From a virus, in IMG/VR virus record IMGVR_UViG_3300045902_000159, positions 1-43,489 of that record: a stretch of DNA of 43,489 nucleotides; one strand, given 5' to 3'. Below the pieces are notes generated by a model, which saw only the letters and a list, made by a program, of their open reading frames with translations, did no database searches and was not told the DNA's origin. Shown piece by piece: positions 1-43,489 of the stretch (positions are counted from its first letter, which is position 1; each line of letters begins with the position of its first letter). The translations under genes were made by a program, and so were the position numbers.

Positions 1-14
1 CCAAACCAACCCGC

Positions 15-22
15 TATCTTTG
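15..22 (+). promoter_or_regulatory. Bacteroidota-type -7 promoter box (TATCTTTG)
   Basis: TATCTTTG matches the TAnnTTTG -7 element of Bacteroidota vegetative promoters exactly. The -33 TTTG element would lie off the window's left edge or be missing. Predicted transcription starts near base 28, about 28 bases before the ATG at 56, and would run to the terminator at 658-686. Confidence 0.65.
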
Positions 23-55
23 TATCATAATCTTTCACTCTTAAAACTTAAAGCA

Positions 56-355
56 ATGACAGCAACAACTAAATTTTTTGTTATTGCAGACATGGGGGAG
101 ATAACAATCTCCCAAGAGCCCACTTTCCCCTACGATGCGCAAATCGAATGCGCATCGCAAGCAGAAGCCGAGGCGATCGCCTCAGCTATGAAAACTGAAA
201 GGTGGTACGTAAGTACCACCTACGGAACAACGTGGCTTGCCCCCGTCTCTCAGATGAGAGACGACTACTCGTACGATGGCCTTTTTTACGGTACGTACGA
301 AGATGCGTGGCGGGAGTATCGCCGGCGAAGGGACGAGGAATGGGCAAATAGATAG
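56..355 (+). CDS. hypothetical protein (99 aa), gene built of stem-loops
   Basis: I do not recognise this protein. It has an N-terminal hydrophobic strand (KFFVIADMGEITI), an Ala/Glu-rich helix (SQAEAEAIASAM), a central aromatic stretch and a very basic C-terminus (WREYRRRRDEEW). The ATG at 56 is preferred to an in-frame TTG at 20, because that TTG overlaps the promoter box and would lie upstream of the predicted transcript start. The coding DNA contains at least five perfect inverted repeats of 7-9 bp with short loops, so it is constrained as RNA or DNA structure as well as protein. It reads opposite to the accessory genes to its right. Confidence 0.6.
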   Translation: MTATTKFFVIADMGEITISQEPTFPYDAQIECASQAEAEAIASAMKTERWYVSTTYGTTWLAPVSQMRDDYSYDGLFYGTYEDAWREYRRRRDEEWANR

Positions 356-590
356 AATTCAAAGCAAACAAACTATGCAAATAAACTTCGCTCACCCCCC
401 GCACGAGTTGCGGGGGGGTGATTCTTGATCCAAGCAGGGGCGTTGAATATGTCATCATATTTGACGACCCAGAAATCGGCGTATATTCCAACGATCTTTA
501 TAGTTGGAATTATATATATGAAGAATCAGTTAAAGAGACTTTTTGGAGTCTCGAAAAACGGAACGCACTGCTGTATCAAGCGTACGGCAG
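96..590 (+). other. dense array of perfect stem-loops within two coding genes
   Basis: Perfect or nearly perfect hairpins follow one another: 96-113 (7 bp, loop AACA), 133-157 (9 bp, loop of 7), 170-183 (14-nt palindrome containing GCGATCGC), 200-221 (9 bp, GTAA tetraloop), 244-263 (8 bp, loop AGAT), 269-300 (7 bp), 319-328 (10-nt palindrome), 393-420 (11 bp with one bulged G), 485-510 (8 bp), 535-552 (6 bp) and 568-590 (8 bp with one G-T). The terminator palindrome at 658-683 follows. They lie about every 50 bases, across codons, on one predicted transcript. The function is unknown. Confidence 0.75.
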
Positions 591-621
591 GGATTTGTTT
601 TTTGTAGAAAGTTCGTTATGA
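375..621 (+). pseudogene. hypothetical protein gene split by a G7 tract (frameshift)
   Basis: An ATG at 375 starts MQINFAHPPHELR, which runs into seven Gs at 412-418 and stops at 426. The reading frame one base on, open from a GTG at 418, continues as ILDPSRGVEYVIIFDD and is protein-like to a stop at 619-621. Removing one G joins the two into a protein of about 81 residues and also makes the flanking hairpin (393-420) perfect, since its C run has six bases. Options are a sequencing or assembly homopolymer error, a phase-variable or broken gene, +1 frameshifting, or a shorter protein started at the GTG. The protein family is unknown. Confidence 0.55.
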
Positions 622-657
622 TGCAACAAAATTCGGGAAGTCATCGCCTATTAGCCC

Positions 658-686
658 AAAAGGTCTCTAATTAGAGACCTTTTTTT
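658..686 (+). terminator. intrinsic terminator, 26-nt perfect palindrome plus T run
   Basis: A 13-bp inverted repeat (AAAAGGTCTC, TAATTA centre, GAGACCTTTT) at 658-683 is followed by Ts to 686. It is nested inside an outer 8-bp inverted repeat, TTCGGGAA (632-639) and TTCCCGAA (688-695). It ends the rightward small-gene transcript and separates it from the leftward genes. Confidence 0.85.
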
Positions 687-713
687 ATTCCCGAAACCGC
701 GCACAATTCTATG

Positions 714-914
714 TCAGTCCATTGATCTCTTGGGATAATCTGTAATTAGATGATTGATATTTTGTAATATTTCTTTTTCATATATTTTATGTAATATTTT
801 ACAGTACCTATATTTTGGATTCTTTCTTTGAAATATCCACCCATTATCTAATAAATACTGTCTCATATAAGAAATACTTACTTGATTTTTTTTTGCTTGG
901 TCATTAATAAACAT
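714..914 (-). CDS. hypothetical protein (66 aa)
   Basis: A small basic protein with no recognised domain. It is Lys/Tyr/Ile-rich (NPKYRYCKILHKIYEKEI), with an N-terminal helix-like segment. Its DNA, like the methyltransferase gene to the right, is visibly richer in A/T than most of the window. It is the last gene of the leftward accessory block; the lone CRISPR-repeat-like sequence lies 21 bases beyond its start. Confidence 0.45.
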   Translation of the reverse strand: MFINDQAKKNQVSISYMRQYLLDNGWIFQRKNPKYRYCKILHKIYEKEILQNINHLITDYPKRSMD

Positions 915-933
915 CTGATCTCTAATTTGCCCG

Positions 934-1104
934 TTATTTCAATTCCACTATGGTACGATTACGAATACCCTGTTTGATTGATTGACCTGTAAATGCGCAT
1001 ACGGTATCGACATTATGGACAGGATCGGTAACCCAAACAGGGTCAAGGTGTTTGGCTATAAAGTTTATTGCGTGCATAATGAAATGAGGTGGCAATTCGC
1101 CCAT
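934..1104 (-). CDS. small hypothetical protein ending in the CRISPR-repeat-like sequence (56 aa)
   Basis: Starting at the ATG at 1104, the protein begins MGELPPHFIMHAINFIAKHL and holds a CAFTGQSIKQG segment. Its last residues (RNRTIVELK) are encoded by the lone repeat at 936-965. The array repeats at the right end, read in the same frame, give NDTMVELR. A TTG at 1134 would overlap the methyltransferase stop. The C-x-F-T-G motif could be half of a zinc-binding site, but only one Cys is visible. It could be a remnant of a larger gene that once adjoined a CRISPR array; that is speculation. Confidence 0.4.
   Translation of the reverse strand: MGELPPHFIMHAINFIAKHLDPVWVTDPVHNVDTVCAFTGQSIKQGIRNRTIVELK
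936..965 (-). repeat. lone CRISPR-repeat-like sequence
   Basis: This 30-nt sequence matches the array repeat at 42960-43451 at 22 of 30 positions without gaps; five of the eight differences are transitions. Read on the minus strand it ends in ATTGAAAT, the classic 8-nt 3' end (crRNA 5' handle) of Cas6-processed type I-B and III repeats. No second repeat copy occurs one repeat-spacer unit (about 66 bases) away on either side. Confidence 0.65.
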
Positions 1105-1121
1105 TAATAACTTAGTTTTAG

Positions 1122-2027
1122 TTATGAAATACAATCTATAAGATTCTTAGCAATATCCTGAATAACGGGGACGGTTACGGAATTTCCAAAAAGCCCCGAA
1201 ACTATGTTATAACTTCCCTTTAGTTTGAAAGAATCAGGAAAGCCTTGCAATCTTTTTAATTCGTTGAAAGTCGGATAGCGGAAAATTCCGTTTACATAAA
1301 AAACATTCATTGGATGACTTTTCATAAGACAAAAAGCAATATCCGACTCTTTAACAATTCTATATCCAAATCCTCCCCTATATTTTTTTTCTCTAATGAA
1401 TTGATGTGGGTTGTTATTATAAAATGTATAAAATTCTTTACTAATTCTATCCGGCACTGTCTCTAAATCATCTGCTAATATATCTGCTATCGTAAAACTA
1501 CTCTGCCGTTCGGGAAATTCAAAATCTACCTTTTCCCTAAACCCTACCAAATATATACGACTCCGATTTTGAGGAACGTAGTTTTTAGAATTAATTATTT
1601 TCCAATGAACATAATAACCAGCATCTTGCAGTAACGAAAGTATTTGTTCAAATGTTTGTCCCTTGTTAATTGATTTGAGGTTAGCAACATTTTCCAAAAT
1701 AAATGCTTTCGGCTTTTTCACTTGCAGGATATTTAATATATTAAATATTAACGTTCCGCGCGCATCTTCAAATCCTAATTGTTTACCATTTGCCGAAAAC
1801 GGTTGGCATGGGAATCCTCCGCAAAGAATATCAAAATCGGGAATATATTTAGGGTTAAATCGTGTAATATCTCTGTTTATAAATGTAGTCGGGAAGTTTA
1901 ATTTATAAACCCTGCGTGCTGATTCGGATATTTCGGATGCAAAAACGCATTTGCAACCGAGATTTGATAAAGCTAAATGGAAACCTCCGATCCCCGCAAA
2001 TAAGTCAATAAATGTTAATTTACGCAT
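1122..2027 (-). CDS. DNA (cytosine-5-)-methyltransferase
   Basis: Transfers a methyl group from SAM to C5 of cytosine in DNA. The 301 residues carry the family motifs in order: I (FIDLFAGIGGF, 6-16), IV with catalytic Cys74 (GGFPCQPFS, 70-78), VI (ENV, 112-114), VIII (QNRSRIYLVGF, 153-163), then RLQGFPDSF (259-267) and GNSVTVPV (281-288) for IX-X. Length is normal for a solitary phage Dcm-type enzyme, and no partner restriction endonuclease is visible. It directly follows a second methyltransferase gene (3-base gap), so the pair probably protects phage DNA from restriction. The A/T-rich composition, unlike the neighbouring gene, suggests separate acquisition. Target site unknown. Confidence 0.93.
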   Translation of the reverse strand: MRKLTFIDLFAGIGGFHLALSNLGCKCVFASEISESARRVYKLNFPTTFINRDITRFNPKYIPDFDILCGGFPCQPFSANGKQLGFEDARGTLIFNILNILQVKKPKAFILENVANLKSINKGQTFEQILSLLQDAGYYVHWKIINSKNYVPQNRSRIYLVGFREKVDFEFPERQSSFTIADILADDLETVPDRISKEFYTFYNNNPHQFIREKKYRGGFGYRIVKESDIAFCLMKSHPMNVFYVNGIFRYPTFNELKRLQGFPDSFKLKGSYNIVSGLFGNSVTVPVIQDIAKNLIDCIS

Positions 2028-2030
2028 ATG

Positions 2031-2870
2031 TTAAAACAGTTGGCTTTGGGTTGCATTATTAATCTGTGGTGCGTCGTTTTGCGGTTGGGTGAACTTACTA
2101 TCGGTAAACAAGTTACATGCGTCTAAGAGACGTTTATTCGCTATTTCGACGTAATCAGGGAATAGCTCTATGCCGATAAAGTTGCGGTTAAGGCTCTGGC
2201 AGGCTAAGGCAGTAGCCCCACTACCCATAAAGGGGTCTAAGACCGTATCACCTTCGTTCGTATAACCGCCCAAAAGGTACTTGATAAGTTCGACGGGCTT
2301 AACGGTGCAATGCCCGAACCCCTGTTGGCGGGGATAGTAAAGGACAGTTGTGCCATGTCGCCAAGTGCGGCCTTTCACAGCAGGTGTTTTATACCCATCT
2401 GCGCCGATTGATTTATGCCATTCACTATTCAATAATACTCCGTCTCTTGAATAACTTTCATGTCCATACGTCTTTAATTCGTCTCTTTTCAAAACAGCAG
2501 TCGAAATCTTTTGTAAGTCTTTTTGTAAAAAAGCGAATATATATTCATGCTTTTGATAAGGTTTCATTGCCGACTGGCTCATAAGTGCGAAATGGTCTTT
2601 TACCCAAATATAAGTAAACCGCTCTCGGAAATAATCCGATGCTCTTTTATACATCTCCAAAGTCCCAAACATGAAAAACCACCCGTTAATTTTCAGCACC
2701 CGCCAAATCTCGGAATAAAACAAATCCCAATCAATACGACCGGGCTTGTCGAAATGTAAGCCCGTTGTTTCGTACGGTGGATCGGTAATAACTGCATCCA
2801 CGCTCCCGTCGGGGATTAGGGGCAACAGATCAAAGCAGTTGCCTAAGTGGATTTTGTTTAGCTCGAGCAT
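2031..2870 (-). CDS. DNA N6-adenine/N4-cytosine methyltransferase
   Basis: A 279-residue enzyme of the N4/N6 methylase family (Pfam PF01555 type). The catalytic motif TDPPY lies at 29-33, the HCTVKPVELIKYLL segment at 187-200, and the SAM-binding DPFMGSG motif at 212-218. The order DPPY first and FxGxG last marks the beta class. It probably methylates a short palindromic site; exocyclic adenine or cytosine N4 cannot be told from sequence. It overlaps the upstream gene by 13 bases and sits 3 bases before the cytosine-5 methyltransferase, so the two are likely expressed together against host restriction. Confidence 0.93.
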   Translation of the reverse strand: MLELNKIHLGNCFDLLPLIPDGSVDAVITDPPYETTGLHFDKPGRIDWDLFYSEIWRVLKINGWFFMFGTLEMYKRASDYFRERFTYIWVKDHFALMSQSAMKPYQKHEYIFAFLQKDLQKISTAVLKRDELKTYGHESYSRDGVLLNSEWHKSIGADGYKTPAVKGRTWRHGTTVLYYPRQQGFGHCTVKPVELIKYLLGGYTNEGDTVLDPFMGSGATALACQSLNRNFIGIELFPDYVEIANKRLLDACNLFTDSKFTQPQNDAPQINNATQSQLF

Positions 2871-3346
2871 TGTCTCCGAATCTCCTTAATCGTTTCCGCA
2901 TCAAAGTTACTTAATTCGTAATTCTGCAAATGCAAGCCGTTAACGTTTATATCAATCGTTGTTTCGTCCATGCGTTCAACCTCAAACGAACGCGTCGGCG
3001 ATTCGCTTATCAGTTGCGTCATATCTTGCTGTAAAACATCGTGCGTTTGCACTGCTGATTGCACCAACGCCAATACCTCATTCAATATCCCTATGTTCAG
3101 TTGCGTCATGGCAACCAACGACGGAACGTCTTTCGATGCGTAACCATCATTTTGGATTTCTCGAATCGCTTGTAAGTGCTGATACATTACGCGCAGGCGC
3201 GTAATCATATCCACTACTTTAATCTGAAGCGATCCCAATTCCGCAAAGGATAGTGTTTGATACATCTGTATCTGGTCCGGTGTCAGAGGCGCGCTGATGG
3301 TTACGCGCTTGGGGAACTTTCGATTTATCGTAGGTCTCTTGTGCAT
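2858..3346 (-). CDS. hypothetical protein (162 aa), helical
   Basis: Not recognised. A basic N-terminus (MHKRPTINRKFPKR) is followed by a long predicted helical region (about residues 24-115, LSFAELGSLQIKVVDMITRL and onward) with few Gly or Pro, then a C-terminal beta stretch (TTIDINVNGLHLQNYEL). The ATG at 3346 gives a 128-base overlap with the upstream gene; a later ATG at 3265 would cut this to 47 bases. It lies between the SSB region and the methyltransferases. Confidence 0.6.
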   Translation of the reverse strand: MHKRPTINRKFPKRVTISAPLTPDQIQMYQTLSFAELGSLQIKVVDMITRLRVMYQHLQAIREIQNDGYASKDVPSLVAMTQLNIGILNEVLALVQSAVQTHDVLQQDMTQLISESPTRSFEVERMDETTIDINVNGLHLQNYELSNFDAETIKEIRRQCSS

Positions 3347-3659
3347 AATCGAAACAATAGTTTATTTTGTTTAAGAATCTTTCAAAGGATACGGCGAATC
3401 GTTGCAAATCATCTATCAGTTCATATAACCACCATTCGCCTTGCGATTGATACAAACCTATGTTATCATCTAAGCACAACCCCCAATGTTGCGTAACATC
3501 GAATCCCGTTAATAGATAACGAAATGCGCATGTGCCTTTTTGAGAATGTTGCACGATTTGAAACGCAACATCATCACATATGCAATTAAAATCCGAGTCC
3601 CACTCAAGACTCGGATAATCAACATACAAACACTTAGCTATGTCAGAAGGGCAGATCAT
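3219..3659 (-). CDS. hypothetical protein (146 aa)
   Basis: Not recognised. I chose the ATG at 3659 (MICPSDIAKCLYVDYPSLEW) because it sits in the last codons of ssb in an overlap typical of coupled phage genes; the frame upstream of it is an ssb shadow rich in Arg and His. The middle is acidic and Trp/Tyr-rich (LYQSQGEWWLYELIDDL). The last ~43 residues are low-complexity and overlap the start of the next gene, which raises the chance of a frameshift or a wrong downstream start. Confidence 0.6.
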   Translation of the reverse strand: MICPSDIAKCLYVDYPSLEWDSDFNCICDDVAFQIVQHSQKGTCAFRYLLTGFDVTQHWGLCLDDNIGLYQSQGEWWLYELIDDLQRFAVSFERFLNKINYCFDYAQETYDKSKVPQARNHQRASDTGPDTDVSNTILCGIGIASD

Positions 3660-4023
3660 CTTTCGGAAACTCCTGCTGTGGTTGTGCTGTTGATCGCGGT
3701 TGCGATGCCGGCTCACTATTAGCGTTCTTACTACCTAACAATTGAACTTCCGTTGCGATCAACTGCAACTTGCCACATACCTCCCCGCTTTGAGATGTGT
3801 ACGCATATACAGACGGCACACCATCCACATATACTTGCGTACCTTTCTTAAGGTATTGCGCTATCGCCGTATTGCCCGGCTTACGGAATAGGGTGCAATC
3901 CACCCAGACCGTCTTATCTTTGTATGTATGTGCGACAGAAAATTTGATCGCCATATTTTCGGGGTTGATTTCGGATACCGTAGCGTCCTGCCCGATATAC
4001 CCGATGAGTTGCGTTTTTAGCAT
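3643..4023 (-). CDS. ssb: single-stranded DNA-binding protein
   Basis: Binds ssDNA during phage replication and recombination and recruits partners through its tail. The 126 residues show an SSB OB fold (LIGYIGQDATVSEI, KFSVAHTYKDKTVWVDCTLF, YLKKGTQVYVDG), then a Gln/Ser/Pro-rich linker and the acidic tip DDLPF, the standard partner-binding tail. Length fits a short bacterial or phage SSB. The ATG at 4023 is preferred to a TTG two codons upstream because a TATATTTG promoter box (4027-4034) ends three bases before the ATG, suggesting a leaderless mRNA. Confidence 0.93.
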   Translation of the reverse strand: MLKTQLIGYIGQDATVSEINPENMAIKFSVAHTYKDKTVWVDCTLFRKPGNTAIAQYLKKGTQVYVDGVPSVYAYTSQSGEVCGKLQLIATEVQLLGSKNANSEPASQPRSTAQPQQEFPKDDLPF

Positions 4024-4026
4024 ATA

Positions 4027-4034
4027 CAAATATA
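4027..4034 (-). promoter_or_regulatory. -7 box immediately upstream of ssb (possible leaderless start)
   Basis: TATATTTG on the minus strand matches TAnnTTTG. The expected start site falls at or next to the ssb ATG (4023), leaving no room for a leader. I see no good -33 TTTG at 19-21 bases, so this may be weak or an internal promoter inside the operon. Confidence 0.4.
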
Positions 4035-4054
4035 GACTTAATATTAACCCGTGC

Positions 4055-4372
4055 TTAGCTATTAGAAAAAATTAATGTATCTTTTTCGAGTTCGTTTAGC
4101 TTTTCAATGGTGATTAATCCTTTATATAGCCATACCGATAGATAGGGATTTGTTACCATTATCTTAGGTTCATCGGTAAAATAGGATTCGGGTAAGTCTA
4201 AGGCTTTCGCCAACTTTGGCACGGTCTTTTCCAGCTTTGGAATACCGCTAAGTTCCCAAACGTATATCGTCGAGGCGGTTAATTCGCAAGCATTTGCTAA
4301 TTCCCAAAAGGACATATCTCTATATAACCGTGCTTGTTTTAATCGGTAAGCCGTGATCTCTTTAATTGTCAT
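4055..4372 (-). CDS. XRE-family helix-turn-helix regulator
   Basis: A DNA-binding protein of 105 residues. The N-terminal two-thirds is a Cro/C1-type HTH: RLKQARLYRDMSFWELANAC then ELTASTIYVWELSGIPKLEK, with the canonical W-E in the recognition-helix region and LAKALDLPESYF as the closing helix (about residues 9-66). The C-terminal third (PKIMVTNPYLSVWLYKGLI) is unassigned. It overlaps the VRR-NUC gene by 11 bases and precedes ssb, so it may regulate this early block. Confidence 0.85.
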   Translation of the reverse strand: MTIKEITAYRLKQARLYRDMSFWELANACELTASTIYVWELSGIPKLEKTVPKLAKALDLPESYFTDEPKIMVTNPYLSVWLYKGLITIEKLNELEKDTLIFSNS

Positions 4373-4943
4373 TTAAGTAATCTATTACGGTTTGTTGAAA
4401 TGTTTTATAGTCCCAAATTACTTCTACTTTGTAGCCCGCTTTCCGCAGTGTTTCATGTGTTGACTTTTGTTCATCCGATAATCTATTCTTAGTTTTCGGT
4501 GTCTTCAGTTCAATAAACAAGCCCGCATACAGCACCGGCTCCTCCCGTGTTTCCACGCCAAACAATTCGGGATGAATACGTACTTTCTTTTTCACATGAA
4601 AGATTGAAAGATCAGGAAAGCCTTTGTGATAACCGGCACGTTTCGCATTTGCGCCCCGAAAACCACTAACCTGATTAGATGTATGATTCAGCACAACATC
4701 CAATCCGTGCGCCTCTATGTATTCATCAAACCAATCGACACATGATTCATGTAGCACGCTTTCACTATCAGGGGCTGATGCAATGCGCGCCAATCTGTGA
4801 TAGTCTTTCGGTGATTCGTATGTTTCTTGTTTCTGCACAGTGGTCAAAGGTTCGTTGAATAGTTCATGAAAAGGCTTGGTGGAAGGTACTAAACGTTCTA
4901 CACCTGCCTTATTCCACACCTTCCGCCCGTACTTCCGTTTCAT
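4362..4943 (-). CDS. VRR-NUC domain nuclease
   Basis: A 193-residue protein with the PD-(D/E)XK-type VRR-NUC fold (PF08774). Visible signature: Glu66 helix (HESCVDWFDEY), the GANAKRAGYHKGFPDL segment with catalytic Asp111, and FIELK with Glu145 and Lys147, followed by LSDEQKSTHETLRKAGYKVE. Phage members are thought to act as Holliday-junction or structure-specific nucleases in recombination and genome processing. The ~60-residue N-terminal extension is not assigned. Its start overlaps the upstream HTH gene by 35 bases. Confidence 0.9.
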   Translation of the reverse strand: MKRKYGRKVWNKAGVERLVPSTKPFHELFNEPLTTVQKQETYESPKDYHRLARIASAPDSESVLHESCVDWFDEYIEAHGLDVVLNHTSNQVSGFRGANAKRAGYHKGFPDLSIFHVKKKVRIHPELFGVETREEPVLYAGLFIELKTPKTKNRLSDEQKSTHETLRKAGYKVEVIWDYKTFQQTVIDYLNDN

Positions 4944-5538
4944 TTTTCTTGATTCCGTGTCGGTAAATAAATGAGTTAATCTGTGCCTCTGTTCTCCCTA
5001 ACTTGGCGGCGATCTGTGTAGCCGGGATCCTGCCGTACCACTCTTTGATAAATGCAATATCTTCATCCGTATATGGGTTATTGGTTTCATAAGCCTTTTT
5101 TAAGCCAAATTTACGGGCTTTGGTTCTGATGGCTGTTATCGAAATATCATACTTGATAGCAAGTTCCTTTGTTGTGTAATTCGGATAATCCTTTTTGAAT
5201 TGCTCCAATTCGCGTATATTCAAAAACTTGCGCGGACGTGCAAGCGTTAATCCTTTACGCAAATCCATTCTATCAATCATATATTCAACATGCCACCATT
5301 TTTTACTATCATTCAACAATGATGCGATTTGCCGAAAAGGCAGATGGGCATTAGCTTTTAATATAGCCAACTCTTCATCTGACCATGATTGCCGAACTAA
5401 CCCTAACTTAGTAGCATACATAGAAACACAACTTTTTGTTATGTTTAACTCATAGGCTATTTCGGTTAGCTTCTTGCCTTCAGCGTACAGCTCTTTTAGC
5501 CGTTCAATTTTTTCCTGACCTATTGGTTTTCTACCCAT
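4909..5538 (-). CDS. multi helix-turn-helix (Myb/SANT-like) DNA-binding protein
   Basis: This protein of 209 residues contains three or four repeated HTH-like units: KIERLKELYAEGKKLTEIAY (N-terminal), then WSDEELAILKANAHLPFRQI, the IRELEQFKKDYPNYTTKELA unit, and YTDEDIAFIKEWYGRIPATQ. Each ends in a recognition-helix-like segment (e.g. LNITKSCVSMYATKLGL, KYDISITAIRTKARKFGL, LGRTEAQINSFIYRHGI). Repeated units of this type occur in phage DNA-binding and homing-endonuclease-associated proteins; no nuclease motif is visible, so a regulatory or architectural role is my inference. Confidence 0.8.
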   Translation of the reverse strand: MGRKPIGQEKIERLKELYAEGKKLTEIAYELNITKSCVSMYATKLGLVRQSWSDEELAILKANAHLPFRQIASLLNDSKKWWHVEYMIDRMDLRKGLTLARPRKFLNIRELEQFKKDYPNYTTKELAIKYDISITAIRTKARKFGLKKAYETNNPYTDEDIAFIKEWYGRIPATQIAAKLGRTEAQINSFIYRHGIKKNETEVRAEGVE

Positions 5539-5543
5539 GTTGT

Positions 5544-5714
5544 TTAATAGTTAACTTTGTGAATATCGTCGTCGTTATCGTCGTCTGCGTCTTTGAATAG
5601 CTCCCAAATCGCATCATACCCAATAACAGACACCATAAGAAGTATGGTTATGACGATACAAGCAAGCGATAGTCCCGCTATTGAAAGCAGGGATAGGAGT
5701 TGTTCTGTTGTCAT
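5544..5714 (-). CDS. small membrane protein with acidic tail (56 aa)
   Basis: The ATG at 5714 overlaps the stop of the upstream gene as ATGA, a strong coupling signature. The protein starts MTTEQLLSLLSIAG, has one transmembrane segment (about residues 8-32, LSLACIVITILLMVSVIG) and ends in an acidic tail (KDADDDNDDDI). It follows another one-segment membrane protein and lies downstream of the candidate spanin, so a role in lysis or envelope modification is possible, but no family is recognised. Confidence 0.7.
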   Translation of the reverse strand: MTTEQLLSLLSIAGLSLACIVITILLMVSVIGYDAIWELFKDADDDNDDDIHKVNY

Positions 5715-5953
5715 GTGTTATCCCCTTCCCCTGATTTTTGTTTTTGCTGATATTCTTCTGCTATTTGACGCAACGCTTCGAAATAGGCACGAATATCTCT
5801 ATCTGTTTTGCCAGCCATTCGTGCTACCGAATTGTGCTTTTCGGTCATTTCAGAAATGATCTTAGCTTGTCGCATAAGCAACCATGCGTTAGTTGCGCCG
5901 ATTGCTAAGGACGCTGATAAGAATATATCTTGGATTATTTCTTGATAGTCCAT
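5711..5953 (-). CDS. small membrane protein with coiled coil (80 aa)
   Basis: One N-terminal hydrophobic segment (about 8-27, IQDIFLSASLAIGATNAWLL) is followed by a charged helical region (ISEMTEKHNSV, then IRAYFEALRQIAEEYQQKQK) likely to be a coiled coil. The ends are linked to neighbours by a 4-base ATGA overlap (left) and a 5-base gap (right). The topology resembles small holin- or Rz-like accessory proteins, but no family match is claimed. Confidence 0.65.
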   Translation of the reverse strand: MDYQEIIQDIFLSASLAIGATNAWLLMRQAKIISEMTEKHNSVARMAGKTDRDIRAYFEALRQIAEEYQQKQKSGEGDNT

Positions 5954-5958
5954 AAGGG

Positions 5959-6207
5959 TTATTCGGTGGTAAGTTCTTTGATTCGTTTGGACAATTCAGA
6001 TTCGCGCTTGAGGTGCTTTAAGGAGCTATCAACGTGATATTTTCGTAAAGCAAGGAGGGCATTAAGCTCGGTTTCGTGAAAAGACTCTTTATAAACGCCG
6101 TCGGTTTTGTAAATTAATTCATATCTCATTTTTTGGATGTGAAATGAATTAAACATCCAATCCTGTGCCTTGTAAATAGTATCGTTTATGTAATCAACTA
6201 CCCACAT
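5959..6207 (-). CDS. hypothetical protein (82 aa)
   Basis: Start set at the ATG at 6207 (MWVVDYINDTIYKAQDWMFN) because it follows an AAGGAG-type ribosome-binding site and begins 2 bases after the upstream stop; the longer frame upstream is an Arg-rich shadow of the spanin candidate. The protein is helical and charged, ending LKRESELSKRIKELTTE. Function unknown; it belongs to the same tight cluster of small envelope-like genes. Confidence 0.7.
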   Translation of the reverse strand: MWVVDYINDTIYKAQDWMFNSFHIQKMRYELIYKTDGVYKESFHETELNALLALRKYHVDSSLKHLKRESELSKRIKELTTE

Positions 6208-6209
6208 GA

Positions 6210-6671
6210 TTATCTCCTTATCAAAGCCAAAGCCAACAAAATAACCAAGATGCCCGCGCCAATTCCAACCCACTTCGCCCATCCGGGCATCACTTCCACG
6301 CGCTCGGTTTTGACTTGCGTCCGTGTCTCGATACGATCTTTGCCTTTGATTCGCACCGTATCGCGCGGGCAAATGGATTCCACTTTAAGCGTCGAATCAT
6401 TCACCCAAAAGAAACGCACGTCCGATCCTTTGACTTGTGATTTTCGGTAACGATCAATGATACGATTAATCGTTAATGTGTCACGTTGCATCACGGGAAC
6501 AAATGAAACGACCGTATCAGAATCAGTGATAACGGTTGTGTCCCGGTATTCGACTGTTCGTGTCAAGGTGTCAATGCGTCCGCAATGCCCGTACAGGTCG
6601 TTGCATCGCTGAAGTGAGGGACGGCAGGCAAAAGCCGTCCCAATGGTTAGGAGGGGGAGGATGTGTTTCAT
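6210..6671 (-). CDS. candidate unimolecular spanin (lipoprotein-like N-terminus, C-terminal TM)
   Basis: The 153-residue protein begins with a signal-like segment ending in Cys16 (LLTIGTAFAC), continues with a beta-rich Thr/Asp/Val periplasmic-looking region (RDTTVITDSDTVVSFVPV onward), and ends in a transmembrane helix (about 131-151, WAKWVGIGAGILVILLALAL) plus RR. An outer-membrane lipid anchor joined to an inner-membrane anchor is the design of u-spanins, which fuse the two membranes at lysis. The lipobox (A-F-A-C) is not ideal, and a two-membrane protein of other function cannot be excluded. Its start overlaps a 21-codon micro-gene as ATGA. Confidence 0.55.
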   Translation of the reverse strand: MKHILPLLTIGTAFACRPSLQRCNDLYGHCGRIDTLTRTVEYRDTTVITDSDTVVSFVPVMQRDTLTINRIIDRYRKSQVKGSDVRFFWVNDSTLKVESICPRDTVRIKGKDRIETRTQVKTERVEVMPGWAKWVGIGAGILVILLALALIRR

Positions 6672-6733
6672 TTCGATTGATCGGATTGAAGATGTGCAAA
6701 AGGTGTAAGATTATCTATTTCTTCCTGTGTCAT
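6668..6733 (-). CDS. 21-residue micro-gene coupled at both ends
   Basis: ATG at 6733 overlaps the stop of the upstream gene (ATGA), and its own TGA overlaps the ATG of the spanin candidate (ATGA). The peptide begins MTQEEIDNLTPFAHL. Two precise 4-base overlaps make translation likely; it could act mainly as a coupling device. Too short for family assignment. Confidence 0.5.
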   Translation of the reverse strand: MTQEEIDNLTPFAHLQSDQSK

Positions 6734-6981
6734 ATTGATTGTTGTTTAAGTTTTTGGATTCGGTTTTGACAGTCAGTTAGTGCATTGTAATAGCCTTTCG
6801 GTCTAACTAAAAAACCGGAATATTCTTTTTGGTGTGTTTTTATACCCGCCAAAATATTCGTTAGTTTTTTTTCAATAACTTCCTCCGCCTCCAATTCCGT
6901 CGAAAATTTCGGGTCTCGGATGTCGTGAACGTCGGTTTCTTCGACCGTCCAAGTGTCATATCGGATTACGTAAACGGGCAT
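6730..6981 (-). CDS. hypothetical protein (83 aa)
   Basis: Begins MPVYVIRYDTWTVEETDVHD, resembling a small alpha/beta protein with an N-terminal strand, a central acidic helix (ELEAEEVIEKKLTNIL) and a C-terminal basic helix (QNRIQKLKQQ). No family recognised. It starts one base after the upstream gene's end and overlaps the downstream micro-gene by four bases. Confidence 0.65.
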   Translation of the reverse strand: MPVYVIRYDTWTVEETDVHDIRDPKFSTELEAEEVIEKKLTNILAGIKTHQKEYSGFLVRPKGYYNALTDCQNRIQKLKQQSI

Positions 6982-6982
6982 A

Positions 6983-7360
6983 TTAATCTTGCGGTTCTTT
7001 TGTTAATTCGTAAACATCTTCCAAAAATTGGAGTTGATTTTTAAGCCATTCTTTTCTTGTCGAATATGCTTTTTCAATCATTTCTCCCTTGTCAGTGCAA
7101 AACTCATCCTCATATATCGTAATGGACGATTTCTCCCAAGTTTTTGCCTGTAAAACATAAGCCCACTTATCTTTTACGCTAAAGTACCGATTGGTAACAA
7201 ATAATTCCAACGGTCTTAAATAATGATCCGTTTCCTCGGTATCAGTTAATTCGCCCCAGTCATCGCCCAAAACGCCGAGATGTACGTAACAAATTTGTCC
7301 AATACCATATTTTGGTTCTGGCTGTGTATAGGGATAGGTTTCTAAATCGAATTCCTGCAT
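6983..7360 (-). CDS. hypothetical protein (125 aa)
   Basis: An acidic soluble protein. Residues 16-35 (PKYGIGQICYVHLGVLGDDW) and the later KWAYVLQAKTWEKSSITIYE look like an SH3-like or small beta domain, followed by a helical C-terminus (TRKEWLKNQLQFLEDVYELT). No family is claimed. It is packed three bases from the lipoprotein gene upstream. Confidence 0.65.
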   Translation of the reverse strand: MQEFDLETYPYTQPEPKYGIGQICYVHLGVLGDDWGELTDTEETDHYLRPLELFVTNRYFSVKDKWAYVLQAKTWEKSSITIYEDEFCTDKGEMIEKAYSTRKEWLKNQLQFLEDVYELTKEPQD

Positions 7361-7363
7361 AAG

Positions 7364-7684
7364 TTATCTATCAATAATTTTGAACGTTCCGCAATGAATC
7401 AGTTTACGTTGTGATGCGTTTCCGTATTCGGCATATAAACATCCGTTTTCGCTTGTTAAGGCAAGGCAATACACTTGACGAGTTTGACCGTCTTTCAGTT
7501 GGTAATAGTACCACCGCTTTTTAGGTGCGAAATCGGAGGCGTAATATCGGTCGTTTTCGATCGGCGAATACCGGACGGGTTTGGTGGTTTTGCATCCCTG
7601 CACCAACCACAATGCAAGCACCAAGCCCGCAACTTTGCCGACAGCATAGCCGGCGGATCGGAGGATGAATTTAATTTTGGTCAT
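7364..7684 (-). CDS. small predicted lipoprotein (106 aa)
   Basis: The N-terminus MTKIKFILRSAGYAVGK is followed by a hydrophobic stretch and the lipobox LVQGC at about residues 27-31, so Cys31 would be lipidated after signal peptidase II cleavage. The mature part is small and Tyr/Lys-rich (RYYASDFAPKKRWYYYQL). Phage lipoproteins often block superinfection or serve lysis; neither role can be read from the sequence. Confidence 0.7.
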   Translation of the reverse strand: MTKIKFILRSAGYAVGKVAGLVLALWLVQGCKTTKPVRYSPIENDRYYASDFAPKKRWYYYQLKDGQTRQVYCLALTSENGCLYAEYGNASQRKLIHCGTFKIIDR

Positions 7685-7696
7685 TTCTGATAACTT

Positions 7697-8008
7697 TTAG
7701 GTTAATCCCTCCTCACTATCCCACTCTTTTCTAAGCCTATCTATACCATCAGCAACTTTTTGAGATAAGAGAATTCTAACATCTCTATCCTCAATTACGA
7801 ATTGCGTTACCAGTCTGCAATAAATGCGAAACAGGTCAGACTGAGCGGAAAATATTGCATGAGCGCACGCATCTTGCCGATCCTTAAAATGCGCCTCAAT
7901 ACAGGCATCAAAAAAATTCTTCACCTTGTCTAAGGTATATATAGAATAAGCGATCATGTCTCGATCGCTTATCGGATCAGCTTTTAGTTGTTCTTCTGTC
8001 TTTTCCAT
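7697..8008 (-). CDS. hypothetical helical protein (103 aa)
   Basis: Mostly alpha-helical and charged (MIAYSIYTLDKVKNFFDACI, then IFSAQSDLFRIYCRLVTQFV), ending DRLRKEWDSEEGLT. No recognised domain. It lies in the leftward small-gene block and overlaps the end of the predicted 38-residue membrane peptide gene. Confidence 0.6.
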   Translation of the reverse strand: MEKTEEQLKADPISDRDMIAYSIYTLDKVKNFFDACIEAHFKDRQDACAHAIFSAQSDLFRIYCRLVTQFVIEDRDVRILLSQKVADGIDRLRKEWDSEEGLT

Positions 8009-8093
8009 ATAAGCAATACTTAACTATTACAGAGAGGGGAATCAAAACCACTGTAACCACATGGATATGATACGTGATTAAGATAGGTTTCAT
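7977..8093 (-). CDS. possible 38-residue membrane peptide
   Basis: ATG at 8093 overlaps the upstream stop as ATGA and has a good GGAAGGAG ribosome-binding site about 10 bases upstream, better than most genes here. The peptide (MKPILITYHIHVVTVVLIPL and onward) is hydrophobic in its first 28 residues and basic at the end (KDRRTTKS). It overlaps the next gene by 32 bases. Another frame at 8020-8232 is less convincing. Confidence 0.4.
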   Translation of the reverse strand: MKPILITYHIHVVTVVLIPLSVIVKYCLYGKDRRTTKS

Positions 8094-8413
8094 GGTTTAT
8101 ATTCTCCTTCCGATTGAACTGCAAGCCCAATAGATGACCTGCGATAGATGTTCCTTCCTTGACTACCATCTTTATTAATAGTGCGATATTGTACGAATGG
8201 GGAAGCGTCTGGCAAACAAAACCGAGTCTCAAATGCGAGTATTACAATATTTCGATGTGCGTTAGTGTACTCTTTGCCTTGCTTGTAAATATGACCAATT
8301 TTCGGCAATACATCTTCCTCTTGCGCTATGGTAAGATAATCCTGATACGCCTGCATCATCGTATCGTGTGCATCTTTTACGCGTTGCCACGCTTGTTCTG
8401 TTTTTTCTGGCAT
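8090..8413 (-). CDS. hypothetical protein (107 aa)
   Basis: N-terminal helix (EQAWQRVKDAHDTMMQAYQD) followed by a beta-rich half (NIVILAFETRFCLPDASPFV). It has no motif I can name and sits in the early leftward block, four bases overlapped with the next small peptide gene. Confidence 0.6.
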   Translation of the reverse strand: MPEKTEQAWQRVKDAHDTMMQAYQDYLTIAQEEDVLPKIGHIYKQGKEYTNAHRNIVILAFETRFCLPDASPFVQYRTINKDGSQGRNIYRRSSIGLAVQSEGEYKP

Positions 8414-8430
8414 AACTTAATTGTCTTAAC

Positions 8431-8685
8431 TTAATCTTCTAAAAGTTGATGTCTTAGGTTGCGCATGAGTTGCTTTCGTGCGCGCTTGAATGAACGACGC
8501 ATTGCGTAGTATTCATAACGAAAATGTGTCAAAAACTTACCGCCTTGCCTCCATGTAATTCCACATGACTCATGTGCCTTGCGGTTCGTAGCACGCTTTG
8601 ATTTATGCCGTCTCCAATGATCTATCTCGTTTTTGTCTCGATAAATGTACTTAGTTTCAGCTAAGTCAATGTCTTTTTTATACAT
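8431..8685 (-). CDS. small very basic protein (84 aa)
   Basis: Rich in Arg, Lys, His and Tyr (IDHWRRHKSKRATNRKAHES, then YYAMRRSFKRARKQLMRNLR), with a predicted nucleic-acid-binding charge. It overlaps the DUF2829-like gene upstream by 8 bases. No zinc-binding cluster or known fold is visible. Confidence 0.6.
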   Translation of the reverse strand: MYKKDIDLAETKYIYRDKNEIDHWRRHKSKRATNRKAHESCGITWRQGGKFLTHFRYEYYAMRRSFKRARKQLMRNLRHQLLED

Positions 8686-9226
8686 CGTTCACGATCTCCC
8701 AATCGTCTGCTTTAAGGTCTTCTAAAGTAAATCTTGCTTCATCCCAGCTATATTCGCTGGGGTCTTCATCAAGACAATATGTAATATATGAATGATTGAG
8801 GTCTTTAATGCTATTTTCTTCATTTGATCCAAACATTAAAAAATCGCATGTATTTGTATTAAATGAAATTAATTCACCTATAGACTTACGTCTAATAGAC
8901 TTCCCTTGCTCCAAAGCCTCTATGATTTCTGGTGATGTTAGTTTAGCCATGACATTTCCAAAAGTGATTATTTGTTTAGTGATCCCCGCCCCAGATTCTA
9001 ATCCTTGCATATGATAGTTCATAAAACTATATAACGAACCAAAACCATCCTTAATGAATAGTTCGCGTAAAGGTTCGTCCTTTAGTTCAAACCATGTACC
9101 ATCGTCTCTTTTAAGGTAGCACAGCTGTTGAATTTTAGCATCGTGGAAATTAATGTCCTGCAAAGACAATATTTCAGCCGTACCAAGATACCTTTGCTCA
9201 CCTTGATACCGGTTGCCGAGATACAC
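8678..9226 (-). CDS. DUF2829/Tad2-like C-terminal domain protein (182 aa)
   Basis: The last ~85 residues follow the pattern of DUF2829 proteins: an N-terminal ALEQGKSIRRKS helix-loop, a beta core (NTCDFLMFGSN, SYITYCLDED), and the closing LEDLKADDWEIV. This family includes Tad2, a phage protein that sequesters the signal molecule of Thoeris defence. The usual Trp after the RR is replaced here (RRKSIGEL), and the N-terminal ~95 residues are not part of the family, so anti-Thoeris function is only a possibility. It is the first gene after the promoter at 9332-9339, consistent with early expression. Confidence 0.45.
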   Translation of the reverse strand: MYLGNRYQGEQRYLGTAEILSLQDINFHDAKIQQLCYLKRDDGTWFELKDEPLRELFIKDGFGSLYSFMNYHMQGLESGAGITKQIITFGNVMAKLTSPEIIEALEQGKSIRRKSIGELISFNTNTCDFLMFGSNEENSIKDLNHSYITYCLDEDPSEYSWDEARFTLEDLKADDWEIVNDV

Positions 9227-9331
9227 TTTCAGAACCCCACCAACTTCATTTTACGTATGTGTACCAAACCGAGCAGATCAATCATTTTTCGCATGTATTG
9301 TGGACGTTTACTGCCATCATCAACCACACTA

Positions 9332-9339
9332 CAAAGATA
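9332..9339 (-). promoter_or_regulatory. promoter -7 box for the leftward accessory block
   Basis: TATCTTTG on the minus strand, an exact match to TAnnTTTG, lies about 105 bases before the ATG at 9226. The -33 position is not a clean TTTG. Confidence 0.55.
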
Positions 9340-9566
9340 CAACACCAATTTAAATCAATAATGTTTTTTTTTGTTAAATAATATACATTGACCCCTATTC
9401 ATTAACATTTATTTTTTCACGGTTTTTAACTTCATGTTAATGCTGTATTGTAAATACATTTGAGTACTTTTCTTTTTCTACTTTTTAATCGGCAGAAAAA
9501 TTGAATAGTGAAAAAGGGGTGTTTTGAAATTGACGTAAGAAGGTTTATACGCTTGAATGAAAAGTG

Positions 9567-9598
9567 TTAAAAAAGCGGGGTTTATCACGCCCCGCTTT
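9567..9598 (-). terminator. intrinsic terminator after the primase-helicase gene
   Basis: An 8-bp stem AAGCGGGG/CCCCGCTT (9573-9580 and 9590-9597) with a 9-base loop is followed on the minus strand by a run of Ts (9569-9574 read as A on the plus strand). It ends the replication operon. Confidence 0.85.
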
Positions 9599-9622
9599 CC
9601 GAATGGATGTATGAGAAAACAT

Positions 9623-11677
9623 TTAATCAATGATGCCATGACGCAAGTAAAATGCCATGTTGTAGACTACCCAATTGTAATACCTATTCATTTCTGCTGG
9701 TGACCAATCGTCTATCAAGTCGTGTCCGAAATCGTCTGCCGGGGTAAAATCTTTGTGGTAGTGATCCGTAAAGTAGATGAACTTGAATCGCGCATAGGAA
9801 TCGCCTTTGGCATTGATCGGGAAGTTCGTACATAACGACATCTTGGGGGCTTGGTCAAATGGGATCGTAAAGATAGGTCGGTGTTTCTTTTCGACGGTGA
9901 AGTCAGAGGTTACTTTCGTGAAGAGGGATTGCAGATCGAAATCGGGTTCAGCATCATCAAAGCAGATATGCCGGGTGTCCCAGTCAATATCCTGAAATGC
10001 AAACGTAGAATCGGGATCATATCTATCTTTGAGGTTGGTTTTTGCGAAGACGTTGATGGATTGATATAGGAATATCCCTTTACCATTCCTGCCCCGTGCT
10101 TCACCTTCCTTGATATGTTTATCGGTTGCGATGATGCAATAGGCGGATGATCGGCGTTTGTAGTTGTGGATAAGGTAGGCGTGGGCGGTGATGAATCGTT
10201 CGTAAGCGTCGCCCGAAATGTTGCGCGTAAATCGCTCAAATTCGGCTTGCCTTGATTCGTCATAGCTTAATGGGGTGTAATTACCAGCAATGAGCTGTGA
10301 ACGCCAAATTGGCGCATTTAGGGCGGTATAATCGCGCAATTCGGGGATGGTGTCGTGGTCGGCAAGGTCGGCATCTATTTCTATCCATCCGTTTTTGAAA
10401 TAGAAACGTGCTTTGTTGCGTGTGTCTCGGAGTGTTTCGATTTGGACGTGCTTTACTTGCTTCAGTAGTTTAAGATCAAAGATAGACTTTGAACGTAAGT
10501 CGATCAAATCCTTAACCTCATGCCCATAGCTTGAAACATGGTCATTCGTAAGCATGCGGATTTGATCTATGGAGAATGGTTCGGCGATCATGTTTTGGAT
10601 ACGGACTAATTGTAATTCGTCCGTACCTTTAGGCATGTATACACAAACGCCTTTTGAATCCAACCATCGAATAAATCTACCGATGTTTATAACGAGATTG
10701 CCTTTATCGTTAGTCTGCCAAAATACGCCGACATCGTTTTTGTCTGACGGCATGATCTCTGGTTGCCCTGTTGGTGTTTCGGTAATGGGTGTTTCCATAG
10801 CCTTGATGATTTGCTTTCGTGTTTGTATGTTGATTAGAAAGTCGGCAAGATCTAAATTCGTTTCGCTGAATTGTTCTAAGATGTTTGATACGTTGATGGG
10901 TGATGTGGTGAGTTGCGATAGTTTATTTGCACGATCGCACCATTCTTTATATTTGCCCGTGTCCGGGAAAAGGGTTATGTTCTTATCTTTGATTGCGGTT
11001 ATGGCTTTGATAGTCAATCCCGATGCGCCTCCGGATGCCATCCATAGGTATTCGGGAAAGAATAAAGATGCGATGATGGCAGTCTTTTCGGATTCGACGA
11101 TAGCGATCGGTTTGTCATCAAATTGATTAATCAAGTGTTCCCCGAAAAACGAAGACATAGGTTCAGTATCACTGATGCTCAATAGCTTATGAACCCAATT
11201 GATCTGCATGGGTATCTTGATACGCTTTCCGTCCGCTCCGTATCCCATGACTTTACCCGAAACGATGCGGTTATGTTGATCTATGCGCCAAAAAACCACG
11301 TCATTTTGATAGTGTCCGTATGAACCTATCTTGTATTTGATGATGGTTTGGGCGATGGTATCGGCAAATTCGGGGAAGGTCTTGAATAACCAGCGCGAAA
11401 AGGTAGAGGGCTTGGATGCGGTGCGGGCGAGGTGGGATTCGGGGATGTATTGCTGTGCGGGCTGGGGTGGAGGTACGTGCTTATAGCCTTTATTGGAATA
11501 CCCATGTTTATATGGATTCATGTGATACCCACACTTATTAACCCGATTGCATCTTCCAAATTCGGATGCGATAAGTTGTGAGGTATTGTTATCTATATAC
11601 CGCTTATATTCTCGTTTACCGCAATTTGGGCAAATATGTTTTGCTGTTCCTTTTTCAAGGTCGTACCTAAATCCCAT
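9623..11677 (-). CDS. bifunctional primase-helicase
   Basis: The main replication protein, 684 residues. N-terminal zinc site: Cys16-x2-Cys19 and Cys43-x5-Cys49 (CGKREY..., CNRVNKC). A Toprim-like core follows: Glu195 (PIAIVESEKTA) and LFPDTG (236-241), where DxD-like acidic residues bind metal. The C-terminal half resembles an SF3-type ATPase: Walker A GRNGKG (529-534), Walker B HICFDDAE (570-577) and MSLCTNFPI sensor. It would prime and unwind phage DNA. Its upstream neighbours (DnaA-like, nuclease, RecA-like ATPase) support a replication operon; the upstream gene ends 24 bases away. Confidence 0.88.
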   Translation of the reverse strand: MGFRYDLEKGTAKHICPNCGKREYKRYIDNNTSQLIASEFGRCNRVNKCGYHMNPYKHGYSNKGYKHVPPPQPAQQYIPESHLARTASKPSTFSRWLFKTFPEFADTIAQTIIKYKIGSYGHYQNDVVFWRIDQHNRIVSGKVMGYGADGKRIKIPMQINWVHKLLSISDTEPMSSFFGEHLINQFDDKPIAIVESEKTAIIASLFFPEYLWMASGGASGLTIKAITAIKDKNITLFPDTGKYKEWCDRANKLSQLTTSPINVSNILEQFSETNLDLADFLINIQTRKQIIKAMETPITETPTGQPEIMPSDKNDVGVFWQTNDKGNLVINIGRFIRWLDSKGVCVYMPKGTDELQLVRIQNMIAEPFSIDQIRMLTNDHVSSYGHEVKDLIDLRSKSIFDLKLLKQVKHVQIETLRDTRNKARFYFKNGWIEIDADLADHDTIPELRDYTALNAPIWRSQLIAGNYTPLSYDESRQAEFERFTRNISGDAYERFITAHAYLIHNYKRRSSAYCIIATDKHIKEGEARGRNGKGIFLYQSINVFAKTNLKDRYDPDSTFAFQDIDWDTRHICFDDAEPDFDLQSLFTKVTSDFTVEKKHRPIFTIPFDQAPKMSLCTNFPINAKGDSYARFKFIYFTDHYHKDFTPADDFGHDLIDDWSPAEMNRYYNWVVYNMAFYLRHGIID

Positions 11678-11695
11678 ACACCCATGTAGTTTAAT

Positions 11696-11718
11696 AAGCC
11701 CCTATTTTGTAGGGGCTT
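11696..11718 (-). terminator. 9-bp hairpin at a gene end (weak terminator or attenuator)
   Basis: AAGCCCCTA/TAGGGGCTT with a 5-base loop overlaps the last codons of the 11702-12082 gene. On the minus strand it is followed only by TTATTAA-like sequence, so full termination is doubtful; it may tune expression of the primase gene downstream. Confidence 0.4.
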
Positions 11719-12082
11719 GATAGGGCTGTAAATTTAGCGGTTTTTTGAAATATTCAGGATTGTAATTCGCATGGAATCGCACATAGGTGCGGTATTTCTG
11801 TGCTACGTCCCAGACGGCGGGATAATATTGCCATGTGTTTTGCGTCAGGGAATAGACGAAATTGTCCCGCACCCGGATTTCACGGTCCAAACTATCTTTG
11901 ATATGATAGTATTGCCGATTAAGCGCGATAAGTTGCGCTTCAGTTTCGGCTAATTCTGCCTGCCAATCCCGTTTCAGTTGCAGGTTTTCATTTGCAATGC
12001 TTAAAGCATTGCCGATACCGAAAGAAAAAACGAATATTGATATGGCAAGCCATGCCTTATCTTTTAGGTCTAAATGGTTCAT
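11702..12082 (-). CDS. membrane-anchored coiled-coil protein (126 aa)
   Basis: One N-terminal transmembrane helix (about 10-29, AWLAISIFVFSFGIGNALSI) is followed by a coiled-coil (LQLKRDWQAELAETEAQLIA) and a Tyr-rich C-terminal part (NTWQYYPAVWDVAQKYRTYV). The form fits a single-pass periplasmic protein. It lies within the replication operon, overlapping the DnaA-like gene by 26 bases. Role unknown. Confidence 0.65.
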   Translation of the reverse strand: MNHLDLKDKAWLAISIFVFSFGIGNALSIANENLQLKRDWQAELAETEAQLIALNRQYYHIKDSLDREIRVRDNFVYSLTQNTWQYYPAVWDVAQKYRTYVRFHANYNPEYFKKPLNLQPYQAPTK

Positions 12083-12503
12083 AATCAGGGATTTGGTTAA
12101 AGTCTTTTGCGATAGGTAGCTGTATCAATGTCGTATCGCTAATCTTTTTAGGATTAACCATATTTACCAATGTCGAATAAGCAAATATAGCATTTGGGTC
12201 TTTTGAATCAAGCCACCCACTTAATGTTTGTATTGAATGTGAAATCGTTGTTCTATCCCTATCAAACAATAAGGCTATTTCTTCTGGCTTGAGTTTATAA
12301 ACATGATAGAGATAGTATATTACCACATATTTAACAAGCATGTATCGATACCCTCTGTGCTTACTAAAAAGTAATTCAGGTTTATAGTCATGTATGATCT
12401 TTTTTGCAAGATCGTGGCATAATCGGTTTGCTTTGATTTTCAGAAAGGCGATTTTCTGATCTCCAAAACGCTTTGCAGTTGACTGATTTCGTAAAGTTTC
12501 CAT
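12057..12503 (-). CDS. DnaA domain IV-like DNA-binding protein
   Basis: Residues about 53-94 (MLVKYVVIYYLYHVYKLKPE, then EIALLFDRDRTTISHSIQTL) match the DnaA C-terminal helix-turn-helix that reads DnaA boxes: the RDRTTISH motif corresponds to the RDHTTVIHA signature of DnaA. The ATPase domain is absent, and the protein is only 148 residues. Such truncated proteins in phages may bind the origin or mimic host DnaA. Start at 12503 is within the upstream nuclease gene (64-base overlap). Confidence 0.8.
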   Translation of the reverse strand: METLRNQSTAKRFGDQKIAFLKIKANRLCHDLAKKIIHDYKPELLFSKHRGYRYMLVKYVVIYYLYHVYKLKPEEIALLFDRDRTTISHSIQTLSGWLDSKDPNAIFAYSTLVNMVNPKKISDTTLIQLPIAKDFNQIPDYEPFRPKR

Positions 12504-13153
12504 GTTTTGATTCCGCCGGATTTCATTACTTGAAAGATTGTTAGTTCGTTGGATACATCATTACCGTTCACGCGTAATAAATGCGCGTATAATGATAACT
12601 GCATAGCGTACTTAGTGCCATAACTGTTTGTGAGTTCATGAAACGGATGCAACATACTATTCCCAAACACTGTTTGAAGCGACGGTTCGCGTCCGGTTTT
12701 GAGATCACCAACATACCACATGCCATCTTGATACCAACACATGTCAAGCGTTCCTGCCAAACCGATTTCGGGATCGCATAATTGCACCTGCAACTGCATT
12801 TCGGGATAGCGTGCTTTCATGTCTTGAACTTCACGAATAAAAAATTCTTGATAAGATTTGCGAGTAAACTCCAACTTTTCGGGTTCTTCACCCATGTATG
12901 CAGTTTGGAATAAAGCGTCTATCCGGTTGCCAAAATCCATAGCCTTGCGCGAAGTTTCATCCCGCATCGCCCATTTTTCTTGGGCGCGTTCATCCGATTT
13001 AAAAAGCAAGCGATATTGTTCATATGTTACTTCAGGCGTATAAGAGCGTATGAAATCGCTTACTGATTGCAATTTTACGCTCGAATCCAAAGGATACACA
13101 TAGGTGTGTGTATCCTTAAAGAACTCGACGGGATGTATCTTATTGACGAGCAT
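12440..13153 (-). CDS. PD-(D/E)XK superfamily nuclease (RecB/Cas4-like)
   Basis: The 237-residue protein has the RecB-family nuclease core: IGLAGTLDM with Asp137, VGDLKTG with Asp150 and Lys152, and the trailing AMQLSLYAHLL (QxxxY motif, 184-194). It probably is the exonuclease partner of the neighbouring RecA-like ATPase in phage recombination. No four-cysteine iron-sulfur cluster as in Cas4 is present, so this is not called a CRISPR adaptation protein. The ATG at 13153 overlaps the upstream stop by 14 bases; a TTG two codons earlier is less likely. Confidence 0.85.
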   Translation of the reverse strand: MLVNKIHPVEFFKDTHTYVYPLDSSVKLQSVSDFIRSYTPEVTYEQYRLLFKSDERAQEKWAMRDETSRKAMDFGNRIDALFQTAYMGEEPEKLEFTRKSYQEFFIREVQDMKARYPEMQLQVQLCDPEIGLAGTLDMCWYQDGMWYVGDLKTGREPSLQTVFGNSMLHPFHELTNSYGTKYAMQLSLYAHLLRVNGNDVSNELTIFQVMKSGGIKTWKLYEISQLQSVLEIRKSPF

Positions 13154-14195
13154 TAACAACCTCCTTTACTTTTGGATGTTCTAACAAGCGATTCTCGTAT
13201 GTGCTAAACGTTTTCATCAGATCAACCAACGCCATATCTGAATTGGTTATCATAATTGCGAGCGTCTCCGCTTTGACTGCTATTTTCTCTAATCCACTCA
13301 TTAACGTTTTAACGAGCGTTACCTCATCAGGGTTTTTAGCAAACCATGCCTCGAATTTTGCGAGCATTTCTTTGTCCGCAAATTGCCGAAATTCCGCCAA
13401 TTTTTCGAGTGCAGGTGCGGAGTATTGGGGCTGTTGTGTGGGTTGGGGCAGTAGTAATGGGGTGGGTTGCTCGGCTACTGAAGGTTTAAAATCAATACCT
13501 TCCTCACACCATTGCCGTAGTTTTTGCCCGTGCTGAATATTGATACGGTCATATAAAGTTTCAAATACGCCAGTATTGTCTTTTTCGGGACGCGCAATAT
13601 GATCTAAGTCTATGCGCAAATGTACATTTAACTCATACTCTATTCCCTCCCGAAAATCCTCTTTGAGACCTACTTTTTTAGGGGACTTGGTAGTACGTCC
13701 CTGTGCGTTTACAACATCCTCAATTACGTATTCAGATTTTACGCGAGATGTTAATATGATGTGTATATCAGATTGAATGATGGTGTTAATAAGCAACTTC
13801 CAATCCGGTGATACCTTTTTCCATGCGTCAAATGTACCACCGAACGAATCCTTTTTCTCTAGGATACCACCTTCGCCCTGCCAAAAAGGCGTTATAGAAT
13901 CGAAGATAATGACTTTGAAACCAGCGTTAATACTTTCGTTTACCGCTTGTGCAAAGCGTTGTGCGCTAAAAGGTGCGGGAAATTCTGCGTATTTATATTT
14001 CCCTTCAGAGCCAAACAAATTAGCCGTGATTTCACCGCGATTTTCGGTATCTATCAACAGAATTTCTTTGGGAGAATCACACAAACCGCGCGCAATAAGA
14101 AGCGCGCCTGTCGTTTTGCCACTTCCCGAAACACCGGAAAGTAGCATTTTGGTTTTGACTTTATGCCGAACGGCATCACGTATTTGAAGTAACAT
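13140..14195 (-). CDS. Sak4-like RecA-family ATPase
   Basis: A 351-residue AAA_24/Sak4-type recombinase: Walker A GVSGSGKTT (21-29), Walker B VIIFDS (95-100), followed by LTSRVKSEYVIEDV. Phage Sak4 proteins promote single-strand annealing with SSB, encoded nearby. The C-terminal ~130 residues after a Gln/Pro-rich linker (EQPTPLLLPQPTQQPQ) are an extension. I place the start at the ATG at 14195: the frame upstream is an Arg-rich translation of the T-arm-like hairpin and not protein-like. Confidence 0.85.
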   Translation of the reverse strand: MLLQIRDAVRHKVKTKMLLSGVSGSGKTTGALLIARGLCDSPKEILLIDTENRGEITANLFGSEGKYKYAEFPAPFSAQRFAQAVNESINAGFKVIIFDSITPFWQGEGGILEKKDSFGGTFDAWKKVSPDWKLLINTIIQSDIHIILTSRVKSEYVIEDVVNAQGRTTKSPKKVGLKEDFREGIEYELNVHLRIDLDHIARPEKDNTGVFETLYDRINIQHGQKLRQWCEEGIDFKPSVAEQPTPLLLPQPTQQPQYSAPALEKLAEFRQFADKEMLAKFEAWFAKNPDEVTLVKTLMSGLEKIAVKAETLAIMITNSDMALVDLMKTFSTYENRLLEHPKVKEVVNARQ

Positions 14196-14216
14196 ATGTG
14201 TTTGAGGTTTAAGAAA

Positions 14217-14258
14217 ACGCGTCGGGAATCGAACCCGAACCCGCCCTGTGCGACGCGT
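14217..14258 (-). other. tRNA T-arm-like hairpin in the leader of the Sak4-like gene
   Basis: On the minus strand the perfect arms ACGCGTCG and CGACGCGT (14251-14258 and 14217-14224) enclose a 26-base loop holding a canonical T-arm, TCGGG-TTCGATT-CCCGA (14222-14238). No matching anticodon arm or CCA is found, so this is not a complete tRNA. A 7/8 match to the -7 promoter box (GATTTTTG, minus strand, 14264-14271) would place the mRNA 5' end at the hairpin. Confidence 0.5.
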
Positions 14259-14282
14259 CTTATCAAAAATCACTACTTCTTT

Positions 14283-14312
14283 TTTGATTCTTGATTTTTT
14301 GAATTATCTTTG
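14283..14312 (+). promoter_or_regulatory. promoter for the structured RNA (TTTG-N18-TATCTTTG)
   Basis: TTTG at 14283-14286 and an exact TATCTTTG at 14305-14312, 18 bases apart (consensus 19-21), point rightward into a noncoding stretch. Predicted start near 14318. This is among the best-formed promoters in the window. Confidence 0.75.
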
Positions 14313-14317
14313 CGAGT

Positions 14318-14477
14318 TGAACGTTCCTGCTGTGAAGCAGTGTTAGGTTGAACACCTATTCGGAGATACATAGCCTCCGTGATGGTTGGGGAAAAGAGTT
14401 CCCCGTAAAGGTCAGACATGCGATTTTTTTGCTTTAAGTTTAACGTTTGGAGAAGGAGGGGCTTGCGCCCCTTTTTT
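14318..14477 (+). ncRNA. candidate structured noncoding RNA, ~160 nt
   Basis: A promoter (14283-14312) and an intrinsic terminator (14457-14477) frame this stretch, which opposes the surrounding genes and contains no convincing reading frame. Successive hairpins: 14327-14340 (5 bp, GTGA tetraloop), 14344-14358 (5 bp), 14361-14379 (CGGAG/CTCCG), 14388-14404 (GGGGAA/TTCCCC) and the terminator. A closing helix pairs 14317-14325 with 14442-14450 (nine pairs, three G-T), and 14406-14410 can pair with 14432-14436. This multi-branched fold is my reading by eye; I do not recognise the family. A 6S-like or regulatory RNA is possible. Confidence 0.7.
14457..14477 (+). terminator. intrinsic terminator of the structured RNA
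   Basis: AGGGGC-TTGC-GCCCCT (14457-14472) followed by T472-T477. The T run is on the plus strand only; leftward transcripts from the gene to the right meet the hairpin without a T tract. Confidence 0.85.
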
Positions 14478-14478
14478 A

Positions 14479-14940
14479 TTAATCTTCGACAATGGTTCTT
14501 GCAATTAAGTCCCTGCGTAATTCTAATGCCTTGCGTGCGAAAGGCACGAGGTTATCCCCATCGCTTTCTTTTTTGTCCCATGACCACACATGGTTATATA
14601 CAAGTTTTACCATATGATCGGGTAATGGGTACATAATGTCCCCTGCATTTGTGAGTTGCTCACAAATAAAAACAGGATTCATTTCGGGTGTTAAATCAAT
14701 GCCGTGTATGACGGCATTATCCTGCGCTTCTTCTATGCACGACGATAGGAACGAATCCCAGTAAACATGCTTTTCACAATAAAAAACAAGCACAGGTTCG
14801 GTTGTAAATACATCATCGGTATCGATAGGTACGAGTGCAAGGAATAAGTCTTTATTTCTAACGCATTCATAAATCTCGGACTGCGTTTTGGGGATAGAGG
14901 CAAAGGTAAGGAATGAAGGTATGTTTTCGCGTGGAGTCAT
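14479..14940 (-). CDS. hypothetical protein (153 aa)
   Basis: A soluble acidic alpha/beta protein (SFLTFASIPKTQSEIYECVR, then EPVLVFYCEKHVYWDSFLSS), ending with a basic helix (RKALELRRDLIARTIVED). I do not recognise it. Its stop lies 2 bases right of the plus-strand terminator of the structured RNA, so the two transcripts converge. A near-consensus -7 box (TAATATTG) lies about 30-40 bases upstream. Confidence 0.65.
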   Translation of the reverse strand: MTPRENIPSFLTFASIPKTQSEIYECVRNKDLFLALVPIDTDDVFTTEPVLVFYCEKHVYWDSFLSSCIEEAQDNAVIHGIDLTPEMNPVFICEQLTNAGDIMYPLPDHMVKLVYNHVWSWDKKESDGDNLVPFARKALELRRDLIARTIVED

Positions 14941-14996
14941 TTGCTTTACTTTAAGTTATTGACACAATATTATAAAATTAGTGGATAACCCAAAGG

Positions 14997-15890
14997 TTAA
15001 GATTCTATAAATTGGGCATTCGGGTTAAACATGAATGTATCATCTAACCAATATTGGTAGTCATAAGACACAACTAATTGGATTTCGCCACGTTCTTCCG
15101 CCCGCTTGACTAATTCGCGCAATTCAAATAGCGCATCCTCTTTCTTATTAAGATACACATTGCAGTAAGAATCTTCATCTGTCAAGCCGACGGCAGAATA
15201 TTCAAGCATTCCGTAACCGTTGTGATCGCAAAAGTATGCACGACCGTCAATTTTACGGAAGTAAATATAACTATCCGTCTGGTCAACCCATACCCGATAG
15301 ACTTCCGTCCCACGTTCCTTTTCCATCTGTGCGAGGGGATCAGGGAAAAAGGGATTATGTTCCCCGTCTTTCGGTATATAGTCTATAAAGTTCTTATTCC
15401 GGGTGCTATCCAACTCCATGACGTAAGCACAACCGCCCCACCATTCATAAGTAAACGCGTCAGCGGGTAGGGGATTGCCTTTGCGGGGTTCGTCATTGCC
15501 GATAAAGCTAAATATGTATGATGAACCGTTTAGATAATAGGTTGCGTTGGGGTCTATGATTTCAGGGATGTTAACTATTTCGTTACTGTCCCTATTTACC
15601 GGCATGGCGACGTGCTTATAATCCGCTTTTTCGCCTGACATTTTTTCAAGCCGGTCTTTGATGAGGGCTATTTCATTGCGGTAAGATAAAGAAGATAAGA
15701 CCTCCGGGCATCCTCTTGCCACATAGTCCCTCACCAACGCCTGCAAAAACTCACCGATCCCGCTATGCCCAAAATGCACTGCAAATTCCTTGCACGCATC
15801 CAATAAATGCTCTTGAAATACAAGCTGTGTCTTGCGATTTCTGCCCGGTTTAGGCGGTCTGCCCACCTTTCGAGACCCTGTTTTTTCCAT
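14997..15890 (-). CDS. AT-hook / ribbon-helix-helix-like protein, possible regulator (297 aa)
   Basis: The N-terminus has an AT-hook core (KVGRPPKPGRNRK, residues 8-20) followed by a short helix pair (TQLVFQEHLLDACKEFAVHF, GEFLQALVRDYVARG) that could be a ribbon-helix-helix-like module. The remaining ~220 residues (e.g. DSYIYFRKIDGRAYFCDHNG, LFELRELVKRAEERGEI) are unassigned; the region has Tyr and Asp-rich beta segments. The AT-rich 560-base region upstream is full of inverted repeats, and AT-hooks bind A/T-rich minor grooves, so it may control its own promoter. DNA binding is inferred. Confidence 0.55.
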   Translation of the reverse strand: MEKTGSRKVGRPPKPGRNRKTQLVFQEHLLDACKEFAVHFGHSGIGEFLQALVRDYVARGCPEVLSSLSYRNEIALIKDRLEKMSGEKADYKHVAMPVNRDSNEIVNIPEIIDPNATYYLNGSSYIFSFIGNDEPRKGNPLPADAFTYEWWGGCAYVMELDSTRNKNFIDYIPKDGEHNPFFPDPLAQMEKERGTEVYRVWVDQTDSYIYFRKIDGRAYFCDHNGYGMLEYSAVGLTDEDSYCNVYLNKKEDALFELRELVKRAEERGEIQLVVSYDYQYWLDDTFMFNPNAQFIES

Positions 15891-15925
15891 TTCCTAAGTG
15901 TTAAAATTTGGATTTAGAACCTGTA

Positions 15926-16185
15926 TTATGTACTTATGTAAAATTAAGAAGTACATAACTAAAACCACACTTTTTTAACATAGTTTTAGATACCAAAATT
16001 ACACTTAAAGTGTAATAATAGTATGTTAAACTAAACTAAATAACGCCTCAAATGTTACATGTTTGTTAATTTACATTTGAATAGGTAGTCAAATGGAATC
16101 GAAGTATTGAAAGTATTGTCATTAATGTATTTCACAATACTAACAGTTTTTAAGTTAAATAACGGGGTATTGTTTTTAACTTAAA
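15926..16185. promoter_or_regulatory. AT-rich region with multiple inverted repeats (operator-like)
   Basis: Perfect inverted repeats: TTATGTACTT/AAGTACATAA (15926-15935, 15949-15958), CTAAAAC/GTTTTAG (15959-15965, 15983-15989), TTAACATA/TATGTTAA (15975-15982, 16022-16029), ATTACACTT-A-AAGTGTAAT (15998-16016), CAAATGT/ACATTTG (16049-16055, 16073-16079), AGTATTG twice with CAATACT (16103-16118, 16135-16141), and an 11-bp TTTAAGTTAAA/TTTAACTTAAA (16149-16159, 16175-16185). No gene is visible. Autoregulation of the AT-hook gene or an origin of replication is possible. Confidence 0.65.
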
Positions 16186-16199
16186 TCTAAAATATTGTT

Positions 16200-16458
16200 A
16201 TGGATTTTGGGGAGGTTGGGGTAATAAAAAACTCGCCGGGGAGGCGGGCTTGGTGTTTTTTATCGAAAATACAGCTTTCAAACTTGGCAGGGCGAAATTG
16301 TAAAACCGATGTTCCGGCGTTTGGTGCGGGAATGCAATACAAAGTCACGCGTTATTCCGAAACCTGCAATAGGCAAGCAATAAAAAACCCACCTTTTTAG
16401 GGGTGGGATGGATGCCGGGACAGAGGGATTAGCAAGGAAAGGCAAAGATACAAAATTC
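16200..16458. other. noncoding stretch with promoter and terminators
   Basis: It holds a minus-strand promoter (16443-16473), a clear leftward terminator (16381-16407) and a GC-rich, T-flanked hairpin-like segment around 16226-16265 (A6...T6 flanks on both strands, bidirectional-terminator-like). The reading frames here are short and Pro/Arg-rich and are not convincing genes. Confidence 0.5.
16381..16407 (-). terminator. intrinsic terminator after the tail operon
   Basis: Minus strand: 6-bp stem CCCACC/GGTGGG (16402-16407, 16388-16393), loop of 8, then six Ts (16382-16387 as A on plus). It ends leftward transcription from the tail genes 52 bases after the last stop. Confidence 0.85.
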
Positions 16459-16473
16459 CTACGATATTCCAAC
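16443..16473 (-). promoter_or_regulatory. promoter (GTTG-N19-TATCTTTG) just after the tail operon
   Basis: Minus strand: GTTG (16470-16473), 19 bases, TATCTTTG (16443-16450). Transcription would start near 16437 and reach the terminator at 16381-16407, giving an RNA of about 55 nt with no coding room. Its -33 box extends into the last codons of the tail gene. Confidence 0.55.
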
Positions 16474-16938
16474 ACTATTTTTAATTAACTGATCGGCAAA
16501 TTCATCTGAAAAGGGGTTGATAAACTTAATCGCTAATTCCGTTGCCGGTTCAACGAAGGGACGGGCTTGGATACCACGTTTGCGGATGGCTTGCCGGATC
16601 GCTTGCACCATTTGTTCCCGAGTTTGCCCCGCGCGCGGTTGTATCTTATAACGTATAGCCCAAAGGTAGATAGCGGAAAATGGTGGCATATGCCCGGGCT
16701 TCGTACCACGATCTACGAATAACCAATAGAAATTCGCCAGTAAATTGATGCCATCATCGGTAAGTTCCGCCTCAATACTATTAAATAGGTTGGATGATGC
16801 AAGCGAATTACGGTTGGGGTCATTACGCGTTGCTGACTTAACCAAGGCGAACCGCGTTACCGATTCTAATTCCTTAGCGATTTGAGAAAGGTATATGCGT
16901 TTAGCGTCGCGTGGGGGGAGGCTTAGTAAGTCTGCCAT
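16459..16938 (-). CDS. HK97-gp10-like tail-completion protein
   Basis: The 159-residue protein shows the HK97 gp10 pattern: WLFVDRGTKPGHMPPFSAI, then LWAIRYK, AIRQAIRKRGIQARPFVEPA. Proteins of this type join the head neck to the tail or complete the tail. The ATG at 16938 forms a TAATG with the upstream stop; a TTG two codons earlier is less likely. It is the last gene of the leftward morphogenesis cluster, an unusual place because gp10-type genes normally precede the tape measure. Confidence 0.75.
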   Translation of the reverse strand: MADLLSLPPRDAKRIYLSQIAKELESVTRFALVKSATRNDPNRNSLASSNLFNSIEAELTDDGINLLANFYWLFVDRGTKPGHMPPFSAIYLWAIRYKIQPRAGQTREQMVQAIRQAIRKRGIQARPFVEPATELAIKFINPFSDEFADQLIKNSVGIS

Positions 16939-17453
16939 TAACAAAAGTCTTTAAGTATAAACCCGGCATCAAATAAATCCGTACACCCGTTCCAATCCTG
17001 CCGTCCACTTAACCGCAAGTCCAATGCCACACCAACAAGATCATCATTAAACACATTTTCCATTGTTACGCCACCAATGTCATTTATTAACTGCCATTCA
17101 ATCGGAAATGTACCCAATTGTGTTAATTGAAACAAGATTGATTCAGCTATCTTTTCACATTTAGATATTTCTTGATACTTCAACAGTTCCTCTGTGCGTT
17201 CCGTAACCGTTGCCGGATTCTGCCTGCCATACTTAGATAGTACCATCAGTGTAAATGAACACGTCTTAATGCCCTTATCCGTGTAATTCAGCAATATTGG
17301 GAATTGTAAATATAAACGTGCTGACACATCTCGCGCACGGTCGTTAGTCTCGTACTTATCTCCATATTGAAAACCATTCAAAGACTTATGATTTTCTGCA
17401 ATGTACTTAAATAGATTGATAACATTAAGTACGGTCAATGGTTTATAGTTCAT
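16938..17453 (-). CDS. tail protein of unknown family (171 aa)
   Basis: The C-terminal half has a pattern I associate with phage neck or tail proteins of Bacteroidota phages (WQLINDIGG, then NDDLVGVALDLRLSGRQDW). The N-terminus is helical (LNVINLFKYIAENHKSLNGF). It is coupled to the tape measure (ATGA overlap) and to the gp10-like gene (TAATG), supporting a structural or assembly role. Confidence 0.6.
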   Translation of the reverse strand: MNYKPLTVLNVINLFKYIAENHKSLNGFQYGDKYETNDRARDVSARLYLQFPILLNYTDKGIKTCSFTLMVLSKYGRQNPATVTERTEELLKYQEISKCEKIAESILFQLTQLGTFPIEWQLINDIGGVTMENVFNDDLVGVALDLRLSGRQDWNGCTDLFDAGFILKDFC

Positions 17454-20400
17454 TATAGTTGACTGTTTGTATCAATAACTCTTACTCTATTCTGTGCGGT
17501 GTTAATATCGGACACGGAAACAACTGCATCAACGTTCACGATTGGTTGCGTGTTACGTGTTAATTCGTTCTGTGCTACGGTTGTTAATTGATTTGTAGTT
17601 TGTTGCACGGCGGACGATGGCGCAAGCGATAGAATACCACCATCGGCAAACTTACGAACCGGCGTTAGATTGAAGTTTGTTTGCGAACCTTTGGCAATCA
17701 GGTCTCTTGTAACGTCTGGATTACGAGCGACCGCTTTGGCAGGAATGATTGCTTCACCGCCTTCTGCCTCAACCGGTACGCGCCCGCCAACCAATATAGG
17801 TATGCCCCCTTGTTCATGCTTTGCGCCTTGCAAAATCCCACCGGACTTCATTTTTTTGGCATTGACAAAGTTACCTTTATCGTCAATCAAACCACCTTCG
17901 CGTGCAGGTTCGGGCGTTGCTATGATCGCCGCTACCTGCGCCGCACCCGCAGCACCAATAGCGATAGGTAGGATCGTATTAACAGGGAACGGAGCGGCGA
18001 GTGCTGATGTGATACCTAAGGCGGTATTAATAACGGCTTGGGTGATACTGATAACCTTTTGCCGGCGTGCCGATTCCTTTTCAATTTGACGCTTGCGTTC
18101 CTCTAATGCAATCTTTTGTTGCTCGAAACGTTGCTTCTCTTGCTCTTGTGTACGTATCGCACTTTGCAGTCTTTCACGTTGCGTTTGTTCATTATTTAGC
18201 TGTGTCTTCAGTGCCTCGAAGTTAGCCCCGCGCGCATCATTCAACTGCTGTTCAAGTGCTTTTATGTTCTCTAATGCTCTATTAGAAAATTCAGTTAACT
18301 TATCAATGCGCTTTTCTGTTTCTTCTACTTTTTTATCAATTTGCTCAACTTGTCGATTAATAGATGCAACCTGTGCTTTCTCTAAATTGTCTAATAATTG
18401 CAGTGCGTTTTGTACCAACTGCTGAAAATTTGATTGAATGCCCCCTGCATAACCGGATAATGAATTACCAAATTTATCTTTGAATTTATCTAAGAATGAA
18501 GATATACCATTTGTTAAAGCGGATTCTAAGGGATTCGCAACATCCTTTTCGATCGCCTGCCGTGCCTCATCGCCAAGTTCTTTAATGCCTTTTTTAGCTT
18601 CTTCCGTAGCTTCATCCGTATTGATCTTAAAGTCAACCTCAATGTCTGCCTGCTGTGCTTCAATCAATTTTAACTGATTCTGCAATGCTTCACGTCTTAA
18701 TTGATCTTCCTGTGTCAATAATCCCAATTCGCGTTCCTTCGCATTCAACGCGACGATTTCAAGTTGCGCTGTCTGCCGTTCCGTTTCTAAGATACCTAAA
18801 CGAGCATCCCTTTCTTGCTCTAATTTCTTTAATTCCTGTTCTTGTGTTTCTAAAATCAACCCCCGACGTTGCTCTAATAGGTTGAGTTGGTCATTCAAAT
18901 AGAACGTTGATTGTTGTTGCAAATCTATCGAGTCTTGGATTGCTTTGAGTTCCGCGTCTGCTATCTTGCCCTGTGTGTCTGCTAACTGTTTTTGCAATTC
19001 CAATTCCTGTCGTTCTGAATCTATGATCGCTTGATTCGCCCGAACTTGCCGATCAATTCCGCGCAACCGTGCGTCTGTCGTTTGTAAGGTTGTTTCTATC
19101 GAAATGCGTGCGCGTTCCCTTTCAATCTCCCGTAACCGTGCTTCGTTTTGTTCCCGGTTGGCAGTGTCGGCTTCGAGTAGCTTTTGCTCTGCATCCAACG
19201 ATTGTAATCGCAAACTTTGAATCGTGTTAATGCGTTTGATTTCAGAATCAATGGACTCATTGCCAAACATGATGGCACGGTTTAATAGCCTTTGTTCATT
19301 CTCGATTTGGAAATCAACGTTGGCTTTATTCAATTCAAAGATGAACTTTTGTCTTTCTGTTTCTAAGGCAACGGATTGATTATTGAAGTCCCGTTGAATA
19401 GCTAACTTACGTAGGTTAAATTCTTCAGCCGTTTTGAACTCCCCGCCACGCCGTTGCAATTCTAATTTCTGCAATTCGGCATTAAGGTTTGCTTGTATCG
19501 CTTTTTCTTTGTTGCCAAACGAATCAACGGCTTCTAATGCTTTCTGTTGTGCCTGCAAACGTAGGTCAACTAATCCGATCTGATCTTGTATGGACTCCTT
19601 AAATGCGTTGTTTGCTTCATCTATAATAGACTTTTGAACTTGCGTAAACGTGTTTAATTGGTCTAATACTTTTTGGTTTACCTCCCCGCGTGCATCCACT
19701 ACCTTTGAAATCTCTTTGATCTTTTCCTTATTGCCACTACGTATAATAGCAAGTTCCGCATCTGTCAGGTCGTTTTCCAATTTCAACCGCTCTAATGCGA
19801 TAGCCCGATCCTCTTGTAATTGTGCCACCCGGATAGCCCGTTCCGCGTCAGATGTTGCCCGAAACCCGCCCAGCGTTGCCTCTGCGATTTCAGATGCGTT
19901 CTTAGTTGCTTGATTCAGTGCCTCCCGTGCGTCTAACGCCCGCAACGCTCTTGATTTATCGAAACCCTTTTTGAATCCCCCCGCTATCGTATTGCCTGCC
20001 TTTTCCGCCACTTGACCCAACTTATCAAACTCTTTTTGTAGTTTGGTTGTTTCAAATCCTGCGCCAACAGCGTTTAGTGCCGTCTTGACAGCATCTAAAG
20101 GATTTAATATATAAGTAGTTACGACTGATCCAAATTGTTGGATGACGGCTAATATTTGATCGAAGTTATTGATAGCCGTCTTTGTAGCACGTCCAACGCC
20201 TGCGAATGAATCAATGACAAAGTTAACAGCGTCCCCAAGTGGTTTGAATTTTCGGGATAATGCCACAACGACTGTACCTACAATCGCCAATGCCGCTAAG
20301 ATTGCACCGATCGGATTAGCCAATAGGGTTGCCCATAACGCTTTGAGTCCTCCGCCCGCCGACTTGCTTGCCACATCCACCCCCTTTAGCCCTGCCGACA

Positions 20401-21553
20401 ATCCGCCTTGCGCCGACGCATTCGCTATTGTTGCGCCCGTGTTTTCTGCCAATGCCTTGTTTTCCAACGCCAAGCCCGCTACCTTTTTCGCTTGATTAGC
20501 AAGGCGAATGGTGTCTTGGATTTGCTGAAAAGCCGAGACCGCCGCGAGCGTTTGTTGTAATACCAACAGCGATTCCTGCGCGCCTTGTGATTCGCCGGCA
20601 AACGATGCCAATAATCCCGCAGACGTCCCAAACGCCGATAGTGCCGAATTACCTAAGTCCTTAAATAGTTGCTTTTGTTCAACTGCCGACTGTGATACGA
20701 AATTCAGCCCGATGTTAACATCATCTAAACGTTTCTTAATCTGTGAATATTCAGCTGTACCGACCGGTATTTTCCGCAACTGCAATTCCAACTGTTCCGC
20801 CTCCGCCCGCAAAGCCCCCAGCGAACCCGGCGGAAATATGCCTTGTTTTGCCTGTGCCTCTAAGTCTTCGACTTCAAAGCGGATCGCTTGGATTTGCTGT
20901 GCGATTTCAGCCTTTTGAAATTCATCATTCGCTAACGAATACGCTGCGGTAAGTTGTTGAATCTTAACCTCTAAACCTTCGACCGAATTACCCACCTGCC
21001 CTATGCCCTTAAAGCCCAACCCGATCGCCTCACCTTCGAGGGCAAATGCCTGTAATTGTTTCTTGCCCCGCTCGACAATTACATTTAGTTTGTTAAATTC
21101 ATCCGAACCAATCTTTACTTTTTTAAGTGCCTCTTCCGCATTCTTAACCTGCGTTTCTATTTCCTCAATCGTACCCAATGTACTAAGTACGGATGAATCT
21201 ATATTGTTAAAAGCAGTAACCGCTTCATCATCAACGGATGAAAAAGTATTCGCTACGGCTTGTGCTTGTATGTTTGTTTCTTGTAAATCATCATTAACCT
21301 GCCGGATGGCTTGTCCCGCATCGGAATTATTGATCTCCTTATTCAGTTGCACGATGGCGTTACGGGTATCTTGAAAGACCTTTTGTAGGGCTTGATATTC
21401 AGCCGTCCCCGCGTCTGCCGACTTTAATTGTTCCTCTAATTCCGTCGCCCGTGCCTCTAATTCAATTACCGCCTGCCGTGCTTCTTGTAGGGATGCAAAT
21501 GTTTTTTCAAAGCCTTCCGCTTGAAATTTAATGATGATGTTACGTTGTGCCAT
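17453..21553 (-). CDS. tape measure protein
   Basis: Sets tail length and is carried in the tail lumen. At 1366 residues it is the largest protein here. Architecture: long coiled coils at the N-terminus (FEKTFASLQEARQAVIELEA), a hydrophobic membrane-like segment around residues 405-435 (ANPIGAILAALAIVGTVVVA), more than 600 residues of Gln/Glu/Arg-rich coiled coil, and a C-terminal hydrophobic Ala/Gly segment (PIAIGAAGAAQVAAIIATPE) followed by Gly-rich loops. Length and coiled-coil content mean a long non-contractile tail. The gene begins 75 bases after the upstream gene. Confidence 0.93.
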   Translation of the reverse strand: MAQRNIIIKFQAEGFEKTFASLQEARQAVIELEARATELEEQLKSADAGTAEYQALQKVFQDTRNAIVQLNKEINNSDAGQAIRQVNDDLQETNIQAQAVANTFSSVDDEAVTAFNNIDSSVLSTLGTIEEIETQVKNAEEALKKVKIGSDEFNKLNVIVERGKKQLQAFALEGEAIGLGFKGIGQVGNSVEGLEVKIQQLTAAYSLANDEFQKAEIAQQIQAIRFEVEDLEAQAKQGIFPPGSLGALRAEAEQLELQLRKIPVGTAEYSQIKKRLDDVNIGLNFVSQSAVEQKQLFKDLGNSALSAFGTSAGLLASFAGESQGAQESLLVLQQTLAAVSAFQQIQDTIRLANQAKKVAGLALENKALAENTGATIANASAQGGLSAGLKGVDVASKSAGGGLKALWATLLANPIGAILAALAIVGTVVVALSRKFKPLGDAVNFVIDSFAGVGRATKTAINNFDQILAVIQQFGSVVTTYILNPLDAVKTALNAVGAGFETTKLQKEFDKLGQVAEKAGNTIAGGFKKGFDKSRALRALDAREALNQATKNASEIAEATLGGFRATSDAERAIRVAQLQEDRAIALERLKLENDLTDAELAIIRSGNKEKIKEISKVVDARGEVNQKVLDQLNTFTQVQKSIIDEANNAFKESIQDQIGLVDLRLQAQQKALEAVDSFGNKEKAIQANLNAELQKLELQRRGGEFKTAEEFNLRKLAIQRDFNNQSVALETERQKFIFELNKANVDFQIENEQRLLNRAIMFGNESIDSEIKRINTIQSLRLQSLDAEQKLLEADTANREQNEARLREIERERARISIETTLQTTDARLRGIDRQVRANQAIIDSERQELELQKQLADTQGKIADAELKAIQDSIDLQQQSTFYLNDQLNLLEQRRGLILETQEQELKKLEQERDARLGILETERQTAQLEIVALNAKERELGLLTQEDQLRREALQNQLKLIEAQQADIEVDFKINTDEATEEAKKGIKELGDEARQAIEKDVANPLESALTNGISSFLDKFKDKFGNSLSGYAGGIQSNFQQLVQNALQLLDNLEKAQVASINRQVEQIDKKVEETEKRIDKLTEFSNRALENIKALEQQLNDARGANFEALKTQLNNEQTQRERLQSAIRTQEQEKQRFEQQKIALEERKRQIEKESARRQKVISITQAVINTALGITSALAAPFPVNTILPIAIGAAGAAQVAAIIATPEPAREGGLIDDKGNFVNAKKMKSGGILQGAKHEQGGIPILVGGRVPVEAEGGEAIIPAKAVARNPDVTRDLIAKGSQTNFNLTPVRKFADGGILSLAPSSAVQQTTNQLTTVAQNELTRNTQPIVNVDAVVSVSDINTAQNRVRVIDTNSQL

Positions 21554-21562
21554 TTTTTTTGC

Positions 21563-21570
21563 TATATTTG
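21563..21570 (+). promoter_or_regulatory. plus-strand -7 box between tape measure and tail-tip genes
   Basis: TATATTTG on the plus strand matches TAnnTTTG. No clear -33 box. It points into the 75-base intergenic space and a terminator at 21602-21637. Confidence 0.4.
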
Positions 21571-21576
21571 TGGCAC

Positions 21577-21637
21577 TTAATATAGCCGCATAGTGGATAT
21601 GCCTGCGGACGAAATAACCGCAGGCTTTTATTTTTTA
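21577..21637 (+). ncRNA. possible ~60-nt plus-strand RNA with terminator
   Basis: Between the -7 box at 21563 and a strong terminator: GCCTGCGG/CCGCAGGC (21602-21609, 21619-21626), loop of 9, followed by TTTTATTTTTT (21627-21637). The T tract is on the plus strand, opposite to the local genes, so a short plus-strand transcript, antisense to the intergenic leader of the tape measure mRNA, is expected. No protein fits. Confidence 0.4.
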
Positions 21638-24246
21638 ATCAACTTGACCTTGACCCGTTGGGGTTGCGTGGGATCAAATCCCGAAATTTCCTTCAAATAA
21701 AAGATCACCCCATCATACATAATAGGACGATTGATTTGCATTTGGCGATAGTCGAACGCCGTCATTAATACCTCAGCCTCCGCCTCATATCCTTTCGATA
21801 GATCATAGTAATACGACTTGTAATATTGATTCTGCAAACCATCATCACCCGCCCATCCGAGCGGAATAGTGTAGGGTTGCCCGCCGGAAAGCGGATTTGA
21901 ATTAAAGTCTAATTGTATGAACCATCGTAGTTTAGTGCTTTGGTTTTGAAATCCCAAAGGTATGTTGTTTAGATCAAAGTAAACACAATTCATGCCGTCA
22001 TTAGGATCATCCGAAAACGGGATCACTTGATCTAATTGCAGTAATCGTGGTTGGTAAGCATAAGACGGGGATCGTGTTTCATTCAAAGGTGTTTTCAAAT
22101 CATCCGCCGATGCCATATGCGGGACACGTAATTCGTTGATAGTAACATAATTAGGGTTGACAAAATCGTTAATGTTTTGAGACCTAATGACCGCAAACGG
22201 GCGGAGTTCGGTGGAGGCAAAAACACCGGAATCAATTTCAGCCGTCCCCGTCGCTTGCGAAACTTCGGTATCAAACGTTAAATCATAGTTACCGCCAAAC
22301 CTTTTCGTTACCTCATCTGAAGTGTCTTTCTTCCAAACGTATTTATATATTCTACTTATGTCGGGTGGGCTTTGTACAAAGGTTGATCGATTTGTTTTTT
22401 CGGTGATGTCATAAGCGGTTGATTTAGGCAGGAAAAATTCACCGCCCGGCTCAAGATAAACAACCTTAGCTTTTTCATCAATATATAGGTATAGATTAAA
22501 GAGTGAAAGGAAGGATTTGAGATAATCTATTTGCGGAATGTCCGGCAGGTTTTGGGCAACTTTGAGATCATACCCGAAACGATCTCTTTCCGGTGTTGTC
22601 GGCAAATCCACAACGCTTGCGGATATGTACAATTCCCTGATTGACAAATAAGTGTCTACCAACATATCGCCCAATAGTGCAGGGTTTCCGATGAGTGGGC
22701 TGGCGAAGGCTGACGGGGGCGACGCGTATGGTAAAAAGCGTGGATCAATAACTATGTTTTCAGTTTCAAACAATTTATAAAATGTAGCCAACCCTATCCA
22801 AAATACTAACCTATCGCCCTTCTTTAATTCGACTGTAAATTCATCCGCGAAAGCTGTCCCGTTTGGCACTCCTGTTAGCCGTGTAAAATACAATAGGTTT
22901 TCGTTTATTTGATTGTTGTCAATGGTTTTGCCGAAACATAGATTTGATGGTATTTCGCCCGTGAATCGTGTACATCCAAACGCGCGTTGCGTCAACCCCT
23001 GACGAACAACATCGCCTGCCGGCAAATTCGCTTCCACAATAAAGGAATAGTTAAATGTATATACACCATCGACGGGTATGGTTATGATACTCCATTGCTT
23101 GTTGGGCGTTGTGTAGATACTTAACGACAAATCCAATGACCGCCATTCATATTGCAACACGTTATATAACACAGTCCAACTATCAAACATATTGGGGGGT
23201 GTTGATGGGTAATTAGTAGGGAATGACGCGAAGTTAAACGTATAAAACTTGTCATAGAACTTATCGCCCGGATCGGTATGGATAGTATATTTATTCCCTT
23301 GTACGCCCGAGGTAAACCGCCCCGTAAACTTGATATTTACCTGCTGTGCTTGATCCGAAAAAGGCGCGGGAGGTACGGATGTTGCCGACATTGCACCCAT
23401 ACGCTCCCAATTCCAAATCGGATTACGGTCAGACGTATAGGGTTGGCACAGTTTGTTCACCCGTTCATCCTCTATCCAACTGCCTGCCAACGTATAGCCT
23501 GCATCTTGAAACATAGCCCGCAATATCCATGTAACTAAAAAGCATGGCGGGTAGTCTTGAAAAGAGGTGGTTGGTTCTGTGCTATAATCTAAATACCATT
23601 CCTGAATCCCTAAGATTTCGCGTCCTTCGGGTAAAGGTATAGTTGTAAATGATTGTGAAGATATGGGGACATATTCAGCCGTCGGCAGGTAGTTGGTCAG
23701 GTTTGGTGATGTCCATACGTTAGGTATGAAAAACTTACCATAACAAATGACGGGAAAGAAAATAGGCTTATCATAAATCAGTGGTGCTAATGGAGAAAGC
23801 CCACTATTCATTTCTTCGGTTGTACTAATGATCGTAGGTATGCCATCGAAAGGTACGTCCGGCAGGCTTTTAATGTCCCGTAATGACTTACCTTGCAGGA
23901 TGGTTGATATTGTCCCCGTCTGTGCTACAATATAACATTCGATCGATTCATTAGTTACTTTTGATATGAATAGCCTACCTTCAATAATGGTAATCGAATC
24001 GGAATAAACAACCACCTCGCACGGTTGCAAAGTTGAATACTTACCCCGCTTTTCAAGTAACTGAAGATTGCCCAAAATTCGGCGGTTGTTTTCCGTCAAT
24101 GGTAACTTAATCGTGTAAGTACGTTCACCTTTCCGATTAGCAGGTTCTTTGAAATCTGCCAACGACCGATACAGCCGAATCGGAAAATTCTTATCATTTG
24201 TATAATCGGCTTCCTGCCCATTGATTACGATAGTTACCTTGTTCAC
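21628..24246 (-). CDS. tail tip / baseplate protein (872 aa)
   Basis: A large structural protein just upstream of the tape measure gene. The N-terminal ~140 residues (VTIVINGQEADYTNDKNFPI, then RTYTIKLPLTENNRRILGNL) look like a distal-tail-type barrel; the rest is beta-rich with many Tyr, Pro and Thr and ends FDPTQPQRVKVKLIKK. It is coupled to the preceding tail gene by an ATGA overlap. Exact role (distal tail, hub or adhesin) cannot be read from sequence. Confidence 0.7.
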   Translation of the reverse strand: MNKVTIVINGQEADYTNDKNFPIRLYRSLADFKEPANRKGERTYTIKLPLTENNRRILGNLQLLEKRGKYSTLQPCEVVVYSDSITIIEGRLFISKVTNESIECYIVAQTGTISTILQGKSLRDIKSLPDVPFDGIPTIISTTEEMNSGLSPLAPLIYDKPIFFPVICYGKFFIPNVWTSPNLTNYLPTAEYVPISSQSFTTIPLPEGREILGIQEWYLDYSTEPTTSFQDYPPCFLVTWILRAMFQDAGYTLAGSWIEDERVNKLCQPYTSDRNPIWNWERMGAMSATSVPPAPFSDQAQQVNIKFTGRFTSGVQGNKYTIHTDPGDKFYDKFYTFNFASFPTNYPSTPPNMFDSWTVLYNVLQYEWRSLDLSLSIYTTPNKQWSIITIPVDGVYTFNYSFIVEANLPAGDVVRQGLTQRAFGCTRFTGEIPSNLCFGKTIDNNQINENLLYFTRLTGVPNGTAFADEFTVELKKGDRLVFWIGLATFYKLFETENIVIDPRFLPYASPPSAFASPLIGNPALLGDMLVDTYLSIRELYISASVVDLPTTPERDRFGYDLKVAQNLPDIPQIDYLKSFLSLFNLYLYIDEKAKVVYLEPGGEFFLPKSTAYDITEKTNRSTFVQSPPDISRIYKYVWKKDTSDEVTKRFGGNYDLTFDTEVSQATGTAEIDSGVFASTELRPFAVIRSQNINDFVNPNYVTINELRVPHMASADDLKTPLNETRSPSYAYQPRLLQLDQVIPFSDDPNDGMNCVYFDLNNIPLGFQNQSTKLRWFIQLDFNSNPLSGGQPYTIPLGWAGDDGLQNQYYKSYYYDLSKGYEAEAEVLMTAFDYRQMQINRPIMYDGVIFYLKEISGFDPTQPQRVKVKLIKK

Positions 24247-26027
24247 GCCGGTAAATAGTTACGATTAACGGTTAATTCAACGTCCAAAGATAGTGCATAT
24301 TCGTCTAAATCCGATTGCCGTTCCCATGTTGCTTTAGTGATGCGCACCGCACGGGGCAGGAAGCTAATTAAATCCCGCGTCTCCCGTTCCAATGTTGGAT
24401 CAATAATATATACGGATGTGGATTGAATCAAGTCCCGTAACCAATCGTAATGCACCTTATCCATCCACCCTGTATTATACGTATAAGTTACGGTCGTTTC
24501 GGTTGCGAACGTACCAACCTCACTTAATTTGCTGTAATCCGCTTGGCTATCGAATACCGTTTTGCGTGTCTCATGTTGTAAGGTACGTGCGTATTCAGAA
24601 CGATTAGAATCTATGCGCTTAACAATCACACCGGACGGCGTTAAGGTATCGAAACCGCCAAGCGGATTGTAAAACATCAAAGTAGGGACTAATTCTGTGA
24701 ACTGTTCTTCGTTCCGCAATTCATAACCCTGTGCTTGGGAGTATTGTGTTAATGTTGGTAGTGTACTTTGACCATACCACAACGTAACAAAGTAGGCTTT
24801 TAGGGTTTTGCCGAACGTAGTTTCAACAGAAGGTATATCAATAACACGTGGAGACACTTCGATACAACCCACGCATCCCCAAAAGTTACCGGGCGATTCG
24901 ATTATATTCGCTAACGGAACTTCCTCTGTTGTGCAGTCTGTAAATTCATATGTTACACGTACTTGTAATTGATCTGTCAATGCATCGAAACGATCCCATA
25001 CGAAATACAGGAACTCGTAAGCATCCCTACGAATCAGCTTCCGCTCCGGTTGATGGGTTAAAAAATAGACTTTTCGGCTAATCTGTTGCGTACCATCCCA
25101 TCGCTTATAACGCCAACGTTGGTAAAATGATGAATATGTTTTGTCCGCGTTATATTCGTAGCGTTCCGATGCACGAATGCCCCAAAGGGTGTCTTTTACC
25201 TGCTCTGTATCGTAATTAAAGCCCCAATTTTCAGCCGGTACATATCTTAATACGCCGTTTTGTATGTACTTTTCATACACATTAAAGGCATATCGCACGA
25301 TCATATCACTTGCGCGCTGAAAGTTAATGCCATAACCACTCCCCGAATTGCGAATGATTGGCGGATAGGGCTTTGAATAAGGCATTAGAGTCTCTGATAG
25401 GTTGAATAAAAAGCGGTTTTTGCCTCCATATTCCTTTTCCAATTCATCAACCTTAACGAAATCCGCCGATCCGTATGGCACAGGGGTACTGGGTGATAGA
25501 AAGAACTGTTTATTGGTATTGTTTTGATCTACAAACACCTCAATAACTACCGAATAATCCTGCACAGACTCCGCAAAGTTGCCCTCCTGCGCGTTCGTAA
25601 CTGATGTGGAAAAACCTGCCCCTGCTTGTGATATGGTTAGATTAAAATTTGTCCCTGTATAGTTTGCCCGAATCTTTAGTGTTACGCCGTCAAATGTACA
25701 GGTGTATAAATCTTTCAGCGATGCGCTGTTATTAATCTGATATAACAACGATTGTAAGATGATCGATGGCGGTGTTGGGAACGCTGGCGATTGATTGGGC
25801 TTGGGATTAGTAGCAAATGTAAAACGAACACCATTAATGTCAATATAATAGCCGTCCACAATTTGAGAACCGTTATTCACCGATATTAACCCTTCTGCCT
25901 TAGTCGAATTGTTCAAAACTTCAGACTCGTATTCTAACCACACGGGCGAACCGATAGGTACAACTGAATGTGTGTCTATGTCGTGCTGAATATAGTTAGC
26001 AGGGTTTTGAATATTGACTAATGGCAT
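24243..26027 (-). CDS. tail protein (594 aa)
   Basis: Beta-rich structural protein (PLVNIQNPANYIQHDIDTHS start) with a repeated immunoglobulin-like feel: long Tyr/Thr/Asn strands, several Cys (CTTEEV, WGCVGCIEV) and Arg-rich stretch near the end. The ATGA overlap with the tail-tip gene and its size suggest a tail or adhesion component. No named family recognised. Confidence 0.65.
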   Translation of the reverse strand: MPLVNIQNPANYIQHDIDTHSVVPIGSPVWLEYESEVLNNSTKAEGLISVNNGSQIVDGYYIDINGVRFTFATNPKPNQSPAFPTPPSIILQSLLYQINNSASLKDLYTCTFDGVTLKIRANYTGTNFNLTISQAGAGFSTSVTNAQEGNFAESVQDYSVVIEVFVDQNNTNKQFFLSPSTPVPYGSADFVKVDELEKEYGGKNRFLFNLSETLMPYSKPYPPIIRNSGSGYGINFQRASDMIVRYAFNVYEKYIQNGVLRYVPAENWGFNYDTEQVKDTLWGIRASERYEYNADKTYSSFYQRWRYKRWDGTQQISRKVYFLTHQPERKLIRRDAYEFLYFVWDRFDALTDQLQVRVTYEFTDCTTEEVPLANIIESPGNFWGCVGCIEVSPRVIDIPSVETTFGKTLKAYFVTLWYGQSTLPTLTQYSQAQGYELRNEEQFTELVPTLMFYNPLGGFDTLTPSGVIVKRIDSNRSEYARTLQHETRKTVFDSQADYSKLSEVGTFATETTVTYTYNTGWMDKVHYDWLRDLIQSTSVYIIDPTLERETRDLISFLPRAVRITKATWERQSDLDEYALSLDVELTVNRNYLPA

Positions 26028-26032
26028 ATCGT

Positions 26033-26095
26033 TTATATTAAAGAGTTTTTACGGCTTTCTACGTTTCGATGGTCAACTTGATAACAAAGCATCAT
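26033..26095 (-). CDS. possible 20-residue micro-gene
   Basis: TAATG overlap: the stop of the 26095-26769 gene shares bases with this ATG. The peptide starts MMLCYQVDHRNVESRKN and ends just before the next tail gene. It may be a coupling peptide, or a leftover of a frameshifted tail-chaperone extension. Confidence 0.35.
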   Translation of the reverse strand: MMLCYQVDHRNVESRKNSLI

Positions 26096-26769
26096 TAAGA
26101 CTTCTGATATGGGAATATCTTGGATTTTAACTGCGTTAAGGATGTTGTTATCTGCGAGTGAATAGACGATGGTAAGCCATCCATATCTTTCGTACAGCTC
26201 TCGATGTCCTTCTCCGCCTCGATCATTAGTTGATTCAAAAGCAGGTGCAAATTTTGCTTTGAGGTCATCGAGAGCATTATAAAAAAATCCCGAACACCCA
26301 TAATTACGCTCATAGGTAAGCGTTCAAATGCTTGCATTCGTTGGGGTTTCTTGGTCAAAACATCGGCATAATCCTTGTCGTCCTTTTGCCAAAATAATCT
26401 ACATATGATCGAAGGCAACATGTCAAAACCTCCAATTTCCCGCACGTCTTTTTCAATATCTATAAATTGACCCGTGCTAATACCAATGAGTGAAGGTAGC
26501 GCGCTGTACGTTTCGCCTTCAAATTCAAAGGATGTGATCGGATTTGGTGTTGGTTCTTTGCCTACCCATTCAGTTATGCCTTGTATGAACACAGCTACCG
26601 ATAATGGCAGTGCGCGATACTCATAAAAGTCAATACCTATGATCTTGCAAAAGGTGTAATTCGGGTCTTCATCAACAAACATCATCGCATTAGCATAGTC
26701 CCGAAACGGAACTTCATGCCAACCTGTGCGAATATGATATTCTTTTCCATTATGCGATACGATTTCCAT
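26095..26769 (-). CDS. hypothetical structural-module protein, possible tail assembly chaperone
   Basis: A 224-residue protein with mixed alpha/beta features (VSHNGKEYHIRTGWHEVPFR, then LPSLIGISTGQFIDIEKDVR) and a helical C-terminus (LLLNQLMIEAEKDIESC). Its position between the YkuD-like enzyme and the tail genes and its size would fit a tail assembly chaperone, but I see no clear slippery site, so this is a weak inference. Confidence 0.55.
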   Translation of the reverse strand: MEIVSHNGKEYHIRTGWHEVPFRDYANAMMFVDEDPNYTFCKIIGIDFYEYRALPLSVAVFIQGITEWVGKEPTPNPITSFEFEGETYSALPSLIGISTGQFIDIEKDVREIGGFDMLPSIICRLFWQKDDKDYADVLTKKPQRMQAFERLPMSVIMGVRDFFIMLSMTSKQNLHLLLNQLMIEAEKDIESCTKDMDGLPSSIHSQITTSLTQLKSKIFPYQKS

Positions 26770-27400
26770 TGATCTTGCCTTTATAGATTAATGAACTTTC
26801 ATCAATTACAGCATAAGACGTACCGACTCCCCAAATGCCCTCCGCTATCTTGCAAATATCCCAAATCATATCCATATCCGTTGCTAATTCCGTTACTTGA
26901 CAGCCCGCCGATGACCGCCCAACCCGTTCCGCTTTTTGTCCTTGAAATGAACGATGCACTAAAATCCCTGCGTCCATGTTTTGTAGGGTGCGTTTATCCA
27001 TGTCCAATACGTTATCGCGGTTCATATCACGATAAACCCATACCCTTGTACGAGGGATTAATGCTTTTGTGCCTTTGAAATATCCACATTGCCAAAGATT
27101 GCGATAATAACCATCCGCCAATATGGCACTACCTCCCTTTATTGCTTCGGGGAAAACAGGATTTTTCAAATGATCCAATCCGGGATCGGCTGTTGCGGGG
27201 AACAAATGTAACTGCCATGTATTATCTTTCTTAAATAATAAGTACATCACATCATCAAACGAATCTGCGACCCTATTTGATGCGCGCACGATACCAAAGT
27301 TTAGATTATAATTACCCTTCTCAAAAACAGGATAACCTAAGTTGTTAAGTGTATCGGTGATGACTTTTTGTGTCAGGTTATACAATAGTTGGTGATTCAT
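26750..27400 (-). CDS. YkuD-like (L,D-transpeptidase fold) peptidoglycan enzyme, possible endolysin
   Basis: The 216-residue protein contains the YkuD active-site arrangement: His149 (GILVHRSF) and, 17 residues later, SAGCQV with Cys167 (164-169), the nucleophile position. YkuD-fold phage enzymes cut or modify peptidoglycan cross-links. It is the only candidate murein enzyme I found, so it could be the endolysin or a tail-associated lysin; the nearest holin lies 12 kb away. The N-terminal ~110 residues are unassigned. It overlaps both neighbours by about 20 bases. Confidence 0.65.
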   Translation of the reverse strand: MNHQLLYNLTQKVITDTLNNLGYPVFEKGNYNLNFGIVRASNRVADSFDDVMYLLFKKDNTWQLHLFPATADPGLDHLKNPVFPEAIKGGSAILADGYYRNLWQCGYFKGTKALIPRTRVWVYRDMNRDNVLDMDKRTLQNMDAGILVHRSFQGQKAERVGRSSAGCQVTELATDMDMIWDICKIAEGIWGVGTSYAVIDESSLIYKGKINGNRIA

Positions 27401-28757
27401 TGGTGGTTGCTGTTGATGTGAATGGTGATGGTGGTGGCAAAAACTGCGTAGGAGTGTCTGCGTCCGGGTGCGTAATGGGTTCTAATCCCGCCTTGATGCG
27501 TTGTTCATTGATAGTCATGTATCCTTGCCCGTATGTTGGTAGGGATGATTTACTAAACAACTGCATCGTTCCCAACTGCACGTCCGAATATAATCCATTG
27601 ATTGACAAAATTATATTCATTTGATCGGTTATTTCGCGCTGGTATCCTTTGATGATCGTATTGTAATACAATTCATATTCCGCCGCCGTCCTATTTTCGT
27701 CAATACCTATGCCACCCGAAACAGCAATACCTGCCAAAGAGGGGGACGTCAATTGATGTGCTGAAATGATCCTTTGTATCGTGCTTTCAGCAACATTCAA
27801 ATAAATATCCGCATTACCGGTGGTGCTAAAAGGCGTTACCTGTGCTTGTTGTATATTGTTCCCATCCCCAATTTGTGCACCCTTCAGTAACAAGATACGC
27901 CCCGCGTTAGTTGGTGATGAATACTTATCCTCTAATTCCTGTGCAATTAATCGCATCTCTTCATCCGAAGGATTATCCGGCAGGGCAATAACAACAGACG
28001 GCACAAAGCCAGTCTTTACGTTATTGGCATTAAATAGAGATATAGCAATATCCGTTTCAATGTCTTTAATTCCGCCGAAATAATCCGGCACGGGGTAATA
28101 ATCACATAAGGGAGTATATCTATGCCAATACAATAAGGAGGTTTTGTCAATATGCTTAACCTCTAATGTGCGGTCAAATGAATTGATATAATATGGCTTA
28201 TCTTTTGATTGAAGCCCATATTGGTCAGGGATGTAATCATATGACAAATAGCCAACCCCCCATTTGCCCGCAATCCAAAAGCCATCGCATTCACCTGTTA
28301 GCGCATCCGGCTGGTTACGACGTATCTTATGAAAAGGAACATGTTTAACGGAGTGTATTTTTGTACCCAAAACATTCCACCGAATTTCCCACGCAAACCC
28401 TCCGAAGGTTACGAGATCAAGCGCGGAACGCCTTAGTAATTCGTATGAATCGTAATCCTCGTTGATATGTTGCAGGAATAACTTAGTATTGGGTTCAGAT
28501 TTCGGTATGATAAACCCATCCGACGCAATCATCCGTGTTTTCATTTCCAAAATGGAATTATGAATAGATGACCGCCGTAACTCTAAGATGTGTTGCGGAT
28601 ATAGGTTATCATAGCGGTAACGATCATATGTTAACCATTTATCGGATGATGTACCCGTTCGGTTCGCAGGTATTTGTGAACCTAAGTTTACAGCAACAAC
28701 ACGATTCGTTATCTGCTGAATATTTGAGGGCAGGGGTTGTTGTGATCGCTTTGCCAT
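27378..28757 (-). CDS. portal protein
   Basis: Forms the dodecameric gate for DNA at one capsid vertex. The 459 residues follow portal order: an N-terminal wing (QHILELRRSSIHNSILEMKT), a central segment with GGIKDIETDIAISLFNANNV, the stem helix region and a C-terminal crown (RTAAEYELYYNTIIKGYQRE). The ATG at 28757 was chosen because it is five bases from a TATATTTG box and the longer frame adds a Cys-rich leader lacking support. It lies about 13 kb from the terminase and between fibre and murein-enzyme genes, an unusual arrangement. Confidence 0.88.
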   Translation of the reverse strand: MAKRSQQPLPSNIQQITNRVVAVNLGSQIPANRTGTSSDKWLTYDRYRYDNLYPQHILELRRSSIHNSILEMKTRMIASDGFIIPKSEPNTKLFLQHINEDYDSYELLRRSALDLVTFGGFAWEIRWNVLGTKIHSVKHVPFHKIRRNQPDALTGECDGFWIAGKWGVGYLSYDYIPDQYGLQSKDKPYYINSFDRTLEVKHIDKTSLLYWHRYTPLCDYYPVPDYFGGIKDIETDIAISLFNANNVKTGFVPSVVIALPDNPSDEEMRLIAQELEDKYSSPTNAGRILLLKGAQIGDGNNIQQAQVTPFSTTGNADIYLNVAESTIQRIISAHQLTSPSLAGIAVSGGIGIDENRTAAEYELYYNTIIKGYQREITDQMNIILSINGLYSDVQLGTMQLFSKSSLPTYGQGYMTINEQRIKAGLEPITHPDADTPTQFLPPPSPFTSTATTNESPTIV

Positions 28758-28762
28758 ACGCG

Positions 28763-28770
28763 CAAATATA
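28763..28770 (-). promoter_or_regulatory. -7 box 5 bases upstream of the portal ATG
   Basis: TATATTTG on the minus strand matches TAnnTTTG. Its expected start site coincides with the portal ATG at 28757, suggesting a leaderless portal mRNA. The box lies just past the stop (28775) of the upstream fibre gene. Confidence 0.5.
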
Positions 28771-28774
28771 CGAA

Positions 28775-31132
28775 TTAATAAGTTTTGGCAACAATATACC
28801 ATTCATCCATAGCTGCCGAAAACTCCAACGTTACACAGCCGTAATCTCCGGGTACTTGAATAGTCGGGTTGCCGTTTATATTTTTACCATTGCCGTTTAC
28901 TGTTGTGAAGTTTAAAGTCCCTGCAAATCTTGATATGATTTTATGTGTTTCTCCGTCAAAAGGGGCAGAAGGTAAGTTTTGTGTTGTTGATGCTACTATT
29001 ACAATAATTCGATGAACAAAGTTAGGGATAGTCCCTGACCCCGAGATTATATTTTCAGAGGTAATAAGGATACCCTCTTTTATCTCCAAAGACGGTACAT
29101 AGGTAGTATATTCCCGCAATTTAGTCAATCCGTGCGATGCCTTGTAGCCCAATACCACCGCCGATTCGGCAGGTACAGTTTGGGCAATCGCCAATCCCGT
29201 GCATCCAATAAATGCACTGCTTGTTATATTATCACTTAGCGTTAACGTCGTATTTTTGCATCCGACTAACGCAAATGAATTAAGGTTGTTATCGTTCGTA
29301 TCAATTTCGCAATTATCACATGCTAACATATTTACAGCATACATACTGCTAAAGTGCAATATGCTTGTTTGCTGAATCGTGCAATTAAAGCACGATTGCA
29401 TAGAAACAAGATTACATAGCTGTGAGTATGTTGTTATTGATGCGCCGTGTGATTTGATTGTGCTTGACTGCGTTGCGGTCATTTCGGTATTCGTAGCCCC
29501 GCGAATCACCGAATTTTGAGACGATGATATGTGGCAACGTTCGCTTCGCTTAACCGCAACACCCGACGAATACGTCCGAATCTCTGAACTCAAGGACGAC
29601 TCAATCAAACAATTATTGCTAACATTCGTAGCCGACGATGTGAACAAACAAGAAGTAGAACCTATGATCGCGCACCGAGAACCGTAGTTAACTTGCGAAT
29701 TTTGGGAGGCAGATATGAAATTATAATCAATGCTTTGGCTGATACTACAATTCTTAACCGCCACCAAACTCGAAAATCCCGCCCCTAAATCAGATGTTGA
29801 TTTATTTATAACACCTTGATCTGATGCAATAATTACCGCCCCTCCGATCTGCGAATCAAGTACGATATTACAGCGATACGTTCCCAATAAAGCATTGTAA
29901 CCTTTGTACGGATTCCCAAGCGTTGGTACGGAATGGTTGACGAAAACAGGTGTAACATTATCCGTACCCGATGCCAAAGCAACAGAGGCATTTGCATTAA
30001 TATCAAACACTGCCGTACCCTTAAATATGGACGCATATAAGATACAAACATTACCAACCGTTGGCGGGGAAATAGGTTCACCATACATGATTGTTGACCA
30101 TGTAGCATCATTCATTCGCGTGAAAGTATTTTCCACCCAATCGCCCGCCGTATCGTCCCAACGTATGGTGCTAAAATTAACTGTCCCTGCCGGTATCGGT
30201 TCACCACCGCCCCCTCCACAGGGCGCAAGGCACACTTGTGCACCATTCCAATACAAGTCCCCGCTTACATTGTATAATTTATCCGTAACCGTAACGGGTG
30301 CAGATGGGAACGATACTACTTGTATTCCTTCATTTGCAGAAAAGCGAATCAAATCGGTTGACGTTACCTCTAATCCAAAGTCCCCCGTAATCGTACCCAC
30401 CTTCAGCGTTGCCGAACCCGTCCCATCCGTGATGCTCAATAGCATAGAGGGATCAGACTCTAATAACTGCATACTTACATTATTAGACCCGCCGTTATTT
30501 ACTTGAAATGCTATTGAATTGTTGGTTACTAAAGATGAATTGGTTTGCTCCAATATCAAAATATTAGTAGCATCCCATTCTGAATTAACATTGTCCCATC
30601 TTAACGTTTGCCCCTCTATCGTACCGTCCGGCACACAACAATCTTGCACGGGTTGATTATTCACATTACCCGCATCATCCACAATAACTAAACCGATTAA
30701 CAATTGTGCTGATGTAAGTGTCGGAGAAACAGGCGAAACCGCGTCCGTCCCCGAAACTAAAGCGATTGTCCCCGTCGGCGGTGTTAAATCATCAACCGCC
30801 ACGACCGCATCAATCCGAGAAAGTCCCGCACCGGCACTCGGAATAACAAACGAACCCGCGCCCGCGTTGTATAAACGATTGTTTATTTGATAAACACCTG
30901 CCGTGTAGTTAACAATATTCAAACCCGGCGAAAGAACTAAACCCGAATTGATTTGATCGGGGAAGTTGGGGATACTGACATTAAAGAAGCCCCCGCCAAA
31001 TTTCAGAAATTGAATATTGTTCCCATTTACCGCGCCGGATACGACTTGCTCATTCGCGTTATTGTCGAATTTATCATATAAATCTTGGAACGTATCCTGT
31101 CCCGCGCCGTCATTTAACAATTGAACAGCCAT
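28775..31132 (-). CDS. tail fibre / receptor-binding protein with beta-helix repeats (785 aa)
   Basis: Begins with a fibre-type N-terminus (AVQLLNDGAGQDTFQDLYDK) and holds a long stretch with the Ser/Asn/Thr/Cys-rich ladder of a parallel beta-helix: NNCLIESSLSSEIRTYSSG, RCHISSSQNSVIRGATNTE, CDNCEIDTNDNNLNSF and related turns (about residues 490-660). The C-terminal ~70 residues (GCVTLEFSAAMDEWYIVAK) are a compact cap common to Bacteroidota phage fibres. It is likely the receptor-binding spike. No intramolecular chaperone motif seen. Confidence 0.75.
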   Translation of the reverse strand: MAVQLLNDGAGQDTFQDLYDKFDNNANEQVVSGAVNGNNIQFLKFGGGFFNVSIPNFPDQINSGLVLSPGLNIVNYTAGVYQINNRLYNAGAGSFVIPSAGAGLSRIDAVVAVDDLTPPTGTIALVSGTDAVSPVSPTLTSAQLLIGLVIVDDAGNVNNQPVQDCCVPDGTIEGQTLRWDNVNSEWDATNILILEQTNSSLVTNNSIAFQVNNGGSNNVSMQLLESDPSMLLSITDGTGSATLKVGTITGDFGLEVTSTDLIRFSANEGIQVVSFPSAPVTVTDKLYNVSGDLYWNGAQVCLAPCGGGGGEPIPAGTVNFSTIRWDDTAGDWVENTFTRMNDATWSTIMYGEPISPPTVGNVCILYASIFKGTAVFDINANASVALASGTDNVTPVFVNHSVPTLGNPYKGYNALLGTYRCNIVLDSQIGGAVIIASDQGVINKSTSDLGAGFSSLVAVKNCSISQSIDYNFISASQNSQVNYGSRCAIIGSTSCLFTSSATNVSNNCLIESSLSSEIRTYSSGVAVKRSERCHISSSQNSVIRGATNTEMTATQSSTIKSHGASITTYSQLCNLVSMQSCFNCTIQQTSILHFSSMYAVNMLACDNCEIDTNDNNLNSFALVGCKNTTLTLSDNITSSAFIGCTGLAIAQTVPAESAVVLGYKASHGLTKLREYTTYVPSLEIKEGILITSENIISGSGTIPNFVHRIIVIVASTTQNLPSAPFDGETHKIISRFAGTLNFTTVNGNGKNINGNPTIQVPGDYGCVTLEFSAAMDEWYIVAKTY

Positions 31133-31135
31133 ATA

Positions 31136-32680
31136 TTAATCGTTTAAGAAATTTCCGTTAAAATCAAATATGTAACAATTGCGCAATGGAAATACGTTTA
31201 CGTCCCCTTCGGGGTCTTGGTCTGCACAAACAGTTGATCCCGTGATGTTAATGCCGGGAGTCAATTCGTCGCCTTCCACAAACACAGATGACACTCTTTT
31301 CAAATGCCATCGGTTGGTATCAATCAACTTAAATGTATAGCCATTGCCCCCCGAAACTTGTTGCCCTGTCGTCCCTTTAATTTCGCGTATGCGAACGGGT
31401 GTTGTTTCACCCATAAACCAATATTGTCCGTACCCATCTTTAAGTATAGCTATTAATGGGCGTTGTGATAAACGCAGGAACGCGTTTCTGTTTTCTTGCG
31501 AAACGAAAGACACAGCAGAATTTAGTGTATGAACGAACCGTACTCCATTGGAATCCCGCTGTTCTTCTAACGTTAATTCAGACACATATCTATTGATACA
31601 AAGTTCAAACCATGTGCCCGCTGAATTAACGATGGTTTGAATAATATCGTTTGCATCGGTACATACATGAGAGTAAAAATCTCGGTCTGTGATGTAGCAT
31701 GCTGTAATTCCACCAGCAACAGCTGGGGGACAACATATGAAGGTAGGGTATTCGTATGCTCTGGCATCTGTGTTTGGTGGTGGAACGGTTGTTGGTTCAT
31801 CGATAACAGGACTTTCGGGGGGGACTTCGGGCGTTGGGATACAACACCCCTGCACAATTGTCTCATAATCCAAGCCAATATTTGTAATCGAACCGACATA
31901 TATACATGCTAATTGAAGTCCATCGCAAATATCAATAGCAGGCAGTCGCGCAGTCCAAGCGTCAATGCTTGTAACCACTTCCATAACACCATTACCTAAG
32001 TGCGTTACCGTGCCATTATAAAAAGGCAACCAACGTACATCCGTTATGGTTTGCGCCCATCCGTCGTAAAACTCATTTTCAGTAGCATATGATTTAACGG
32101 ACAGACCTAAATAGTAAAATGCGCCGGTCGAAAATTGGCAATTCGGAGGCTCTCCCGGACTACCAATAGGATCAATCGCATAACGGTAATCCGTTCCACT
32201 CGCACCGAAAACAACTCCGTTATTTATGAATCTAAATCGAAATATGTGTGTATTGGGCGGGTATTGGGAACAATCTATTTCATCGAGTCCGGGCGGAAAC
32301 GGCTCGCATTCAATAATAAACGTGTCCCTTGTTTCATCCCATTGTACCGTTGAACCCTTATTATCATATACATAAACAGGATCACCGCAACAAGCCTCGT
32401 CAATATCAAAGGTTATTGTTATGGTTCTATCAAAAACAGTAGCAATGAGGTTTCTATTATTTCTTGCATCAACTAACGTAGGATCAGTACAACCACCATT
32501 GAGCGCGGTGGCGATTCGGCTTGCGGTGTCTTGCGGATTTACCCCCTGTATATAGTTGAAAAGCCCGCCACATGTAGCTAAGTTAAGTTCAAAACCACAT
32601 GAATCAGGATCACCTATTTGTATGAATGAAGCAGTAGGGTTTGAAAACGGGACTGCAATACTTACCGACGCTCTTATCAT
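31136..32680 (-). CDS. Cys-rich tail or adhesin protein (514 aa)
   Basis: Beta-rich with many Cys pairs (DEACCGDPVYVYDNKG, IVQGCCIPTPEVPPE, FICCPPAVAGGITACY), Pro-rich linkers and Ig-like strands. The Cys content is high for a phage virion protein and suggests disulfides or metal sites in an extracellular adhesin. It is followed by the fibre gene and preceded by a small gene (4-base overlap), so a host-recognition complex is likely. No named domain. Confidence 0.6.
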   Translation of the reverse strand: MIRASVSIAVPFSNPTASFIQIGDPDSCGFELNLATCGGLFNYIQGVNPQDTASRIATALNGGCTDPTLVDARNNRNLIATVFDRTITITFDIDEACCGDPVYVYDNKGSTVQWDETRDTFIIECEPFPPGLDEIDCSQYPPNTHIFRFRFINNGVVFGASGTDYRYAIDPIGSPGEPPNCQFSTGAFYYLGLSVKSYATENEFYDGWAQTITDVRWLPFYNGTVTHLGNGVMEVVTSIDAWTARLPAIDICDGLQLACIYVGSITNIGLDYETIVQGCCIPTPEVPPESPVIDEPTTVPPPNTDARAYEYPTFICCPPAVAGGITACYITDRDFYSHVCTDANDIIQTIVNSAGTWFELCINRYVSELTLEEQRDSNGVRFVHTLNSAVSFVSQENRNAFLRLSQRPLIAILKDGYGQYWFMGETTPVRIREIKGTTGQQVSGGNGYTFKLIDTNRWHLKRVSSVFVEGDELTPGINITGSTVCADQDPEGDVNVFPLRNCYIFDFNGNFLND

Positions 32681-33015
32681 AAATCACCTGCTATAATGTA
32701 CGAATCCTCATGAATAGGCAAAGGTTCGGGATCAATAAAGACGGCAGAATCGGCATAGCGCACATAATAATGTGTAGGTGCTTCGTCTAAATAAACAATT
32801 CCTGCGTCTCTATCTTCATCTGTTTTCGTATCCGTAACCTCAAAAGAAACTTGCCAAGCGTTGACTAATAATTCAACGTCTGCTATCACATATGTTTTCT
32901 TTTTAGTATTAATATCCTCAAAATAAATGCAACAAAAGGGATTTGTAAAAAGAGGCTTTTCACAATCCCTGTAAATAATGATGATATTAATCTTGTTACG
33001 GTACAATGATTCCAT
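32677..33015 (-). CDS. hypothetical virion-associated protein (112 aa)
   Basis: An acidic beta-type protein (IIIIYRDCEKPLFTNPFCCI, YVIADVELLVNAWQVSFEVT) located between the tail tube-like and the adhesin genes, overlapping the latter by 4 bases. A short terminator follows its upstream neighbour (33021-33050), so its own transcription probably relies on read-through or an unseen promoter. Confidence 0.6.
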   Translation of the reverse strand: MESLYRNKINIIIIYRDCEKPLFTNPFCCIYFEDINTKKKTYVIADVELLVNAWQVSFEVTDTKTDEDRDAGIVYLDEAPTHYYVRYADSAVFIDPEPLPIHEDSYIIAGDL

Positions 33016-33020
33016 GTTCC

Positions 33021-33050
33021 AAAAAAGGGGTAGTTGTTAGCCACCCCTTT
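33021..33050 (-). terminator. intrinsic terminator after the tail tube-like gene
   Basis: Minus strand: AAAGGGGT/ACCCCTTT stem (33043-33050, 33024-33031), loop of 11, followed by Ts (33021-33026 as A on plus). It likely limits transcription past the abundant capsid and tube genes. Confidence 0.8.
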
Positions 33051-33073
33051 ATATTATTATTTATATGCAGATA

Positions 33074-33667
33074 TTAAGGTACAAGCAATCCGTTAATCAC
33101 CGATTCAATTGTGGTAGGCGCGTTTGGGAGTAATTCAGCGTAAACGGGTGCAGACTCTGCGCCCAAGAGCGTGAAGTTCCAACCCGAAAAATCACCTTCC
33201 GCCTGCCCAAACGTTGCGCCTGTGTCGTTATCCGAAACGAGGTCCAACCCGTTTCCACCACCTACAATATAAGTAGTGTTTTCGCCAAGTGTTCCCGTGT
33301 TCAATCCTTTACCTTGTATGATCGCAACTACACGCGCGCCGACCATTTCGTTAAAGAAATTAATCATTGCTTGCCCGTGCAAATCTACCGAAAATCGCAC
33401 CATCGGACGGGCAAAAGATGCTCCCGTTGTCCGCAAACCCTCTATTAATCCTGTGAATCCCGCCGTCTGGGGCTTAAATTCACACTTATAAAGGATGGGC
33501 GTAACGGCTACCAAGTTCGTGATGGGTGCGGTTGGGGATGCACGCGTGATCGTGAGGTTTGTTGTATCCTTCCAATCATCAAAGTTCATAATCCACAAAC
33601 GCGAAACCCCGCCCGGTTCTAAGGGACGACAGCCCCTAACCAATCCTGCTGTTATTTCACAAGTCAT
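33074..33667 (-). CDS. major tail tube-like protein (197 aa)
   Basis: A beta-rich protein with the size of a tail tube subunit (TCEITAGLVRGCRPLEPGGV start; later FARPMVRFSVDLHGQAMINF, SGWNFTLLGAESAPVYAEL). Its gene directly follows the major capsid gene and is preceded by an AGGAGA ribosome-binding site (about 11 bases before the ATG), as expected for an abundant virion protein. A minor head protein would be the alternative. Confidence 0.65.
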   Translation of the reverse strand: MTCEITAGLVRGCRPLEPGGVSRLWIMNFDDWKDTTNLTITRASPTAPITNLVAVTPILYKCEFKPQTAGFTGLIEGLRTTGASFARPMVRFSVDLHGQAMINFFNEMVGARVVAIIQGKGLNTGTLGENTTYIVGGGNGLDLVSDNDTGATFGQAEGDFSGWNFTLLGAESAPVYAELLPNAPTTIESVINGLLVP

Positions 33668-33691
33668 GTTTATTCGTTCTCCTGTTTAAGA

Positions 33692-34642
33692 TTAAGCCTG
33701 CGCCCAAAGGGTGATATATTCAGGGTTATATATTTGCGTACCTAAAACAAAAGCCATCTTATAGTTAAGATAGTCTTCCATGCGCGGGCGCGCATCTTCT
33801 ACGCGAACTTGCCCAAAATCACTGACCAAGTCCGTGCCGATAAACAGATTTTCACGGAACGTAAAGAACATACGATCGTCTGTAATACCGTGCGATGCTT
33901 TGATCGGAATGCCATGCACAGACAAATTACCAGAACCATCACGCGTGATGGCAGGATAGTTTACGTTAGGTTGAGTTAAGGCTATGTTGATAAGATTCAA
34001 CGTCTTTGCCGAAACACCCAAGTATAACTGATTTTTGAGGGATGGTTTAAGGAATATTTGTTGATTAATCAACGCATATAATCCATTGATCTCATCCAAT
34101 ACGTTCGTAACCGTAAGCGCGGGACGACCAGCATACAGCGTAGCACCCGTAACCTCATTATCCATAATCGTTAACAAACCATCAAACAATGTTAATGGGT
34201 TCAATGGGTTTGCGGGTAACGCACTGTTAGCCTGCCATACATACACCTCCAATTGCTCTGCTGTTTTTTCAACTAAGATACGTTGGATGTATTCTTCAAG
34301 TGTTGGATTATCTCCATTGTGCGCACCCGGACGCGATTTATAATTACCCGCCTCGTCAAATAAATAGTTTAAGGTATCGAAACAGATTTGACCCTCATTC
34401 TTTAATTTGACAGCAGTAATTAAACGTTCGTCAAGTGTCCATGTTACGGTTGGCGTGAAGTCGCAATTATATTCTTTGATCGCGTTCGTAATATCTAACG
34501 TAGGGAGGTGCATTGTTCTTTTTACATCCTCAATCAGATACGCCATTTGGTTCTCAATCGAGAACATACTGAGAAAGGAATTCATTAATATCCTTTCTCC
34601 CCATACTTTCCCGTAATTCGCGGGATTAACAACTAAAGCCAT
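33692..34642 (-). CDS. major capsid protein (HK97 fold)
   Basis: At 316 residues this is near the usual HK97-fold size. N-terminal ANYGKVWGERILMNSFLSMF, an E-loop/P-domain region (SRPGAHNGDNPTLEEYIQRI), and a C-terminal A-domain (DARPRMEDYLNYKMAFVLGTQ) fit the fold. It follows the prohead protease-scaffold gene (24 bases), the canonical order, and lies before the tail tube-like gene. No N-terminal propeptide is evident. Confidence 0.8.
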   Translation of the reverse strand: MALVVNPANYGKVWGERILMNSFLSMFSIENQMAYLIEDVKRTMHLPTLDITNAIKEYNCDFTPTVTWTLDERLITAVKLKNEGQICFDTLNYLFDEAGNYKSRPGAHNGDNPTLEEYIQRILVEKTAEQLEVYVWQANSALPANPLNPLTLFDGLLTIMDNEVTGATLYAGRPALTVTNVLDEINGLYALINQQIFLKPSLKNQLYLGVSAKTLNLINIALTQPNVNYPAITRDGSGNLSVHGIPIKASHGITDDRMFFTFRENLFIGTDLVSDFGQVRVEDARPRMEDYLNYKMAFVLGTQIYNPEYITLWAQA

Positions 34643-34666
34643 TTATGAGTTAGTTTATTGTTGTTC

Positions 34667-36079
34667 TTATTTAGATACTTTTTTTGCGTTTCGTTCGGCA
34701 ACAATCGCATGGAACATCTCACGGCGTTGCTTTTCCGGATCATTGCTTCTCATGGATTTTTGCGATTCCATGTGTTGTGTTGCTTTTGCGTTGCCCGTCC
34801 ACTTTGCACCCGGCACAGCGGATAAGGCTTGCGACATCTTTTCAATTTGAGACTCCATCGCCTCCTTATCGCACTTGAATTGCTCGCGCATTTCTTCGGT
34901 AGCGGTCTGCATACCTTCAACAATGCCAAGCACTTTCATAAGTGCCTCTTTGAGACTTTCGATTTCAGACATTTCGGTATTTTCAGCAGGCTTTTCGGTT
35001 CCCATTTCAGCCTCTTTCTGCCGTTTTTCAGCCAACTTGCCACCCGAAACAACCAAAATATCCCCCGAATCCGTCATGTGTTCGCCATCAGGCGCAACAC
35101 CCGTCGAACCATCCTCCGCAACAACAAAGACTTCGCCTGTCGCAGAATCAACATAAATACCTGTGCCGTCTTCTAAACGATAGTTTGGTTGAACAGCCAT
35201 TTGTTGCTCCATTTCTTCGACTAATTCGGCTTCACCTGCCGTTACTTCCAACTTTTTACCGTCTTCTGTAATGTACTCGCCGTCAGTCAGGGGTTCTGTA
35301 ACGCCGTCTTCGGCACACAACACTCTTGCCTTACCTGTTTTGTCGATCGTAACGCTAAGTTTTTCCGTCCAATTTCTTCCGCCGAGCGCGAAGCCTTCGG
35401 GACGGATAATCGTAACGGATTGCGTAGCGGTCAGTTGAACACGTTTTTGATTCTTATTATCCTTAGACATAAGAACACGGTCAACTCTTTTCATTAACTT
35501 GTTTACTTGCGCTTCAAAACGCTTTGCAATATCTTCTGCTACACTCATTTCATCTTGATTTGATAGTTTAATATGATTGAAAGCACCCTCTAATGAGAAT
35601 CCTTTTACTAAACCCGATTCCACTAATTTCTCCCATTGTCCCGCGTCCTCTACCTTAACACCAATGCACCACGTACCAACGGGCAAATCCATATCCAATC
35701 CAACCGCCTTTGATTTGTCGTTATTTTTATCTCGTATGATCCAACTTTCAGCTACAAAACCCGTAATGGGTTCATTAGAATGCTCGAGATTTAGGTTGAG
35801 TTGTTTACCTGTTTTAACGAACTTATAAGCTACATTCTGAATCGTATCGGCACTTGCTTTAATGTAATACTCCACACCGTCATCATTACGATAGATCGGT
35901 TGTTCGGGTATCAATACAGCACCGTACAACATTTGTTCAGCTAATACGACTTTGCGGACGGGTTCATTTTCCGCGAGAGCAACGAACCCTACACGGATAG
36001 CGGGCGTTGCAACCAAGCTGATTGCATCAACCCCCAACTCATCATCTCCGTCAATTGTTAAGTCGTAAACAGGTAACAT
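34667..36079 (-). CDS. XkdF-like prohead protease fused to a scaffold-like region
   Basis: The first ~170 residues match Peptidase_S78_2/XkdF proteases: YGAVLIPEQPIYRNDDGVEY, then His100 (NLEHSNEPITGFV) and Ser162 (VKGFSLEGAF), the expected catalytic pair. Residues ~175-470 are a charged, helical, Glu/Lys-rich region with repeated EYITEDGKKLEVTAGEAEL- and HMTDSGDILVVSGGKLAE-type segments, and a coiled-coil C-terminus (IESLKEALMKVLGIVEGMQT), consistent with an internal scaffold that the protease removes. It would shape and then mature the capsid. Confidence 0.85.
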   Translation of the reverse strand: MLPVYDLTIDGDDELGVDAISLVATPAIRVGFVALAENEPVRKVVLAEQMLYGAVLIPEQPIYRNDDGVEYYIKASADTIQNVAYKFVKTGKQLNLNLEHSNEPITGFVAESWIIRDKNNDKSKAVGLDMDLPVGTWCIGVKVEDAGQWEKLVESGLVKGFSLEGAFNHIKLSNQDEMSVAEDIAKRFEAQVNKLMKRVDRVLMSKDNKNQKRVQLTATQSVTIIRPEGFALGGRNWTEKLSVTIDKTGKARVLCAEDGVTEPLTDGEYITEDGKKLEVTAGEAELVEEMEQQMAVQPNYRLEDGTGIYVDSATGEVFVVAEDGSTGVAPDGEHMTDSGDILVVSGGKLAEKRQKEAEMGTEKPAENTEMSEIESLKEALMKVLGIVEGMQTATEEMREQFKCDKEAMESQIEKMSQALSAVPGAKWTGNAKATQHMESQKSMRSNDPEKQRREMFHAIVAERNAKKVSK

Positions 36080-36095
36080 AATAACGTAATTGATA

Positions 36096-36103
36096 CAAAA
36101 TTA
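36096..36103 (-). promoter_or_regulatory. leftward promoter of the head gene cluster (-7 box)
   Basis: Minus strand TAATTTTG (TAnnTTTG), with ATTG about 20 bases upstream as a near -33. The prohead gene ATG at 36079 follows. It faces away from the rightward promoter at 36221. Confidence 0.6.
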
Positions 36104-36142
36104 AAACCACATAAAACAATTATCAATATGTGAGTAGCGATA

Positions 36143-36167
36143 TGTAATAGTGTGTAATGATGTGTAA
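36143..36167. promoter_or_regulatory. three TGTAA boxes spaced 10 bp (iteron-like operator)
   Basis: TGTAA at 36143, 36153 and 36163, each 10 bases apart (one helical turn), between the divergent head and connector promoters. Same-face repeats are typical of operators bound by cooperating ribbon-helix-helix repressors. The GTGTAAT half-site also builds the palindrome at 15998-16016. Confidence 0.5.
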
Positions 36168-36220
36168 CGTTCTAAGTATTTTTAACTAAATGCGTTTATG
36201 TGAATACCGATTCTTTCGTA

Positions 36221-36228
36221 TATTTTTG
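36221..36228 (+). promoter_or_regulatory. rightward promoter of the connector-to-terminase operon (-7 box)
   Basis: TATTTTTG (TAnnTTTG) is preceded by TATG 20 bases upstream as a partial -33. Its expected start site overlaps the ATG at 36233, giving a leaderless first gene. Confidence 0.55.
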
Positions 36229-36232
36229 CAAC

Positions 36233-36412
36233 ATGAAACTGATTCCAAAACGCGATGTATCGCAAGGTAAACGACAGTTCTTTCATCGGTATGTTCACAC
36301 GAATAAACCTTTGATGCAAAAACTATCGGACGCTGGTTATTCAGTTCATCAAAAGCAACTGAAGCCCGCGCAGGTCAAGATCATTGAACAGCATTTCAAC
36401 AACGGAGAATGA
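36233..36412 (+). CDS. small basic protein, first gene of the rightward operon (59 aa)
   Basis: A small Lys/Gln-rich protein (MKLIPKRDVSQGKRQFFHRY) without a recognised domain. The ATG at 36233, four bases after the -7 box, is preferred to a GTG at 36200 that overlaps the promoter. Its stop overlaps the next gene as ATGA. Confidence 0.65.
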   Translation: MKLIPKRDVSQGKRQFFHRYVHTNKPLMQKLSDAGYSVHQKQLKPAQVKIIEQHFNNGE

Positions 36413-37491
36413 TATTTACGAGGGGACAGCAATTAGATATTACGTTTTATGATGTTGGCATGAAGGCTAATATCATACAGCTATCGCAATCGCTGGGCAT
36501 CCGCAAAGTCAAACTATCTCGTCCGCCTTCGATTCTGTACATTGATCCCCGCGTCAAGTTAGACACATCTAAATTAGACCTCATAAAGAACCAAATCCGT
36601 GAACGTATATTTGTATTAGGGTGGAACGCGTCAGGGGAACAAACATTGCCCGCATTATCATATGAAAGCCCGCGCGGGCTTTATCGGTATTTGACAGGTA
36701 CGTTATTTAATTCCTTACGCGTGTACACGATTGGAAACGATCAATTAGCAATGGAGTTCCGCTATCCGGAAGTGATCTTAGCAACATTAGAAGATAGATA
36801 TGGGCTTACCTTCCAATGGTCGGATTATGAAATTGCGTTCGTAGATAAATTACAATCTGATGAAGCAACCCGAATCGGCATCCCGCCATTAGGCGAAACT
36901 TCACGCGCGGAACGCATAGCCGGACTTGTTGACCCTGATGCGTTACGGATATTGCAAGAAAGGGATAGTAAGCGTGCAAAATCGTTAGAAGAAGAGCGCA
37001 AACGTTTGCAGGATGAAAAGGAAGCATACGAAAACGCGAAGAAAGCGCGTGAAGAGTCCGACGAGCGGAACACGAGGGAGCGTAGTGAACGTGATCGCAC
37101 GGCATCGCCCGTATTAAGCCAAACCCATGAAGTACGCTACGATCCACGCGCGCCTCTTGATATATTGGATTATACAGATTTAGAGAATCGCATTAAAGGC
37201 AGGATTCGGAATTTAGGTTTAGACGCAAGCGATAGCCTAATCCCTGCCCGTTATCGTGAGGATATTATAGACTACCGTACGATTCAATCTATCAAGATAA
37301 CTAAGCCAACGGCAGGGACTTTACGAATGAAAGTTATCTATTATGATGATGACGTAATTCGTGCAGAGAATCAAGCAGGTGCGGTTTATGACTTTGCGCC
37401 TTCTGATATTGCGTACATAGATTCGATCGTTACGCGTAAATTGAATATGAAAAACTTAACTAAAAACATTGATACCCAAAAAGTTAACTAA
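36409..37491 (+). CDS. duplicated-domain connector-like protein with coiled-coil linker (360 aa)
   Basis: Two similar domains, about residues 57-148 and 256-341, share LIKNQIRERIFVLGWNASGE with LENRIKGRIRNLGLDASD, and SDYEIAFVDKL with SDIAYIDSI. They are joined by a highly charged helical segment (185-232, LEEERKRLQDEKEAYENAKK). The N-terminal ~50 residues are an extra strand-rich piece. It lies at the start of the rightward operon and resembles neck or tail-completion modules, but I cannot name it. The duplication is visible directly. Confidence 0.6.
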   Translation: MIFTRGQQLDITFYDVGMKANIIQLSQSLGIRKVKLSRPPSILYIDPRVKLDTSKLDLIKNQIRERIFVLGWNASGEQTLPALSYESPRGLYRYLTGTLFNSLRVYTIGNDQLAMEFRYPEVILATLEDRYGLTFQWSDYEIAFVDKLQSDEATRIGIPPLGETSRAERIAGLVDPDALRILQERDSKRAKSLEEERKRLQDEKEAYENAKKAREESDERNTRERSERDRTASPVLSQTHEVRYDPRAPLDILDYTDLENRIKGRIRNLGLDASDSLIPARYREDIIDYRTIQSIKITKPTAGTLRMKVIYYDDDVIRAENQAGAVYDFAPSDIAYIDSIVTRKLNMKNLTKNIDTQKVN

Positions 37492-38048
37492 TGGAATCAG
37501 TTACATATAGCAGGGCTGACATAACTTTTGACGGGGCTACACTATCTAACATGTGGGCAATCGTCAAAGCGGGTGTTCAAGTTGAAATATTTGTCAAAGG
37601 CGAAGAGGTAAAGATTCGTAAGACAAGCGATAATACCCTTTACATCTTTGACGAAGAAACACGGGTTTATATTACCTACCCTAATCCCGCTTTAATGCCT
37701 GCCGATTTGGCGTTGATTAATGGTTGGGTAAGTGTGGCGGGTGGTGGAGGCGCATCGGAAGCGACATTGCAGGATATACTTGATAATCAAACCAACGGCA
37801 GTCAGGTAGCGCAAGTAACAGGAAGTATTACGGCAACAACCGTTAATACGTCCTATGCGGTTCGCTCGGATAGTGCATCGGCTACGATAACATATGTCGG
37901 AAAGGCTGAAATCGGCAGTAACGAAAGTTCGCCCGTCTGGCAAATTATGCGCATAACTTCGGGCGTTTCGGGTGAAACGATTGAATACGCCGGCACGGGT
38001 CTATTCGATCAGGTTTGGGCAAATAGAGCATCATTAACTTACGCATAG
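37491..38048 (+). CDS. hypothetical virion protein, possible decoration or fibre (185 aa)
   Basis: Beta-rich Gly/Thr/Ser-rich protein (ESVTYSRADITFDGATLSN) with a glycine-rich turn (VSVAGGGGASEATLQDIL) and strands to the end (ETIEYAGTGLFDQVWANRA). Coupled by TAATG to the connector-like gene. No domain named. Confidence 0.55.
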   Translation: MESVTYSRADITFDGATLSNMWAIVKAGVQVEIFVKGEEVKIRKTSDNTLYIFDEETRVYITYPNPALMPADLALINGWVSVAGGGGASEATLQDILDNQTNGSQVAQVTGSITATTVNTSYAVRSDSASATITYVGKAEIGSNESSPVWQIMRITSGVSGETIEYAGTGLFDQVWANRASLTYA

Positions 38049-38050
38049 TT

Positions 38051-38863
38051 ATGGGAAAAGGTAAATCATATATCGACTTAATTACGGGTGATGTACTATT
38101 GCTCAAAGATTTGGGTTTAGAATCCTATCCCGGTTTCCCACTTGAAGAAAACTTTGTAACTTCTTTGACGGGTGCGGATATTCCTATGTTCAACACGGCA
38201 ACGGGTGGCGCGCCGTCCCCCACACAAGGCACGCCGGAATTCAATCACGATGGCATCCGTCGCCTTTTGACCGGCAGTAGTATAAACGTAGGACAGTGCA
38301 TTGATTCGCTAGCCGGTGCGGTTGGCGGGGGTGGTATTAACATTTCGCGCTGTGTTGCAGAGGTGGTCTGGCAGATGAAAGCGATTGCTCCAAGCCCCAC
38401 GTTTTCGGGGACAAACAGCCAAATGGCATGTTTTGGATGGGCAAACACAAATTCATTTACACCTGCGTTTGCGATGTTTTGGTACTTTGACTATGCAGGT
38501 TTCGGGAACTCAAATCAATGGCGGTTTCGGGTGATTGGAACGGGCGGAACATATAATCTTAATACGGGCGTGGAATGGTCAACATCGGTAGATCGGTGGC
38601 ACACCTTCGGGATTCGGATTTATACGGGCGCGCCCTTTGCGGCAAATCAACGCATTGAAATATATGCTGGCATAGAAGGCGTGCAGGATTATATCTTAAT
38701 CAACACCATCACGGAAGCTATGTTATTGGGTTCGGGCGTTACTTTCCCTGCGAACGGCGTTCCGAATTTTAATCTCGTTTTCGGTAACCGTAAGCCGGCT
38801 GGCACTACTGTACAGCGTGAACTAAGATCGGACTATATTTACATTGATAAAAGTATCGTATAA
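38051..38863 (+). CDS. concanavalin/lectin-like virion protein (270 aa)
   Basis: The long middle has the strand pattern of a lectin-like jelly roll: VAEVVWQMKAIAPSPTFSGT, FGWANTNSFTPAFAMFWYFD, SNQWRFRVIGTGGTYNLNTG, ending NLVFGNRKPAGTTVQRELRS. Such folds bind host surface glycans. It lies between the small virion genes and the holin and shares a TAATG with the next gene. Confidence 0.6.
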   Translation: MGKGKSYIDLITGDVLLLKDLGLESYPGFPLEENFVTSLTGADIPMFNTATGGAPSPTQGTPEFNHDGIRRLLTGSSINVGQCIDSLAGAVGGGGINISRCVAEVVWQMKAIAPSPTFSGTNSQMACFGWANTNSFTPAFAMFWYFDYAGFGNSNQWRFRVIGTGGTYNLNTGVEWSTSVDRWHTFGIRIYTGAPFAANQRIEIYAGIEGVQDYILINTITEAMLLGSGVTFPANGVPNFNLVFGNRKPAGTTVQRELRSDYIYIDKSIV

Positions 38864-39345
38864 TGGCATTAGATTTTTTACTTGAAACGCGCAGTACGGT
38901 CGCGAAATCCAAAATCACAGCGGGGACTCCGGCAGATTTGAAAATTGATTTTTTAGGCTCGGGGGTTAAGTTTGCAGACCCGTCCGACTTTTCAAAATGG
39001 AGTTTGCAACTTATTGTAAGCAATATTCATATACACGGTATTGAATACGATATTCAGTACGATACAGCTGGCATGTTGGTCAATGGTTGTGAGTTCCTTG
39101 TTCCTGAAGAATGGCATCAATACTTACCTGTGTTCAATATACCGGACGCGGGTGATACGATAATTTCCCTACCCTCCGCCGGGCTTGTTATGACATCCGA
39201 TACACAATTTATTTCCGGTGTGTCATATGTACTTAAGAAAGGCAGTGAATATTGGGTGCGATTGGTTGCGGGTTCAATGGTATCTGCAAAAAGATTCAAA
39301 GGTGGCGTTCGCTGGCTTAGTGAAACTAATTACGTAACAGCTTAA
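38863..39345 (+). CDS. hypothetical virion protein (160 aa)
   Basis: Beta-rich (FLLETRSTVAKSKITAGTPA, then GIEYDIQYDTAGMLVNGCEF and KGGVRWLSETNYVTA) with one central acidic stretch. It follows the lectin-like gene (TAATG) and precedes the holin (3-base gap), likely a small decoration or adhesin partner. Unrecognised. Confidence 0.55.
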   Translation: MALDFLLETRSTVAKSKITAGTPADLKIDFLGSGVKFADPSDFSKWSLQLIVSNIHIHGIEYDIQYDTAGMLVNGCEFLVPEEWHQYLPVFNIPDAGDTIISLPSAGLVMTSDTQFISGVSYVLKKGSEYWVRLVAGSMVSAKRFKGGVRWLSETNYVTA

Positions 39346-39348
39346 TAT

Positions 39349-39846
39349 ATGATCTCTTTAGACTACATAACAACGAAAGGAATGTACAGGCTTTTGGAAG
39401 TTGCGCCCTATGGCGGGATTGCGGGGTTTTTTCTCGCGCTGTTTGAGAAATACGTGTTTGCGGATTGGGAGTTTCTCGGATTCCTTTTTGTGCTATCAGT
39501 AACCGATACAATGCTTGGAATGTACTTTGCATGGAAAGAACATAAGTTCAGCAGTCAGGGGTATAAGCGGGTATTCGGGAAAATGATCGTTTATTCTGCC
39601 TTAATTATCCTTTGCCACGTATTACAACATATTCCTATATCAGGCATTGGACAGACGGTTTTTAGCATCGTGAAATACGGTATTTATTGCAGTCTCATTA
39701 TCAATGAAACCGTATCAATCCTTACGAATGCAGGAAAGTTGGGTTATGCTATTCCCGCATGGATATTAAAACGACTGTCTGATTTTAACGAAAAGGGCGA
39801 ATACATTAACAAGAAAGCAGATGATACAACTAATAACGCAGGCTGA
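39349..39846 (+). CDS. phage holin (PF05105-like)
   Basis: The 165-residue protein has four hydrophobic helices (about 20-32, 38-61, 77-95, 105-122) and the holin-4 signature VTDTMLGMYFAWKEHKFSSQ with GYKRVFGKMIVYSALI. It would form the inner-membrane lesion that releases the murein enzyme. Its gene is not next to the YkuD-like enzyme, so lysis genes are split; it overlaps the next gene by 26 bases. Confidence 0.8.
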   Translation: MISLDYITTKGMYRLLEVAPYGGIAGFFLALFEKYVFADWEFLGFLFVLSVTDTMLGMYFAWKEHKFSSQGYKRVFGKMIVYSALIILCHVLQHIPISGIGQTVFSIVKYGIYCSLIINETVSILTNAGKLGYAIPAWILKRLSDFNEKGEYINKKADDTTNNAG

Positions 39847-40333
39847 ATGGTATAACGAACTGCCCGTCTCGAATCAATTGGACTTCGGTTGGATTGGTAA
39901 GATGATCGAAAAAGCGCAGGTTCAGTATTTGAAACCTTGCTTGGGCGAGGCTTTATACACCGAGATAGAAACGCAATACGATACCGATACACTGACCCCT
40001 GCCAACGAGATTCTAAGAGACTTTCATATCAAACCTTTCTTAGCGTGGCGGTCGTATGCTGATTCGATTATCTATTTGTACGCACGCACGGAAGCCAAAG
40101 GGATACGGGTAAATACGGACGACACTTCAGAACCGCTGACGATCGGAGCATTAACGAAAATGCAACAAGAGACGGCGAATACTGCCGACTTTTACAAGAT
40201 CACGATGTTGGATTATCTAAATGACAATAAAGACGATTATCCTGCCTACGAATTTCATTGCAAGCAAGGATGTCGCAAAACAGATTCAGGAATTTACACA
40301 GGTTGGAGAAACGAATTATCACGCTTAATATGA
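39821..40333 (+). CDS. DUF6712-like head-tail connector
   Basis: Resembles the small connector proteins of Bacteroidota phages (DFGWIGKMIEKAQVQYLKPC, LGEALYTEIETQYDT, FLAWRSYADSIIYLYARTEA). Such proteins sit between portal and tail. At 170 residues its length is typical, and its place near holin and terminase fits the connector class. The ATG overlaps the holin gene by 26 bases; the stop overlaps the next ATG as ATGA. Confidence 0.6.
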   Translation: MIQLITQAEWYNELPVSNQLDFGWIGKMIEKAQVQYLKPCLGEALYTEIETQYDTDTLTPANEILRDFHIKPFLAWRSYADSIIYLYARTEAKGIRVNTDDTSEPLTIGALTKMQQETANTADFYKITMLDYLNDNKDDYPAYEFHCKQGCRKTDSGIYTGWRNELSRLI

Positions 40334-41022
40334 AAAACTACGAATTAATTAACGCACTCATCGAAGCGCGTGGATATGAATCCTATTACGAGAAAAACGT
40401 AGTCTCGCAAGGATTGAATTATGCGCATATCATTTGCGCAGAAAAGCATGGTTCAACACATGCTAATACAACGCTAAATAAAACAGCGTTGGTAAAGCCG
40501 GAATACGACGTATTTGTCCTAAACAATTCGGGGCAGAACGTTCCTACATTCCTAAACCATATCGCAACGTCTTTGAAGTACGTTAAAAAAGGTGGTGTCC
40601 TCATCATCCCGAAAGTTGATTGTCCGAATGAACTCTTGTCCGCAGATTGGAATATTTCCCGCAACGGCACAAACCATCGGGGCAGTATTTGGAAGGCATG
40701 GTGGTCATTTTTACCCAAGATTTCGGAAACGTGTGGATACTACACCGTATTAACCGACGTTTCAATGGGCGTAATTGACTTGCGTACCGCACCGGCAGGA
40801 TTAGAATTACCCGAATGCACGGACAAAACCACATGGGTTGACTTTTGGAGCAACCGTGATACGGTGTTGCGTCCGATAACCGTTGATTCGTTCCTATCTT
40901 TCGCGCAAGGGCAGGCAGATTTAGTTACCACGACCCTCGATAATGAGGTTGCGATCACTGAATCTAAGCCAAAGCGCAAGAAAAAAGCAGTAACTGAAGA
41001 AGAAACGGGCGATCCTACCTGA
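40330..41022 (+). CDS. decayed methyltransferase-fold (Methyltransf_24-like) protein
   Basis: The 230 residues follow a class I SAM-methyltransferase layout, but key residues are replaced: the usual FIDG-type strand reads YDVFVLNN (59-66), GGVIVVHDC reads GGVLIIPKVDC (88-98), followed by SIWKAW (119-124) and TDVSMGVIDL (142-151). The N-terminal SAM site (GxGxG) is not visible. It may be a structural relic or a binding protein; the C-terminus is basic (KPKRKKK). It sits between connector and terminase genes. ATG at 40330 overlaps the previous stop. Confidence 0.5.
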   Translation: MKNYELINALIEARGYESYYEKNVVSQGLNYAHIICAEKHGSTHANTTLNKTALVKPEYDVFVLNNSGQNVPTFLNHIATSLKYVKKGGVLIIPKVDCPNELLSADWNISRNGTNHRGSIWKAWWSFLPKISETCGYYTVLTDVSMGVIDLRTAPAGLELPECTDKTTWVDFWSNRDTVLRPITVDSFLSFAQGQADLVTTTLDNEVAITESKPKRKKKAVTEEETGDPT

Positions 41023-41052
41023 ACATCCGCCCAAAGAAAACTCTTTGAATCG

Positions 41053-41214
41053 GTGATATTGCCAAATGAATACAACCGTTACGCTATCACTGACCAAATA
41101 AAACAACTATATTACGACCTGACAGGCAAATGGCACATCGCAGGGTGCGCTAAGATCACTTGTCAGACTGATAATAAGTTCAAATGGCTGAAGAAACAAT
41201 ATGAAAAGCAGTAA
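41053..41214 (+). CDS. small protein from a GTG start (53 aa)
   Basis: An open frame from GTG 41053 (a TTG at 41059 is also possible) encodes ILPNEYNRYAITDQIKQLYY and ends KWLKKQYEKQ. It fills the gap between the methyltransferase-fold gene and the terminase small subunit and overlaps that gene's ATG by 14 bases. The frame is in register with the previous gene past its TGA, so a read-through extension is an alternative. Confidence 0.45.
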   Translation: MILPNEYNRYAITDQIKQLYYDLTGKWHIAGCAKITCQTDNKFKWLKKQYEKQ

Positions 41215-41830
41215 AGAGGATGGAATTAGTAGACTTCGCGCGCTGGATGTAAACGAAATCGGACAGCGCGCGAGGGTACATTCCAAAAAACATAAGGATA
41301 AGATCATATCTTTTCTTTTGCGCTTAGAAGCAGGGGAAGACTATGATGCACTGAAGCTCGAATTAGATGTCAACGAGGCAAGGCTGTGTAATTACATCCT
41401 TCGCTACCCCTATATCCGTGCGTTATATCAAAGTATCATCCTTGATCCCAATGCCAATATCATCGCATTGCTGGAATTTAGGATGTTACGTGAGATTATG
41501 CGCATGAAAGAGACGACCGAAACAAGATGCTATAAAGTAGATGAAAAGGGCAATAAAATTTTGGTTAGGGTTGATAAAACGATCAAAGATTCTAAGCTGA
41601 AATTGGGGGACATATTACAAGTGTTGCAAACGTTAGCCCCCGAAAAATGGAAAGGTCAAACATTAGAATCATTAGCGGACAGTTTATATGATGGCATCCC
41701 GTCAAATACAGTCGTACCACCCCCACTCTGGGCAAATACGACTTCATATGTGGATGAAACAATACCCACAGGTGAAGTATTGGGTAATGAAAACTCCCCG
41801 GCAGTGGGGCAAGAGCCTATTTCTGATTAA
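41201..41830 (+). CDS. terminase small subunit-like protein
   Basis: Begins with charged residues and HTH-like helices (IGQRARVHSKKHKDKIISFL, then LNVNEARLC-like DVNEARLCNYILRYPYIRAL) and continues with long helices (NIIALLEFRMLREIMRMKET). Position and size (209 aa) match a terminase small subunit, which selects the DNA for packaging. The last ~47 residues (from about PSNTVV) run in a different frame over the start of the large subunit for 143 bases and look less protein-like, so the true end may be earlier or the overlap is real dual coding. Confidence 0.65.
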   Translation: MKSSKEDGISRLRALDVNEIGQRARVHSKKHKDKIISFLLRLEAGEDYDALKLELDVNEARLCNYILRYPYIRALYQSIILDPNANIIALLEFRMLREIMRMKETTETRCYKVDEKGNKILVRVDKTIKDSKLKLGDILQVLQTLAPEKWKGQTLESLADSLYDGIPSNTVVPPPLWANTTSYVDETIPTGEVLGNENSPAVGQEPISD

Positions 41831-42941
41831 CCATGCTTTAATATACCTATCCAATAACCCAAATAAATTGGTATGGTACGTCATGCCGTCATGGTCGCAA
41901 TGCAAATCCATATGGAATAAGTACATCGTACCGATTATGACCAAGCGAGGGGTAAGGCTTATTAAGAAAGCGAATAGCTCCGACTTGCGGGTTGAATTAA
42001 TCAATGGTAGTGTATTGGAATTTAAGACGGCAGAGAACTTTGAAAAGTTACGGGGTGCTACTTTGCACGGATTGATATGCGATGAGTTCGCTTTCTTTCG
42101 GGAAGGTGCTTATGAATTGGCATTAGAACCTATGTTGTTACAACATGGCGAATGGGTGATATTCAATTCAACACCCAAAGGTAAGAATAAGTTTTACGAG
42201 TTCTATCAACGGGGTGTTTTCGGTAGTCCAACCTACGATCCCCGCTGGGGTTCATTTGAATCAACGGTTGAGGAAACGGGCATTGCGAATTACATTGAGG
42301 AGGTCTATGCCAAGCGATCACAACTCCCTGAAGCCTATTACCGGCAAGAGTATTTAGGTGAGTTCATAGATAACGGTGGTTCGGTGTTCACGAATCTAAC
42401 GAATGCCTTTACCCTACATGACTTTGCACCGCTTGGCAAGAAACACTATGCCGGCGTGGACATCGGCAAAGGCAACGATAGGACAGTTATCACAGTGTTG
42501 AATGAAAAAGGGCAGTGCGTATTTTGGAAACGCTTTGAAATTGAGGAGCAAAAGGACGGCGTAGAAATGGCGCAACTTATAGCCAACTATTTGAATGATA
42601 TTCCCAACCTGCGGTGCTTATGGGAGACTAATTTCGATCCGTCGGTTTTTGATATGGTCAGGCGTAAAGCAAAAAAAGCGAACTTGATTAAGTTCACTAC
42701 GAGCAATGATTCCAAAAACAATATTATATCGAAACTAAATGCGTCCTTATCTTTGGGGACTGTGGCATTGCCGACTTTTGCGAAAGAGATTGAGGAGGAA
42801 TTAATATCGTATGAGATGAACCTATCCACTGTCCGCCGTCTGCCCACCTACAATGCCCCGTCCGGGATGCACGATGACTGTGTAATGTCGTTGGCATTGG
42901 CTAATCATATTTACATGAACTACGAAAAGCCGATAAAATAA
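41688..42941 (+). CDS. terminase large subunit
   Basis: Packaging ATPase and nuclease of 417 residues. Walker A PRQWGKS (37-43), Walker B LICDEFAFF with Asp132-Glu133, coupling motif NSTPKG (160-165), and the RNase H-like nuclease core with Asp258 (VDIGKGND), Glu313 (LWETNFD) and the C-terminal HDDC region. The N-terminal YHPHSGQIRLH segment fits terminase N-termini, so the start near 41688 is accepted despite its overlap with the small subunit. The CRISPR array begins 18 bases after its stop. Confidence 0.92.
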   Translation: MMASRQIQSYHPHSGQIRLHMWMKQYPQVKYWVMKTPRQWGKSLFLINHALIYLSNNPNKLVWYVMPSWSQCKSIWNKYIVPIMTKRGVRLIKKANSSDLRVELINGSVLEFKTAENFEKLRGATLHGLICDEFAFFREGAYELALEPMLLQHGEWVIFNSTPKGKNKFYEFYQRGVFGSPTYDPRWGSFESTVEETGIANYIEEVYAKRSQLPEAYYRQEYLGEFIDNGGSVFTNLTNAFTLHDFAPLGKKHYAGVDIGKGNDRTVITVLNEKGQCVFWKRFEIEEQKDGVEMAQLIANYLNDIPNLRCLWETNFDPSVFDMVRRKAKKANLIKFTTSNDSKNNIISKLNASLSLGTVALPTFAKEIEEELISYEMNLSTVRRLPTYNAPSGMHDDCVMSLALANHIYMNYEKPIK

Positions 42942-42959
42942 ATGTGCCAACGATCTTGC

Positions 42960-43489
42960 ATCTCAACTCCACCATAGTATCATTAAGACTCCGCTCCGCC
43001 TTAGTCGGTTGCGGGGTTGTGTCTAATCTCAACTCCACCATAGTATCATTAAGACTTTTTTTCTAATTGTGATATTTGCTGTTCATCCTCTATCTCAACT
43101 CCACCATAGTATCATTAAGACATCGTTAATACATTCGCGTTTCTTTCTTTAAGGTAATCTCAACTCCACCATAGTATCATTAAGACCTTAGTATTGCCTT
43201 TGAATTGTTACCCGAATTAAGAGATCTCAACTCCACCATAGTATCATTAAGACAACTGTTTAGCACAATTATTGATGTGAGAAAATTATATCTCAACTCC
43301 ACCATAGTATCATTAAGACAATAGCGAACCTTGTAAAAGTCTCCGCCGTGTTTACATCTCAACTCCACCATAGTATCATTAAGACTTTTCGGGTTGGTGG
43401 ATTCGGGTTTGATGCTCGACGATCTCAACTCCACCATAGTATCATTAAGACTCTGTAATGCCGTCGAAATCTTGCTTTCGATGTATTAT
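42960..43489 (-). CRISPR. CRISPR array: 8 identical 30-nt repeats, 8 spacers
   Basis: Repeats start at 42960, 43026, 43092, 43157, 43224, 43290, 43356 and 43422. Each reads ATCTCAACTCCACC followed by ATAGTATCATTAAGAC, without variation. Spacers are 36, 36, 35, 37, 36, 36 and 36 nt, plus a terminal 38 nt at the window edge with no closing repeat. The minus-strand repeat end (GTTGAGAT) resembles the ATTGAAAY handle of Cas6-processed types I-B or III, so transcription is probably leftward with the leader beyond the right edge. No cas gene is in the window; the array would rely on host Cas proteins. I saw no spacer copy elsewhere in the window by eye. Confidence 0.95.

Follow-up and report, generated by a model that had tools for sequence, protein, structure and literature searches.

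Where a CRISPR array directly follows the terminase gene of a phage, two questions arise: whether it belongs to the phage at all, and what it could do there. To answer them, we analysed the whole of the IMG/VR record IMGVR_UViG_3300045902_000159 (43,489 bases), which is referred to as the window hereafter. The first-pass annotation had described eight invariant repeats and eight different spacers 18 nt behind the terminase stop codon. The count bears out the repeats: eight perfect 30-nt copies of ATCTCAACTCCACCATAGTATCATTAAGAC (plus-strand reading) occupy positions 42960–43451, starting at 42960, 43026, 43092, 43157, 43224, 43290, 43356 and 43422, with start-to-start distances of 65–67 nt. The seven complete spacers between them are 36, 36, 35, 37, 36, 36 and 36 nt long, and they are all different and unrelated. 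The stretch is thus a CRISPR array in the general sense, that is, at least three near-identical direct repeats separated by unrelated spacers of regular length. Outside it, the closest match to the array repeat in the window has 22/30 identical positions (a solitary repeat at 936–965, described below), and the next-best non-array site has 19/30. Since no copy outside the array exceeds 22/30, the array is not a product of chance.

The contig ends 38 nt after the eighth repeat. Most simply, these bases comprise a 36-nt eighth spacer (43452–43487, if it is of typical length) and the letters AT (43488–43489) that open a ninth repeat, because the other seven spacers are 35–37 nt long and AT are the first bases of the repeat. 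The contig would then stop inside the array, which probably has at least nine repeats. Of the eight spacers of the first-pass annotation, seven are bounded by full repeats on both sides.

The array shares its contig with terL, the gene of the terminase large subunit (41688–42941, plus strand; a 417-aa ORF whose real start may lie further in; phrog_2, E 5e-37), and it adjoins phage DNA on just one side, running off the very end of the contig on the other. An assembly chimera or a prophage edge, in which a bacterial chromosomal array was joined to, or lies beside, phage DNA at 42942–42959, would have this appearance, and arrays of the Bacteroidota I-B family, to which the repeat is assigned below, are normally chromosomal. 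We nevertheless regard this explanation as rather unlikely. The terL gene is complete and has its own stop codon (42939–42941), 18 nt from the first array repeat, and no integrase was among the families listed for the window proteins (the best 25 for small ORFs).

Repeat family, hairpin and reading direction

Exact copies of the array repeat were found neither in viral_contigs nor in genome_contigs (one genome per species, ~85,000 species), and no copy with up to three mismatches was found in 395 Bacteroidota genomes. A looser pattern, applied to 247 genomes of the order, returned canonical relatives only. The host sharing the array repeat that the first-pass annotation had envisaged thus did not emerge from any of these sets, and none combining the same repeat with I-B cas genes was found by the exact genome_contigs search or in the 395 genomes, which together form a limited host sample. 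That no chromosome with the array repeat was found among ~85,000 species genomes also argues against the chimera.

Relatives of the repeat were obtained with a degenerate pattern that admitted either the array bases or the solitary-repeat bases at the variable positions. It matched 25 stretches of bacterial DNA, and the titles of nearly all of these name Bacteroidota groups. The canonical bases (ATTTCAATTCCACTATGGTACGATTA or a near variant) are present in all 25, and those of the array in none; the core shared by the hosts is partly produced by the search pattern, whereas the choice of bases at the degenerate positions is not. The ORFs beside the host arrays include Cas1b and Cas4b (eight members each) and, as single ORFs, Cas5b (TIGR01895), Cas3 and a match above the cut-off to the I-B Cas1 model TIGR03641. 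The presence of Cas1b, Cas4b, Cas5b and Cas3 beside the related arrays indicates that the repeat family goes with subtype I-B, and the array, whose repeat is homologous to these, is assigned to the subtype I-B repeat family of Bacteroidota. The first-pass annotation had left the choice between types I-B and III; the host genes speak for I-B, and nothing indicated III.

The array repeat agrees with the host repeats at 19–23 of 30 positions, the closest at 23/30, so that at least 7 of the 30 differ from every one. It keeps the hairpin positions and 6 of the 8 handle bases. Because the differences include the other 2 handle bases, it is not certain that an ordinary I-B complex of a host could use it. 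The hairpin spans the whole array repeat, with 8 + 3 pairs at −8.4 kcal/mol, which was equalled by 4 of 200 shuffles, and this fold is better than that of the canonical repeats. When 17 repeats are compared, these pairs are formed in 86% of the cells, as against 35–48% in slid versions. Covariation was discarded as a proof of the hairpin: pair 3–28 has the only double change (from U-A to C-G), a number that 187 of 500 shuffles reach. The fold therefore rests on energy and position. A search of Rfam gave no match.

In the host locus L026, the array lies behind cas1, and its repeat stands in the sense ending ATTGAAAT. Judging from this sense beside Cas1b, the phage array would be read on the minus strand in the direction of terL, its repeat then being GTCTTAATGATACTATGGTGGAGTTGAGAT, and the leader would lie beyond 43489, on the side of the probable ninth repeat. 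The leader side is the usual place of cas genes, and a full I-B operon measures ~8–9 kb. No cas family was among the best 25 of 143 families listed for the 51 window proteins, but since the contig appears to be cut on the leader side, this absence does not show that the phage itself lacks cas genes. A full CRISPR-Cas system encoded by the phage, with the leader and the cas genes just past the contig end, would accord with the loss of precisely this side and with the host arrays of the family, which adjoin cas1 on their leader side (L026), and huge phages with their own CRISPR-Cas systems provide a precedent (PMC7162821). Such a system is, however, improbable here: it would add ~8–9 kb, and it has left no cas gene among the listed matches. 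Full CRISPR systems are described as rare in phages of ordinary size, in which minimal components are commoner (PMC11656645).

The carrier phage and the solitary repeat

Among the window proteins, matches were found to TerL, tape measure, portal, endolysin-like and holin-like proteins, an S78-type protease, two DNA methyltransferases, an exonuclease and a Sak4-like protein; with this set, the carrier is a genuine tailed phage. A 209-aa protein encoded just before terL (41201–41830, plus strand) is, from its position, a possible small terminase. Relatives of the replication protein (DUF6371) occur in 75 of the 395 Bacteroidota genomes, and these relatives and the repeat family point to the same host phylum, Bacteroidota, for the phage and the repeat. 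The nearest cultured relatives of the portal protein are Nonlabens phages. No close phage relatives were confirmed in viral_contigs (IMG/VR) by TerL, portal and replication protein, and the TerL relatives in Bacteroidota genomes, considered for synteny, were set aside because they are only 20–28% identical and thus too distant.

Several further features of the carrier are recorded here. On the minus strand, adjacent DNA methyltransferases of the C5 and N6/N4 types (1122–2870) may protect against restriction; the protein encoded at 8678–9226 matches the Tad2-like domain (Thoeris anti-defence 2) weakly and below the cut-off, with E 2e-4; and the protein encoded at 12057–12503 has a similarly sub-cut-off, weak match (E 1e-5) to the C-terminal helix-turn-helix of DnaA. 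A symmetric 11-bp hairpin with a T-run at 658–683, likely a two-way terminator, separates the plus-strand ORFs of the left end from the minus-strand cluster.

At the opposite end of the contig from the array, ~42 kb away, lies a solitary repeat unit (936–965, minus strand; TTCGTAATCGTACCATAGTGGAATTGAAAT in the crRNA sense), which is an addition to the observations of the first-pass annotation. On its strand, it has the stop of the C5 methyltransferase on one side and a small ORF on the other. Three features characterize it. One is its similarity: it is identical to the host-family core at 26/26 positions, while the best core matches in 100 Markov-shuffled windows reached 16–21/26, and it agrees with the array repeat at 22/30. 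Another is that it has the properties of a solitary repeat unit, that is, at least 90% identity to a known repeat (28/30 to the host repeat of L026) and no partial repeats nearby. The last concerns the intergenic position expected of such units: a 66-codon ORF (934–1134, minus strand), for which no homologue was found and which may not be a gene, runs through the repeat with its 3′ end. The passage of this ORF through the repeat was rejected as evidence for a gene, because the family repeats have one open frame (NRTIVELK), and any ORF crossing one reads that way. No Bacteroidota-type promoter was found upstream of the repeat. Most likely, the solitary repeat is a second, separate CRISPR-derived element, either a decoy RNA (a candidate RNA anti-CRISPR) or the remnant of an earlier array. 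The presence of a second CRISPR element of the same family ~42 kb off in the contig makes a chance chimera less likely. The window has no terminal repeats that would indicate circularity; if the genome were circular and had been opened in the array, the two elements could be conjectured to share one region, bordered by the terminase cluster of the plus strand and by the end of the cluster on the minus strand.

A broader pattern detected three further solitary repeats in two phage contigs: two different ones in IMGVR 3300028272_000002 (at 4987 and 25538) and one in IMGVR 3300028167_000102. In their crRNA sense, these repeats lie at ~4983–5012 (plus strand) in locus L051, ~4541–4570 (minus) in L049 and ~7774–7803 (minus) in L050. 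The two contigs, both only remotely related to the window, are 99% identical over 9.8 kb in their shared part, and this near-identity reduces them to approximately one independent lineage. Solitary repeats of the Bacteroidota I-B-type family thus recur in phages; an array and a solitary repeat together were seen in no other contig searched. Weak homologues of the 209-aa protein occur in L050 and L051. The ORF directly after the solitary repeat of L051 looks, on visual inspection, like the C-terminal domain of DnaA.

Spacers and possible function

No spacer matched the window itself beyond chance. This freedom from matches to the carrier is the condition for a weapon against others. The search of phage and plasmid collections that the first-pass annotation had proposed yielded no target, only chance-level matches (E 4–5). 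Codon-degenerate patterns derived from spacers 6 and 8 had no match in IMG/VR (viral_contigs), and comparison of the spacers with the fetched host loci and the phages bearing solitary repeats gave short words of 10–16 nt only. Conversely, 627 distinct host spacers matched the window with at best 71% identity, as compared with 69% for reversed controls. The first-pass annotation had also read several spacers as protein-like. This impression did not hold, since open frames number 13/24 on the plus strand and 12/24 on the minus strand, which is the chance level: ~13–14 are expected for random 36-mers, from (61/64) to the power 11–12.

The lack of spacer targets agrees with the array being a relic or a many-copy decoy, which would persist neutrally or soak up host Cas6 and Cas7 in the manner of chained RNA anti-CRISPRs, and so does the solitary repeat of the same window, a known form of RNA anti-CRISPRs (PMC10651486). 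Against it stand the eight identical repeats with their intact hairpin, and eight different spacers of normal length are needless for decay or for pure decoying; we hold this explanation to be quite improbable.

The explanation that we favour, with moderate confidence, is that the phage carries a I-B-type array with which it turns the Cas proteins of its host on competitors, like the Clostridioides difficile phage CDKM15. In outline, a Bacteroidota phage would carry an array of the I-B family where its terminase gene cluster ends, and the array, to judge from the repeat, would be transcribed from the minus strand. Host Cas6 may cut the transcript at the conserved hairpin, and crRNAs of ~66 nt with the 5′ end GUUGAGAU would come from this strand. 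Such guides could be loaded into the I-B Cascade of the host, and the infected or lysogenic cell would then attack phages or plasmids with matching sequences.

A dual role of the two elements, which we think very improbable, can also be imagined: the solitary repeat would jam the host I-B complexes, and the guides of the array, the repeat of which has diverged in its handle but not in its hairpin, would either escape the jam or be loaded by a different host system, hitting rivals. If this were true, the phage would disable the immunity of its host while its own guides stayed active against rivals.

Comparison with known arrays and solitary repeats

Phages that carry arrays but no cas genes have been described before; less common is the presence in one phage of both an array and a solitary repeat that differ in their repeat sequence. 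The closest model of the favoured explanation, CDKM15, has seven repeats, no cas genes, a I-B host and spacers that match other phages (PMC5127024). With CDKM15 and the prophage arrays of C. difficile strain 630, the present array shares its multi-spacer form in a tailed phage and a I-B host family (PMC5127024). It also shares with CDKM15 a repeat a few bases off those of related arrays, the lack of cas genes (here, in the window) and a similar spacer length, 34–37 nt there and 35–37 nt here (PMC5127024). In CDKM15, however, the spacers match other phages, the leader is known and the array precedes the tail module (PMC5127024), whereas here the phage is linked to Bacteroidota, a second, solitary repeat is present and no spacer target was found.

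The array of the Nostoc cyanophage N-1 likewise lacks cas genes (as does the window) and has spacers without database matches (PMC4916379). It comprises five repeats, as compared with eight here, and in both cases the repeat is not identical to that of a host, the N-1 repeat being host-like (PMC4916379). In contrast to the present array, that of N-1 is type I-D-like; it was confirmed by PCR and is transcribed during infection (PMC4916379). If the favoured explanation is right, immune memory without cas genes, known from phages of C. difficile and cyanobacteria, would extend to a Bacteroidota-linked phage.

The first-pass annotation had drawn a parallel to viral mini-arrays. Those of the Sulfolobales viruses SPV1 and SPV2 share the presumed reliance on host cas genes, but they have 1–2 spacers, host-like repeats and reciprocal targeting, as against approximately eight or more spacers, a diverged repeat and no target found in the present case (PMC6858448). 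The mini-array class proper has 1–2 spacers and repeats identical to those of the host (PMC11656645); the present array falls outside it, with eight spacers and a repeat identical to none searched. As for mini-array targeting, the spacers here match, beyond chance, neither the carrier nor any sequence in the phage and plasmid collections.

Finally, the solitary repeat at 936–965 resembles the RNA anti-CRISPRs, or solitary repeat units, in being a lone, near-canonical repeat in a phage (PMC10651486). It differs from them in that the last codons of a small ORF run through it, no promoter was found for it and its phage also has an array. If the combination of an array with a differing solitary repeat is real, it raises the question of whether phages can block and use host CRISPR immunity simultaneously.
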